This document shows, one piece after another, positions 1 to 64,000 of a stretch of DNA of 64,000 bases. The position numbers and the translations under genes were made by a program. Source of the stretch: Xestospongia muta (Eukaryota; Porifera; Demospongiae; Haplosclerida; Petrosiidae); contig OY848930.1 in the NCBI GenBank assembly GCA_963693285.1, positions 620,001-684,000 on the forward strand, given 5' to 3'. The notes beneath the pieces were generated by a model that was not told the DNA's origin, did no database searches, and saw only the letters and a program-made list of their open reading frames with translations. Positions within the stretch are counted from its first letter, which is position 1, and the number at the start of each line of letters is the position of its first letter.

Positions 1-1271
1 TTGTTAATTCTAAGCTTCAATTTACAATTCCCATTTGAGTTTATAGACCGAACTCAATGTTTTGTCAAGTAAAATCTTGTGAGAGATACACTCTTTACAT
101 GACAATCTATTGTTCAGACTCTTTGCTGACACTTTAGTTAATTGTATACAATAAGCAGAGACCAGCTGAAGTGACAAATAAAGATTGAATGTTAGTATGA
201 GTGGTTAATGCTTTTTATACACACAGTGGCTTCCAAATATATATTTTAGTGGTTTTGCCTTATTGATAGTAGGTACACTAGACTGTTAATGATTGGTGTT
301 CACTAGTCTAGAGTTTGTCAATGGCTACAAATGATTGTTTAGTTTGTAGTGTGTAAAGAGGCTTTCTGTCATCTGTTAATAGTGATTGCTTTTTCCTATT
401 AGTTTTGATAAACTAGGTAGTAAACACTTGAAGGAAATATAAGCTACATATTTTGTGAAATTGTTAGCATTTTTAGATTATTAGATCATCAAGAAAAAAT
501 GATAGCTACCATTGGTAAGCTCTAGACTAGTGAACATCAGTACTTACCACAGTGACCCAGGATAGCTACCGTTAGTAAGCTTTAGACTAGTAAACATCAG
601 TACTTACCACAGTGACCTAGGATAGTTACAGTTAGTAAGCTCTAGACTAGTGAACATCAGTACTTACCACAGTGACCTAGGATAGCTACCATTAGTAAGC
701 TCTAGACTAGTAAACATCAGTACTTACCACAGTGACCTAGGATAGCTACATTAGTAAGCTCTAGACTAGTGAACATCACTAACAATCACATTCATTATAA
801 TATATTTTAGATACCTCTGGTCCAGTTGACTGTGGCTTTGCAATTGACTTATGTCATTAACACATGAAATGCTCGTTGTGGCTGGTTGGGATCCAAGCTC
901 ACATTGCTAATTGATTTGTGTGACCCTTTTCCCAATCTTCAACTTTTCAGGTACTTTCAAGTTATAAATACACTGATCTAATTGAACAATCATTTTATTT
1001 TCATTATTTTTTTAAAATTATGTGCTAGATTAATTTACTAGTAACCATCATTGTTCATAATTATAATAAAAAAACATTGAGGTTTTGCAAGGAATATTAT
1101 TTTAACGAGGTAATTAATTATTATGACGTATGCGCGTAAATAAAAGAATTCGATCGTTGTCCACGCATAAATAAGAGGGGAACGTTTTCGAGAGATTAGA
1201 CACAGTTTTACAAACTTTGCAAAGAGTTTTGCAAACCAACCCGATTATAGCATTGTGAAATTTGTAGAAGT
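1..1271. other. Upstream spacer of the FOXL2-like gene
   Basis: AT-rich DNA with no coding exon that I can support. It holds a 60-bp minisatellite (about 490-780) and, near the gene, a TATA-like ATAAATAAG at about 1166-1174 with a CG-containing stretch (TATGCGCGTAAA, about 1127-1138). These could be the core promoter of the forkhead gene, but this is inference from position only. Confidence 0.5.
490..782 (-). repeat. 60-bp minisatellite, about five copies
   Basis: Successive 60-base units repeat TACTTACCACAGTGACC, GGATAGCTACC and AGTAAGCTCTAGACTAG with few changes. This is the reverse complement of the arrays at 5.6, 11.8, 40.3 and 47.7 kb and has the same orientation as the array at 42.8-43.6 kb. 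No coding capacity. Confidence 0.9.
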
Positions 1272-2327
1272 ATGCCAAGCGTTTATCCAATGAGTGGAGA
1301 GCAGAGCTACGCAACCAGTGTCTGCGAGAAGGAGTTTCGAGAGGCACTAGAGAAATCGATGCAAATGAGCAAGAACGGCAGCAAGCAGCCCGAGCCTGTG
1401 GCGACCGTGCCTGCTAGAGCAATCAAACTCAATCCTTCCTACACAGAAGATGGAGACGAAAAGATGGCAAACGTCAAGCCACCTTACTCGTACGTTGCTC
1501 TCATTTCTATGGCAATCCAGAGCTGTCCAGAGAAGAGGCTCACGTTAAATGGTATTTACGACTACATCACTAAAAACTTTCCTTACTATCGCAACAGAGA
1601 AAATCAAGGCTGGCGAAACTCGATTCGTCACAATCTCTCTTTGCATGAATGTTTCATGAAACTCCCTGCAAAAGGAGGCAAGAACGGCAAAAGCCATTAC
1701 TGGGTGCTGGATCCGAACCACGAGGTCATGTTTGAGGAAGGCAACTACCGAAGACGTCGCAGACGCCCTGTAAAGAAAGTCACTTTCCCCCCAACTCACT
1801 ACCATAGTCATTACAGCAGATCTCCATATTATCCTCTGTATCATGGAATGCCAGATTATACCTCCCGGGCAATGAATCCAGCTGCTGCTGTAGGCTGGGA
1901 CACTGCAGGTATGCACAGTATGTTCCAATCACCCTATACAGGATTACCATCCATTAATGTCAATGGTAATAACAATGCCGGGCCCTTACAGTCACCACTA
2001 GCTAGTGCCTTGGGAACCAGTTCCCTAAGCCATCAAACTGGTGCCACAGCATTCCAACCAGGTGGCTATTCACCATTGCTTTATTCTCCAAGAAACATGA
2101 CAGATTCTATTGGAAGGCCGACAGCCTCTGTCCAGTCCTCTATGCCATTAATAACCCCTTATCCACCACCAGCTCTCCCTGCGTTTCCATCCAGCTATAC
2201 TGGCAATCCTCATCCTCAGCCCCTTTCTCTCCCCACTGATACCAGTAAGACGTATCAGCCTTCAGCTCCCGTCACTCAGAGCAGTAGTCATCTTCCATCC
2301 TCACCCGATATTTGGAACCCGCTTTAA
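1272..2327 (+). CDS. Forkhead-box transcription factor, FOXL2-like
   Basis: Single-exon gene of 351 residues. The forkhead (winged-helix) DNA-binding domain covers about residues 69-163. It begins [14 protein letters not shown], contains the recognition helix [13 protein letters not shown] at about 116-128, and ends GNYRRRRRR. The [11 protein letters not shown] tail followed by a proline-rich stretch is typical of FOXL2, which is why I prefer that subfamily over other Fox classes. The C-terminal half is rich in Ser, Pro, Tyr and Gly and looks disordered, as in many Fox activation or repression regions. The protein should act in the nucleus. The ATG at 1272 is preceded by a TATA-like element about 100 bp upstream. 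Lack of introns contrasts with every neighbour but is common for FOXL2. Subfamily assignment rests on domain-edge features and would need a tree. Confidence 0.9.
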
Positions 2328-3461
2328 AAAGAACAGATTTCATTGCAATGAGTTACTTGAGAACTCGGTAATTATTGAAGAAACCTCAGTTTCTTCATAT
2401 ATATTATATACGTCCTTCATTTGTATTATAAGAACTCTATCAATTTGTTGCTGTCAAATATATCAAATATAATAGCTAAAGATATTATATAAAATTGTTT
2501 GTTCTTTTTTAACAAGATACTTTTAAAAATAACTGTCTTAATCTGAAAATTTTGTAATTAATTTGGCACTTGTACAGGTCTTTGTTTTCTTTTATTTAAT
2601 AGAGTGATTTTTTCTTTATACAGCTTTTGAAAACAAATTTTTAGTATTAACAACTTATATCGAGTCTCTTAAACTTTAAATATCAATTTGAAAAAAACTA
2701 ATTATTTTTAAAATTTAATATGTCACAGATTATTAAAACTCCGTCTTCAACAATGACTTCAACAATTGATAGATAAAGAAATAAACAAACAGAGTAAATA
2801 AAAGGGCAGATAAATAAGAAGAACAGACACAGAGAACAAGCAAACATTGCTATTGTTATATAAACACACTTAAACAAGTAGTGATAATCTCCCTGCCTGA
2901 GGGCAATTGTTATTAAAAATTCATTGTTTAAAAAGTAGATAGTTCTGTTTGATAAACACCACAATATTTTTGACGAGTGTTTTCATCATTGTAAAGTACA
3001 AAAATGTATCAAGTCATAGGTCTATGATAGTCCCTTTAACATGCAGTGTGTCCTGTAACGCCTGTATTATCTTAATACCAGAAATATTTGTAACATGAGT
3101 GAATAACTGGTTCCATATGAGTAACAGTAATATCAAAAGTCAAAGGAAACACACAAATATTGTATGAATATATTGAGTCATATGCTATAATACAGTGTAA
3201 CTAAAACACAATTAACAAAATTAATTTGCATACAAATTGGATAGTAGTCCTTTCCAAACTATCTGGGATGAAAAAAATTACAGCTGTAAAGTTATCACTG
3301 TGAACATGATGGTGTGTACACTAAGGGTGGGTATTGGCTATCTGAATAAATTGAAGTGATCTATACTACTGCTATTAAAATGATATGAAATAAATACAGG
3401 TGCATAGAGTGGGGTGACTTAAGATTTTGTAATAACATTGTTTCTATCGTAGTATCTGTGC
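2328..3461. other. AT-rich spacer between convergent genes
   Basis: Spacer between the forkhead stop codon and the PEDS1 stop codon. No open frame with coding character was seen. It must contain the 3' ends of both transcripts; no single poly(A) signal stands out because AATAAA-like strings are frequent here. Confidence 0.5.
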
Positions 3462-4776
3462 TTATTTCTTGTTTGCCCATTTCATATCGTCACTACGTGG
3501 TTTCATCCCAGTAACTCGCTCGATAATTCTTTCAAGACTTGTCCAGAATCCTATTTTTTCTAATGGGTAGTTTAGCCAACCCGTAGTTATGCAGAAGTAA
3601 GTTTCGTGAGGTGCAACGTGGTGAACACGGTGGTGTGCTTTTGGTAAGATGATGTGTAGTTTCTGTAGTACTTGGACCCATTTTGGTAAACCGTAATATG
3701 TATGAGACCACTTGTGAAATTGATTTGTAAATGTTACAAACAAAACCAGAGATGCGGAGAAACAATGAAACGAATACCAGTTTTTTATTTGTTGAGCAGT
3801 TTGGGAAAAAAGAAGATAGAGAAGGAACAAAAGCCCGGGAAGTGTGGTTAGACAGTTGTCTCCATTGGTCTCAATAAAGTCGTGTCGAGTGATGGCGGTG
3901 GGGTCAATGTGATGTTCACGAAATGGCCGAATAAAAGCCTAATTAAATAAAAAGTTGTGTACAATTTTAAAAATGGCTTTCATGTTAGGTACCTTTCCAA
4001 TAATGGGTATCTCCACTGATCCCCAGCTATCAGCTGCCCAATGAACAAATCCAGAGAGAAAGTCTGCCAATAGCATGCCAAACACTATGGAAACAGAGCC
4101 ATATTAAGCAAGTCTATTTATAGCTGAGTTACTATTAATAGTAACTATACCATAACGGTCTGACAGGTAATACAAACTCGCCTTGTGTATTATGCAATGT
4201 GGTTTAGTTATACATTCAGCACTAAGAGGTATTAAATTTAAAGTGGTCAAGTTTTATAATCGCTATAATTATTTGCTTTATATAAATAAAATATCATTGG
4301 TAACAAAGCTATATGTACTAAACACAGTGTTATATAAACCGAGTTATCTTTGTTGCATTACAACGATGACATATAGTAAAGAGCATTTTAAAGTACACTA
4401 TGTTCCCAAATCAATTCATTGAACAATGTTACTATATTTAGCTCGTGTGTACCTATATTTAGTAACATGGATGGTAGAAACGACATCTCCCAGTAGTAGC
4501 AAAGATTAATATAGACCAGAATATTAAGTATTAATGAAGCTATCACACTGGCTTTCTCCATTCGACGTTTACCTATAGGGGACAAAATGTTCACAATAGT
4601 TTTAAAAGACTGTTTCTATAAACAAAACAACAGCACAAACAATAAACTTCACACACAATTAATTCCTAGAGCATACCTAGAGTGTATCCGGCGGCCAATT
4701 CTTTTGCTCCTGCATGGTTTCTTCCAGCACGTTTGTGCTGTTCGTCAAAGAGAGTCGCCTTCTTCTTGCACTCCAT
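3462..4776 (-). CDS. PEDS1: Plasmanylethanolamine desaturase (TMEM189/Kua family)
   Basis: Four-exon gene read right to left: 4677-4776, 4453-4572, 3993-4084 and 3462-3938. All junctions are GT-AG, total 262 residues, close to the human protein (about 270). The family introduces the vinyl-ether bond of plasmalogens in the endoplasmic reticulum membrane. Visible hallmarks are RNHAGAKELA near the N-terminus, a hydrophobic helix pair, FVHWAADSWGSV, the long conserved block FIRPFREHHIDPTAITRHDF, then HKWSH, HHRVHH and HETYFCITTGWLNYPLE. The many conserved histidines fit a di-iron active site. The start ATG at 4774-4776 opens the conserved N-terminal segment. It is divergent from MRRF, with only 88 bp between the two start codons, so a shared promoter is likely. 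Confidence 0.95.
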
Positions 4777-4864
4777 GTTGGAGTACTACTACCGATCAGG
4801 TTACACACTATGGGGTGACCTCCTTTTCTCAGCCACACCCACTAGTAATATATTATAAAATAAC
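4777..4864. promoter_or_regulatory. Putative bidirectional promoter PEDS1/MRRF
   Basis: The 88 bp between two opposed start codons include a CCACACCC box (about 4833-4840), like those seen in other divergent promoters of this window, and a TATA-like ATATATTATAAAAT just before the MRRF start. Function is inferred from position. Confidence 0.5.
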
Positions 4865-6687
4865 ATGGAAAGAAATGGCGTTTTCAAGATTTATTCCTCT
4901 GTTGTGTGGCTAGCAAAGAGGGGTGTGTTCTCTTCCTTGAGCAGGAGTCTCTCTCTTTATAAATCACCTATATTAACTATTAAATCCAACGCAGTCAGAA
5001 TCAGAAAAGTGCCTGATATTCAACCAAACATTGTATTGTTGAATGGTTTAATACAACTAAGATATTATGCTAAAAAAAAATGTAAGATTCTTTCAAGAAG
5101 ATAAAGCATTTAAAATACTAGCAATGCAACACCGTGTAATATGATGACCCTATCTTAGTAATACAATGCCAAACCAATTTGTATATATTAACCATTCAAT
5201 AGTTGGTATTTTAAACGCAAATTAGTAATGTCAATGTTACAAGGCCTTTATACCTTGCCCTGAAGAATATTAATGATATAACTTCTTTTATGTCTCATAG
5301 CACACAAAGTTGAACTTACTCAGGAAGAAAACAACATTGTTGATATGAATACAATCAAGGGAGAAATGGAGACAGCCATCAAAACACTACGATGGGAGTA
5401 CACCAATACTGTGACACTTCGACTCTCACCAAGTACATATACAATGTGTTACAATGTATAATGATGTTATAGTATTGATGTAGTGGTGCTTGGAACTGTA
5501 AAAGTGAAGATAGGTCAGAAACAGGTCCCTATATCTGAAGTTGGGCATTTGTCAATGCCTACTCAACAGAACATTATTATCAAATTCATGTCACATCCAT
5601 CTGTAAGTATAATAGGTGCTATAATACTGTTTACTAGAGTTTACAGCTATTCTAAGTCACTGTGGTTAGTTCTGATGGTCACTAGTCTAGAACTTATTAG
5701 CGGTAGCTATCTTAGGTTACTGTGGTAAATACTGATGTTCACTAGTCTAGAACTTACTAATGGTAGCTATCCTAGGTCACTATGGTAACTACTGATATTT
5801 ACTAGTTTAGAGCTTACTAATGATAGCTATCCTAGGTTACTGTGGTAAGTACTGATGTTAGCTAATCTAGAGCTTATTAATCATAAGTCACTGTGGTAAT
5901 TGGCAGATAGTAAGAAATTTTACAAGTTCATACATGCATGAAGGACACACATCATATATATGTATATTTCATATCTTTTTAGTGTATATCTGATGTTGTT
6001 AAGGAGATTAAAACAAGATATCATGTTAAACCTTTAGTGGAAGGATCAGTCATAAAGATAACTGTCCCTAAGTAAGTAAAAGAGCTGGAGCCAAGTTTTA
6101 ATGGAAAGACAACCATTAATGATTGTTTAAATAAAGTTGTGTTTGTTATTAGAAACGATCATACTGTTATTTTTGGTATTAATATTGACAGACCTACTAA
6201 GGAACTAAGAGAGATTCTTTGTAAGGATGCCAAAGGCTTGGCTGACAAAGCAAAAGTTATGATTCGAAGAGTTAGACAAAAGTCTATTGCTAAATTACGT
6301 AAAGAGACGAATAATGTGTCGAAAGATTCATTAAAGAGAATTGAAGACGCTGTGAGTAGTGTGTGACATTGTGTTTGGTAGAGTAAATAAAGTGCAGAGA
6401 TATTGTGTTCATCTACCCATTAAATTGCATAACAGTGGCTAGACGGATTAATCTAATGACTCTATTTACTGAACCACCACACCTATATTTAACCCTTATA
6501 TTCATTCATGCATGCAATTATCTAACTATTTCTCAAGACATTCTTTCATCTGACTATACTCATTTATCTACAAATATCGAATTTATTCTTTTTTCTATTC
6601 ATGCAGATTCAGCTTGTAACTGATGATTACTCTAAGTCAATAGAGAAGATTTTGAAAGTCAAAACTGATGAATTAAGTAACGCATGA
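4865..6687 (+). CDS. MRRF: Mitochondrial ribosome recycling factor
   Basis: Six exons: 4865-5081, 5301-5432, 5484-5602, 5983-6071, 6192-6351 and 6607-6687, giving 265 residues. The first about 70 residues are basic and Ser-rich with no acidic cluster, as in a mitochondrial import signal. The rest follows the RRF fold: EMETAIKTLRWEYTNTVTLRLSP, then VPISEVGHLSMPTQQNIIIKF, then KPTKELREILCKDAKGLADKAK and IRRVRQKSIAKLRKE, and a C-terminal helix ending KVKTDELSNA. RRF splits post-termination ribosomes together with EF-G2 in mitochondria. The short link at the exon 2/3 junction (LSP to MVLGTVKV) leaves a small uncertainty about that acceptor. Intron 3 carries several units of the 60-bp minisatellite. 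Confidence 0.93.
5640..5900 (+). repeat. 60-bp minisatellite inside an MRRF intron
   Basis: About four diverged units of the family, forward orientation (GTAGCTATCCTAGGTCACT, ACTGATGTTCACTAGTCTAG), lying in the intron between exons 3 and 4 of MRRF. Confidence 0.85.
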
Positions 6688-7325
6688 AAAGAGAAAGTTC
6701 TATCCCTAATTCAATCTGTGGTCACTTAGTACTGAAACTATTACAAAGTGTACTGTTCAATTGTCATTGTTCCATATGTAACGCCTTCACAGTGTGTTTT
6801 GAAATGTTTGCAATATGTTAATAGAGTTTGTGGTAATTCTAGTATCCACTGTTTATGACTTCAGATTTATCAATGCTTGAAAAAAAGCTATATTAGTGTA
6901 ATAAAGGTATTAATGTGAGAGTGTTTGCAGTCTACATTGTATATTTTCATTTATTTTTAAATTAGTTTGTGTTTTCATTTTTAAGTAGTGTGGTTTTCAC
7001 TGGTTGTTTACTAGCTATGAAGTGGTTTATGAGTGAGTATATTTATTTAGAAATTATCGTTTTATATAAAAGGTTTATAATAACATTGTTGTTTTTTATT
7101 GTAAGTAAAAAAGCCTCACTTAGTAAGTACAATGAAGTACTTGACTGGTATATGTTATAATTGATAAACTGTTGCAATAAATTAGTCAATAATATTTGGC
7201 TCTTTCTCTGTTATCAAAATTATTAGTTTGAAGTTTGTGTAACCCATTGTATTATCAACAAATGTTAGTAACCTACTATGTTATATTCATCATTTTAAAC
7301 TTTAATGAGTGTTATGTCAGTAACG

Positions 7326-7708
<383 letters not shown>

Positions 7709-8448
7709 ATTAAATTAAAAAGTCAGCTATTATTATATTATCATGTTTGTTTCCCTAAGTTTACTGGAAGTACCCTTGACAACAGTGCATTGAAAATAGA
7801 AAACATTTCCACTCCTCATTGACTCACTGTCAACTATATATTGTGTCATTTCCTGCAAGTTTCTAAGAGCATGTAATATTGAATTTGAAATTGACATTCA
7901 TAGAAACTACACACTGATGTGTTTCTGATTTAATACTTCTCTATACCCTCGTGGTAACAAATCAGTGGGTGCGTGAACAATTTTTGTCATGTCAGGTTTA
8001 TGTAATAACTTAACACTTCTCTGTTATTGACATTACAATATCTTAAATAAAAAACCAAAACTTTAGAAATTTTATTTCCAGTTTTGATTTATACTTTGTT
8101 TTTTTTACTGACACTGACTTAGCGATATGGACATTTTATTATAATTGTCTTGGGTATTTGCTCAGCTGGTCTCTTTTCCATACACCTTAAACCCTAAATA
8201 TAGTAACATTCTTTCTAAAATTAGTAACTGTATTATTACATAATGTGTCAGATATAGAAGAGAACATTAGATGTATAACACCATGGTCACTAAATAGAAC
8301 TATTGTTATTATATGATAAGGTTGTATAAATTAAATTAAAAGATAAATTTGGAAAAAGATGATATTCTTTGACTACATGTTGTTCATTGTTCGTTATTAC
8401 CACTTAATTATTACTCATTAATGATTAATAAATTTAGTGGGCGTTTTT

Positions 8449-8460
8449 TGCGCATGCGCA
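8449..8460. promoter_or_regulatory. NRF-1-type palindrome upstream of COX4
   Basis: The 12-bp palindrome TGCGCATGCGCA matches the vertebrate NRF-1 consensus (YGCGCAYGCGCR) and sits 15 bp upstream of the chosen COX4 start codon. NRF-1 drives cytochrome oxidase genes in vertebrates. Function here is inferred. Confidence 0.6.
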
Positions 8461-8474
8461 CAGCTATTTCCAAA

Positions 8475-9277
8475 ATGGCGTTCATAGCAAGGAGGTTCTT
8501 CAGTTCCACAGCACGTTTGTCCAATTTGAAAATCACTGTGGCTACTCCAGCGCCGCTCTATGCAACCACTGCTCTAACTACTCCAGAATTACGTGCATTG
8601 GGAGAGAAGGCGAAGGGACCCTGGAAATCTTTGACTAATGAAGAGAAAGTTATGTGTAAGCCGACCAGTTGGGAGAGAACGTTACAAATTATAAATAAAA
8701 ACACATGTTCCTTTAAATAGGCTCCACATTATTATTACCAATCTGTTTATTAGGGGTTGGGGCCAGTCTCATACCAAGACTTTCATACAGCTATTTTCTG
8801 AGAATGAGACTAAGTTTAATATGTCATCTATATCTCATTGTTTAGTGTACAGAGCTACATTTCCTATGACATTTAAAGAGATGATGTCACAATCAAGTGG
8901 AGATGGAATGAAGGTGTTTCTGGGCGTGTCAGCGGGTGTGATTATAGGTATCGTGTTAGCTCAATATCTCAGAAAAGCAGGTAAGTTATCATTGACTAAT
9001 GATATGATTTTAAGGCACAAGTGGACATGATTTTGTGGCTGTTGCTAAGCACCCATTAAATAATCGTTTGTTGACCTAGAATCCAAAGTTCAGTGACTTC
9101 CTGTGTTTGGTCAAAACAATTAAGTCTGTTTAAAATGATCTCTATTCTTTATCTTCTCTAGTTGGTCCAGAGATACCTCATACTCTAGGTAATGCTGAAT
9201 GGGAAGAGAATACACGACAAAAACTCCTTAGACAAAAGGCCAATCCTATCGAGGGTATCAGTTCTCGAGTATCATAG
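8475..9277 (+). CDS. COX4: Cytochrome c oxidase subunit 4
   Basis: Three exons: 8475-8655, 8846-8980 and 9162-9277, 143 residues. The N-terminus (MAFIARRFFSSTARLSNL) is a typical mitochondrial presequence. The body contains LGEKAKGPWKSLTNEEKV followed across the splice by LYRATFPMTFKEM, matching the COX4 matrix domain. A single membrane helix follows (VFLGVSAGVIIGIVLAQYL). The C-terminus ANPIEGISSRVS matches the conserved NPIQG...K/R ending. It is a nuclear-encoded subunit of respiratory complex IV in the inner membrane. An in-frame ATG lies upstream at 8421 and another inside the NRF-1-like site. I prefer 8475 because it gives the clean presequence. Confidence 0.92.
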
Positions 9278-9507
9278 AGACACAAGAGTAGACATTGAAC
9301 AATTATATGGCATTTTGTGTACTACTGGCATTGTTCTATTTAATGCACTCTTTTGACTTAGTCCATCAGTTATTAGAATCTCAATAATGGTGGTATAAGT
9401 TACCATAGAAACATTATAACATCATTTTAAATTAAGCCTAGGGTCGTCTATTATTTCTTGATCTAGTATTCTCCCAATTAAAAAAATAGACTAGTCATTA
9501 GCAGACT

Positions 9508-17840
<8,333 letters not shown>

Positions 17841-17945
17841 TATATTGACTAAGATTTCCCGCCAATTCTGTTATAATATTTCTGTTATTAAGTTAATAAA
17901 CGTTTAATTAGAAAATAGGATCTCTAGCCACGCCCATCTACAACA
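17841..17945. promoter_or_regulatory. Putative bidirectional promoter KIF15/KIAA1143
   Basis: 105 bp between opposed start codons, with TTTCCCGCCAA (E2F-like) near KIF15 and CCACGCCC at about 17928. An E2F-like site fits a mitotic kinesin. This is inference from motif and position. Confidence 0.5.
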
Positions 17946-18787
17946 ATGTCTGCACCCAGTAGGAATGTCTCCTATGTCAAGCCACAAGAGCCTTCGTTTC
18001 TGAGAGCATTCAAGGCAAAGTAAGGTATAAAGCTTGTGTCATTAATACATTAATGAATGCAAGTAATAGGGTCCCTCCTCATTCTAGTATAAGTAATTTT
18101 ATTGATTAATATAATTATTATAACAATGTTTTCTCAATTTTAATTTATAGAGCTGGTTATAAAGAGCCAGAGGTTACTATTGACACTAAACGTGGTCAGA
18201 TTTCAAAAAAAGATGATAAAGATGACGAACCAGATCGATTTCGAGAAGATGAGTTACCTACTGTGGTATATCAGAGTGGTAATGTTACTGAAGAAGAGTA
18301 TCGTCAGTTTTTGGAGCAACAAAGAGAAGAATGTATGGACAAATAGAGGAATTAATGGATGGACACAAAGAGACAATGGACATGACATACATAAATAGAT
18401 GGATGGGTGAATGGATACATAACATAGATGAATGGATGGATAGATAGATGAATGGATGGATGATGCAAATAGTGAACAATGATTCTTATTTTAGTCAAAC
18501 AAGAAGCTACAAAAATTGATTCAAAAATAGATTCAGTCCCAACTGGTACTAAAACAACAGATAACACTAATACCTCATCCGAAAGTGGAGGGAAAATAAT
18601 GTTCAAGAAACCAATTAAAAGGACCAGCACAGAAGCAGCTGCTACTACTGGTCCTCTTTACTCCTCAAGTAGTAAGAGAAAGACAAAAAGTGAGGAAGAT
18701 AAGAAAAAGAAAAAAGGTTCAGGAGTAGGAGTAAAGAACTCAAAGTTATTGTCATTTGATGACAACGATGAAGATGAAGAGAGATAA
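17946..18787 (+). CDS. KIAA1143 homologue (DUF4604 family)
   Basis: Three exons: 17946-18019, 18151-18332 and 18495-18787, 182 residues. The N-terminal NVSYVKPQEPSFLRAFKAKAGYKEP matches, by pattern, the conserved start of KIAA1143 proteins, followed by an acidic stretch and a VVYQSGNVTEEEYRQFL segment. The C-terminal half has IMFKKPIKR, then a Lys-rich low-complexity stretch and the terminal NSKLLSFDDNDEDEER, the family signature. No enzymatic motif; probably a disordered, nucleic-acid-related or scaffolding protein of unknown function. Exon 2 ends at a GT inside a region followed by ATGGATGG-type repeats. The head-to-head position with KIF15 is the same neighbour relationship that I recall for the human genes. 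Confidence 0.85.
18335..18475 (+). repeat. GGAT-type tetranucleotide repeat in an intron
   Basis: Imperfect ATGGATGGATAGATAGATGA-like repeat filling most of the second intron of the KIAA1143-like gene. A similar degenerate ATGGATACATAG repeat occurs at about 17465-17525 in KIF15. Confidence 0.8.
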
Positions 18788-18934
18788 TAAAATTGTTAAC
18801 ATAAACAATAATTTAAATAATAATTCAATTAAATTTAATTAAATAACAGTGCACTTTTGTTTTAAAAAGAGACATCTTTTCTGTCATTGATTAATTCATT
18901 TGTTTAATTGATTATTACCATGGCAACAATGGGA

Positions 18935-19705
18935 TCATCTTTCTTCAGTGGGGTTACCAATTTGTATAGTGAGTCCATGTAATGATTTGATCTCATCACC
19001 TAACGCCTATAAAATAAAATTAACATCAAAATTAAAATTAAAATTAAAATTAAAATTATAGATCTCTAGTTCTTTTTTATTAGAAGAAAAAAAATGCAAT
19101 TCAATTGTTCTAATAAAAGAATTCAGAGACACTTTATTATATTAAAAACAAACAAACAATCTTAGTGTAATCAGGTACATTACAAAAAATTTTAAAGTCC
19201 CAAGCATAATTTTATTCTACACAATAAAAATTAAATTATTAACCCCTTTATTCCTCTATTACCTCATTGACTATTTTGTGTTGTTGTAGTGTGCGTTTTC
19301 CTTTAAACAGTTCTGAATCAATAATAATTTGATACATTGCACCACACCCACCTAATATAATAATGATAATTAGATTAGACTATTGGTCACCATAGCAACC
19401 ACTAATAACCTGATATGTCATTGACTTCAATGTACGAGGGATTAAGTTTCTCTTGTAAGAGATCTGTTAGTCTCTTTTCACCTTCAGTCATATCTGACAG
19501 GACTGAACCTGTTCTTATCCATCTTAATGCGAGCTAGAGAGAGAGAGATGCAATATAGAGTGAGACCCTATACTAATTTGCTAATTAAAATTCCAAATGA
19601 CATACCTCATTACTTTCTTACTTTATTTTGAAGACGGTCAGTAACCAGTCCTTTTTGACATGTCTTTAGGTTCCAAAGATACTTTGACACTCTACACCAA
19701 CTCAT
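18935..19705 (-). CDS. BOLA3: BolA-like protein 3, mitochondrial
   Basis: Four exons: 19622-19705, 19410-19533, 19263-19351 and 18935-19006, 122 residues from the ATG at 19703-19705. The BolA fold is clear: MTEGEKRLTDLLQEKLNPS, IEVNDISGGCGAMYQIIIDS, FKGKRTLQQHKIVNEALGDE and SLHGLTIQI. The GGCGAMY cysteine and the HG...I ending are BOLA3 features. BOLA3 works with glutaredoxin 5 in mitochondrial iron-sulfur cluster delivery to lipoyl synthase and complex II. The first about 28 residues are basic and Trp/Cys-rich and could be an import signal. A longer in-frame start at 19825 would add 40 residues including a hydrophobic segment. I prefer the shorter form, with modest confidence in the start. 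It is divergent from PRMT7. Confidence 0.9.
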
Positions 19706-19965
19706 ATTATCCAACAACAATAAGATTAGAATGACAAGGTCTATTGCTCTGGTATTGCTGAGAGTGCTGCACGTGGTAGAGAAGAAAGATAGACCAAACC
19801 TACATTTACAAGAGCAAAAGGTCATATCCTCTTAATGAGAAGTATACGGAGCAGATTTTGTTCCATTATAATTATTTCTATGTAAATTTTAGAATGTTTC
19901 CGTTCACTTCCGTATACTACACAACACGTGTACTCAAAAGTATGTACCCACGTGGTTTTTCTTAG
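19706..19965. promoter_or_regulatory. Putative bidirectional promoter BOLA3/PRMT7 with CACGTG E-boxes
   Basis: Interval between opposed genes with three CACGTG hexamers at 19770-19775, 19925-19930 and 19949-19954. CACGTG is bound by Myc/Max, USF and MiT-type factors. Regulation is inferred. Confidence 0.5.
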
Positions 19966-22858
19966 ATGTTTGCCTCCAGAGTCAACCCAACTACAGGGAA
20001 GATGGAATGGGTGGTTACTAATAAAGATTATGAATCAATGGACACAGATCTATCAGAAGAATTCTCAAGGTTAGCAAATCGACACTGAAAATAAATGATG
20101 CATCATTTTATAGATCTCAATATGGTGATATGCTCCATGATACTGAGCGAGTAAGGTCAATAATTTATTAAATAATGCAAACCATTTATTTTATTTAGAA
20201 CCAAAAATATTACCAAGGACTTCGTTGGGCTATTGACCATTTAAAATCTAAAGGGGTGGAGCCTAGGGTATTGGATATCGGAACTGGAACGGGTTTATTA
20301 TCTATGATGGCTGCTCAAAGTGGAGCCAAGAGTGTGACAGCTTGTGAGGTATAGACTCATTCCCATTCTAAGAATTTAGTTCAAGACCTTTACTATTACT
20401 TATTATGCATGAAATAAGACTGCCTTTATAACAGACCCTCAAACCAATGGTAAAAATTGCTAGACAAGCCATTGAAGATAATGGATTCCAGAATATAATT
20501 AAAGTGATACCAAAACATTCTAAAGCACTAACAATTGGACTTCCTAGTATGTATTATTTGTTAAAATGAAATGTTAGACTTTGTCTTTACAGATTGTGAT
20601 CTGACTACACAAGCTAATATTTTAGTAACAGAAATATTTGATTCAGAATTAATAGGAGAAGGAGCTATACCAACATTTTCTCATGCTACACAAGAATTAC
20701 TAGAAGTATGGAGAGAGAGAGAGAGGGAGGGAGAGGGAGAGAGGATTGAAGTCATTTACTCTCTTGTTTTGTAGAGTGGGGCTCTTGTCATACCATCTGA
20801 AGCACATGTATATGCTCAATTAATTCAGAGTGAGTTTCTCTGGAGATCTCAGTGTTTAGATCCTTCACAAGTAAATAGAGAAAGGAGCTGTGATCATTAA
20901 TTTATTGTGTATTGATTATTACATAGCTACCTACTGGTGTACAAGTTAACATACCTGGGTCCTGGAAACAGTGTCCAGGCCCTGCATCACTTTGGGACTT
21001 GCATTTAGAAGAGGTTCAAGTACCAGATCAACTTGTTCACTTATCAGAACCTCATCTTGTAGCTAAGTACATAAAACAAGTTTAAATAACCAGTTATACT
21101 AGTTTCTAATTATCCGCTCTTAGATTCAACTTTTCTGATCCTTCCCTTCCAAAAAATTATAAATTCAAACCAGTCACTATATTGCCAACAACATCTGGAC
21201 TATGTCATGGGATAGCCATATGGTGGACCATTACCATGGCACCCGGAGTAGTACTAAGTATGTCACCATGGCAACCAAATGGACAATGGCGAGATCATTG
21301 GTTGCCATGTGTACAGCTCATTTCTGAACCTTTTTCAATACAGAAAGGTAATTAACTATAATAATATTCACGAGTGTTTAACGTGGTATACAGCTGTTCC
21401 TATTGAGATTCAGGCAATAAATGACGAGTATACATTATGGACAGTTCTACAACAAGGGTAAGAATTGAACTTGTAATTTTTTCGGATCTGTTAAAAGTAC
21501 CTTTGACATTATTTCTTAGAGAGTATCATAATAATATTGTCCATTTCATATTATCCTATAGCAATACGACATTATCTTGTAATCGCCCAGTCTGTACATG
21601 TGGTATTCATTTGGCTTGGAGTAGAAGTCGACTGAGAATGATGAACGATAATGGACGCAATACTAAGTTAATGGAGGCCTTAACTAAAGTACACTATGCT
21701 ATGCTTAATATTATGATGTCATTATGATGTCATCCTTAGATATTGCCATCTAAATCCATTGTACTCTGTGTAAGTGATGGATCATTACTACCAATTATGT
21801 GTGTTCAACAAAATGTCACTGCACTAAAGAAGGTGGCGGCACATTAAATGTTTTAATTATTAATTATTGTAAGTTTTCAGATTTTTACTGTTGAAAGTAA
21901 TTCACACTCAGCAAAGAGTATAAAAGAGGTAAATTCAATTTTTTATGATAAAGGTGTAATTTTTTAAATATCTCTATAGCTTTTTAGCTCCAGCTGTTTA
22001 AAAGATACTATTAAACTATTGACTACCACATCAACTGATCTCACATTAAATGAACTAGACAATTGTCATATTGATGCTTTGTTAGCTGAACCATTCTTTA
22101 TTTCAACAACACTACCTTGGCATAACCTGTTTTTCTGGTATGTCCGGACAAAGTTGATTCACATTCTCTCACCTAATGCCGTTATCATGCCTTGTAAAGC
22201 TTATTTGAAAGCCATTGCAGGTTAGAAGGAGCACAGATATAATCCTAAGATGTTATTTTAATTTAGTGTCATTTGACAATTTGCATTATCTCAAGGCACC
22301 AGTAGGGATCGTTGAAGGATTTGATATCACTGCATATGATAAAGCTGTAAGTCTATGTTTGTACTATTTATTATGTATTACAAGTATATTAATGACCTTT
22401 TAGGTTGCTAAATGTCATTGTAATTCTCCTCCTAAAGCACTACCTCCAGAAGATTACTCTCTTTGGGAATATCCTTGCTATCCATTAAGTGGGGTCCAGA
22501 CACTAATGAAATTTGACTTCACTTGTCCAGTCCCTTTACAGACAGTACTTGAAACCAAAGGAAGGTATGAAAGATACTTCATATGACATTCTCTCTCTTT
22601 CTTTCTAGTTGGTCATTGACCTTCTCAGGTCCTTGTCATGGTATTGTTCTGTGGATGGAGTACCAACTCACAACAGACAATGACCATGATCTTCTCTCTG
22701 AGGGTCTCTTACAGGAACCAAAGGAGAGAAATAAATTAGTCTGGTCTACATGTCACAATCAAGCAGTCTGTTTCTTTATGGACTATCAAAGACATGGCAT
22801 TTACTATGAAGTCAAACTTGATACCACTAGCGGTAACATGGAATTTGATTTTAGGTAG
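19966..22858 (+). CDS. PRMT7: Protein arginine N-methyltransferase 7
   Basis: Sixteen exons, 679 residues, all GT-AG and phase-consistent: 19966-20069, 20114-20150, 20199-20348, 20435-20546, 20593-20705, 20775-20870, 20927-21066, 21124-21347, 21394-21457, 21562-21688, 21740-21832, 21881-21928, 21980-22220, 22267-22346, 22404-22564 and 22609-22858. PRMT7 makes monomethyl-arginine using S-adenosylmethionine. Seen here: N-terminal [28 protein letters not shown], the SAM-binding [20 protein letters not shown], the double-E loop [16 protein letters not shown], and the second, degenerate methyltransferase module with [24 protein letters not shown] and [11 protein letters not shown]. Length is close to human (about 692). 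The start follows the family N-terminus directly. Part of a head-to-head pair with BOLA3. Confidence 0.96.
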
Positions 22859-23096
22859 CTGTTGCTACTATAAATAGTAACAATTATTACTAATACAAAT
22901 CTATAAATAGTAAGTAAAAAGATGACCCACTTTTTGTAGTTTTTACAATAGTCATAGTTACTAAAAATAGAACACTTAGCATTACTATTTTTAACTCAGG
23001 TTAAATGATCATTTCTATCAAAAACTCACCAAATGACTACATGATATTAAAATATGATGATAATAGTTGAAATATCCAGAGAAGTATGGATCATTG

Positions 23097-25107
23097 TCAT
23101 GTTCTTTGTTTTCTTTGTGCTACCCAGTTTAAATACACAGTCCTTTTAAAAAGAAAATTCTAGAATTAATAACATTGATTTAATGCACTATTAATCTGGT
23201 ACCAATGCTAAATATAGTAACAATACTGATGTGAAATGTACCAATGCTAAATATAGTAACAATACTGACCTGCAATACTTTACAACACATTCATTTGAAC
23301 AATATAGCAATCCACGTTCTTCATTAGGTACAGTCATATTGTAACATCCACTGGCTACACACATTCCTTCTAATTTCTCCCTCGTCTCCATTTCCTCTAA
23401 ATCCTTACTAGCTTTACGTTTTAATGGAGATTTAGGAACTTCTGGTCTCTCTTGAGGAGAGGGTCCCACTGAACTATGACTAGTTGTAGTCATGGAGTCT
23501 TCATTGGGTTTTGTGACATCACCTTTTTGTTGTTTAGAGTTGAACTCTAACTTTAACTGTTCGTGTCTTTCGTAGTATTTCTGATATAGGACAGTTATAT
23601 ATTAGAACATTATGTGTGTAATAAATGCACCTGTTTACCAACTTGACCTAGTTTGTTCCACATAGAGGAGACAATTTTGGATGCTTCTGAAAAAGACAAC
23701 TGTGAGAGAGAGAGCGAGTATACAAACTTCTTCACAATCTAGATACTAACATTGGAGTGTTCCTCTTGTACCGATGGGTAAACTTCACTGAAATAAAGAT
23801 TAAATGGAGTAGGTGTTCTAAAGGATATAAACAGCACATCAATCACTTAGTCACCAATGGTGAGCATACCTCTTTGTGTCAGATTCCTTTTTCTTCTTTG
23901 CAGTGTTTGCAGCAGCTGGTTGTAAAGAATCTACTGAGGCAGCACCTTCAGACTATATGGGGAAAGACATTTTATTAGATTGCCTTACAAATACAACTAG
24001 TTAATGTTCATAAGTACATTGTATTTCGTGACCTGTTCAACAGCAGTGTTAGTAGCGGTAGTGTCAGAAATGCTATGAGAAGTTGTAGAAGTTGGCGGTA
24101 ATACCATACTACTATTAGATATGAGGTTCTTTAACTGCTGAGTCAGCAATGTACTGACGATGGACTGTTGTTGTTCAAGTGACAAATTGGGACTGATTTG
24201 GATGTTTTGTTGCCGTAGTATCTCGTTGACTTGAGATTGTAATTGTTTGATTTGAGCTGCTGTAAAATTGATTGGAGAGGTCACCGTGGAGAGAGAAGAG
24301 GTTGAAACATTGTCAGTGCTTGATACAGTAGGAGTAAGTGTGTTAGTTAAAGGGGTGGGGTTGAGAGAAGTTAGACCTGATGATGGAACAGTAGTGTTGC
24401 CTCTTGAATTGACATCTGGTGTCTTCACTGTACTTGGGGTTATTGAAGAATGGGCGGAGTCTTGCAATGGCTAGTAATTAAAGACTTGACATAATTAGGT
24501 ACAAATGATTAAGGGGCTTGCATGATAATACCACCTCTTTAAATTTAAACAGTAACCTCTCAATTTTAAATCAAAATACAAAAATATGTACAAGTAGTAC
24601 TGATTTATAATACCATACCTTCAGGTGAGATTTGAAGGGTAAACTTCTTTAATATAATTATTAACCCTTTCATACCTGTTGTGATAATGTAGATATTGGT
24701 GAGATCTGTTTTGATTTCTGCGCCAAAATCTGTTGAATAGCAATATAGTTCACTGAGTTACTCGTAACCAGGAAGTTAACTTGTTCGTTGCTAAGGCAAT
24801 CTAGAGCTTTAGGAGCAATCTCCATTTCCTCAGAGTCACCAACTTGTGTGTTTGATAAAGTTCGACTGTGCATTTTAAGTAAAGATATGAATACAGTCTC
24901 AAGTGTATCATGGCCGTAGGCAAGAGGTAACAAGACATGGGCGGAGTCAAGTGGTTGAGAGGGTGTGGTCTCCATGGGTTCTTCATTTTGTTCAGTAGAG
25001 GGCTATTTATCAATGAATATTGTAAGGGGGTTAATAATTTAAATAGTTAGTACCTTAGCATAGCTGTGTTCCTGCAGTAAAAACGGTACTTGTTTATTCT
25101 CTTCCAT
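23097..25107 (-). CDS. TOX-family HMG-box protein (TOX4-like)
   Basis: Eight exons right to left: 25054-25107, 24676-25002, 24033-24470, 23870-23952, 23747-23817, 23631-23686, 23270-23580 and 23097-23142, 461 residues. The centre holds a basic KKKKESDTKR stretch and one HMG box (RTPTPFNLYFSEVYPSV, then ASKIVSSMWNKLGQVGKQKY). The C-terminus CVASGC..., LLYCSNECVVKYCRTVYLNWV matches the C-terminal cysteine motif of TOX3/TOX4 (YCSNECVVKHCRDVFLAWV). Upstream is a Ser/Thr/Gln-rich low-complexity region. Vertebrate TOX4 is a chromatin protein of the PNUTS-PP1 complex. The exon 5 donor (GTATCT at 23746) was chosen by phase, which makes that junction slightly uncertain. The start codon is 103 bp from that of UBE2Q. 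Confidence 0.85.
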
Positions 25108-25210
25108 CCTGTGCCACGTGCAGCTAAGCCACACCCACTTTTTCTAGATGATACGCCTTGCGACCACACCTACTTTTTCTTGATGATACGCCTTGCGACC
25201 ACGCCTAACA
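25108..25210. promoter_or_regulatory. Putative bidirectional promoter with a duplicated element
   Basis: Contains one CACGTG (25115-25120) and a tandem duplication of about 40 bp, each copy carrying CCACACC(C/T)ACTTTTTCT and GATGATACGCCTTGCGACCA. Placed between the TOX-like and UBE2Q-like starts. Confidence 0.55.
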
Positions 25211-26727
25211 ATGGCTACTCCTGAAGATACAACTCCCATAGAAATTGCAAAGCAATGGCTGAATGACAATGTGGATGGAGCAAGTATAGACCTCGAGAAG
25301 ATCAATGAAAGACGAATTGACATAGTTGCATTTCATTGCACATTCTATATTGTTCTACCACTACAGTCCGGACAGCAATGGGTAATTAATTAAGTACTAA
25401 CTAATGAATAATTAATGATTTGAACTCTATCAGACAGTATGGAGTGATAATTCTGATACTGCTAACAAAATTTCTAACAACCTTGATTATCTTACCTCTC
25501 CAAGTCGAACTATCACAGAAATATTATCAAAAACATTTGAACTCCTAAATAAAGTACGTTTAATTACATGTAATTAATTAACAATACATGTACTGGTGTG
25601 TGTGTACCATGGAGTCACAATAATAATTTTCAAACAAATGTATTATGTCATTGATTATATACTAAAAATAGAATAATGATACTATTTATACAACACTATG
25701 TTTATAGACTGTAAGTGACAGTGAAGAAGAGGAGGAGGAGGAGGAGGAAGAGGAGGAAGAGGAAGAGGATATGTATGATGGATATTATGATATGGATGAA
25801 GATGTAGAGAAGGAAGAAGTTAAAGAGAAAGAAATGTTAGTAAACATTATCGAAAAAAAATTCTAACTTTATGTTCTCAATCTTCTATTATAATTTAAAG
25901 ATTTGATGATGATGAAATTTCTGCTGACGATTTCTTTACTGGTGATGGCAGTCCTGCAGCTGTGCATAGATTATTATCAGGTAATGTTGCCATAGTTACT
26001 GTTACTATAGTTATATAACATGTATCATTTACCCATTAACTGTCATTTAGATCTTAAAAACATGAACAAATCTGCTGGAAAGTTTGGTATCTCAGGACAT
26101 CCAAGAGGAGTATGTTCCAATGATGTCATTATGACATCATAGTTATTACTATTATTAGGATAATTTATTTATATGGGATGTTGAACTTTTTGATTTTGAT
26201 CCAAAATCTCTTCTTTACAAAGACTTAGAAGCTTATGCCAAAAGACATAACAGAAAAGTTAGTAACAATGGTCATGTGATATATCATGTGACATTCATGT
26301 GATATAGCCAGTAGTAGACTTAGAAATGAAGTTTCCAAAAGACTATCCAATGACTCCTCCTTTTGTTAGAGTACTTAGACCGAAGTTTCAATTCCTTACA
26401 GGTAGGAAGGACTTGTTACCCTTTGGAATTATGGATGTATCACGTGATTGTCATATGTAGGTCATGTGACTATCGGTGGTAGTGTTTGTATGCAAATGCT
26501 TACAAGATCTGGATGGTCTCCTTCAAATGATATAGAGGTAAAAGGTGTGTGTGCTGTAAATTTACCTCTCTCTCTCTCTCTCTCAGAGTATTTTGATACA
26601 AGTAAGAGCAGAGATTATGTCTGATCCCAAAGCCCGACTAGATTTATACTCATGTGGAGATTATTCAGAAAGTGAAGCTAGACAAGCATTTGAGAGAATG
26701 GTTCGTCGATATGGTTGGAACCGATAA
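25211..26727 (+). CDS. Ubiquitin-conjugating enzyme E2, UBE2Q-like
   Basis: Nine exons: 25211-25381, 25434-25553, 25708-25835, 25901-25980, 26051-26109, 26159-26257, 26308-26401, 26461-26537 and 26587-26727, 322 residues. An N-terminal domain of about 100 residues is followed by a long Glu/Asp tract and then a C-terminal UBC fold: DNLFIWDVELFDFDP, DLEMKFPKDYPMTPPFVRVL, and GGSVCMQMLTRSGWSPSNDIE, where the cysteine is the predicted catalytic residue. The GGxxCMxxLT...GWSxxxxIE pattern without the usual HPN motif is typical of UBE2Q. The enzyme should transfer ubiquitin in cytosol or nucleus. The start at 25211 is the first ATG of exon 1. The final intron ends in a CT microsatellite at the acceptor. 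Confidence 0.9.
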
Positions 26728-26927
26728 ACACTGTCATCATATTATCATTTATATTTACTTTTTGTAATGTGTTTGTGTACTGACATTAGATTTTGAGTTT
26801 GTTAAAATTTTATTTTATTTTTAAACCATTTCATTTATAAATCAAACATATAAAATATGAAAACCAGTGACAGTCCCTAGCCTTTAATAAATAAAAATTA
26901 AAATTGTATGAAAAACAGTAAAATTAG

Positions 26928-27677
26928 TCACAGTTCATCTTTGACTTGATGCTAGAGAGAGAAGAGAGAGATGAAGTTAAAATGTCTTTCTAACTCACTG
27001 GACATAGCGAACAAGATTTAGTCCATTCTGGGTCATCTGTTGTTACTTCTGTCATACCTTCATGGATTTTGGGAGTCCCGTGTTGTAATTTAGCATATTC
27101 CTACAACAAAACATACAAGTCATGTGATAATCACATGATCCATACCTTTAATAGAGTAAACATGTAACAATAAAGGTGATCGGGAAGGAGGTTGTCCTTT
27201 GCAAACTGGTGAGCATTTCTGGCTATCTGTCGTGCCTGTATATAAAATATATCACATGACATTCACATGATATTCATAACAGTGAAAACTAGACTTATTA
27301 TAATATTCATACATTATCTCTTTTGATTATTATAGAAAATATTATCTAGAGCCCTGATAAAGACCTGTTACCATGGAAACAAACAACAATGATTGCAAAG
27401 AACTAGCCCTGGTAAGCATGTTCTTTTCATAAGATACTAACCTCATCATCATGCTCCATTGCCCACTGTAATTTCTCTTCAATATCAGAAATGTCCTGCT
27501 TCATTGGGACATAATGTACCCAGGGTACAAGCTGGTGGTAAAAGTGCTCGTAATACTCTGAGTCTTGTTTGAAGATTAGAGACCCACCAGCCATTAGAAA
27601 AGGAAACCGGTAAGCAGCTACTGTACCATCAATGTTTATTTGATATTTATACTAGAGAGAGAGAGGGGGAAGAAGGA

Positions 27678-27741
<64 letters not shown>

Positions 27742-30700
27742 CATTGACTACAGTCTACACACATAGCAACATATAGGGAATACAGATGGTATAGTAGACA
27801 TAAAAGCTAACAGGATAATTCATTATAGTACATAACATACACAGTGAGAATACTTACATGTGACAAGTCCCAAATATTAAAAGGTTATTAATTAAATAAC
27901 AATTTAAAATAATATTAACGTGTTATGAGAGATTGGCTATGATCTGAGAACAACAACAAATTATAAGGATGTTTCTAATACCTAACTTATGATAATAATA
28001 ATCACACCGTCCTCAGATACAGGTACATGTACATTTACGTCAATATACATGTACCTGTACATGTACAGTGCAAGGTGATACTGTTTGTGTGGAAGTTTTC
28101 TTTGCAAACAATTTAAATAAATCAATTTATTTAATTTGTCTACAATAATTTCTATCATCCATTAACACTTTGACACTAAATAATTTGGCAACAACATAAT
28201 GAACAGCTGCAAACAATACTAGTTAGACATTGTGAGCGTTACTACAACTAACAGATGGATACGATTACCTTGAAAAACTCCAAGAAAGAAATTCTATTAA
28301 CTTTCTCTCCATACAGTTCTTTGTCGTAGGGGAAAAAGAAAAATTGTGTCAATGTTACATTGAACAAGTCAGTTTGCTTTCGGTATTTTTTAACCAATTC
28401 TAGACGGACTTTATTGCTATCTCTTCCTCGAAAGAATGCCTTTGGTATACGTTCTTCCCATGGAACAGCAAACGCTTCTTGTAGCATCACCATATCAAGT
28501 GTTACCCTATTGGAAACAATAAGAGAAACAGCAATGAAAATATTGCCATTGGTAACATGTTACTATGGTTACTTTAATGCATGCTTAAACAGGAAAAAAA
28601 AGAATTTGATCCTACTTTTATTGACCAATGAATTGTGGTCATCAGTGCAAGTAGATGTGTAGGTTGGTTTGGTAATAGAAATTATTAGTTACCATAGTAA
28701 TCAATTCTTTATTGCTTATGTTATTTGGTATAGTGAGAATAGAGTTGCGTGTGTGTTCACTAGGTGCCAATTGCAACTCTAGGAATGGCATAGCTATGTA
28801 TTGTGATAGTAGTCATCTTTTGAGTTTTCCACAAATATGTCATTAGTAGGTAACTTTGAAATATAATCCTCTTTTGGTGGTAGATTCTACCAGCTGACTA
28901 GAGAATGTATAATACCTATAAATAGTCTGCTGTCATCTTAACTAGCAGTCTATCTCTGTCTATGGTAATACATTATTACTTATATGATATTGTATTTGGA
29001 AGATAATAACATCACTTGTAGTGGTTTATAGCCATTGTTGTCTAATATATACGAATTAGTGACCAGAGAAGATAACGAACAAATATAATTATATTCAGTT
29101 GGTCATGCGTGTAATCTAATGTAGTGTACTATTATTACATGTACATGTACATGTACAATTAATAAATGTACGTATTAGGTACATTTATTGTAATGTTCAC
29201 ATGTAGAGGGGTCATTTGTACTATGTAGGAGAGGACACAAATATCTGCTCCAATTTCTTTATTTATTAGAATGACAATTAATTAAACTTTATGACTTAAG
29301 GTCTGTAAGCTAAAAGGTTTAAATCCAAAATCCAATACTCCATAGTCAACTGAACACAAGCCACTAATAATAATATAGATATCATATAAATATCCTATAT
29401 ATCATATGATGTGCATGTGCTTGTCACATGATGCTCACTTGACTATTATAATAGCAATGATAGTGTATCACTACAGTTCAGTAATTATTACAAATAGAGC
29501 ATGTGCTTGTCACATGATGCTCACTTGACTATTATAATAGCAATGATAGTGATTACATTAATAGAGTATCACTACAGTTCAGTTATTATTACAAATAGAG
29601 CATGTGCTTGTCACATGATGCTCACTTGACTATTATAATAGCAATGATAGTGATTGCATTAATAGAGTATCACTACAGTTCAGTTATTATTACAAATAGA
29701 ACTTAAAATAGTCTTTGCAACAAGAACAAATAAATGACAATGGAACAAATGCCATAAATTCATAAGTTGCTATAGTCAAATGATTACCATGGCAACAGTT
29801 GTACTACATACTGACCTATCCATTGCTTGAATAGTATGACGTAGGAGATCATATTGAGGCCAGATAATATCACGAAAGTGCTCTGATCCACACCAAGAGA
29901 AAAATGGAAATGGTTTTGTGTTACTGTTGTTTCTATCCTGTGGCCAATCTGAAACTTGAACAATAAGCTCCATGTTAGGAAGCTTGGCCTAATGGAGAAA
30001 GAAAGAGATTAAAGAAGACAATTAGAGAATGATTATCTTTATAATCAAATAAAATAAACTGTACATCTACAAACTAATCAAAAGAATGCTTCATAATTTA
30101 CTAAACCACATCATAAGTAATGGCGGTTAATTGGCACTATCCAGCTGCCAATAAACATGTTGCTTCATTCATTAAGGGATATTACCTCATTGACCTTGTT
30201 TAGTAGTTTATTAATAATCACAAATTAATAACTAGTCATATATTAACTCCTACACACCAAACAGGTACAGCTGACAAAGTGAACTGTTATTTGAACTACA
30301 TCAATTGGCAACGATATTTTTAATAAATGGGAAAGGTTTGTTTGTGTATTTCAGAAAAGTTGGCATCATCATTGCTTGAAAAGTACCCCATGAGATTACA
30401 TACACATCAATAGAGGAAGCAATAAAAGTGTGCAGCTGGTATAGGCTTTGCATCATGGACTATAGGATCTACTTAGATGCTGGATTGAGTCCAAAAGAAA
30501 TCACAGCTGGAATTTATGTAGCTTATTCCATTCATAGCTTCATTCGTGTATTTAGAATTTAATTATTGACTTATTAACGAACAATTTATGAAATTTTAGT
30601 CATGAAAAGCAGCTGCAATTTCAAAGTAAAAATAACTACTCTATTTTCAATTATATATATGACCATTATAGTACTGTAGATAAAATAAAGTAAAAACCTT

Positions 30701-33700
30701 CATTATCTATAATAGTACATGCTTATCAAATATACATCATTGCAGCTGCATAACAGTAAAGACATGTGTATGACATCCTTATAACAACAACAATAATGAC
30801 ACACATACACGACACTAAGCGATTAACCATTAAAGGAGACATGATCTAAGTAAAAAGTGATAATTGAAATAAACTGGAATTCCTAAATGATGTACGATAA
30901 CTGTTACGCACACACACAATGTACATGTATAATTTATTATGTATACATGTGTATCCAATGGTTTTGGTAAATTAACAATGCATTTCTGAGAGTAGCTGGT
31001 TAGAGTGACATAAATGGGAAAAATTTCACATACAAATGCTTGTTTTGGTCAGAAACCTTTTTATGCCACTAACAACAACACTACATCTAGCAGCTGTAAT
31101 ACTATATATACGACTATATGGCATCACTTATTGAACAATCCATTGATTAGCTTTCATAGTTAATAATATAACTGGTTGGTATTAGATTATAATTAGTGGT
31201 AAGTACAACTGAATTAGTGAAGAATTCATTTGCAGCTGGAGTGTACAAACATATGAAGAAAAATATGCCATCTATGGTCCCAAACAGAAATATCGTATAT
31301 AGGTTAATAAATACTGGTTAGTTATGAGGTTTAGCAGTGTATAGTAAAGTGGGTGGTTGCTATGGAAACTATTCCTTGCAAAACATTCACTATTTGTATG
31401 AAACATTTGACATTCATTAAAAACACACACAAAAGTATAGAACTTGTTTGTTAGTTGAATGTCATAAAATTTTCAATATCTAATGGACACACTTTTTGTT
31501 ATATCCCCTTCTTTTTTAACCCTTAGTCAACAACATAGTTACTCCATAACATTTTAACACATACCACACATATCACAACCAGAGTTGACCTTATAGTTAT
31601 GAGTATATTAACCCTCTATTAAAGTAGTGTGTAAACCCAATATACATATACATCCAATGACATATACATGCTCATGTTTCCATAACGATACGTGCTTGTA
31701 CGTTATTTTAAAATGTAAAGAATTAAACACATCAATTAATTTATGACTCTTTAACAAATTGCTATCCACATTTGACCTCCAGGCTATGATAACAGTAATC
31801 CCATTACAGATAGTGTATGTTATTAAAAGAACCACTGATTACAAAACATAGTAGTAACATTGGTAGTTACTTGAGAACAGCTGCCAGAAATGTATTTTCT
31901 TTTATTCTGTAGTGAGCCAAATTTATTTATTGGAGCTGGAGATCTCAAAGACAATACCAGACACAGCGTTTTAACCCTTTGGGGATACACACCTTGTGTC
32001 ATGTTACACATTTCATGTACATTTACATGAGAATACCTGTATCAGTAAACTGTTCAGTAAACTATAGTATACAGTACTAGCAGTTTACTGAGAGTTTACT
32101 GAAATATACTGAACTGACCTTGTTGACTAAAGAGGTCAAAATGAAGTTGGACATGAAACGAAAATCAGTAATGGTGCCAAATGTCTTACTATAGATCTAT
32201 AGAAAGGAAAAAGGAAGTAAGACATTAACAAAATATTTGTTTTTTTATTTACATCAATCTATACGTCTCTTAGTTAAGGGAGGATTGACACATGCCAAGT
32301 GAGGACAAAGTTAATAAAGAAGCTAATTCACAAATAGAAACAGTGAGTCAGTGTGTATATACTCCACCTTTGACATCATAAAAACATAATTAGTTAATTA
32401 TAATTTATACTAACAGCTTCTAATAATATGAAAACAAAATAAAATATTAACCATAATAATGTAAAGAAGGTCACTCCATTACGTACGTATACATGTACAT
32501 GTCTATTATGTGCAATTACTGATGGAGATAAACTGTTAATTTACTATAGAAATTGGTAACCTAATGTGTTCACAAAATGACAGTAGTAATAATGACTGTC
32601 AATGATAGTTAATATGTAATATCTATTAACAGTTTACAGTAACTGACAATATATCTATAGTAGTGGCAGTGATATGCTTAACTACATGATTAACTTCATG
32701 ATGATGACAGACAGCAAAGCTTAAAGAATGATAACAGAAATCTTTCAATTTCTGTAAATATTATTTCCTAATATTTTAGCTGGATTTTATAATATAACAG
32801 TAGAGCGTATATGATATCTATATGTCTTTGAAGACAGGTACATAAATGTTTACAATAAACATGGTGAGGAATGTTGAATAAATTAATAATTGAACAAAAA
32901 GGAATCTCATTCAATCAATGTTCAGACAAATACACACTAATGAAGATTCCAGCTAAAATAACCACATTCCTCACTGCCTGCTAAAAAATTAATGTTGACA
33001 AACTTTGTATTTCACACTACATTTTGTACATGACATGTCATGTTTTCATGTACTTAACTTGTACTTTATGTATCTATAATACAAATAATACACCATACAA
33101 ATATGATCACATGACTCTTTGCTACAATTACTCTAATGCCATACAATAATGATCTCTTTAGTGTTGAAAGTTGAGCAATGATGCAATAAGCTATATTACC
33201 ACAATTAAGTTAAGTTGAATAATGTCTAGAGGCTAATTAACTATTATTGGGTGGCACATTGAGTGAACACAGTACAGCTGCTTATAATACAGTTATATAA
33301 ACTAAACTTTATAAATTATAGTCAATCACAACCTACACTTTTGTAGAATAAAGCTACGGAAAAGTTACATACAAATTACATACACATGCCCATTGTAATG
33401 GAACAGTTAAACTTTAGTACAGACAGCTGGTCTCCATAGTTGTCCCTCCTCTACAACTTGTTACATTTCCTACTTGTCTACTTACTAACATACCTTATTA
33501 CCGATAATAGAATAGTGTACTCCATGTGAATGAGAGAACTCCCTTGTAACCCGATTGTAAATGCCTTCTAGTTTAATGCCTTCATTTTGAAAAGGAGCTA
33601 AGTTGGCGTTGATTTGATCAAAGCTACGAGGACATTGGAAATCAGATAACCATTGGTCCAGTGTTCGATACGGACAATGACATCTATCCGTTAACACAGT

Positions 33701-35094
33701 ACCTACAAAATGCATGTTGTTATGACTACTAGTACTACGAGTTATCTATTAAAATTCCCTTCATATTAAGAACACTTTCAATGGTCCCATATCCACATAT
33801 GACAATAAATCTATGTACTGTAAGAGACTTCTATACTAAGAACCCTTTCAAAAGTCTCATCTATAGATAGGTTCATGATACAATATTATACTATTAACAT
33901 TAATTATTTATGCTTACCAAAGAGTGCATGATGAAAAGATGACCTTTCTCATCATGTAGTTCTGACTTACCTAAGTTATAAGGAGAGTCAGCAACATGCT
34001 CACCATCATATGTAATAGTTATTGTTAGTGATTTTGCTTCCCGATGTAAACGATAGCGTGCAATAAATAGGCCTTCTCCGATATAGTGAGTCAACTTGTG
34101 CACAAATACCCTTCCTTCACTTGTAGTGAAAGAGAACTCTAAGGCATCCTCAGAGACAGAACCAGTATAGCTATCATATAATGAATGAGAATAAAGTTGA
34201 AAGGTCATGCACAAATATTGCACCTGCTTCTGTTTTATAACCACAATTGTACTTGTGCCAAGGCAGTGACATATTCATGACTGACTTTAATTCTATAGCC
34301 TAAACAGTTCTTCACAATATTCTAATAGTAAATTACTATTCCCATAAAGTAATCAAAGCAATGAACAGATTAAAAAAGCATTTAAAGCATGGTGGTTGTT
34401 AGTAATAGACACCCCTAGTGTAAAGCTTTGAATATGTCCTTCACTGAGGATACCCAAGAGAGTTAATGAGAACACATGTCAAGTTCACAGGTGTTATTGT
34501 GCAAGGTATACATATACCCTTAGATAAGGGGATATCACAAAGAGTTGATAGAAATAGAGGGAGTAAACATATCCTTGTGTTTAGCTAGCAGCTGTCAAAA
34601 CTATATTATTTAACTTGTCAACCTACACTCAGCACATACACCTTAGGCATGATATCCTGAGGACATAGGTTACCATACTGCCTATTCAATTCCCAAATTA
34701 CAATTTAATAGCTCACTAAAGAATGTTTTTTATATGATAATAAATACAATGCTATACAGGCTATACAGCTGTACGCTAATGAACAAGAGAAATCTATATC
34801 CAATAATTTGTTAATAATCTCTATTACTATTGCTATGTAAACAAAGCGACCATTAGGATCTTCCTAGGTCATTGTCAACTTAACAGCTGCAATAGAAGGC
34901 AGTGAAGCATCCAAGCCTTACTTCTTTCCTTCTTTAGTTTTTAATTGTACATAGATGTATTCAATTGGCATGGGAGCTCGTTTAGCATCCACCCCAGGGC
35001 CATAGACTAAACTATGCGAAACACTGACAGTCATGTCTTCACACAAGGCGCCTGTCATAACTGTGAATACAACCAATAGTAGTAGGACAGCCAT
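26928..35094 (-). CDS. Protein O-glucosyltransferase 2/3 (KDELC family)
   Basis: Ten exons right to left: 34922-35094, 33971-34170, 33494-33702, 32119-32196, 29816-29988, 28269-28506, 27442-27651, 27146-27235, 26999-27100 and 26928-26951, 498 residues, phases consistent. It begins with a signal peptide ([18 protein letters not shown]), then a filamin-like domain ([15 protein letters not shown] to [13 protein letters not shown]), a Cys-rich [11 protein letters not shown] segment, and the CAP10 glucosyltransferase domain with [35 protein letters not shown] and [21 protein letters not shown]. The protein ends KDEL, encoded by a 24-nt last exon. The family adds O-glucose to EGF repeats, such as those of Notch, in the ER. 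POGLUT2 versus POGLUT3 cannot be decided here. Several introns are 1-2 kb, much longer than in genes to the left. Confidence 0.95.
27655..27738 (+). repeat. (GA)n microsatellite at a POGLUT acceptor
   Basis: CT on the coding strand, ending CTCTAG directly before the exon that begins TATAAATATC, so it provides the polypyrimidine tract. Confidence 0.92.
28020..28073. repeat. TACATG-rich inverted repeat
   Basis: GGTACATGTA and TACATGTACC form a perfect 10-bp inverted repeat separated by 14 nt, followed by more TGTACATGTAC. A second TACATG tract is near 29139-29156. Both are intronic. Function unknown. Confidence 0.7.
29412..29705 (+). repeat. Three-copy tandem repeat, about 86-100 bp unit
   Basis: Three copies of CATGTGCTTGTCACATGATG...CTTGACTATTATAATAGCAA...ACTACAGTTCAGT. 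The first copy lacks about 16 bp present in the others. It lies in the POGLUT intron between exons 5 and 6. Confidence 0.88.
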
Positions 35095-35374
35095 CTTTTT
35101 CTTTACTTAAACAGCATGCACCACCCTAATATGAATAATAATACAGACTGAAAGTTCTTATTAATTTTTTATAAGACAAAGACAATCACACAGATATTGC
35201 AATTATAATAATTTGAAATTCTGAAGTGAAAATGTGGCGCCCAGAGATGAGTTATGAAAAATCAACAGTAGGCATTATAATACAACACAAATAGTGGCAT
35301 AATTATGACAATTGATGGATATAAATTTAGAAAGAGAAAGAAAGAAAGGTTCAGAAATGAGGAAAAATAACCCA
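35095..35374. other. Short spacer between POGLUT and CAS genes
   Basis: About 280 bp joining the 5' end of POGLUT2/3 and the 3' end of the CAS gene, both on the minus strand. Must hold the POGLUT promoter and the CAS 3' UTR. No further feature seen. Confidence 0.5.
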
Positions 35375-37657
35375 CTAAACTTTAGGACTCTTCACAAAAT
35401 TTATCAAATCTAGTGCAGCTGGAAAAAGTTTCCGTAGCCATTCTGACATGCGCTCCATTGAAATTTTACTAGGATATTGCAAAGCAGCTGTTTTAGTTTC
35501 TGAAACAAGAGCTTTGATAGTCTCTACAAGTTGATTACTTGAGGAAACGACCCCAGCCTTGATATCATTATGTAATAACTTCTGATAAAGAGCATCAGCA
35601 ATATATACCAACTTGTAAGCGGCGACAACAGCTAGTTTACTTTTTGTAACAAATTCCTTTGGAGTTTCTGAACTCTTTATGCTCTCTAGAAAAACTTCAA
35701 TGGCTTCTTTTAAGCCAGGTCTAAGCAATTCCATCTGTTGTGAATACCTTATTAACAGTTCACGGTCTTCTTGCCTTAGTGGCTGAGGTGGACTTCCAGA
35801 TCTATCAATCATACCGTTTGTATGACCATCGATCCCATTTCCATAAGGGGAACCACTTCGTTGAGCACGTTCAGGTGAACAGCTACGACGTGGACTGCTC
35901 GTCCCATCAGAATTATTAGAATGATTACTACTAGAGCTCTGACGTGAGATTTGATTTCGTGATTTAATTGTTCCAGATGAATTTCCAACAGAGAGGTGAT
36001 AATTATCAGTTCTTAAAGGTATTGGAGGTGGAACGATATGAGACGACCCATCGATATCGTCATAGTCACCACCTTCTGTATTTGTCGGTGGATTCTTTCC
36101 TTTCTTCCAGGAAGGTTTTCGAAGAGTAGCAAAAGGCAAAGGGGGTAAGTCATCATTAGGGTTACGCTTACGATTAGTACCAATATTCAATTCTTGTGTT
36201 TGAGAGGTAGACGGAGGATCATCGGCAAAATCATAGTCAGCGTCAGATAAATCTACTGAGTTGATCATTGTTGGTCTTGTTTGAGGGAGTTCAGGAAGAG
36301 GGCGGTTTTTCACTTCGGATTTTGTAAGAACCGGTAAAGTTTCTTCGACTTTTAAGGTTGCAGATTTAAAGAGGATTGCCTTGTTGGCTTGGACAAGGAT
36401 GACAAATGCCTGAACAGCCTGAGGGATGGTACGAGCTCCTTCTAAGAGAGATTTGACAGTAGCAGTGATTGGCACATCCTTTTCATCAGCTTCAACAAGG
36501 ATGTCAATTTTTGATAGTACCTCTTGTCTCTTGTTTACCAAAATAGTGTTAGCTGCCAAACATTTTCGCTTAAAGTTGGCATCTTTTGTGTTGGAATTCT
36601 CCAAAGCTATTGTCAAACCTTTTCCAAACTCTACCAAACTCAAGAGACATCGATCAAAGTCTTTTGCTGCTGTGATAGTTCTTTGTAAGGTTTCTCTTCT
36701 TCTAATCTTGTTATCAGAGCCCCAATATGCACTGTTACCATAAACACACTGCCAAAGTCCTTCAAATTCTTTATCAAGTTCACTACGATGTTTTTTAAGG
36801 AAGTCTTCAGCTTCATTTTCATACATGTTAGATAAATCCATACCTTCTCCTGAGGAACGTCTGCTGTTGCGGCCTTCGTGTGGTTGAGAAGGATGAAACA
36901 TATCAGAAGGAGGGACATCATAGATTGCTGAAGGACTTGTTGGGGGGACATCGTATATTTGACTTGAGCCGAGAGAAGCTGCTGATACTCTGTTACTTAA
37001 GGAAGACTTGTTACTAGGGGGTCTGTCGTAAATGTCATAAGGGTCTGCAGTTACCTCAACAGGAGGAAGATCATAGTCTCGATTTGTTGGGTCATCAGTC
37101 TCATCGCGTGGAGGACGGTCGTACATATCATCTTCATCTCGGGAGACAGGAGTACCCCGTGGTATGTCGTAGTCAGCATATTTTGTTTCTAACTCATGAC
37201 GTGGTATACCACCAGTCTGAACAAAATTTGCTGGAGCCACTTGGGCCGATTTTGGTTGTGATTTAGGAACGGCATAATCGGCTTTCTCGTCATCTATCTT
37301 CTCCTTCTCTTTCTCTTTCTGATGCGTACCATATGGGTCTGTCTTAGGAGCATGGGGATGAAAAATCTCGAGATAGTTAGCTGGTACCATCCCTACGCTC
37401 TTTCCAAGACGACAGAGCCACCAGTCGACTTGGCCATTGAAATCTTTCTGTAGAACTTGAAGAATCTCGTCTTTGCGAAATGTTAGTTCGTCTGGGGTAT
37501 CAGCTTGGTTGGGATATCTCGCTCTAGCGAAAAGAGGCGGCTGTGAAAATCCCTGAGAGAAAGACATAGAAAGCAGTAAATCTTATATTTGTAAGTGAAT
37601 GAAATATATATTCGGGGTGGAGGTAATAATACTTACAGCGCGAATAACATCAGTCAT
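35375..37657 (-). CDS. CAS-family adaptor (p130Cas/BCAR1, NEDD9 homologue)
   Basis: Two exons, 37637-37657 (MTDVIRA) and 35375-37552, 732 residues. An N-terminal SH3 domain (about residues 13-71: FARARYPNQADTPDELTFRK, DWWLCRLGKSVGMVPANYLE) is followed by a substrate region of repeated YDxP motifs (YDIPRGTP, YDRPP, YDLPP, IYDVPP twice). Next comes a helical serine-rich bundle and a C-terminal FAT-like domain (KEFVTKSKLAVVAAYKLVYIADAL, ETKTAALQYPS). These are the defining parts of Cas scaffolds, which link integrin/FAK/Src signalling to Crk and cell migration at focal adhesions. The Src-binding YDYVHL of vertebrates seems replaced by a DADYDFADDPP context. The upstream ATG in the large frame (37567) falls in the intron, so the short first exon supplies the true N-terminus. 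Divergent from TMEM170. Confidence 0.95.
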
Positions 37658-38022
37658 TGTTCTCTCTTTGTCCTCCTACAAGTAGTACTAAATCAGACAC
37701 TATAAACTAAGTTTTAAGCCTATCAAACTTTCAAAAGAAACTTAGTAAGTTTGAAAGATAGTGAAGCTACAATGTGTAACTTTAGCTCTCCAGAAATTAT
37801 GACACTAGAAGTGGCAAGTAGCTATTTATAAAAACACCACAAAAATGCAAATATCAATTATTCATAAGTAAATGAAATTCTATAATAGCACAAGACACAC
37901 CCCCAGCTTTGTAGGTGTGGCTAAGGTGTGCTTTTACTTGTTTTCTTCAGGTAACAATCTATAATAAATTAACTTAGCTCCTTACATAGAGTCTCTCCAC
38001 TTTTCTCCTTCAAGTATTAGAT
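37658..38022. promoter_or_regulatory. Putative bidirectional promoter CAS/TMEM170
   Basis: 365 bp between opposed start codons. It contains CACACCCCC and TAGGTGTGGC (about 37899-37922), so two CACCC boxes in opposite orientation. Regulatory role inferred from position. Confidence 0.5.
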
Positions 38023-41000
38023 ATGGCCTTTGTATTACCAGGCTCTGATCAAGTTTTAAGTTCGATGACAGGTGAGAATTTATAAATGCGATAGTTTGCC
38101 AATATTTACAACAAACCCCACCTCCTACTTAATTTAAACTGAATCATGTATCACTTGGTATTATTACATGCACTCCATTACATGAGCTATTACTTTGCTT
38201 GAGCCAAATTCAGCTGCTTTCTTTTCCTTCCAATAAATTAACAGATATTTGGGGTCATGTGCTATTATGGGCTGTCGTTACGTCGTTACTTGTATATTTT
38301 ATTGTGGGAGTTTTATGGGTGGCACTTCTACGAGTGGGACAAAAGAAAAGTATTAAATTAGCAGCTGCTGGGGTCTTTGTCATCTCGGCGGGATGGAAGA
38401 TGGTTTCCCATGATGCTATAGTTTGTAAGTCATCTTCTCTTGTATATTTTATTTCTAGTTTCTATGCAATGTCTGTGTGTGCTACATTTATAGTTTTGAC
38501 GCTTGATAATCCAGCTGTGTATAGATGTAACAGTATAAGTCATGTGACCTTTAGTGATAGAAATTATGCTACAAAATTTGTGTTAGCTTTTCACTTAAAA
38601 TATAAGACCATGGAGGGAGCCTCACTCTACTCCGCAAACTGGACACCATAAATCTAAGTGACTTGTTTGTATAGAGGACTCCTGTTAAAACCGCCCAATA
38701 CCTGATGGGACTTCTCTAAATATTTGACAAATAAATAAACAATTCTTAATTTTTAAATTTGTAAGGAAACCCCTAATAATTTGGCAATTACGTAATAAAT
38801 AATAACAAAGCAAATTTTAAAACATGAATTGTTTTTGGGAGAGTATGTGGGAGCTGTTTATAGTTTTATTTGTCACTGGTGAGCTAATTTTTCATTCAAT
38901 TTTAGTTTCAGTTATTTTCTTGAGACAATAGTCAGCTGGTCAGATATCATCGATTTACAATAATTATGGAATTATTTAGAAGTCGTCACTAAAAAATGAG
39001 TTTATAATGACAACTTGACATTTGTTGTCATTGGCATTTGTTGTTTAATGTTATGTTGTTTAAACAATATTGCAACTTCTAAACAGATACGCAGGTAATT
39101 CTTGGAAAAGAAGGAAGTTTAGGAATAGAAACAATAACTTCACATGAATTGTTAGAACAAAGAAAATACTTCCATTAATTTAGTAAAGTTAACGTAATAA
39201 GATCTTATCATGTTAACAATCTTCCGTCAATACTCTGTAGCCATGATTCTGTGTTCGCCCCTTCTTATAAACAAATGATTATTAATATGTAAAAGTGTTT
39301 TGTGTAATTTCCTCATGATCACACTTCCTTGTCATTTATTAGATGTACATAATTGTACAGTAGTAATTGGCTAAATGTCTTGGCACTCATCTGTAGACTA
39401 CTATTAAATTAAACTATAAGAGTATGTGTGTAATAAACCTCTAACATTATTAATGTCTGACTTATTACATTCAGTACCCATGAGATCTGCTTGATCTCCA
39501 AGTTGTATATGAGATAACCTAATACCTACACTTCAATGGTATCTAAATTATATCATACTGTGGCATATATCAACCTGTATATTTCATACATTAATAATGT
39601 GATCTACAGTTGTGACATAACACACTGTTCACTTGATATCTATTAGTATATATTCAATAAATATTCTCATTTACATAATAGTCCAGAGTAGCTTAATACC
39701 TCATCTAATTTTCCTAATAGCTAACCATAAATTACGTATTGCCATGTAAAATACCATCAAAGGTCTGTTATAATAAGTCTTAACATGACTTAATCGGTTT
39801 TGTTTCGTCTATCTAACTCGTCAAAGATGGTATCCCACACAGCTATCATTTCACTTGCACCATATGAGGGACCGATTGCCATTCCATTCAATCTGCCATT
39901 GGTATGGAATGTACTAGAATGCTTGGAGGAGTAGGCTTGAGTTAGTAGTTGTAAAAATAAAGCCAGCGAGTCTGTTTTTAGACACACTAGTCACTAACTG
40001 TGAGTGACTTGGTTAAGGATTTAAAATTTGATAAAGAAAGCTGTCTGCTGTCATCATAGCATTAGTAGTGTAATTGTTATTACAAGAGAAATGGTTAGAG
40101 ATCATATCTGACATGATGTGTTTGGTTTGCTTAGTGGTCTAGACTTTGTGATGACATATGAAGACAGAGTCTGTTATAGTACATAGTACATCTGTAGTTC
40201 ATGTCATATTAATTAATACTATTTAATTAGTTATTGACTGAACTAATACTAGCTATGTGTTACTGTTGTAAGTATTGATGTTTACAAGGATAGACCTTAC
40301 TAATGGTAGCTATCCTAGGTCACTGTGGTAAGTACTGATGTTTACTATTCTAGAGCTTACTAATGGTAGCTATCCTAGGTCGCTATGGTAAGTACTGATG
40401 TTTACTAGTCTAGAGCTTACTAATGGTAGCTATCCTAGGTCGCTATGGTAAGTACTGATGTTTACTAGTCTAGAGCTTACTAATGGTAGCTATCCTAGGT
40501 TGCTGTGGTAAGTACTGATGTTTACTAGTCTAGAGCTTACTAATGGTAGCTATCCTAGGTCACTGTGGTAAGTACTGATGTTTACTAGTCTAGAGCTTAC
40601 TAATGGTAGCTATCTTAGTTCACTGTGGTAAGTACTGATGTTCACTAGTCTAGAGCTTACTAATAATAGCTATCCTAACTGACTACTGATGTTTACAGGG
40701 TAAACCTTACTAATGGTAGCTATCCTAGGTCACTATGGTATGCACTGATGTTTACTTGTCTAGAGCTTATGAATAGTAGCTATCCTACACTTCTGTGGTA
40801 AGTATCAATGACAACAGAGCTTACTAATTTTGAGGTCATTCTATAACCCACTCATATAATAGCTGTTTCAATATTTAATTCTATTGGTTAACCAATTTAA
40901 TAATATAATAATGTGTTGACATATATGATCAGGTATTTATGATGACATACCTATGTACAACAGTACATTTGTCACTCTTTCCATATTTAATAATAATAAT

Positions 41001-44000
41001 GCATTTATTACAAATCTTTGGTTCACTGACCGTGACCAAATATGGCAATAGACTAAACACTTTGTATAGTTTCAATTGTATCCATAGCAACATTACCTCA
41101 AACCCAGATGGGAATTAAAATGAAAACAAAAGCGTAGCTGTACATTTTTGGAAATGAGTTGGAGTGGGTTTGTGGTTTGAGGGCGTGTGTGTGTGTGTGC
41201 AATGCTGTGGTTGATGCTAGTATACAAAGACATCCAGTAATATAAGTACAATCTTGTTTGATTGAAGTGTGATGTTTTGTGAGGGTGGGTGGAATAAAAA
41301 TAAATTTAAAAAATTTGTTTGGTTAAGAATCAATTTGATAACCCCACCCATCCCAAAAAACAGCAATACTATGACAACATTGTATCATAATTTTGTTCTG
41401 ATATAGTGAGTTAGTCTCACAGTCGATATTTACCCTAGTGCATACTGGTGTAACTGACGTGGGATGTCCTTTAGATTGGTTACATTAGTATTGTCATTAT
41501 ATTTTGACCTCATCTTTGTTGAACATTGTTATGTCTTTTGAATAATGTGTCATAGAAAACATTGAAATTAAAAACATTTCACGATAAAGTTATATTTGTA
41601 TATATTGGGAAAACATAATAATAATAATTATTATTATATAAAAGAGTTTTAATAAGGTTGTGATATCATTAAAATTGAAATTATAAAATAAATATGCCAT
41701 TTTATTTATTTATTTATTATATAAGGAAATGTTTGTATGTTCCATTACTTAACAAAATAAATTTGTTAATTTGTATTATTCCAGATTGTATAGTCGACTT
41801 TATAATGACTTACCAATATCAATATTGTCAGTAGCAGCTGTAACATAATCTCTACGTAGTTAGAATACCCACGGCTATTCTATATCATTGTTTTGTACAT
41901 AGCAAGACCTTAGTTTTGTCTGTTTTATTAATTGTTTTATTACCACCAGATGTCCTTTAAAATTATTTTAACATTCTGACAAAATTTATTTCAAATGGAT
42001 GATGCGTATTGGGGATGAGTATGTAAGATTTCTGTTTTGTATGTCACTAGTATAGTGCTAATTGTTTAATAAAATATGATCTATATTGGACACTCTGAGT
42101 CTACCAACAGTGGAATGTCTTTATTGTTAAAATACACTCCGTTTTACAGGGCAAATTAGAAGTTTCCTCAATATAGAGGTGTGTAATAGACTAAAGTATT
42201 AGTATGGGACTAGAACAAGTGTCCTCAATATAGAGGTTGTATAATACACTAAAGTATTAGTATGGGACTAGAACAAGTGTCCTCAATATAGAGGTTGTAT
42301 AATAGACTAAAGTATTAGTATGGGACTAGAACAAGTGTCCTTAATATAGAGGTTGTATAATACACACAAGTATTAGTATGGGACTAGAACAAGTGTCCTC
42401 AATATAGAGGTTGTATAATACACTAAAGTATTAGTATGGGACTAGAACAAGTGTTCTCAATATAGAGGTTGTATAATACACTAAAGTATTTGTATGGGAC
42501 TAGAACAAGTGTCCTCAATATAGAGGTTATATAATACACTATAGTATGGGACTAGAACAAGTTTCTTGTCAATAAAAAGGATATCCTTAAAATCAATAGT
42601 GTCCATTATGAGAGGTTTCTATTGTTAGTAGTATGTTTACAAAAGTAAGTGTCATTGAGTTGTGACAGATAGTAGACTCTATGGTGTTGTTTTAAGATGG
42701 GATGGGTAGTATTGGTGACTATTAGAAAGGTTTGTGTGAAGCTTTGTACTAATCAAAGTAATCTATATGGGGTGGTCACTATTAGTAATAAAATATTAGT
42801 GATCTAGGATAGCAGCCATTAATAAGTTCTAGACTTACCACAGTGACCTAGAATAGCTCTCATTAGTAAATTCTAGACTAGTGAACATCAGTACTTACTA
42901 CAGTGACCTAGGATAGCTACCATTAGTAAGCTCTAAACTAGTGAACATCAGTACTTACCACATTGACCTAGGATAGCTACATTAGTAAGCTCTAGACTAG
43001 TAAACATCAGTACTTACCACATTGACCTAGGATAGCTACATTAGTAAGCTTTAATTTAGTAAACATCAGTACTTACCACAGTGACCTAGGATAGCTACAT
43101 TAGTAAGCTCTAATTTAGTAAACATCAGTACTTACCACAGTGACCTAGGATAGCTACATTAGTAAGCTCTAATTTAGTAAACATCAGTACTTACCACAGT
43201 GACCTAGGATAGCTACATTAGTAAGCTCTAATTTAGCAAACATCAGTACTTACCACAGTGACCTAGGATAGCTACATTAGTAAGCTCTAAACTAACCTAG
43301 GATAGCTACATTAGTAAGCTCTAGACTAGTAAACATCAGTACTTACCACAGTGACCTAGGATAGCTACATTAGTAAGCTCTAGACTAGTAAACATCAGTA
43401 CTTACCACAGTGACCTAGGATAGCTACCATTAGTAAGCTCTAATTTAGTAAACATCAGTACTTACCACAATGACCTAGGATAGCTACATTAGTAAGCTCT
43501 AAACTAATGAACATCAGTACTTACCACAGTGACCTAGGATAGCTATCATTATTAGCACAAACTCTAGATTATATAGTAAACCACAATACAGTACTACACT
43601 CCAGTACTAGTAGGATATATCTAGTACCAATCTCTATGTCAAGATAGTTACTATTTTTTGTTTAAACAAGTAACATCACAACATAACCAGTACTGACTAC
43701 ATTAATTGTCATCACGACATAACCAATTGACTCCATTAAATATCAGTTCATTTAATTGGTATTTCCTCTGTTGTCTTGTCTCCACATTAAGATACCACAA
43801 CCACACACACACACATTACATAATTTGTAGTGTACTTATGACCTTTGGCTATCGTGAGTCCCCAACAAACCTCATATTTACTTCCATATCTATTGTATGC
43901 CGGTATATCATACATTTCCTGATCAATTGATGAAAGTTCAGTTCTGTTACTTTTTATTCTATTCAATATGTAGCTGGTACATAGTGCTATGTTTGTCAAG

Positions 44001-47000
44001 GATAAAAGGAAGTTCTTCCTAGTTGCATATGTTTGGTACAAGCAACATTTCCTTTTCTCCTATAAAAGGAGTTAGCCATTGATAATATACTCACTAGTTG
44101 TGATATGAATCTTGTTATCATATATACACTTCCTCCTAATCTTCTTTAAATCCCCTTGTTTGGCTTGCTATCATATAATGCTGTATCAGACTGACTATAT
44201 ATACTACCAGCTGTATTGTACATACCAGCTGTAAATTGTTCAGTTGTTGTAATGTTAGTATCTTATAGTTGGTTGATACGACAACTGATTGTATTAACTT
44301 ATCTAAACTAACTCAAATGTTCTTTAAATCTTTTGCCATATATGGTTGTCAGTAATTGTCTCTTCAAAAAAGGGGCTATTTATGAGAGCAGTTGTCATAA
44401 TACCATATCTCCTGTTTTATTGTATATACATTCAATGGTTACCATGGTTCATTAAATAACAATTATATGTAATTATCAATTATTAAAGGCAGGATAACTA
44501 TACATGCAGTGATCTCTAACACACAAACACACACCCTTGCTGTAGTTTTAAAAAGAGGGAGGTAATAATTAACCCTAAGTTGAAGCTACTAGATTGCCAC
44601 ACAACAGACAAATACCAGTTGTACCAGCTGTACTTGTATTTTAATTACTGCAATGTCACTATCAAAACAATATTATAATTAGTAATTATTACACTCTCCA
44701 CAATTGGAACTTAAGAGTATAAGTAATATTGAAATATATAAAATATTCTCTGTTTGAGAGTGTTCAGTGATGAGACTGTTCTCTTGTGATATATTCACTG
44801 TGTATATTGTTTCTTTGTTATACTGATCTACAATGTAGTGATTGTGTAGGAAGGAGTATTACATAATATGACATCACAGAGGTCAAATTTATTGCTAGAT
44901 ATTACACAATAAGGAGATGATCCTACTCCTTCATATTGTGGTTTAGTAAGAAGGCAAACAATTTAGTTGTCGTTAATTGTTAATATGAAAAGGAAAACAG
45001 GTCATGTTAGTTCACATAATAGTTGTTTACATCTGTTGTATCCCTTGGAAACCATACTATAACAGTTTAATGATCCTAATTAACCACATGTTCTGGTCCA
45101 ATTAGTCTTGATCTATTTAATATAATAAAAATCTATTAATTAAATGTTTTATTTACAATATCGTTACCACACGGATAGATATGAAATGTCCTTGCTTATG
45201 TACACGTTGCAGAATAATCACATGTTATTGTGTTGCTATGACAACAGTGTAAAGGATGCCTTGACATGTACAATATCATGTTGATATTACATTAAATTAA
45301 TTGAGAGTATTCATTAAATTAACTAGTTGTATATTATTTAGCAAATCAATGTTAAAGTTATTAGTTGTTGAGGATTTATATTACATAATTATGTAATTAT
45401 TATTTAATAATGATGTAATGATGATGTAATAACTTGAGCATTAGTGATAAGACTTAGAAACCTAATATTTAAAAGAATAAGCAGGTGACCCTATTTTGAA
45501 ACCTGGCAAGTATACAAATCACCCCGAAAAGTTTGAATGAATACCTCCCAGTTCTTACACATGCTGCCATTTTATACAAAATGTTTACCTTATTTGGTAA
45601 GAAAGTTGGTTTCATAATAATGCTTCCTCGATGCATTCTTTTGAAAGAAATCCATACCATGGGAAGATCCCATTGCAATAAACAAGTTTAAAATAGATTA
45701 ATTTACTACGCTGTGTTTACTATAAGGAAATTTTTATGGAATACTTGTTTATCAGCTAAAGGAAGTATTCTAACATTATATAAGGTCAAGAATTAGCGTT
45801 GAATAAGTAGCTTAACATGTTGTGATTATTGTGTCCCAAGGGAAACAACATAATATTGATAAACCACAATGATTATATCATAAATTACTCAGATAATCAG
45901 TAATCTAATTAACCACGTCCTAGTTGATATCTCCCTATACTCATGTGATAATGATCTAAAAGTTAGATCAATGTCAAGTCTTACCGCAATGAAATAAAGC
46001 GTGTGCATGTGTTTCTGCAAGGATATTTATGGATCATGACTTATAGTGTTACCATGACAACAAGAGCTCAGATTATTGTCCTTTTATGTCACTCATGTGA
46101 CTTTGTGTTGCTTTTCACCTATGAATTCTAATTTGGAGGGAAATGACACATTGTTTTTGAACATGAACCAGATATATAACTATGCCTGTTAATTACTTAC
46201 AGCTGCAATATTATTCTTATTGCCTCCCATATTAAAGCATATATAAATTTGTGTGTTTTAAATGCAAAATGAAGCATGACTAATGAATTAAAAGTGCTAA
46301 TAGATCATTCTAGAATGACTTAAAGTTTTGTCTATTCATATTTACAGGTACAATTATTAAATTAACAGCTGCTAACTAGTTGTCTGTTATCTTTTGTAAA
46401 TAACTCTTGTATAGTCTCCATTAGTTGAACTCTTTATCCTATCCTTCTTTCTCTATGCAACATCTGGTGTCTGTGTCTACAACAAGTTTAAGCAGCTGTC
46501 TGTTAAATCCTTTATGATTTGAAGATAAATAATTTTTACATGAACATTTGATGCATAGATAGTAACATGTAATCCAATTAATGATGTTCTATATACTCAC
46601 GTCTTCTCCCCCTAACATCCTCTCCCCTTCATAGTTCCCATTACTCTATCATGTGTCGATCACCTGACTTGAATAATTAACCCTTTATTAACTTTGTATA
46701 CACTTAGGATTGACAAATGAAGTAATATTTGTTAATGATGGTAGGTAAATTGGCGGGTAATTATGAAGCCAATATTAATAGTCTAAATATGGTTGGTATT
46801 TGTACTTGAATTATACATGTATCTGTCTGTGTGTGGGAATATCTCGTGATAAGGATAGTAAAAGATGTGGTTCCATGAAAGTTGTTATAACCAATTGACT
46901 ATACTGGTACAAATTATCTTAATAATAGTTGAAGATGATTGGTTTTCAAAAGTGATGATTATCATGTTAGACATTGCATTGATTGAGCACTGATCATATC

Positions 47001-47227
47001 CTGATAGAGATGACACCCATTATGATTGTAGATTGATGTTATAGAGATTATATAGAGTAGTACATGTAGTGGTGTTACAGCTGTTATTATTTAAATAGTT
47101 GTATAGGGCTCACTAAGTGACTAATGAATCATAAATTGTAATAATTATTATAAATAAATGTATTATTAATTATGTAAATAATTTATAATGTGTGTATGTG
47201 TGTGAAATGATTTATAGTGTGTGTGTG

Positions 47228-47265
<38 letters not shown>

Positions 47266-50200
47266 TGTGTGTGTTTGTGTGTACATGTGTATGTGTGTGT
47301 GTGTGTGGTGTGTGAGTACATATACATGTGTGTGTATGCTAAACTAATGTTGGGTTACAGTGGGAATTATATCATGGTTTAAGTGGGTGTGTTAGTACAT
47401 TGTCTCTATATATACCTTATTTGTTGCTATGTGGTTACTATGTAGGAGTAGAGAGATCCATGAATGGAGGGTGTCTGAAGCCTCTACTAAACTTTATAGC
47501 ATTATCATATTGACATTGATATCAATATTGGGAATATTTGTTTGTGTTTATTTAATAAGAGACACTATATATTATAACAGCTGGTAATATAAATTTGAAT
47601 GTAGAGATCATAGCTTATTATGGTAATCACTAAATGTAGTGGTTATAGTTAGTTTAATAGAATAATCTTTACTTTATATTAACACATACACACATATATG
47701 TTGTCTTATCCCAATGCTTTGTTTACAGTAGATACTAGTCTAGAGTTTACTAATGTAGCTATCCTAGGTCATTGTGGTAAGTATTGATGTTCACTAGTCT
47801 AGAGCTTACTAATGATAGCTATCTTAGGTCACTATGGTAAGTTTTGACTAATGTTTACTAAATTAGAGCTTACTAATGGTACAGTTACCCTAGGTCATGT
47901 GGTAAATATTAATGTAGAGGTCTTGGGTGGTATTCCTAATACCGGATGTAACTATGGTAATGATGTATTAAAGAATATATATATCTAATATCTGGTAATA
48001 ATATGAGAAAATAATACCAACTATTCTAATAATGTAACATCAAGACACACATACTGACCACAAATTAATAGTACAATAAAAACTGTTATAATACTAACAG
48101 CTGTATAATACTAACAGCTGTATTAGATAATGCATACATTATATATCTACTTATGTACAGCTGTCATAATACTTCAATATTATATAATATTATGTTAATT
48201 CCATACTAAAGTATTATATATTATTTATACTATAATTTGCCTTGTGTGTTCATATGGTGATCAACCAAATCATTAGATTATAATTATAGACTATCTGGAA
48301 TGTATCTCTCAAATTATTTACCTCAAGGCGAGTATATCTCTGTTGATTTTATGACATATTATCGTTATGGAAAAGTGAACAGCTGGAAGTAGTAATCAGA
48401 ATTATATTGCTGTACCACCTTTATTATATTACTGTACCACCTGAATATATTGCTATACCACCTTTATTATATTACTGTACCACCTGTATTATATTGTTGT
48501 AAGTATTTGTGGTTTTGCTATGTACAGATGCTAGTGATCTTTATGACACACAATGTTATTAAAGTAATTAATTAATATCATTAATTCATTAATGATTAAA
48601 TGATTGATTAGATTCATTTTATTCCTTTACAAAGAAAAATAGTAACAGCTGCATATATTTTAATTGGCACCATTTATTTGTTTAACTAATAAATAGTACA
48701 TTACCACATGTAGTGTAATGTCTTTGAAGTACTACTCATTAAATTACTAAAACAAGAACCATGTCTGTGAAATGATATTATACTCTACTCATCAACTATG
48801 AGTAGTAGACATTAGTCTAGTTGTTCAAGGTTATTATATTCTCAATGTCTCCATTGTATATGTCTCTATCACATAAGAGTCATGTGACCTCATTAGTTTT
48901 TTATATACTTATTACTATCAACATTGTAGTTTTTTAGATATGATTCTAAATTCAAAGCTGACTATGTACATAACTATATATATATTGCTATAGTATAATA
49001 GACTTTATTTATACAGTGTTATGTAATATATAATATATATGTGTGTGTATATAGTATAATATAGTATATAGTGTGTATTGAGAATGTGTCCTAAGAACTT
49101 TTCTTATGTAATATTTTCTAATTACTGATAAATAGGAATATAATTTGAAATATGGTATATCATAGACTATCTGTTATGGTTTTAGTTCATGAATTGAACA
49201 GAGTTATATTAGTATATAAATCCTGTAAAACCTGTTCTATAAACTGGTTTTATAACAGACAGTTATTATATTATCCATTGATAGTTTTCTGAGTTGTAAT
49301 TTGATTTTATTGCTTGAACTTACAAATCATTATTAAACTTTATTTATAATTAACAAGAATATAAATTAATTAATAAATACAACAATTGCTATCATTTTAA
49401 TTGACTGTTATAGACAAGTTAGACTGGGATATCTGACCTTTAACCTTTATATATAATAGTAATTATCTAATTTAATATTTTAATTATACAATTAATATTG
49501 TTATTGTTATGACATGACACTGTTAATCATTAATCTTCATCCCATACCTGAGATAAAATATTCTAACTATCAGGAACACAGTAACAATACCAATGTAGCG
49601 ATGGTCCTTAAAACATTTATATTAAACTTCTCTAACTTGGTGTTGCATTCTTTGCAGTCTGTTAGCAATCTCTGCTGACAAACCAAATATTGTTATTTTG
49701 TTTGCAGATGACTTGGGATATGGAGATTTAGGACTTTATGGTCATCCTACAAGCACCACACCTAACTTGGATGCACTTTTAGTATCATTAGGGACTAAGA
49801 GATTATTATTATTAATAGCAAATAATTCTATATTCATTTAATTGACAATTAATTATTATAAACTAGTACATACCATTTGCTATAAGCACGTAGTATCTTC
49901 AATTTAACATGATGTTATAACAGGTACTGATTATAAGCACATCTTTGTTGTATAAACACACCATATTGTACACAAGTATAGGTACTGATTATAAGCACAT
50001 CTTTGTTATATAAGCACACCATATCATACACAAGTATAGGTACTGATTATAAGCACATCTTTGTTATATAAGCACACCATATTGTACACAAGCATGTTTT
50101 CCTTATCAAACTATTGCTATGCCATAAGAGTCTATGCTATGTAATTATTATTAAAAGTTTACTGCTATCTTTGAGTAAGTTTTTCTCCTGTCTATTCCAG

Positions 50201-50343
50201 GTGCCTTTGTTGCCGCCATTTATGTCACTTTAGAAGAAACTATGGCTGGAGAGTTTGCGTTACTTTGGGGCGTGGGAATCAGTCTAGTTACGTCACTTAT
50301 CAATGTCATCATTGCCTGTTTTCCCATCTATCCAATTTTATAA
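38023..50343 (+). CDS. TMEM170-family membrane protein
   Basis: Three exons: 38023-38071, 38245-38424 and 50201-50343, 123 residues, with phases fitting at both joints. The protein has three predicted membrane segments ([34 protein letters not shown], then [13 protein letters not shown] and [19 protein letters not shown]). [15 protein letters not shown] aligns with EMWYGVFLWALVSSL of human TMEM170A (recalled), and the last exon matches the C-terminal IAGVY...LTLGTGQTFCVLVVSFL region. The family lies in the ER and nuclear envelope and affects membrane sheet shape. Intron 2 is about 11.8 kb, exceptional in this window. The exon 3 assignment relies on phase and family match across that distance. 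Confidence 0.82.
39790..39990 (-). other. Orphan coding-like segment
   Basis: Open frame with higher GC than its surroundings, reading ...[47 protein letters not shown] and stop. It is preceded by a possible acceptor (GTGACTAG). It looks like a last exon, but I do not recognise the family and find no partner exon nearby. Could be a gene relic or a lineage-specific exon. Confidence 0.3.
40255..40830 (+). repeat. 60-bp minisatellite, about nine copies
   Basis: Regular 60-bp period with nearly identical central units (GTAAGTACTGATGTTTACTA, GTCTAGAGCTTACTAATGG). Forward orientation, in the TMEM170 intron. Confidence 0.95.
42165..42555 (+). repeat. 58-bp minisatellite, about seven copies
   Basis: Units of 58 bp with AGTATTAGTATGGGACTAGA, ACAAGTGTCCTCAATATAGA and GGTTGTATAATACAC. 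A single related unit lies inverted at about 12755-12812 in a KIF15 intron. Confidence 0.94.
42795..43560 (-). repeat. 59/60-bp minisatellite, about thirteen copies
   Basis: Reverse-oriented array of the dispersed family (AACATCAGTACTTACCACAG, TGACCTAGGATAGCTACATT). Period 59 in the centre. Confidence 0.95.
47217..47335 (+). repeat. (TG)n microsatellite
   Basis: TG/CA repeat of about 115 bp with interruptions TACATG and TTTG, intronic. Confidence 0.93.
47725..47915 (+). repeat. 60-bp minisatellite remnant
   Basis: About three diverged units (CTAGTCTAGAGTTTACTAATG, TAGCTATCCTAGGTCATTG) of the dispersed family in forward orientation. Confidence 0.85.
48410..48500 (+). repeat. Short tandem repeat, CTGTACCACCT unit
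   Basis: Four copies of TATATT(A/G)CTGTACCACCT-like sequence of about 24-30 bp in the TMEM170 intron. Confidence 0.8.
49655..49785 (+). pseudogene. Arylsulfatase-like exon relic
   Basis: The frame reads [20 protein letters not shown], then [20 protein letters not shown] and PNLDALL. This matches the signal peptide end and first metal-binding segment of arylsulfatase A-type enzymes, where the paired Asp binds calcium. It stops matching after DALL, lacks an initiator Met in frame (a stop lies just upstream), and the catalytic CxPSR motif is not found downstream. I call it a truncated relic inside the TMEM170 intron. An isolated spliced exon (acceptor TTCTTTGCAG, donor GTATCA) is possible. Confidence 0.7.
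49921..50097 (+). repeat. 58-bp tandem repeat, three copies
   Basis: Three units with GGTACTGATTATAAGCACAT, CTTTGTTATATAAGCACACC and ATATTGTACACAAGTATA just upstream of the last TMEM170 exon. Confidence 0.9.
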
Positions 50344-51590
50344 CAATAGGAGGTGTGGCTTCTTTGATCCCTTGGTGAGCAACGTCCATAATTTTAAACG
50401 ACTTGTCATGTTTTTAAAAACAACTGAAAACTCCCCTCTAAAATTTATTGCAATGTTCTTTTGAAAGAACAAAATCATTTTGTTAATACCTTTCATTTCC
50501 TATTTCTTATACTTACTGAATCTTGCTATTATTTCTTTTATTTCTATGTTTCATTAATTGTTTTATGTCCTTCAATTAATTGTTACAGATATGTACATAG
50601 CACAATGTAAAACATTAAAATCTTATGATGTTTCCCTTTCGTATTATCATGATATGTGTCATTGTTTTAAATGATAAGATAGTACCAACTTAACTTCATT
50701 GTCAAAGTCAAAATAACATTTATATTAAATTCATCAACATCATTTCTTATAACTTAATGCACAGAAACTGAAACTGCTCAACAACTCACATTTCGTCAAA
50801 TACAAAATATAAAATTAATTTAGTTCCATCATGTCATTATGCACATAATAACAAGACAGAAATATCATAAGTGTACATACGAGTCTCAGTGCCTTTTATA
50901 AATTTGCCAAAAAAGGAAGTTGGGTACTACTCAGTAGTAGCCCATACCTGCATGAACCAAACAAGATTTAGTGCATGTGAGTTATTTGTACTAACTAAAC
51001 ATAATTCAAGCAATACCACATTATTGATAAATTTTCTAGCAACAAGATCAAAACAATGTCAATGACAGTTGTCATTTTGAAAATAAAACCACCATGAAAT
51101 GAAACCACTCCCATATCCACATGTTTGCATATTAATAATTACAAACACAACTGGATAAAGAAGACAAAGATTGCCTTCCTTATAAGGTATGTAGAATCCT
51201 ATAGCATAACTTTATTTTATAGCTGATATTTTCTTACAGGTACCACACTATTATTAGAGATAGTGCCAAATGTTGAGTCAATATATATTAGCTGGAAGGT
51301 GAAGACTATAAAAAGAGAGTGGAATGAAAGAAGGAGTATCAAGAGAGCAGGGGAGTGAGAGAAGAATTATGGTATTAAAGACACCCAAAGTTTTTAATAG
51401 GAGGGGAGACTATTTTAGCAAGGTAAATAAATTTGCTAAAAATTTTTGAGGAAAACGAGGTGCTTGTTTAAAGTTAGTATGTGCAGACTATACTTGTGTA
51501 GATTGTATTGCATGTTCTTCCAGTGTCTAGAGAATGGGTGTATCTAGGGGGATCCTAGGGTGCTCTTGCATTCCCCCCTTTTTTAATTAT

Positions 51591-51900
51591 GTTCGTAGTA
51601 ATAATGAGTAACCACCATAGAATTTTCCTGAGTCGGATAGACATGCACAGCTGGAATGAAAGTATGGAAAGTAGCAGAAGCAATAGCAAAGTTTAAACTG
51701 AAATTGTAGTTCATTTTAATTGACGATCAACCATGCTTGTTGTCGTGTTCATAATGAGTAACCACTATAGAAACTTTCCTGAGGTTGTTTTGTAGGCTAG
51801 ACATGCACACCTGGAATAAAAAAGAAAGCAGAAGCAACAACAAAGTTGAATCTAAAATTGGACTTCGATTTAATTGACAATTGACCAGACTCATTGTTTA
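51591..51900 (+). repeat. Two-copy tandem duplication, about 150-bp unit
   Basis: Both copies contain ATAATGAGTAACCAC(C/T)ATAG, TTTCCTGAG, AGACATGCACA(G/C)CTGGAAT and AATTGAC. The copies differ by scattered substitutions and small indels. Confidence 0.88.
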
Positions 51901-52659
51901 TTCAGATCATTTGGAATTTTTAATTATAAACTTCCAAGTATTTGATCCAAACTTCAAAGATCAATCACATTTGTACATAATCTTACCATAATATATTTAA
52001 ATGAAGTAAGTCCTGATTCCAACACCTGATGTCCTTAACAAAACAGCAAAAGACATGGAAATAATGACTTCATTGACCACACCTTAATGAATAATTAATT
52101 AGTTGCAGAGCACTTCACATACCATTCCTTTGAATCCCCTATTCTTGAGCTCTAGATCTGCCCCTGTAGAGAATATTCATGTAACAATGCTCTAATTCAG
52201 TCATATATCACTGACATTTTGCCATGATGTATAAAGCTCATTTCTAAACAAAATGTACTCAATGTTCACTAGTTGACTGGAGTATATTTCTATTGTCAAA
52301 TAATGTGCAATTAGTAAAATGATACTTATAAAGTGAGTAAATTGAATTAAGAATACACACTGTTGAACAGTTGTGTCTTTGGTTGTTGCTATGACAATGC
52401 AATTGTTGTCTTTATTTATAAGTCAACAATTGTCATGATTATATTTTAAAATGACAGTGGTTTTATCTAATAACTGTGGGAACATTTGTAAGTCAGTGGA
52501 TGTCTTATAAAACAATATAAATGGAATACTTAATGGACTTTTTATTAAGTATATGAAACAAATTATGTTATCAAACTATTATCAGTATACCAGAACACTA
52601 TTAATAAACATTTAAGTTCAGTTTTATATCAAGTTCTTTGTTTATTTCATCTTTTTAGT

Positions 52660-52976
52660 ATCCTGTTATAGCCTTAGCTGCACTTTCTACTGGACCACCC
52701 TGACTAAGCAGGCTAGCTATCCAGAAATAATTGACAATGCTTCAACTCAGGGACATTTTTTAAATTCATTCCATTTTTGTAATCTTTCATACACTTTTAT
52801 AGGTTGGGTTATGATAAACAGGCTCTGTGATCAATCTCTTGGGATACATTTGTATAGCAACATTTGATAGACAGCCAGATATCGATAATAAATAATTCAG
52901 TTAAATCTGCAGATTCTTCTTAAAGTACTCTCTTAATATCTCTCTAACCCTGTCTGGACTCACATCAGTAATTCCT
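52660..52976 (-). pseudogene. Decayed copy of the death-fold-like exon of the ankyrin gene
   Basis: Read on the minus strand, three frames together give pieces ITDVSPDRVREILREYFKKN, MYPKRLITEPVYHNPTYKS and KHCQLFLDS followed by SQGGPVESAAKA. The first and last align in order with SVSKNDEVHKILKRILTNHF and EHCQLFLQCLSSEGGPTKLA of the intact exon at 61802-62191, and the second with RMYQHELITKSVQDSPTVHN. Stops and frameshifts interrupt it. An acceptor-like AAATAG precedes it. It is a relic of a tandem paralogue. Confidence 0.8.
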
Positions 52977-53450
52977 ATTTGAGTATAATAGATTAATTAA
53001 GATAAGTCTTTGAAGTTAACTCTAATCCAGTCCCTTATAATAACAGCAGTACCATCAAAATAATCTTAGAACAATTTTTATAATTGCATTTTTGTTCACT
53101 TCAAAAATGATAAAACTGAGAATTGGAACACATGCTCAATAATTGCACTAATCATAAACTAATAATGAATATTCTACAATTGTACATGTATAACAATCTA
53201 TATTGGACATAACATATTATCATTAAGTTAATCATGAAATTCACCATTCATTATCCACACCTTACCCACCCATGTAGAGTCTTTGGTCCCTCCCATTGAC
53301 AAACATACATAATTAATTGTAATATTCAAAATTGTCATATAAAATAGTGAAAGATTATCATACTATCAGTCTACTACTACTACTACTACTAAGCTATTAA
53401 TAGTACTAATAGATTAGTCATACTAATAGTCCATAAAATGTTGGAGTTTA

Positions 53451-56400
53451 TTACTTAGCTTTTGAAGCAAGGAATTCACGAATTTTTTTAGCTTTCGGCA
53501 AGTTTTTGATGTTAGATTCTTCAAAAACAGCAACCACTGTCTCCCAGGTGACAAGATTTTGATCAGTAGTAATCATCCATTCATGAATTACATTGGTGAG
53601 TTTGATAAAATCACCACCCTGCTGATTATTTCTTAAACCATTCAAAAAGTTAAAGCTTAATCCCAGAATTACACCAAGTTCATACCACTGACTACTGATA
53701 TCAGCTAATTGGTTACGTAGTTCATGTTCATCAGGAACACTCTTTAAGATTTCAGAGATACCTAGATATATTCAGATAGCATATTATTCATAATATCAAG
53801 TTTATTTCAATGATAAAAAGTTCTTAATTTTACTTTTGCTAGAAAAGTTCATGTAGTGGATGCAAGAAGGTGTCATAGTGACTGAAAAAAACATATTATC
53901 TTGTGACTAACTTAAAGTCATTATCTATTGCTTGAAGCAATTGGTGCAAACAATCAATATGATCAGAGCTAAGTATTTGTCGTATTCCTGTGGTACCATG
54001 TACACTTGTAGCTATATATGTGTAATAGAGTACTACTAGTTACTCACCTTGAGTGTTTGGTTGTTTTCCTGAGTCAACAAAGTTTTTTTCCACTTCATCT
54101 ATTGTAATAATCACATGTAAAGATAACTCTATCAATATCTTTACCTGAGTTTTTAAATAATATATCAGTCTTAATTTGACATGTGGTATCATTAACTTGA
54201 ATAGTAACTTTGTTAGAGCTAGAACAATTATCAAATTTCAAAATTATCTCAAAATTTTGATTGGCTTCGTCATTTGCTGAAGCCTCAGTTCCTATTTCCA
54301 TTGGACCACCTTGAATGGATGGACATTTCAGAGATAATTGAAAACGCTTCATGACACCAAAATTAAGGTCAACATTCACTACATTGGGATATAGTGTAGA
54401 TGAATTGAAGTTTATATAAGTTACTGACCTTGAGAAGAACTAAGTGTTTGTTTTGTTGTAAGGTCATTGAGTATATTGGTAGTTCCTGTGTGAAAAACTG
54501 TTAATATTTCTACAACAATGGTTAAAAGTTACCTTCAGCTTGAAGCCATTTATCTGATGTGTTTAGTTCACTAAATGCTAGTAATGATGGCTTTGATTCT
54601 TTCTCTTTTAATTCCTCTACTTTTTCTCTTTTTTGACCTCCATATTTACTTAGCAGTTCACTAATACTTTCCTGTTTAATATGATTAGCATCATCTAATG
54701 GTGTCCTCTTGTCAGCAATAAGATTGGGATTGGCATTTCTCTCCAAGAGTGTCTCTACTATTGTGAAGGATTTACCTCCTCTTACTGCAAAGAACAAAGG
54801 GGTGAATCTCCAATTACTTTCTTGTTTATTAACATCAGCTCCAGCTTGTATGAGAGCATCCACTATATCAACATGTCCACATGATGAAGCTACCATGAGT
54901 GGAGTAAGACCAAGTACCAGTGGAGTATCTGGACTATCTAATGTCTTCATTACAACTGCACCTAAATCACCTTTAACACATGAGTCTAGTAGTTCTATCT
55001 GGTCATTAGTGAGGTATGGAAGTTTGTTTGAGAGGAAGGTAATGAGAGTAGGGTGACCACCATAACATGATAGTACTACTGCTTTTTCAATCTCATCAGT
55101 AGTGGGTTCAGCTTTATCTAAGAGCATATTAACAAGGTCTCTGTTACCACTATAAGCTGCTAATGAAAATGCTGTTGATCCATCATATGCTAACAAGTGA
55201 GGATCTGCTTGTGATTGCAATAAACATTGCACAATTTCAAGATGTCCATTCTGACTCGCTACCATTAAGGCATTGTAATCATCTTTACATAGAATACTAA
55301 CATCTGCATCCCGTTGGAGAAGTAGTTTAACAGCCTGAGTATGACCATTAAAACTAGCTAGGATTAGGGCAGTCAATCCATTTTCATTCTGAGTATTAAT
55401 GTCAGCATGTTCTTTGATTAATAGTTCAACAACCTGGTAATGACCATTTTGACTAGCTATCATTAGGGCAGTCCATCCATTTTCATTCTGAATATTAATG
55501 TCTGCGTGTTTTTTGAGTAGTTGTTCAATGATCAGGATATGACCACTTTGACTAGCTAGCATTAAAGCTGTCATTCCATTTTTGGTGACACTATTAACAT
55601 CTGCTTTCTCTTTTAGAAGTATTTCAACAACAGTAGCATGACAGTTTGCAGTAGCTGACATTAAAGCAGTTACTCCATTGTTGTTTTGAATATTAATAGA
55701 TGCTTTTTCCTTAACCAGTAGTTCAACAACCTGGGTATAACCATTTTGACTAGCCAGCATTAAAGCAGTAAATCCATCTTCTTCCTGAACACTAGTATTG
55801 ACATCTGCATGCTCTTTGAGTAGTAATTCAACAATGTGGGTTTGACCATTTAGACTAGCCAGCATTAAAGCAGTCATTCCATTTTTGGTGACACTATTAG
55901 CATCTGCCTTCTCTTTTAGAAGTATTTCAACAACATTAGCATGACCTTTTGCACTAGCTAACATTAAAGCAGTTACTCCATTGTTGTTTTGAATATTAAT
56001 AGATGCTTTTTCCTTAAACAGTAGTTCAACGACCTGGGTATGACCACTTTGACTAGCCAGCATTAAAGCTGTTATTCCATTTTTGGTGACACTATTAACA
56101 TCTGCCTTATCTTTTAGTAGTAGTTCAACAACAGTAGCATAGCCTTTTGCACTAGCTAACATTAAAGCAGTTACTCCATTGTTGTTTTGAATATTAATAG
56201 ATGCTTTTTCCTTAACCAGTAGTTCAACGACCTGGGTATGACCACTTTGACTAGCCAGCATTAAAGCTGTTATTCCATTTTTGGTGACACTATTAACATC
56301 TGCCTTATCTTTTAAAAGTATTTCAACAACAGTAGCATGACAGTTTGCAGTAGCTAACATTAAAGCAGTTACTCCATTGTTGTTTTGAATATTAATAGAT

Positions 56401-59400
56401 GCTTTTTCCTTAACCAGTAGTTCAACAACCTGGGTATAACCATTTTGACTAGCCAGCATTAAAGCAGTAAATCCATCTTCTTCCTGAACACTAGTACTGA
56501 CATCTGCATGCTCTTTGAGTAGTAATTCAACAATGTGGGTTTGACCATTTAGACTAGCCAGCATTAAAGCAGTCATTCCATTTTTGGTGACACTATTAAC
56601 ATCTGCCTTCTCTTTTAGAAGTATTTCAACAACAGTAGCATGACAGTTTGCAGTAGCTAACATTAAAGCAGTTACTCCATTGTTGTTTTGAATATTAATA
56701 GATGCTTTTTCCTTAAACAGTAGTTCAACGACCTGGGTATGACCACTTTGACTAGCCAGCATAAAAGCTGTTATTCCATTTTTGGTGACACTATTAACAT
56801 CTGCCTTCTCTTTTAGAAGTATTTCAACAATATTAGCATGGCCTTTTATACTAGCTAACATTAAAGCAGTTACTCCATTGTTGTTTTGAATATTAATAGA
56901 TGCCTTTTCCCTAACCAGTAGTTCAACGACCTGGGTATGACCATTTTGACTAGCCAGCATTAAGGCTGTCATTCCATTTTTGGCAACAATTTTAACATTT
57001 GCCTTCTCTTTTAGAAGTATTTCAACAATATTAGCATGACCTTTTACACTAGCTGACATTAAAGCAGTTACTCCTTTGCTGTTTTGAATATTAATAGATG
57101 CTTTTTCCTTAACCAGTAGTTCAACGACCTGGGTATGACCATTTTGACTAGCCAGCATTAAAGCAATAAATCCATCTTCTTCCTGAATACTGACATCTGC
57201 ATGCTCTTTGAGTAGTAATTCAACAATGTGGGTTTGACCATTTAGACTAGCCAGCATTAAAGCAGTCATTCCATTTTTGGTGACACTATTAACATCTGCC
57301 TTCTCTTTTAGAAGTATTTCAACAACAGTAGCATGACAGTTTGCAGTAGCTAACATTAAAGCAGTTACTCCATTGTTGTTTTGAATATTAATAGATGCTT
57401 TTTCCTTAAACAGTAGTTCAACGACCTGGGTATGACCACTTTGACTAGCCAGCATAAAAGCTGTTATTCCATTTTTGGTGACATTATTAACATCTGCTTT
57501 CTCTTTTAGAAGTATTTCAACAATATTAGCATGGCCTTTTACACTAGCTAACATTAAAGCAGTTACTCCATTGTTGTTTTGAATATTAATAGATGCCTTT
57601 TCCCTAACCAGTAGTTCAACAACCTGGGTATGACCATTTTGACTAGCCAGCATTAAAGCAGTCATTCCATTTTTGGCAACACTTTTAACATCTGCCTTCT
57701 CTTTTAGAAGTATTTCAACAACATCAGCATGACCTTTTGCACTAGCTAACATTAAAGCAGTTACTCCTTTGCTGTTTTGAATATTAATAGATGCTTTTTC
57801 CTTAACCAGTAGTTCAACGACCTGGGTATGACCATTTTGACTAGCCAGCATTAAAGCAATAAATCCATCTTCTTCCTGAATACTGACATCTGCATGCTCT
57901 TTGAGTAGTAATTCAACAATGTGGGTTTGACCATTTAGACTAGCCAGCATTAAAGCAGTCATTCCATTTTTGGTGACACTATTAACATCTGCCTTCTCTT
58001 TTAGAAGTATTTCAACAACAGTAGCATGACAGTTTGCAGTAGCTAACATTAAAGCAGTTACTCCATTGTTGTTTTGAATATTAATAGATGCTTTTTCCTT
58101 AACCAGTAGTTCAACGACCTGGGTATGACCATTTTGACTAGCCAGCATTAAAGCTGTCATTCTATTTTTGGCAACACTATTAGCATCTGCCTTCTCTTTT
58201 AGAAGTATTTCAACAATATTAGCATGACCTTTTACACTAGCTGACATTAAAGCAGTTACTCCATTGTTGTTTTGAATATTAATAGATGCTTTTTCCCTAA
58301 CCATTAGTTCAACGACCTGGGTATGACCACTTTGACTAGCCAGCATTAAAGCAGTAAATCCATCTTCTTCCTGAATACTGACATCTGCATGCTCTTTGAG
58401 TAGTAATTCAACAATGTGGGTTTGACCATTTAGACTAGCCAGCATTAAAGCAGTCATTCCATTTTTGTTTACACTGTTAACATCTGCCTTCTCCTTTAGA
58501 AGTATTTTAACAATGTTAGCATGACAGTTTGCACTATTAATGTCTGCATTATCTTTTAATACTAATTTCATGATATTGGTATGACTGATTTCTCCCTGAA
58601 TATTACTGTCAAGATTTTTGAGTAGTTGTTTAGCAACTTGGTTTATTAGACCATTTAAACAAGCTAGCATTAGAGCAGTCGTTCCATCATTGCTGATAAT
58701 GTTAACATCAGCATTTTCTTTTAGTAGTAGTTCAACAACATCAACATGGCCTTTTGCACTAGCTAGCATTAAAGCAGTTACTCCATTGTTGTTTTGAATA
58801 TTAATAGATGCTTTTTTCTTGACCAGTAGTTCAACTACCTGGGTATGACCACTTTGACTAGCCAGCATTAAAGCAGTGAATCCATCTTCTTCCTGAATAC
58901 TGACATCTGCATGCTCTTTGAGTAGTAATTCAACAATGTGGGTTTGACCATTTAGACTAGCCAGCATTAAAGCAGTCATTCCATTTTTGTTTACACTGTT
59001 AACATCTGCCTTCTCCTTTAGAAGTATTTTAACAATGTTAGCATGACAGTTTGCACTATTAATGTCTGCATGATCTTTTAATAGTAATTTCATGATATGG
59101 GTATGACTGATTTCTCCCTGAATATTACTGTCAAGATTTTTGAGTAGTTGTTCAGCAACTTGGTTTATTAGACCATTTAAACAAGCTAGCATTAGAGCAG
59201 TCATTCCATCATTGCTGATAATGCTAACATCAGCATTTTCTTTTAGTAGTAGTTCAACAACATCAGCATGGCCTTTTGCACTAGCTAACATTAAAGCAGT
59301 TACTCCATTGTTGTTTTGAATATTAATAGCCGCTTTTTTCTTGACCAGTAGTTCAACGACCTGGGTATGACCACTTTGACTAGCCAGCATTAAAGCAGTG

Positions 59401-62400
59401 AATCCATCTTCTTCCTGAATACTGACATCTGCATGCTCTTTGAGTAGTAATTCAACAATGTGGGTTTGACCTTTTAGACTAGCCAGCATTAAAGCTGTCA
59501 TTCTATTTTTGGCAACACTATTAACAATTGCTTTCTCTTTTAGAAGTATTTCAACAACATTAGCATGACAGTTTGCAGTAGCTGACATTAAAGCAGTTAC
59601 TCCATTGTTGTTTTGAATATTAATAGATGCTTTTTCCTTAACCAGTAGTTCAACGACCTGGGTATGACCACTTTGACTAGCCAGCATTAAAGCAGTAAAT
59701 CCATCTTCTTCCTGAATACTGACATCTGCATGCTCTTTGAGTAGTAATTCAACAATGTGGGTTTGACCATTTAGACTAGCCAGCATTAAAGCAGTCATTC
59801 CTTTTTTGTTTACACTGTTAACATCTGCCTTCTCCTTTAGAAGTATTTTAACAACGTTAGCATGACAGTTTGCACTATTAATGTCTGCATGATCTTTTAA
59901 TAGTAATTTCATGATATGGGTATGACTGATTTCTCCCTGAATATTACTGTCAAGATTTTTGAGTAGTTGTTCAGCAACTTGGCTTATTAGACCATTTAAA
60001 CAAGCTAGCATTAGAGCAGTCATTCCATCATTGCTGATAATGTTAACATCAGCATTTTCTTTTAGTAGTAGTTCAACAACATCAGCATGGCCTTTTGCAC
60101 TAGCTAACATTAAAGCAGTTACTCCATTGCTGTTTTGAATATTAATAGCCGCTTTTTTCTTGACCAGTAGTTCAACGACCTGGGTATGACCACTTTGACT
60201 AGCCAGCATTAAAGCAGTGAATCCATCTTCTTCCTGAATACTGACATCTGCATGCTCTTTGAGTAGTAATTCAACAATGTGGGTTTGACCTTTTAGACTA
60301 GCCAGCATTAAAGCTGTCATTCCATTCTTGTCGACACTATTAACATCTGCCTTCTCTTTTAGAAGTATTTCAACAACAGTAGCATGAGAGTTTACACTAG
60401 CTAACATTAAAGCAGTTACTCCATTGTTGTTTTGAATATTAATAAATGCTTTTTCCTTAACCATTAGTTCATTGACCTGGCTATGACCATTTTGGCTAGC
60501 CAACATTAATGCAGTACATCCATCATTGCTTTGGTAGTTAATATCAACCTTCTGTTGTAGTAATACTTGAACAGTATCATAATGGCCATGAAAGCTTGCA
60601 ATCATTAATGCATTTGAGCCATTTGATTTCTGTAAATTTGGATCAGCACCATGCTGGATGAGAGTATTGACTATTGCAAGATGGTTATGTTCACTTGCTC
60701 TCATAAGTGCTGTCCAGCCTTCATTATCTTGAATGTTAACATTAGCTCTAGCTGATACTAGTGTTTGTACAACTTGTTCATGTCCACCTTTACTAGCTAG
60801 CATAAGTGATGTTCTGCCTTCTTCATTGCAATGATCTATAGTAGCAGTTCCTATTAATCCCAGAAGAAATTGGACTCCATTATTGTTTCCTGCTGATGAA
60901 GTTTGTTGTAAAAAGGTTTGTAAAAGTTGAAAACACTGCATTAATTCACAAATATCTTCATTATCTTCTTCTCTTACTTTATCAGCAATACTCTGGTCAT
61001 TAATGAAGACATTAGGTTGAGCACCAGCTTTAAGTAGTTGTTCTATAACTTGAAGTGACTTGTGTCCTGTTATAGCATATACAAATGGACTGTACCCATC
61101 ATTGTCTGCACTCTTGACATTAGCTCCTGCTTGTATGTCCACTGTAGATTTATTACATCAACGATAGAAACAGCAAATAAATTAAAATGACTTTTCACTG
61201 GTAAGTCCAATGAATTTAATTAGCTTTACAACAATAATAGTTGGGAATGTTATAGTGTTCCTATAGCTTGACTGTAGATTAGCTATTTACTTTTCCTAAG
61301 TGTAGGTCAAATTGTTTAATGTCATTCTTTGGCTGGTTAAGCATGCTGTGTGACATCTCCCATATAATCAGTCATTTATTAGTTTGGTTAATTAATATAT
61401 ATTATTGTTGACTTTTCTACTAACCACTAGTTGCTATATGCTCTCTGATAATCATCACACTATGAACATTATAGTATAAGAGTAAATTCCCTCATAGATT
61501 AGAGTATATGATGTTTACATGTAATATGTGGTCCGTATGTTTATAGACATAATATAGTAATAATATATTGAGCTTTATAATATCATTGTTATATCTATAA
61601 GGGAGTGTACATTTGTCACAGCTTGCTTTACTCACAATAATGATTTCACACATAACAACAGCTATGACAAGAAATCTATTGGAACAGTGCTATACTTTAA
61701 TTATTTTGCTGATTAAAACATTGTTAACAATCACAATAATACATATTTGTGGCACTTTATCCCAAAAATATGAACTACCATAATTATTTTGTATTACTGA
61801 CCTTGTTGTTTAATATCCTGTTCATCACATGTAAGATCTAGTGAGATATCACATTGCTTTTTGACTTCTTCCATCCAGTCTTGACATAACTTTTGAGCAG
61901 CTAATTTAGTAGGACCACCTTCACTGGATAGACATTGTAAGAAAAGTTGACAATGTTCTTGTAACTTTGAAATGTCTCCTTTGAGAATTTGCATTGCATA
62001 TTGAAATTGATCAATCATGTTGTGAACAGTTGGAGAATCTTGGACTGATTTAGTTATTAGCTCATGTTGGTACATCCTATTAGCAACTCGTTGGAGACAT
62101 GGTTGTAAGTGGCCACTTAAATGATCAAAATGGTTTGTCAGTATCCTCTTTAATATTTTATGAACTTCATCATTTTTTGACACACTGGCACCTGTAATAT
62201 CATTAGAAAATGTAGAGTTATCACAGGAAGGTTTTAAAGAAATTCACAAGGACTTTCCAACAAGCTTAATTATACAAGTAACCAGTTTATTATCAGTTGG
62301 TTGTATTCATTATAATAAATAAAAATGAAAAAACCCTAATTATTTGATTTAACCAATAATGGTTACATATAGGTCATATGTAATTATCTGTATAACCTTC

Positions 62401-62689
62401 AATATTAACAAGTAAATTAAAACATCATTCCATCAGTTATATGTTTTAATGTTTACTGACCTGTTTTAGGTCCAGGGTTGAGTTCAATATCACCTGATAA
62501 AATGAGGAGAAGTAAGAGAAACAAAACTAGAGAGAATATCAAAGTACCACCACCCTCATCTCCTGACATCAATAGTGACTTTATCCATCCAGGGGTATCA
62601 GTGGTAGAAGGAGTCTTTTTAGTAGTATATGGTATCTGATGACAATACCATAACCCAATACAAGCTCTCCATTGAGAGACATCAATCAT
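53451..62689 (-). CDS. Giant ankyrin-repeat protein with 2A-like leader and C-terminal DEATH domain
   Basis: Coding exons right to left: 62461-62689, 61802-62191, 54533-61141, 54429-54485, 54145-54378, 54048-54098, probably one or two small exons at about 53830-53990, and 53451-53761; roughly 2,650 residues. Parts in order: a 74-residue leader with hydrophobic LIFSLVLFLLLLLILS and the 2A-like GDIELNPGP; a helical domain (DEVHKILKRI...) that may be a death-fold module; about 58 ankyrin repeats (TALMLASQ.GH...VVELL) in one 6.6-kb exon; a linker; and a C-terminal DEATH domain (WYELGVILGL, LTNVIHEWM, TWETVVAVF). The start ATG follows in-frame stops in the upstream exon. The layout suggests an intracellular innate-immune sensor or adaptor, but no NACHT is present and function is inference. 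Phase conflicts leave the joints at 53.8-54.0 kb unresolved. Confidence 0.85.
54620..61141 (-). repeat. Coding ankyrin array with 99-bp units and higher-order repeats
   Basis: 33-residue units alternate in sets: an EEDGF unit, an NNNGV unit and a KNGM unit, making a super-repeat of about 99 residues (297 bp). Units of one type are nearly identical in DNA, including silent sites, in the central part. The ends (near 54.6-55.3 kb and 60.5-61.1 kb) are diverged. Confidence 0.93.
62468..62494 (-). other. 2A-like ribosome-skipping motif (GDIELNPGP)
   Basis: Residues 66-74 of the leader match the 2A consensus D(V/I)ExNPGP. Known 2A elements prevent formation of the Gly-Pro bond, so the leader would be released and the main protein would start with Pro. 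The motif is at the end of its exon, just before the donor site, and is preceded by a hydrophobic run, as in sea urchin NLR 2A leaders. Confidence 0.88.
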
Positions 62690-62746
62690 ATTGACCTACA
62701 AACAATCCTTATATCAAAAGATAACTTGTTCTACATATTTCGTTAC

Positions 62747-62850
62747 CTTTTGTTCCTATCAGTACACCACATACAGTGTGACACTCTACTCCACAGGATA
62801 CTGGTAGACAATTGAGTAGGTCAGTAACACAATTAAAATGGCTATCAAGA
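62747..62850 (-). other. Probable 5' UTR exon of the ankyrin gene
   Basis: A good donor (AAAAG then GTAACG) at 62747/62746 and the acceptor at TTTGTAG just upstream of the coding ATG define a noncoding first exon. Joined, it has in-frame TGA TAG shortly before the ATG. The upstream limit is not visible. Confidence 0.5.
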
Positions 62851-64000
62851 TATAAAGGTAGGAGACTGCTAGTTTTTATTACTACTTATGTTCTTGGACT
62901 TCAATTTGGTTCAACAAACAAAGCAGGATCTGAAGTTATTAATGAGTTATTTATAGTAGAATTGACAACTACTGCCACAGGCAAACCCAGCCCTGTTCTA
63001 TTATTCTTTGTTACTAAGGGAAGATAGAGCTACATATCCTTTTTTATCCTTTTATAGTTTTTTGGTTGCCATGGGAATGCAATGGTTGTCAATGACAACT
63101 GTTGTATTGAATAACGTTAGATTCTTTATAAGGCAATAATTATTATGAATATATTTTCAAACTGACTTTCGTACGGTGTTTTTGGCTAATAACTGTGAGA
63201 ACATTGAATATCATTAATATATCATGTGAGGTGTGGTTAATATTATTCATAGTATCACTCAGTTAGTGGATGGACAAAGGTTATAATTTTGACCAAATAT
63301 GTACAATAGTGTCTCTTGTTATGAATATATATATAATACTGTAATTGGAATAATTATATATATATAATATATATGTGTGTGTGTGTGTGTATCTATTATT
63401 GGATGGATATGTGGAAGGATATTGGATCAGTTTGTGCTATATTTGAGCATGTCTGAAAGATAAGTCAAATACAACCAAGATAAATCCAATATTTCAAGAT
63501 ATATGGTGATAGCTGTTTATTTGATATGAGTATTTACAAGTTTCTTTATTAGATACAATATAATCAACAATATGTTCTCTCTGACTATATACATTAGAGG
63601 TATATTGTCAATACTATAATGTAGTATCATATACATGTACATAATAAGACAACCTATTCATATAATTAAAGTTATTTAGATATAACATTATTTGGTTAAT
63701 AGTACTTACATATAAAGAATATGATCATAGCATATGTTATAACAAAAAAACAAACCTAGGAACTGCTATAAGTACTACTACTTAATAACAATAAGTGGTT
63801 GTTGAAGTTGTCTATAATGGTTGGTACATGTCATAATGTGTTAAGTTGTGTTTCTAAGAAGATACAGTATATTCTAATGATATTTCTAGTACATCCTACC
63901 ATGTTGCCTTAGAACTCATTTTGTATAAAGACTAACTATTGTTCGTTCATACAATAGACATGATTATGTTTCACAATTGATTGACTACATTTAGTAATTT
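62851..64000. other. Upstream region of the ankyrin gene
   Basis: AT-rich with no coding exon seen. Includes a segment at 63055-63215 with a diverged relative at 52374-52510, and a short TG repeat near 63374-63390. Confidence 0.5.

Follow-up and report, generated by a model that had tools for sequence, protein, structure and literature searches.

To our knowledge, ribosome skipping at 2A (StopGo) peptides has been regarded as almost confined to viruses. The 2As of APE-type non-LTR retrotransposons were reportedly described by Odon in 2013. The StopGo core (D/G/C/N)(V/I)ExNPGP and an LLLLSG-like motif class are defined in the available text of PMC12846837, where an example of motif 6 is recorded as active in rabbit reticulocyte lysate, and where Rao 2025 (Cell Reports) is described as having searched viral and cellular proteomes for 2As. 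In animals, the leader of the sea urchin protein SpNLR2A (Roulston 2016, PMC4981915, portion available) was shown to recode and, in mammalian and plant cells, to serve also as a signal sequence; the words sponge, Amphimedon and ankyrin are absent from Roulston 2016 (PMC4981915). The sponge NLR repertoire, as the accessible part of PMC12909245 presents it for D. avara, contains large NACHT/Death families, some with transmembrane domains, and the term 2A-like is absent from PMC12909245.

Here we describe a gene of the sponge Xestospongia muta that lies in a stretch of 64,000 nucleotides (the window; contig OY848930.1, positions 620,001 to 684,000). Its first exon encodes a hydrophobic leader ending in a complete StopGo core. 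Judged from the sequence, this exon is likely a conserved StopGo module on a receptor-like superfamily, which would give rise to a membrane leader peptide and a protein starting with proline.

Structure of the window gene

The exon borders of the gene were set by splice consensus and reading frame, from the genomic sequence alone. The features are as follows.

62461..62689, minus strand: exon 1, the leader, 76 codons plus one base, with its ATG at 62689
62495..62542, minus strand: hydrophobic run LIFSLVLFLLLLLILS, stopping right before GD (sequence reading and Kyte-Doolittle)
62468..62491, minus strand: StopGo core DIELNPGP, predicted to break after Gly (residue 73) and before the last Pro (residue 74)
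62192..62460, minus strand: intron 1, gt...ag, phase 1 (splice consensus)
61802..62191, minus strand: exon 2, a weakly CARD-like helical domain (low-confidence model; below the Pfam CARD cut-off at E 0.008)
54533..61141, minus strand: exon 3, ankyrin-repeat array, 2,203 codons (Pfam Ank_2)
54429..54485, minus strand: exon 4, short and optional, the frame surviving its omission (splice consensus and frame)
54048..54098, minus strand: exon 5, short and optional, the frame surviving its omission (splice consensus and frame)
53451..53761, minus strand: exon 6, C-terminal Death-like domain and stop codon (frame and profile-profile match)

Exon 1 runs from a conserved N-block (MIDxxQWRxxIGLWYC) through a loose linker and the hydrophobic run to the StopGo octapeptide and KTG. 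In the window gene the N-block is MIDVSQWRACIGLWYC, the run and the 2A join as LIFSLVLFLLLLLILS-GDIELNPGP, and the run is followed by GDIELNPGP-KT; the whole leader of 76 aa reads MIDVSQWRACIGLWYCHQIPYTTKKTPSTTDTPGWIKSLLMSGDEGGGTLIFSLVLFLLLLLILSGDIELNPGPKT, after which a G spans the splice. The exon 1 donor is AAAACAG/gtcagt and the acceptor, at 62191, is ttacag/GTGCC, in phase 1. All five introns of the six-exon model are phase 1, and the model forms a single open frame with 2,548 predicted residues; omission of one or both short exons leaves the frame intact and gives 2,512-2,531 aa.

The first-pass annotation had read the exon as a full match to the 2A consensus behind a hydrophobic leader, spliced to the rest of a 2,600-residue ankyrin-DEATH protein. 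The core octapeptide is indeed complete and in frame, in the L-rich context LLILSG, a type of context active in vitro elsewhere (motif class 6), and the hydrophobic N-terminal leader that precedes it is present. The splice into a long ankyrin protein also stands, with an open frame and phase 1, its length being 2,548 residues and not 2,600. The ankyrin array is well matched (Pfam Ank_2 E 1e-36, first 453 residues scanned), and the Death part is weak, with no Pfam hit and a profile match of 92.8.

That profile match concerns exon 6, in which Pfam found no match of its own. Two of nine aligned members, exon 6 and eight relatives, reach Pfam Death, at E 0.026 or worse, and the profile built from the nine matches that of the leader-adjacent Death exons with an hhalign probability of 92.8 (E 4e-7). 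The Death exons behind other leaders themselves reach Pfam Death at E 0.0015, below its cut-off. The exon 6 domain is here called Death-like. At another locus, L076, a different domain behind the leader passes the Pfam Death cut-off (E 6e-8). AlphaFold predictions from single window sequences had mean pLDDT values of 57 and 61, too weak for a reading of the fold. A PDB sequence search returned weak matches, namely the CRADD Death domain at E 0.18 and two more at E 0.36 and 0.5; a match to an engineered repeat protein (7e-6 over 24 residues) was judged to be chance. The C-terminal Death-like family is very large: two members used as queries gave 1,508 and 1,820 candidates at first look, of which 150 were scored for each, and many lie far from any leader found.

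No NACHT domain was found in the first 453 and last 200 residues of the protein, and a NACHT search of the genome had no match in the window. Non-LTR retrotransposon sequence (endonuclease, reverse transcriptase, PHD) is absent downstream of the window 2A, where the exons are weakly CARD-like and ankyrin, and no Rfam family in the window reached its gathering threshold. On the 3' side of the gene (52980-52630, minus strand), a broken exon-2-like sequence with in-frame stops was recognised by eye, and is perhaps the remainder of a neighbouring copy. Elsewhere in the window, open frames have the look of usual animal genes and resemble by eye a forkhead factor (1251-2327, plus strand), a fatty-acid-hydroxylase-like protein (3462-3938, minus strand) and an SH3 adaptor akin to p130Cas (35375-37582, minus strand).

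Copies of the leader in the genome

A leader search of the sponge's own assembly (158 Mb, 28 contigs) gave at least 150 scored matches, the window leader included (the best 150 of 185 candidates), clustered mainly on contigs C4, C12, C14, C3, C1 and C6. Leader length in this genome is 64-82 aa. From the counts of full-length leaders and the substitution estimates given below, duplicate loci (L036, L047, L048 and L057) were left out together with leaders that fall short of the full HMM (start >2 or end <72), and so were rows under 20 bits in the strict and extended octapeptide counts; stop-bearing leaders were excluded from dN/dS. There are 125 full-length stop-free leaders among the 150. The extended octapeptide (D/G/C/N)(V/I)ExNPGP is present in 121 of these 125, and the strict form GD[VI]ExNPGP in 119. 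It is preceded by an L-rich run and [ASC]G in 118 of the 121 (in 97 by LLILSG exactly, the hexapeptide of the window gene). The Kyte-Doolittle maximum over 17 aa is at least 1.81 in all 125.

The first-pass annotation had proposed looking for DxExNPGP near the N-terminus of other predicted proteins of the genome. The strict codon pattern D[VI]ExNPGP does recur, at 147 sites (53 forward, 94 reverse), and the reversed pattern, used as a control, at none; the motif is thus more frequent than chance. Over the part of the genome covered by the first 100 strict sites, 78 of 93 leader matches carry such a site. Nine of the 15 leader matches without one are partial or stop-bearing. L064 has an intact octapeptide written with another codon, and hence no strict codon site; L063 reads NVELNPGP. 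Four open leaders without the octapeptide (L065-L068, C1 at 14.53-14.58 Mb) read NPAT or NPIN, and behind all four the Death exon contains stops; their sibling L034 has kept its 2A though its Death exon has one stop. Conversely, 22 of the first 100 strict sites fall outside the 150 scored leaders, and those that were read comprise divergent leaders (L039, L070, L071, L074) and retroelement-like frames.

Eleven full-length leaders bear stops. The strict form is found in two of them and the extended octapeptide in seven, five of which belong to one tandem group on C14; retention in seven of 11 weakens the argument from broken copies. In nine duplicate leaders at C14:5.10-5.22 Mb (L027, L086, L088, L090, L091, L101, L106, L108, L110) the 2A is altered and a stop immediately precedes it, mostly as LLLLIL*GGIELNPGP. 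For eight of the nine, another leader follows about 2.0-2.2 kb downstream, and some of the nine have an additional stop. These leaders have the look of decayed copies, and those with no additional stop would still encode a bare leader peptide.

Genes behind the leader

The leader exon is one module found at the head of numerous genes in this genome, of Death, NACHT and ankyrin type. Architectures were established from exon searches, about 60 loci of about 3 kb and some ten stretches of 2.7-9.5 kb; proximity to NACHT and Death exons was scored with the 150 leaders and 12 further 2A sites. A search for the NACHT family (PF05729) gave 98 matches. For 48 of these, a leader or 2A site lies upstream on the same strand at a distance of up to 8 kb, compared with three that have one on the wrong strand. 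The contrast drawn in the first-pass annotation, an ankyrin gene and not a NACHT one, therefore does not hold for the leader exon family, which also heads NACHT genes (48 of 98), as does a related leader in Amphimedon queenslandica, described below. One such NACHT gene lies about 30 kb outside the window (L061), and consists of leader-2A, a domain with no Pfam hit, NACHT and a further C-terminal part.

A Death-exon query gave 116 matches, 76 with a leader within 1.5 kb; the gap between the two measures 39-61 bases in 60 of the 76. The first 68 matches are all 66% identical or more, and in 62 of them a leader lies within 1.5 kb. Counted from the leaders, a Death exon follows within 1.5 kb in 70 of 150 matches, usually about 50 bases away, unlike the window gene, in whose intron 1 region no Death exon was found. 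Taking the best matches of each search, 83 of the 150 leaders are followed by NACHT at up to 8 kb or by a Death exon at up to 1.5 kb. With a third exon class added (56 rows picked by eye from 300 listed, one of them with a wrong start coordinate), 42 leaders had no downstream class in the automatic test. The window gene is among them because no Death exon stands beside its leader and its Death-like domain is about 9 kb away. Two of the longer stretches contain close relatives of the window gene: L181 has the leader, Death and an open exon of 1,280 codons that is ankyrin-type by eye, and L182 has the leader, Death, an exon-2-like domain and a 2,303-codon exon with ankyrin repeats at its end.

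The leader exon ends in splice phase 1 in the window gene, and the copies inspected have the same donor. Four loci, L080, L118, L119 and L146 (C6:8.21 and 8.22 Mb, C4:8.33 and 8.34 Mb), have an uninterrupted frame of 215-233 codons that runs from the leader through the short intron into the Death exon, so that spliced and unspliced RNA might both be in frame.

Relatives in Amphimedon queenslandica and other proteins

The best 120 of 625 unnamed proteins found with the leader profile comprise 114 with the canonical motif, one variant and five open leader proteins with no NPGP (P0061, P0063, P0065, P0075, P0087). For 17 of the 120 the best match is 100% identical to a leader of this genome, and some of the 120 come from the same species as the window. 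The 859-aa protein P0002 shares the leader at 44% identity (MIDVSQWR...LLLLSGDIELNPGP), followed by a stretch that is Death-like by eye and then by ankyrin repeats. No close copy of its long leader was present among the matches listed for the window genome, the best, at 49%, covering the Death-like part.

A search with the first 260 residues of P0002 gave 154 proteins, and 68 of the 120 listed, picked by name, are from Amphimedon queenslandica. Forty-five of the 68 are named NACHT domain-containing; other names are Death, CARD or nucleoside phosphorylase domain-containing. The octapeptide is present in 66 of the 68, a figure that is not a rate because these proteins were found by similarity in the leader region. 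It stands at residue 120-155 in 46 of the 66, the leader being longer there, and follows an L-rich hexapeptide in 52 of the 68 by the rule used for the sponge's own genome. We take the UniRef entries of these A. queenslandica proteins to be Aqu2 models; P0177 and P0238 are also NCBI predicted proteins. RNA-seq was strongly favoured in building the Aqu2 gene models, according to the available text of PMC4432959.

In 12 of the 68 models (P0185, P0186, P0202, P0203, P0205, P0206, P0211, P0212, P0213, P0215, P0223, P0233) the octapeptide is joined to sequence that is not L-rich, for example PPTG or GKQTNR. These models read as if the hydrophobic exon had been skipped, which would be expected to switch ribosome skipping off. 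P0183, also from A. queenslandica, has two tandem leader-2A-like units before a nucleoside phosphorylase domain, the first reading GVVELNPGP.

Proposed working of the leader

We propose, with a probability of roughly 0.8, that the leader is a conserved hydrophobic peptide with a StopGo end, that the window exon is one copy of this module, and that it likely frees the ankyrin protein as a second chain. The ribosome would translate the hydrophobic run and SGDIELNPG while the run is still inside the exit tunnel. Asp, Glu and Asn would hold the nascent chain, as in the F2A structure (PMC12846837, as far as its available text describes it). The ester would then be hydrolysed, releasing the leader as a 73-residue peptide ending in NPG, and synthesis would restart at Pro to give a receptor-like ankyrin chain beginning with proline.

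Because the hydrophobic run ends eight residues before the predicted break, it should still lie in the tunnel at that moment, and only chains that do not skip would reach the secretory machinery. Such chains would expose the run later and could enter the secretory route, comparable to the sea urchin leader in the accessible portion of PMC4981915. Skipping would in this way set how much of the receptor-like protein is cytosolic and how much is membrane-linked. The run starts only after about 50 residues, unlike in the 26-aa sea urchin leaders, and so need not act as a signal sequence. Skipping, the tunnel position of the run and the pool ratio in the window gene are inferred.

Selection on the leader and competing readings

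Strong purifying selection acts on the leader 2A, whereas the central part of the leader drifts, and it is dN/dS that carries the case for a functional StopGo. Among 41 representatives less than 80% identical, the linker has a dN/dS of 1.09, compared with 0.22 in the N-block, 0.23 in the hydrophobic run and 0.07 in the 2A core; for the six diagnostic residues D, E, N, P, G and P the value is 0.01. With all 126 distinct sequences the core is at 0.12 and the six residues at 0.03. A set of 37 representatives, from which four found only via the motif search had been removed, gives 0.19, 1.06, 0.21 and 0.08 for N-block, linker, run and core. Variation in the octapeptide is confined to the StopGo-free positions, the second (V/I) and the fourth (x = L, V, S or I). 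Across 53 independent pairs of close sequences, pN/pS is 0.40 for the N-block, 0.74 for the linker (0.58-0.99), 0.36 for the run and 0.20 for the core (bootstrap 0.07-0.42); core and linker remain at the bottom and the top of the order, with less contrast than in the 41 representatives. Positive selection on the linker was considered and rejected, since the close-pair value of 0.74 indicates a relaxed segment.

The constraint on the N-block and the run bears on how far the leader matters beyond the break. Skipping may occur and yet yield only a cytosolic protein starting with proline, or lower output, the peptide being degraded with no dual targeting. Consistent with this, the leader does not have the short 26-aa form of SpNLR2A. 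Against it, dN/dS values of 0.22 and 0.23 suggest a use for the released leader or for the uncleaved form, and we consider this outcome possible but unlikely.

The values for the six diagnostic residues bear instead on skipping itself. An ordinary N-terminal membrane anchor or signal, in which NPGP is structural (for example a turn after the anchor) and sponge NLR-like proteins are truly membrane-bound, would account for the hydrophobic 17-residue stretch in 125 of 125 leaders, and for the transmembrane domains reported in sponge NLR architectures (PMC12909245, citing Yuen 2014 for A. queenslandica, in the text available). An anchor alone needs none of D, E, N, P, G and P, yet these are held at dN/dS 0.01-0.03 in the StopGo pattern, and the octapeptide is kept in the listed A. 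queenslandica proteins (66 of 68), whose leader is longer. We regard the anchor as improbable.

That the exon is the remnant of a non-LTR retrotransposon, its 2A captured with the exon and carried along without function, is very improbable: seven other 2A sites do stand in retroelement-like frames by eye, in a similar L-rich context (L031, L037, L041, L042, L046, L072, L073), but no N-block matched in those seven, the sequence downstream is PHD-finger-, proline-rich- or endonuclease-like and not these host domains, and the strong purifying selection on the leader 2A (dN/dS) disfavours functionless debris. Such a reading would call for neutral decay of the octapeptide where the downstream exons are intact, and the data gathered here speak against that. 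An ancient retroelement origin of the leader is possible.

A small, mostly decayed family joins a related leader and 2A, with no intron, to a cysteine/histidine-rich frame in five places:

L069-L071, L174-L176 (C4:3.35 and 3.57 Mb, C9:3.77 and 3.79 Mb, C3:9.45 Mb): mostly decayed leader-cysteine/histidine family

This family may be a mobile element that acquired the leader.

Implications

A literature search combining sponge, Porifera or Amphimedon with 2A and the leader letters found no report of this leader among the results listed; Rao 2025 may list sponge sequences. What is new here is limited, since Rao 2025 could contain sponge entries, to the leader module, its selection and its spread over architectures. 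Together, 121 open octapeptide leaders in one genome, the purifying selection on precisely their StopGo residues and the relatives on dozens of A. queenslandica proteins would make StopGo routine in the receptor biology of an early-branching animal lineage. They would also offer a new explanation for membrane-looking sponge NLRs, namely that translation itself may detach the membrane segment. The existence of paralogues with broken octapeptides makes the StopGo idea directly testable.

A bolder proposal, which we hold to be rather doubtful, is that StopGo is a standard control of the sponge cell. A single leader exon, shuffled to the front of receptor-like genes of several kinds, some hundred of them or more, would split the product of each mRNA into a cytosolic receptor and a conserved membrane peptide, in a ratio governed by skipping efficiency and, in A. 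queenslandica, also by skipping of the hydrophobic exon. The leader would have a role of its own, and the device would be as old as the animal NLR family and shared with sea urchins.

Comparison with known systems

The leaders share with RNA-virus StopGo classes 2 and 6 the core octapeptide and, ahead of its Asp, an L-rich hexapeptide that closes with (A/S/C)G. Viral StopGo sits inside a polyprotein, whereas here it is found near the N-terminus of intron-bearing host genes. Position p15 is Leu in 113 of the 121 octapeptide leaders; StopGo classes 2, 4 and 6 favour Ser (both classes and preferences as given in the available text of PMC12846837). The 2A of APE-type non-LTR retrotransposons is similar in that the retroelement-like frames of this genome have an L-rich run and GD[VI]ExNPGP. 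Unlike the leaders, these frames have no N-block, and PHD-finger-like or endonuclease-like sequence lies downstream in place of the host domains. Compared with the sponge NLR repertoire, as represented in the accessible part of PMC12909245, the window gene is non-NACHT and its leader is one common to NACHT genes.

The kinship in logic with sea urchin NLR leaders, to which the first-pass annotation had pointed, is supported by the comparison with SpNLR2A (Roulston 2016, PMC4981915, in the portion available). Both have an N-terminal 2A leader with a hydrophobic stretch before the 2A. The SpNLR2A leaders measure 26 aa, against 64-82 aa here with an additional conserved N-block, and sit on NLR genes, whereas the window gene has no NACHT. 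Unlike the SpNLR2A leader, the sponge leader is a separate exon, copies of which head Death, NACHT and ankyrin genes.
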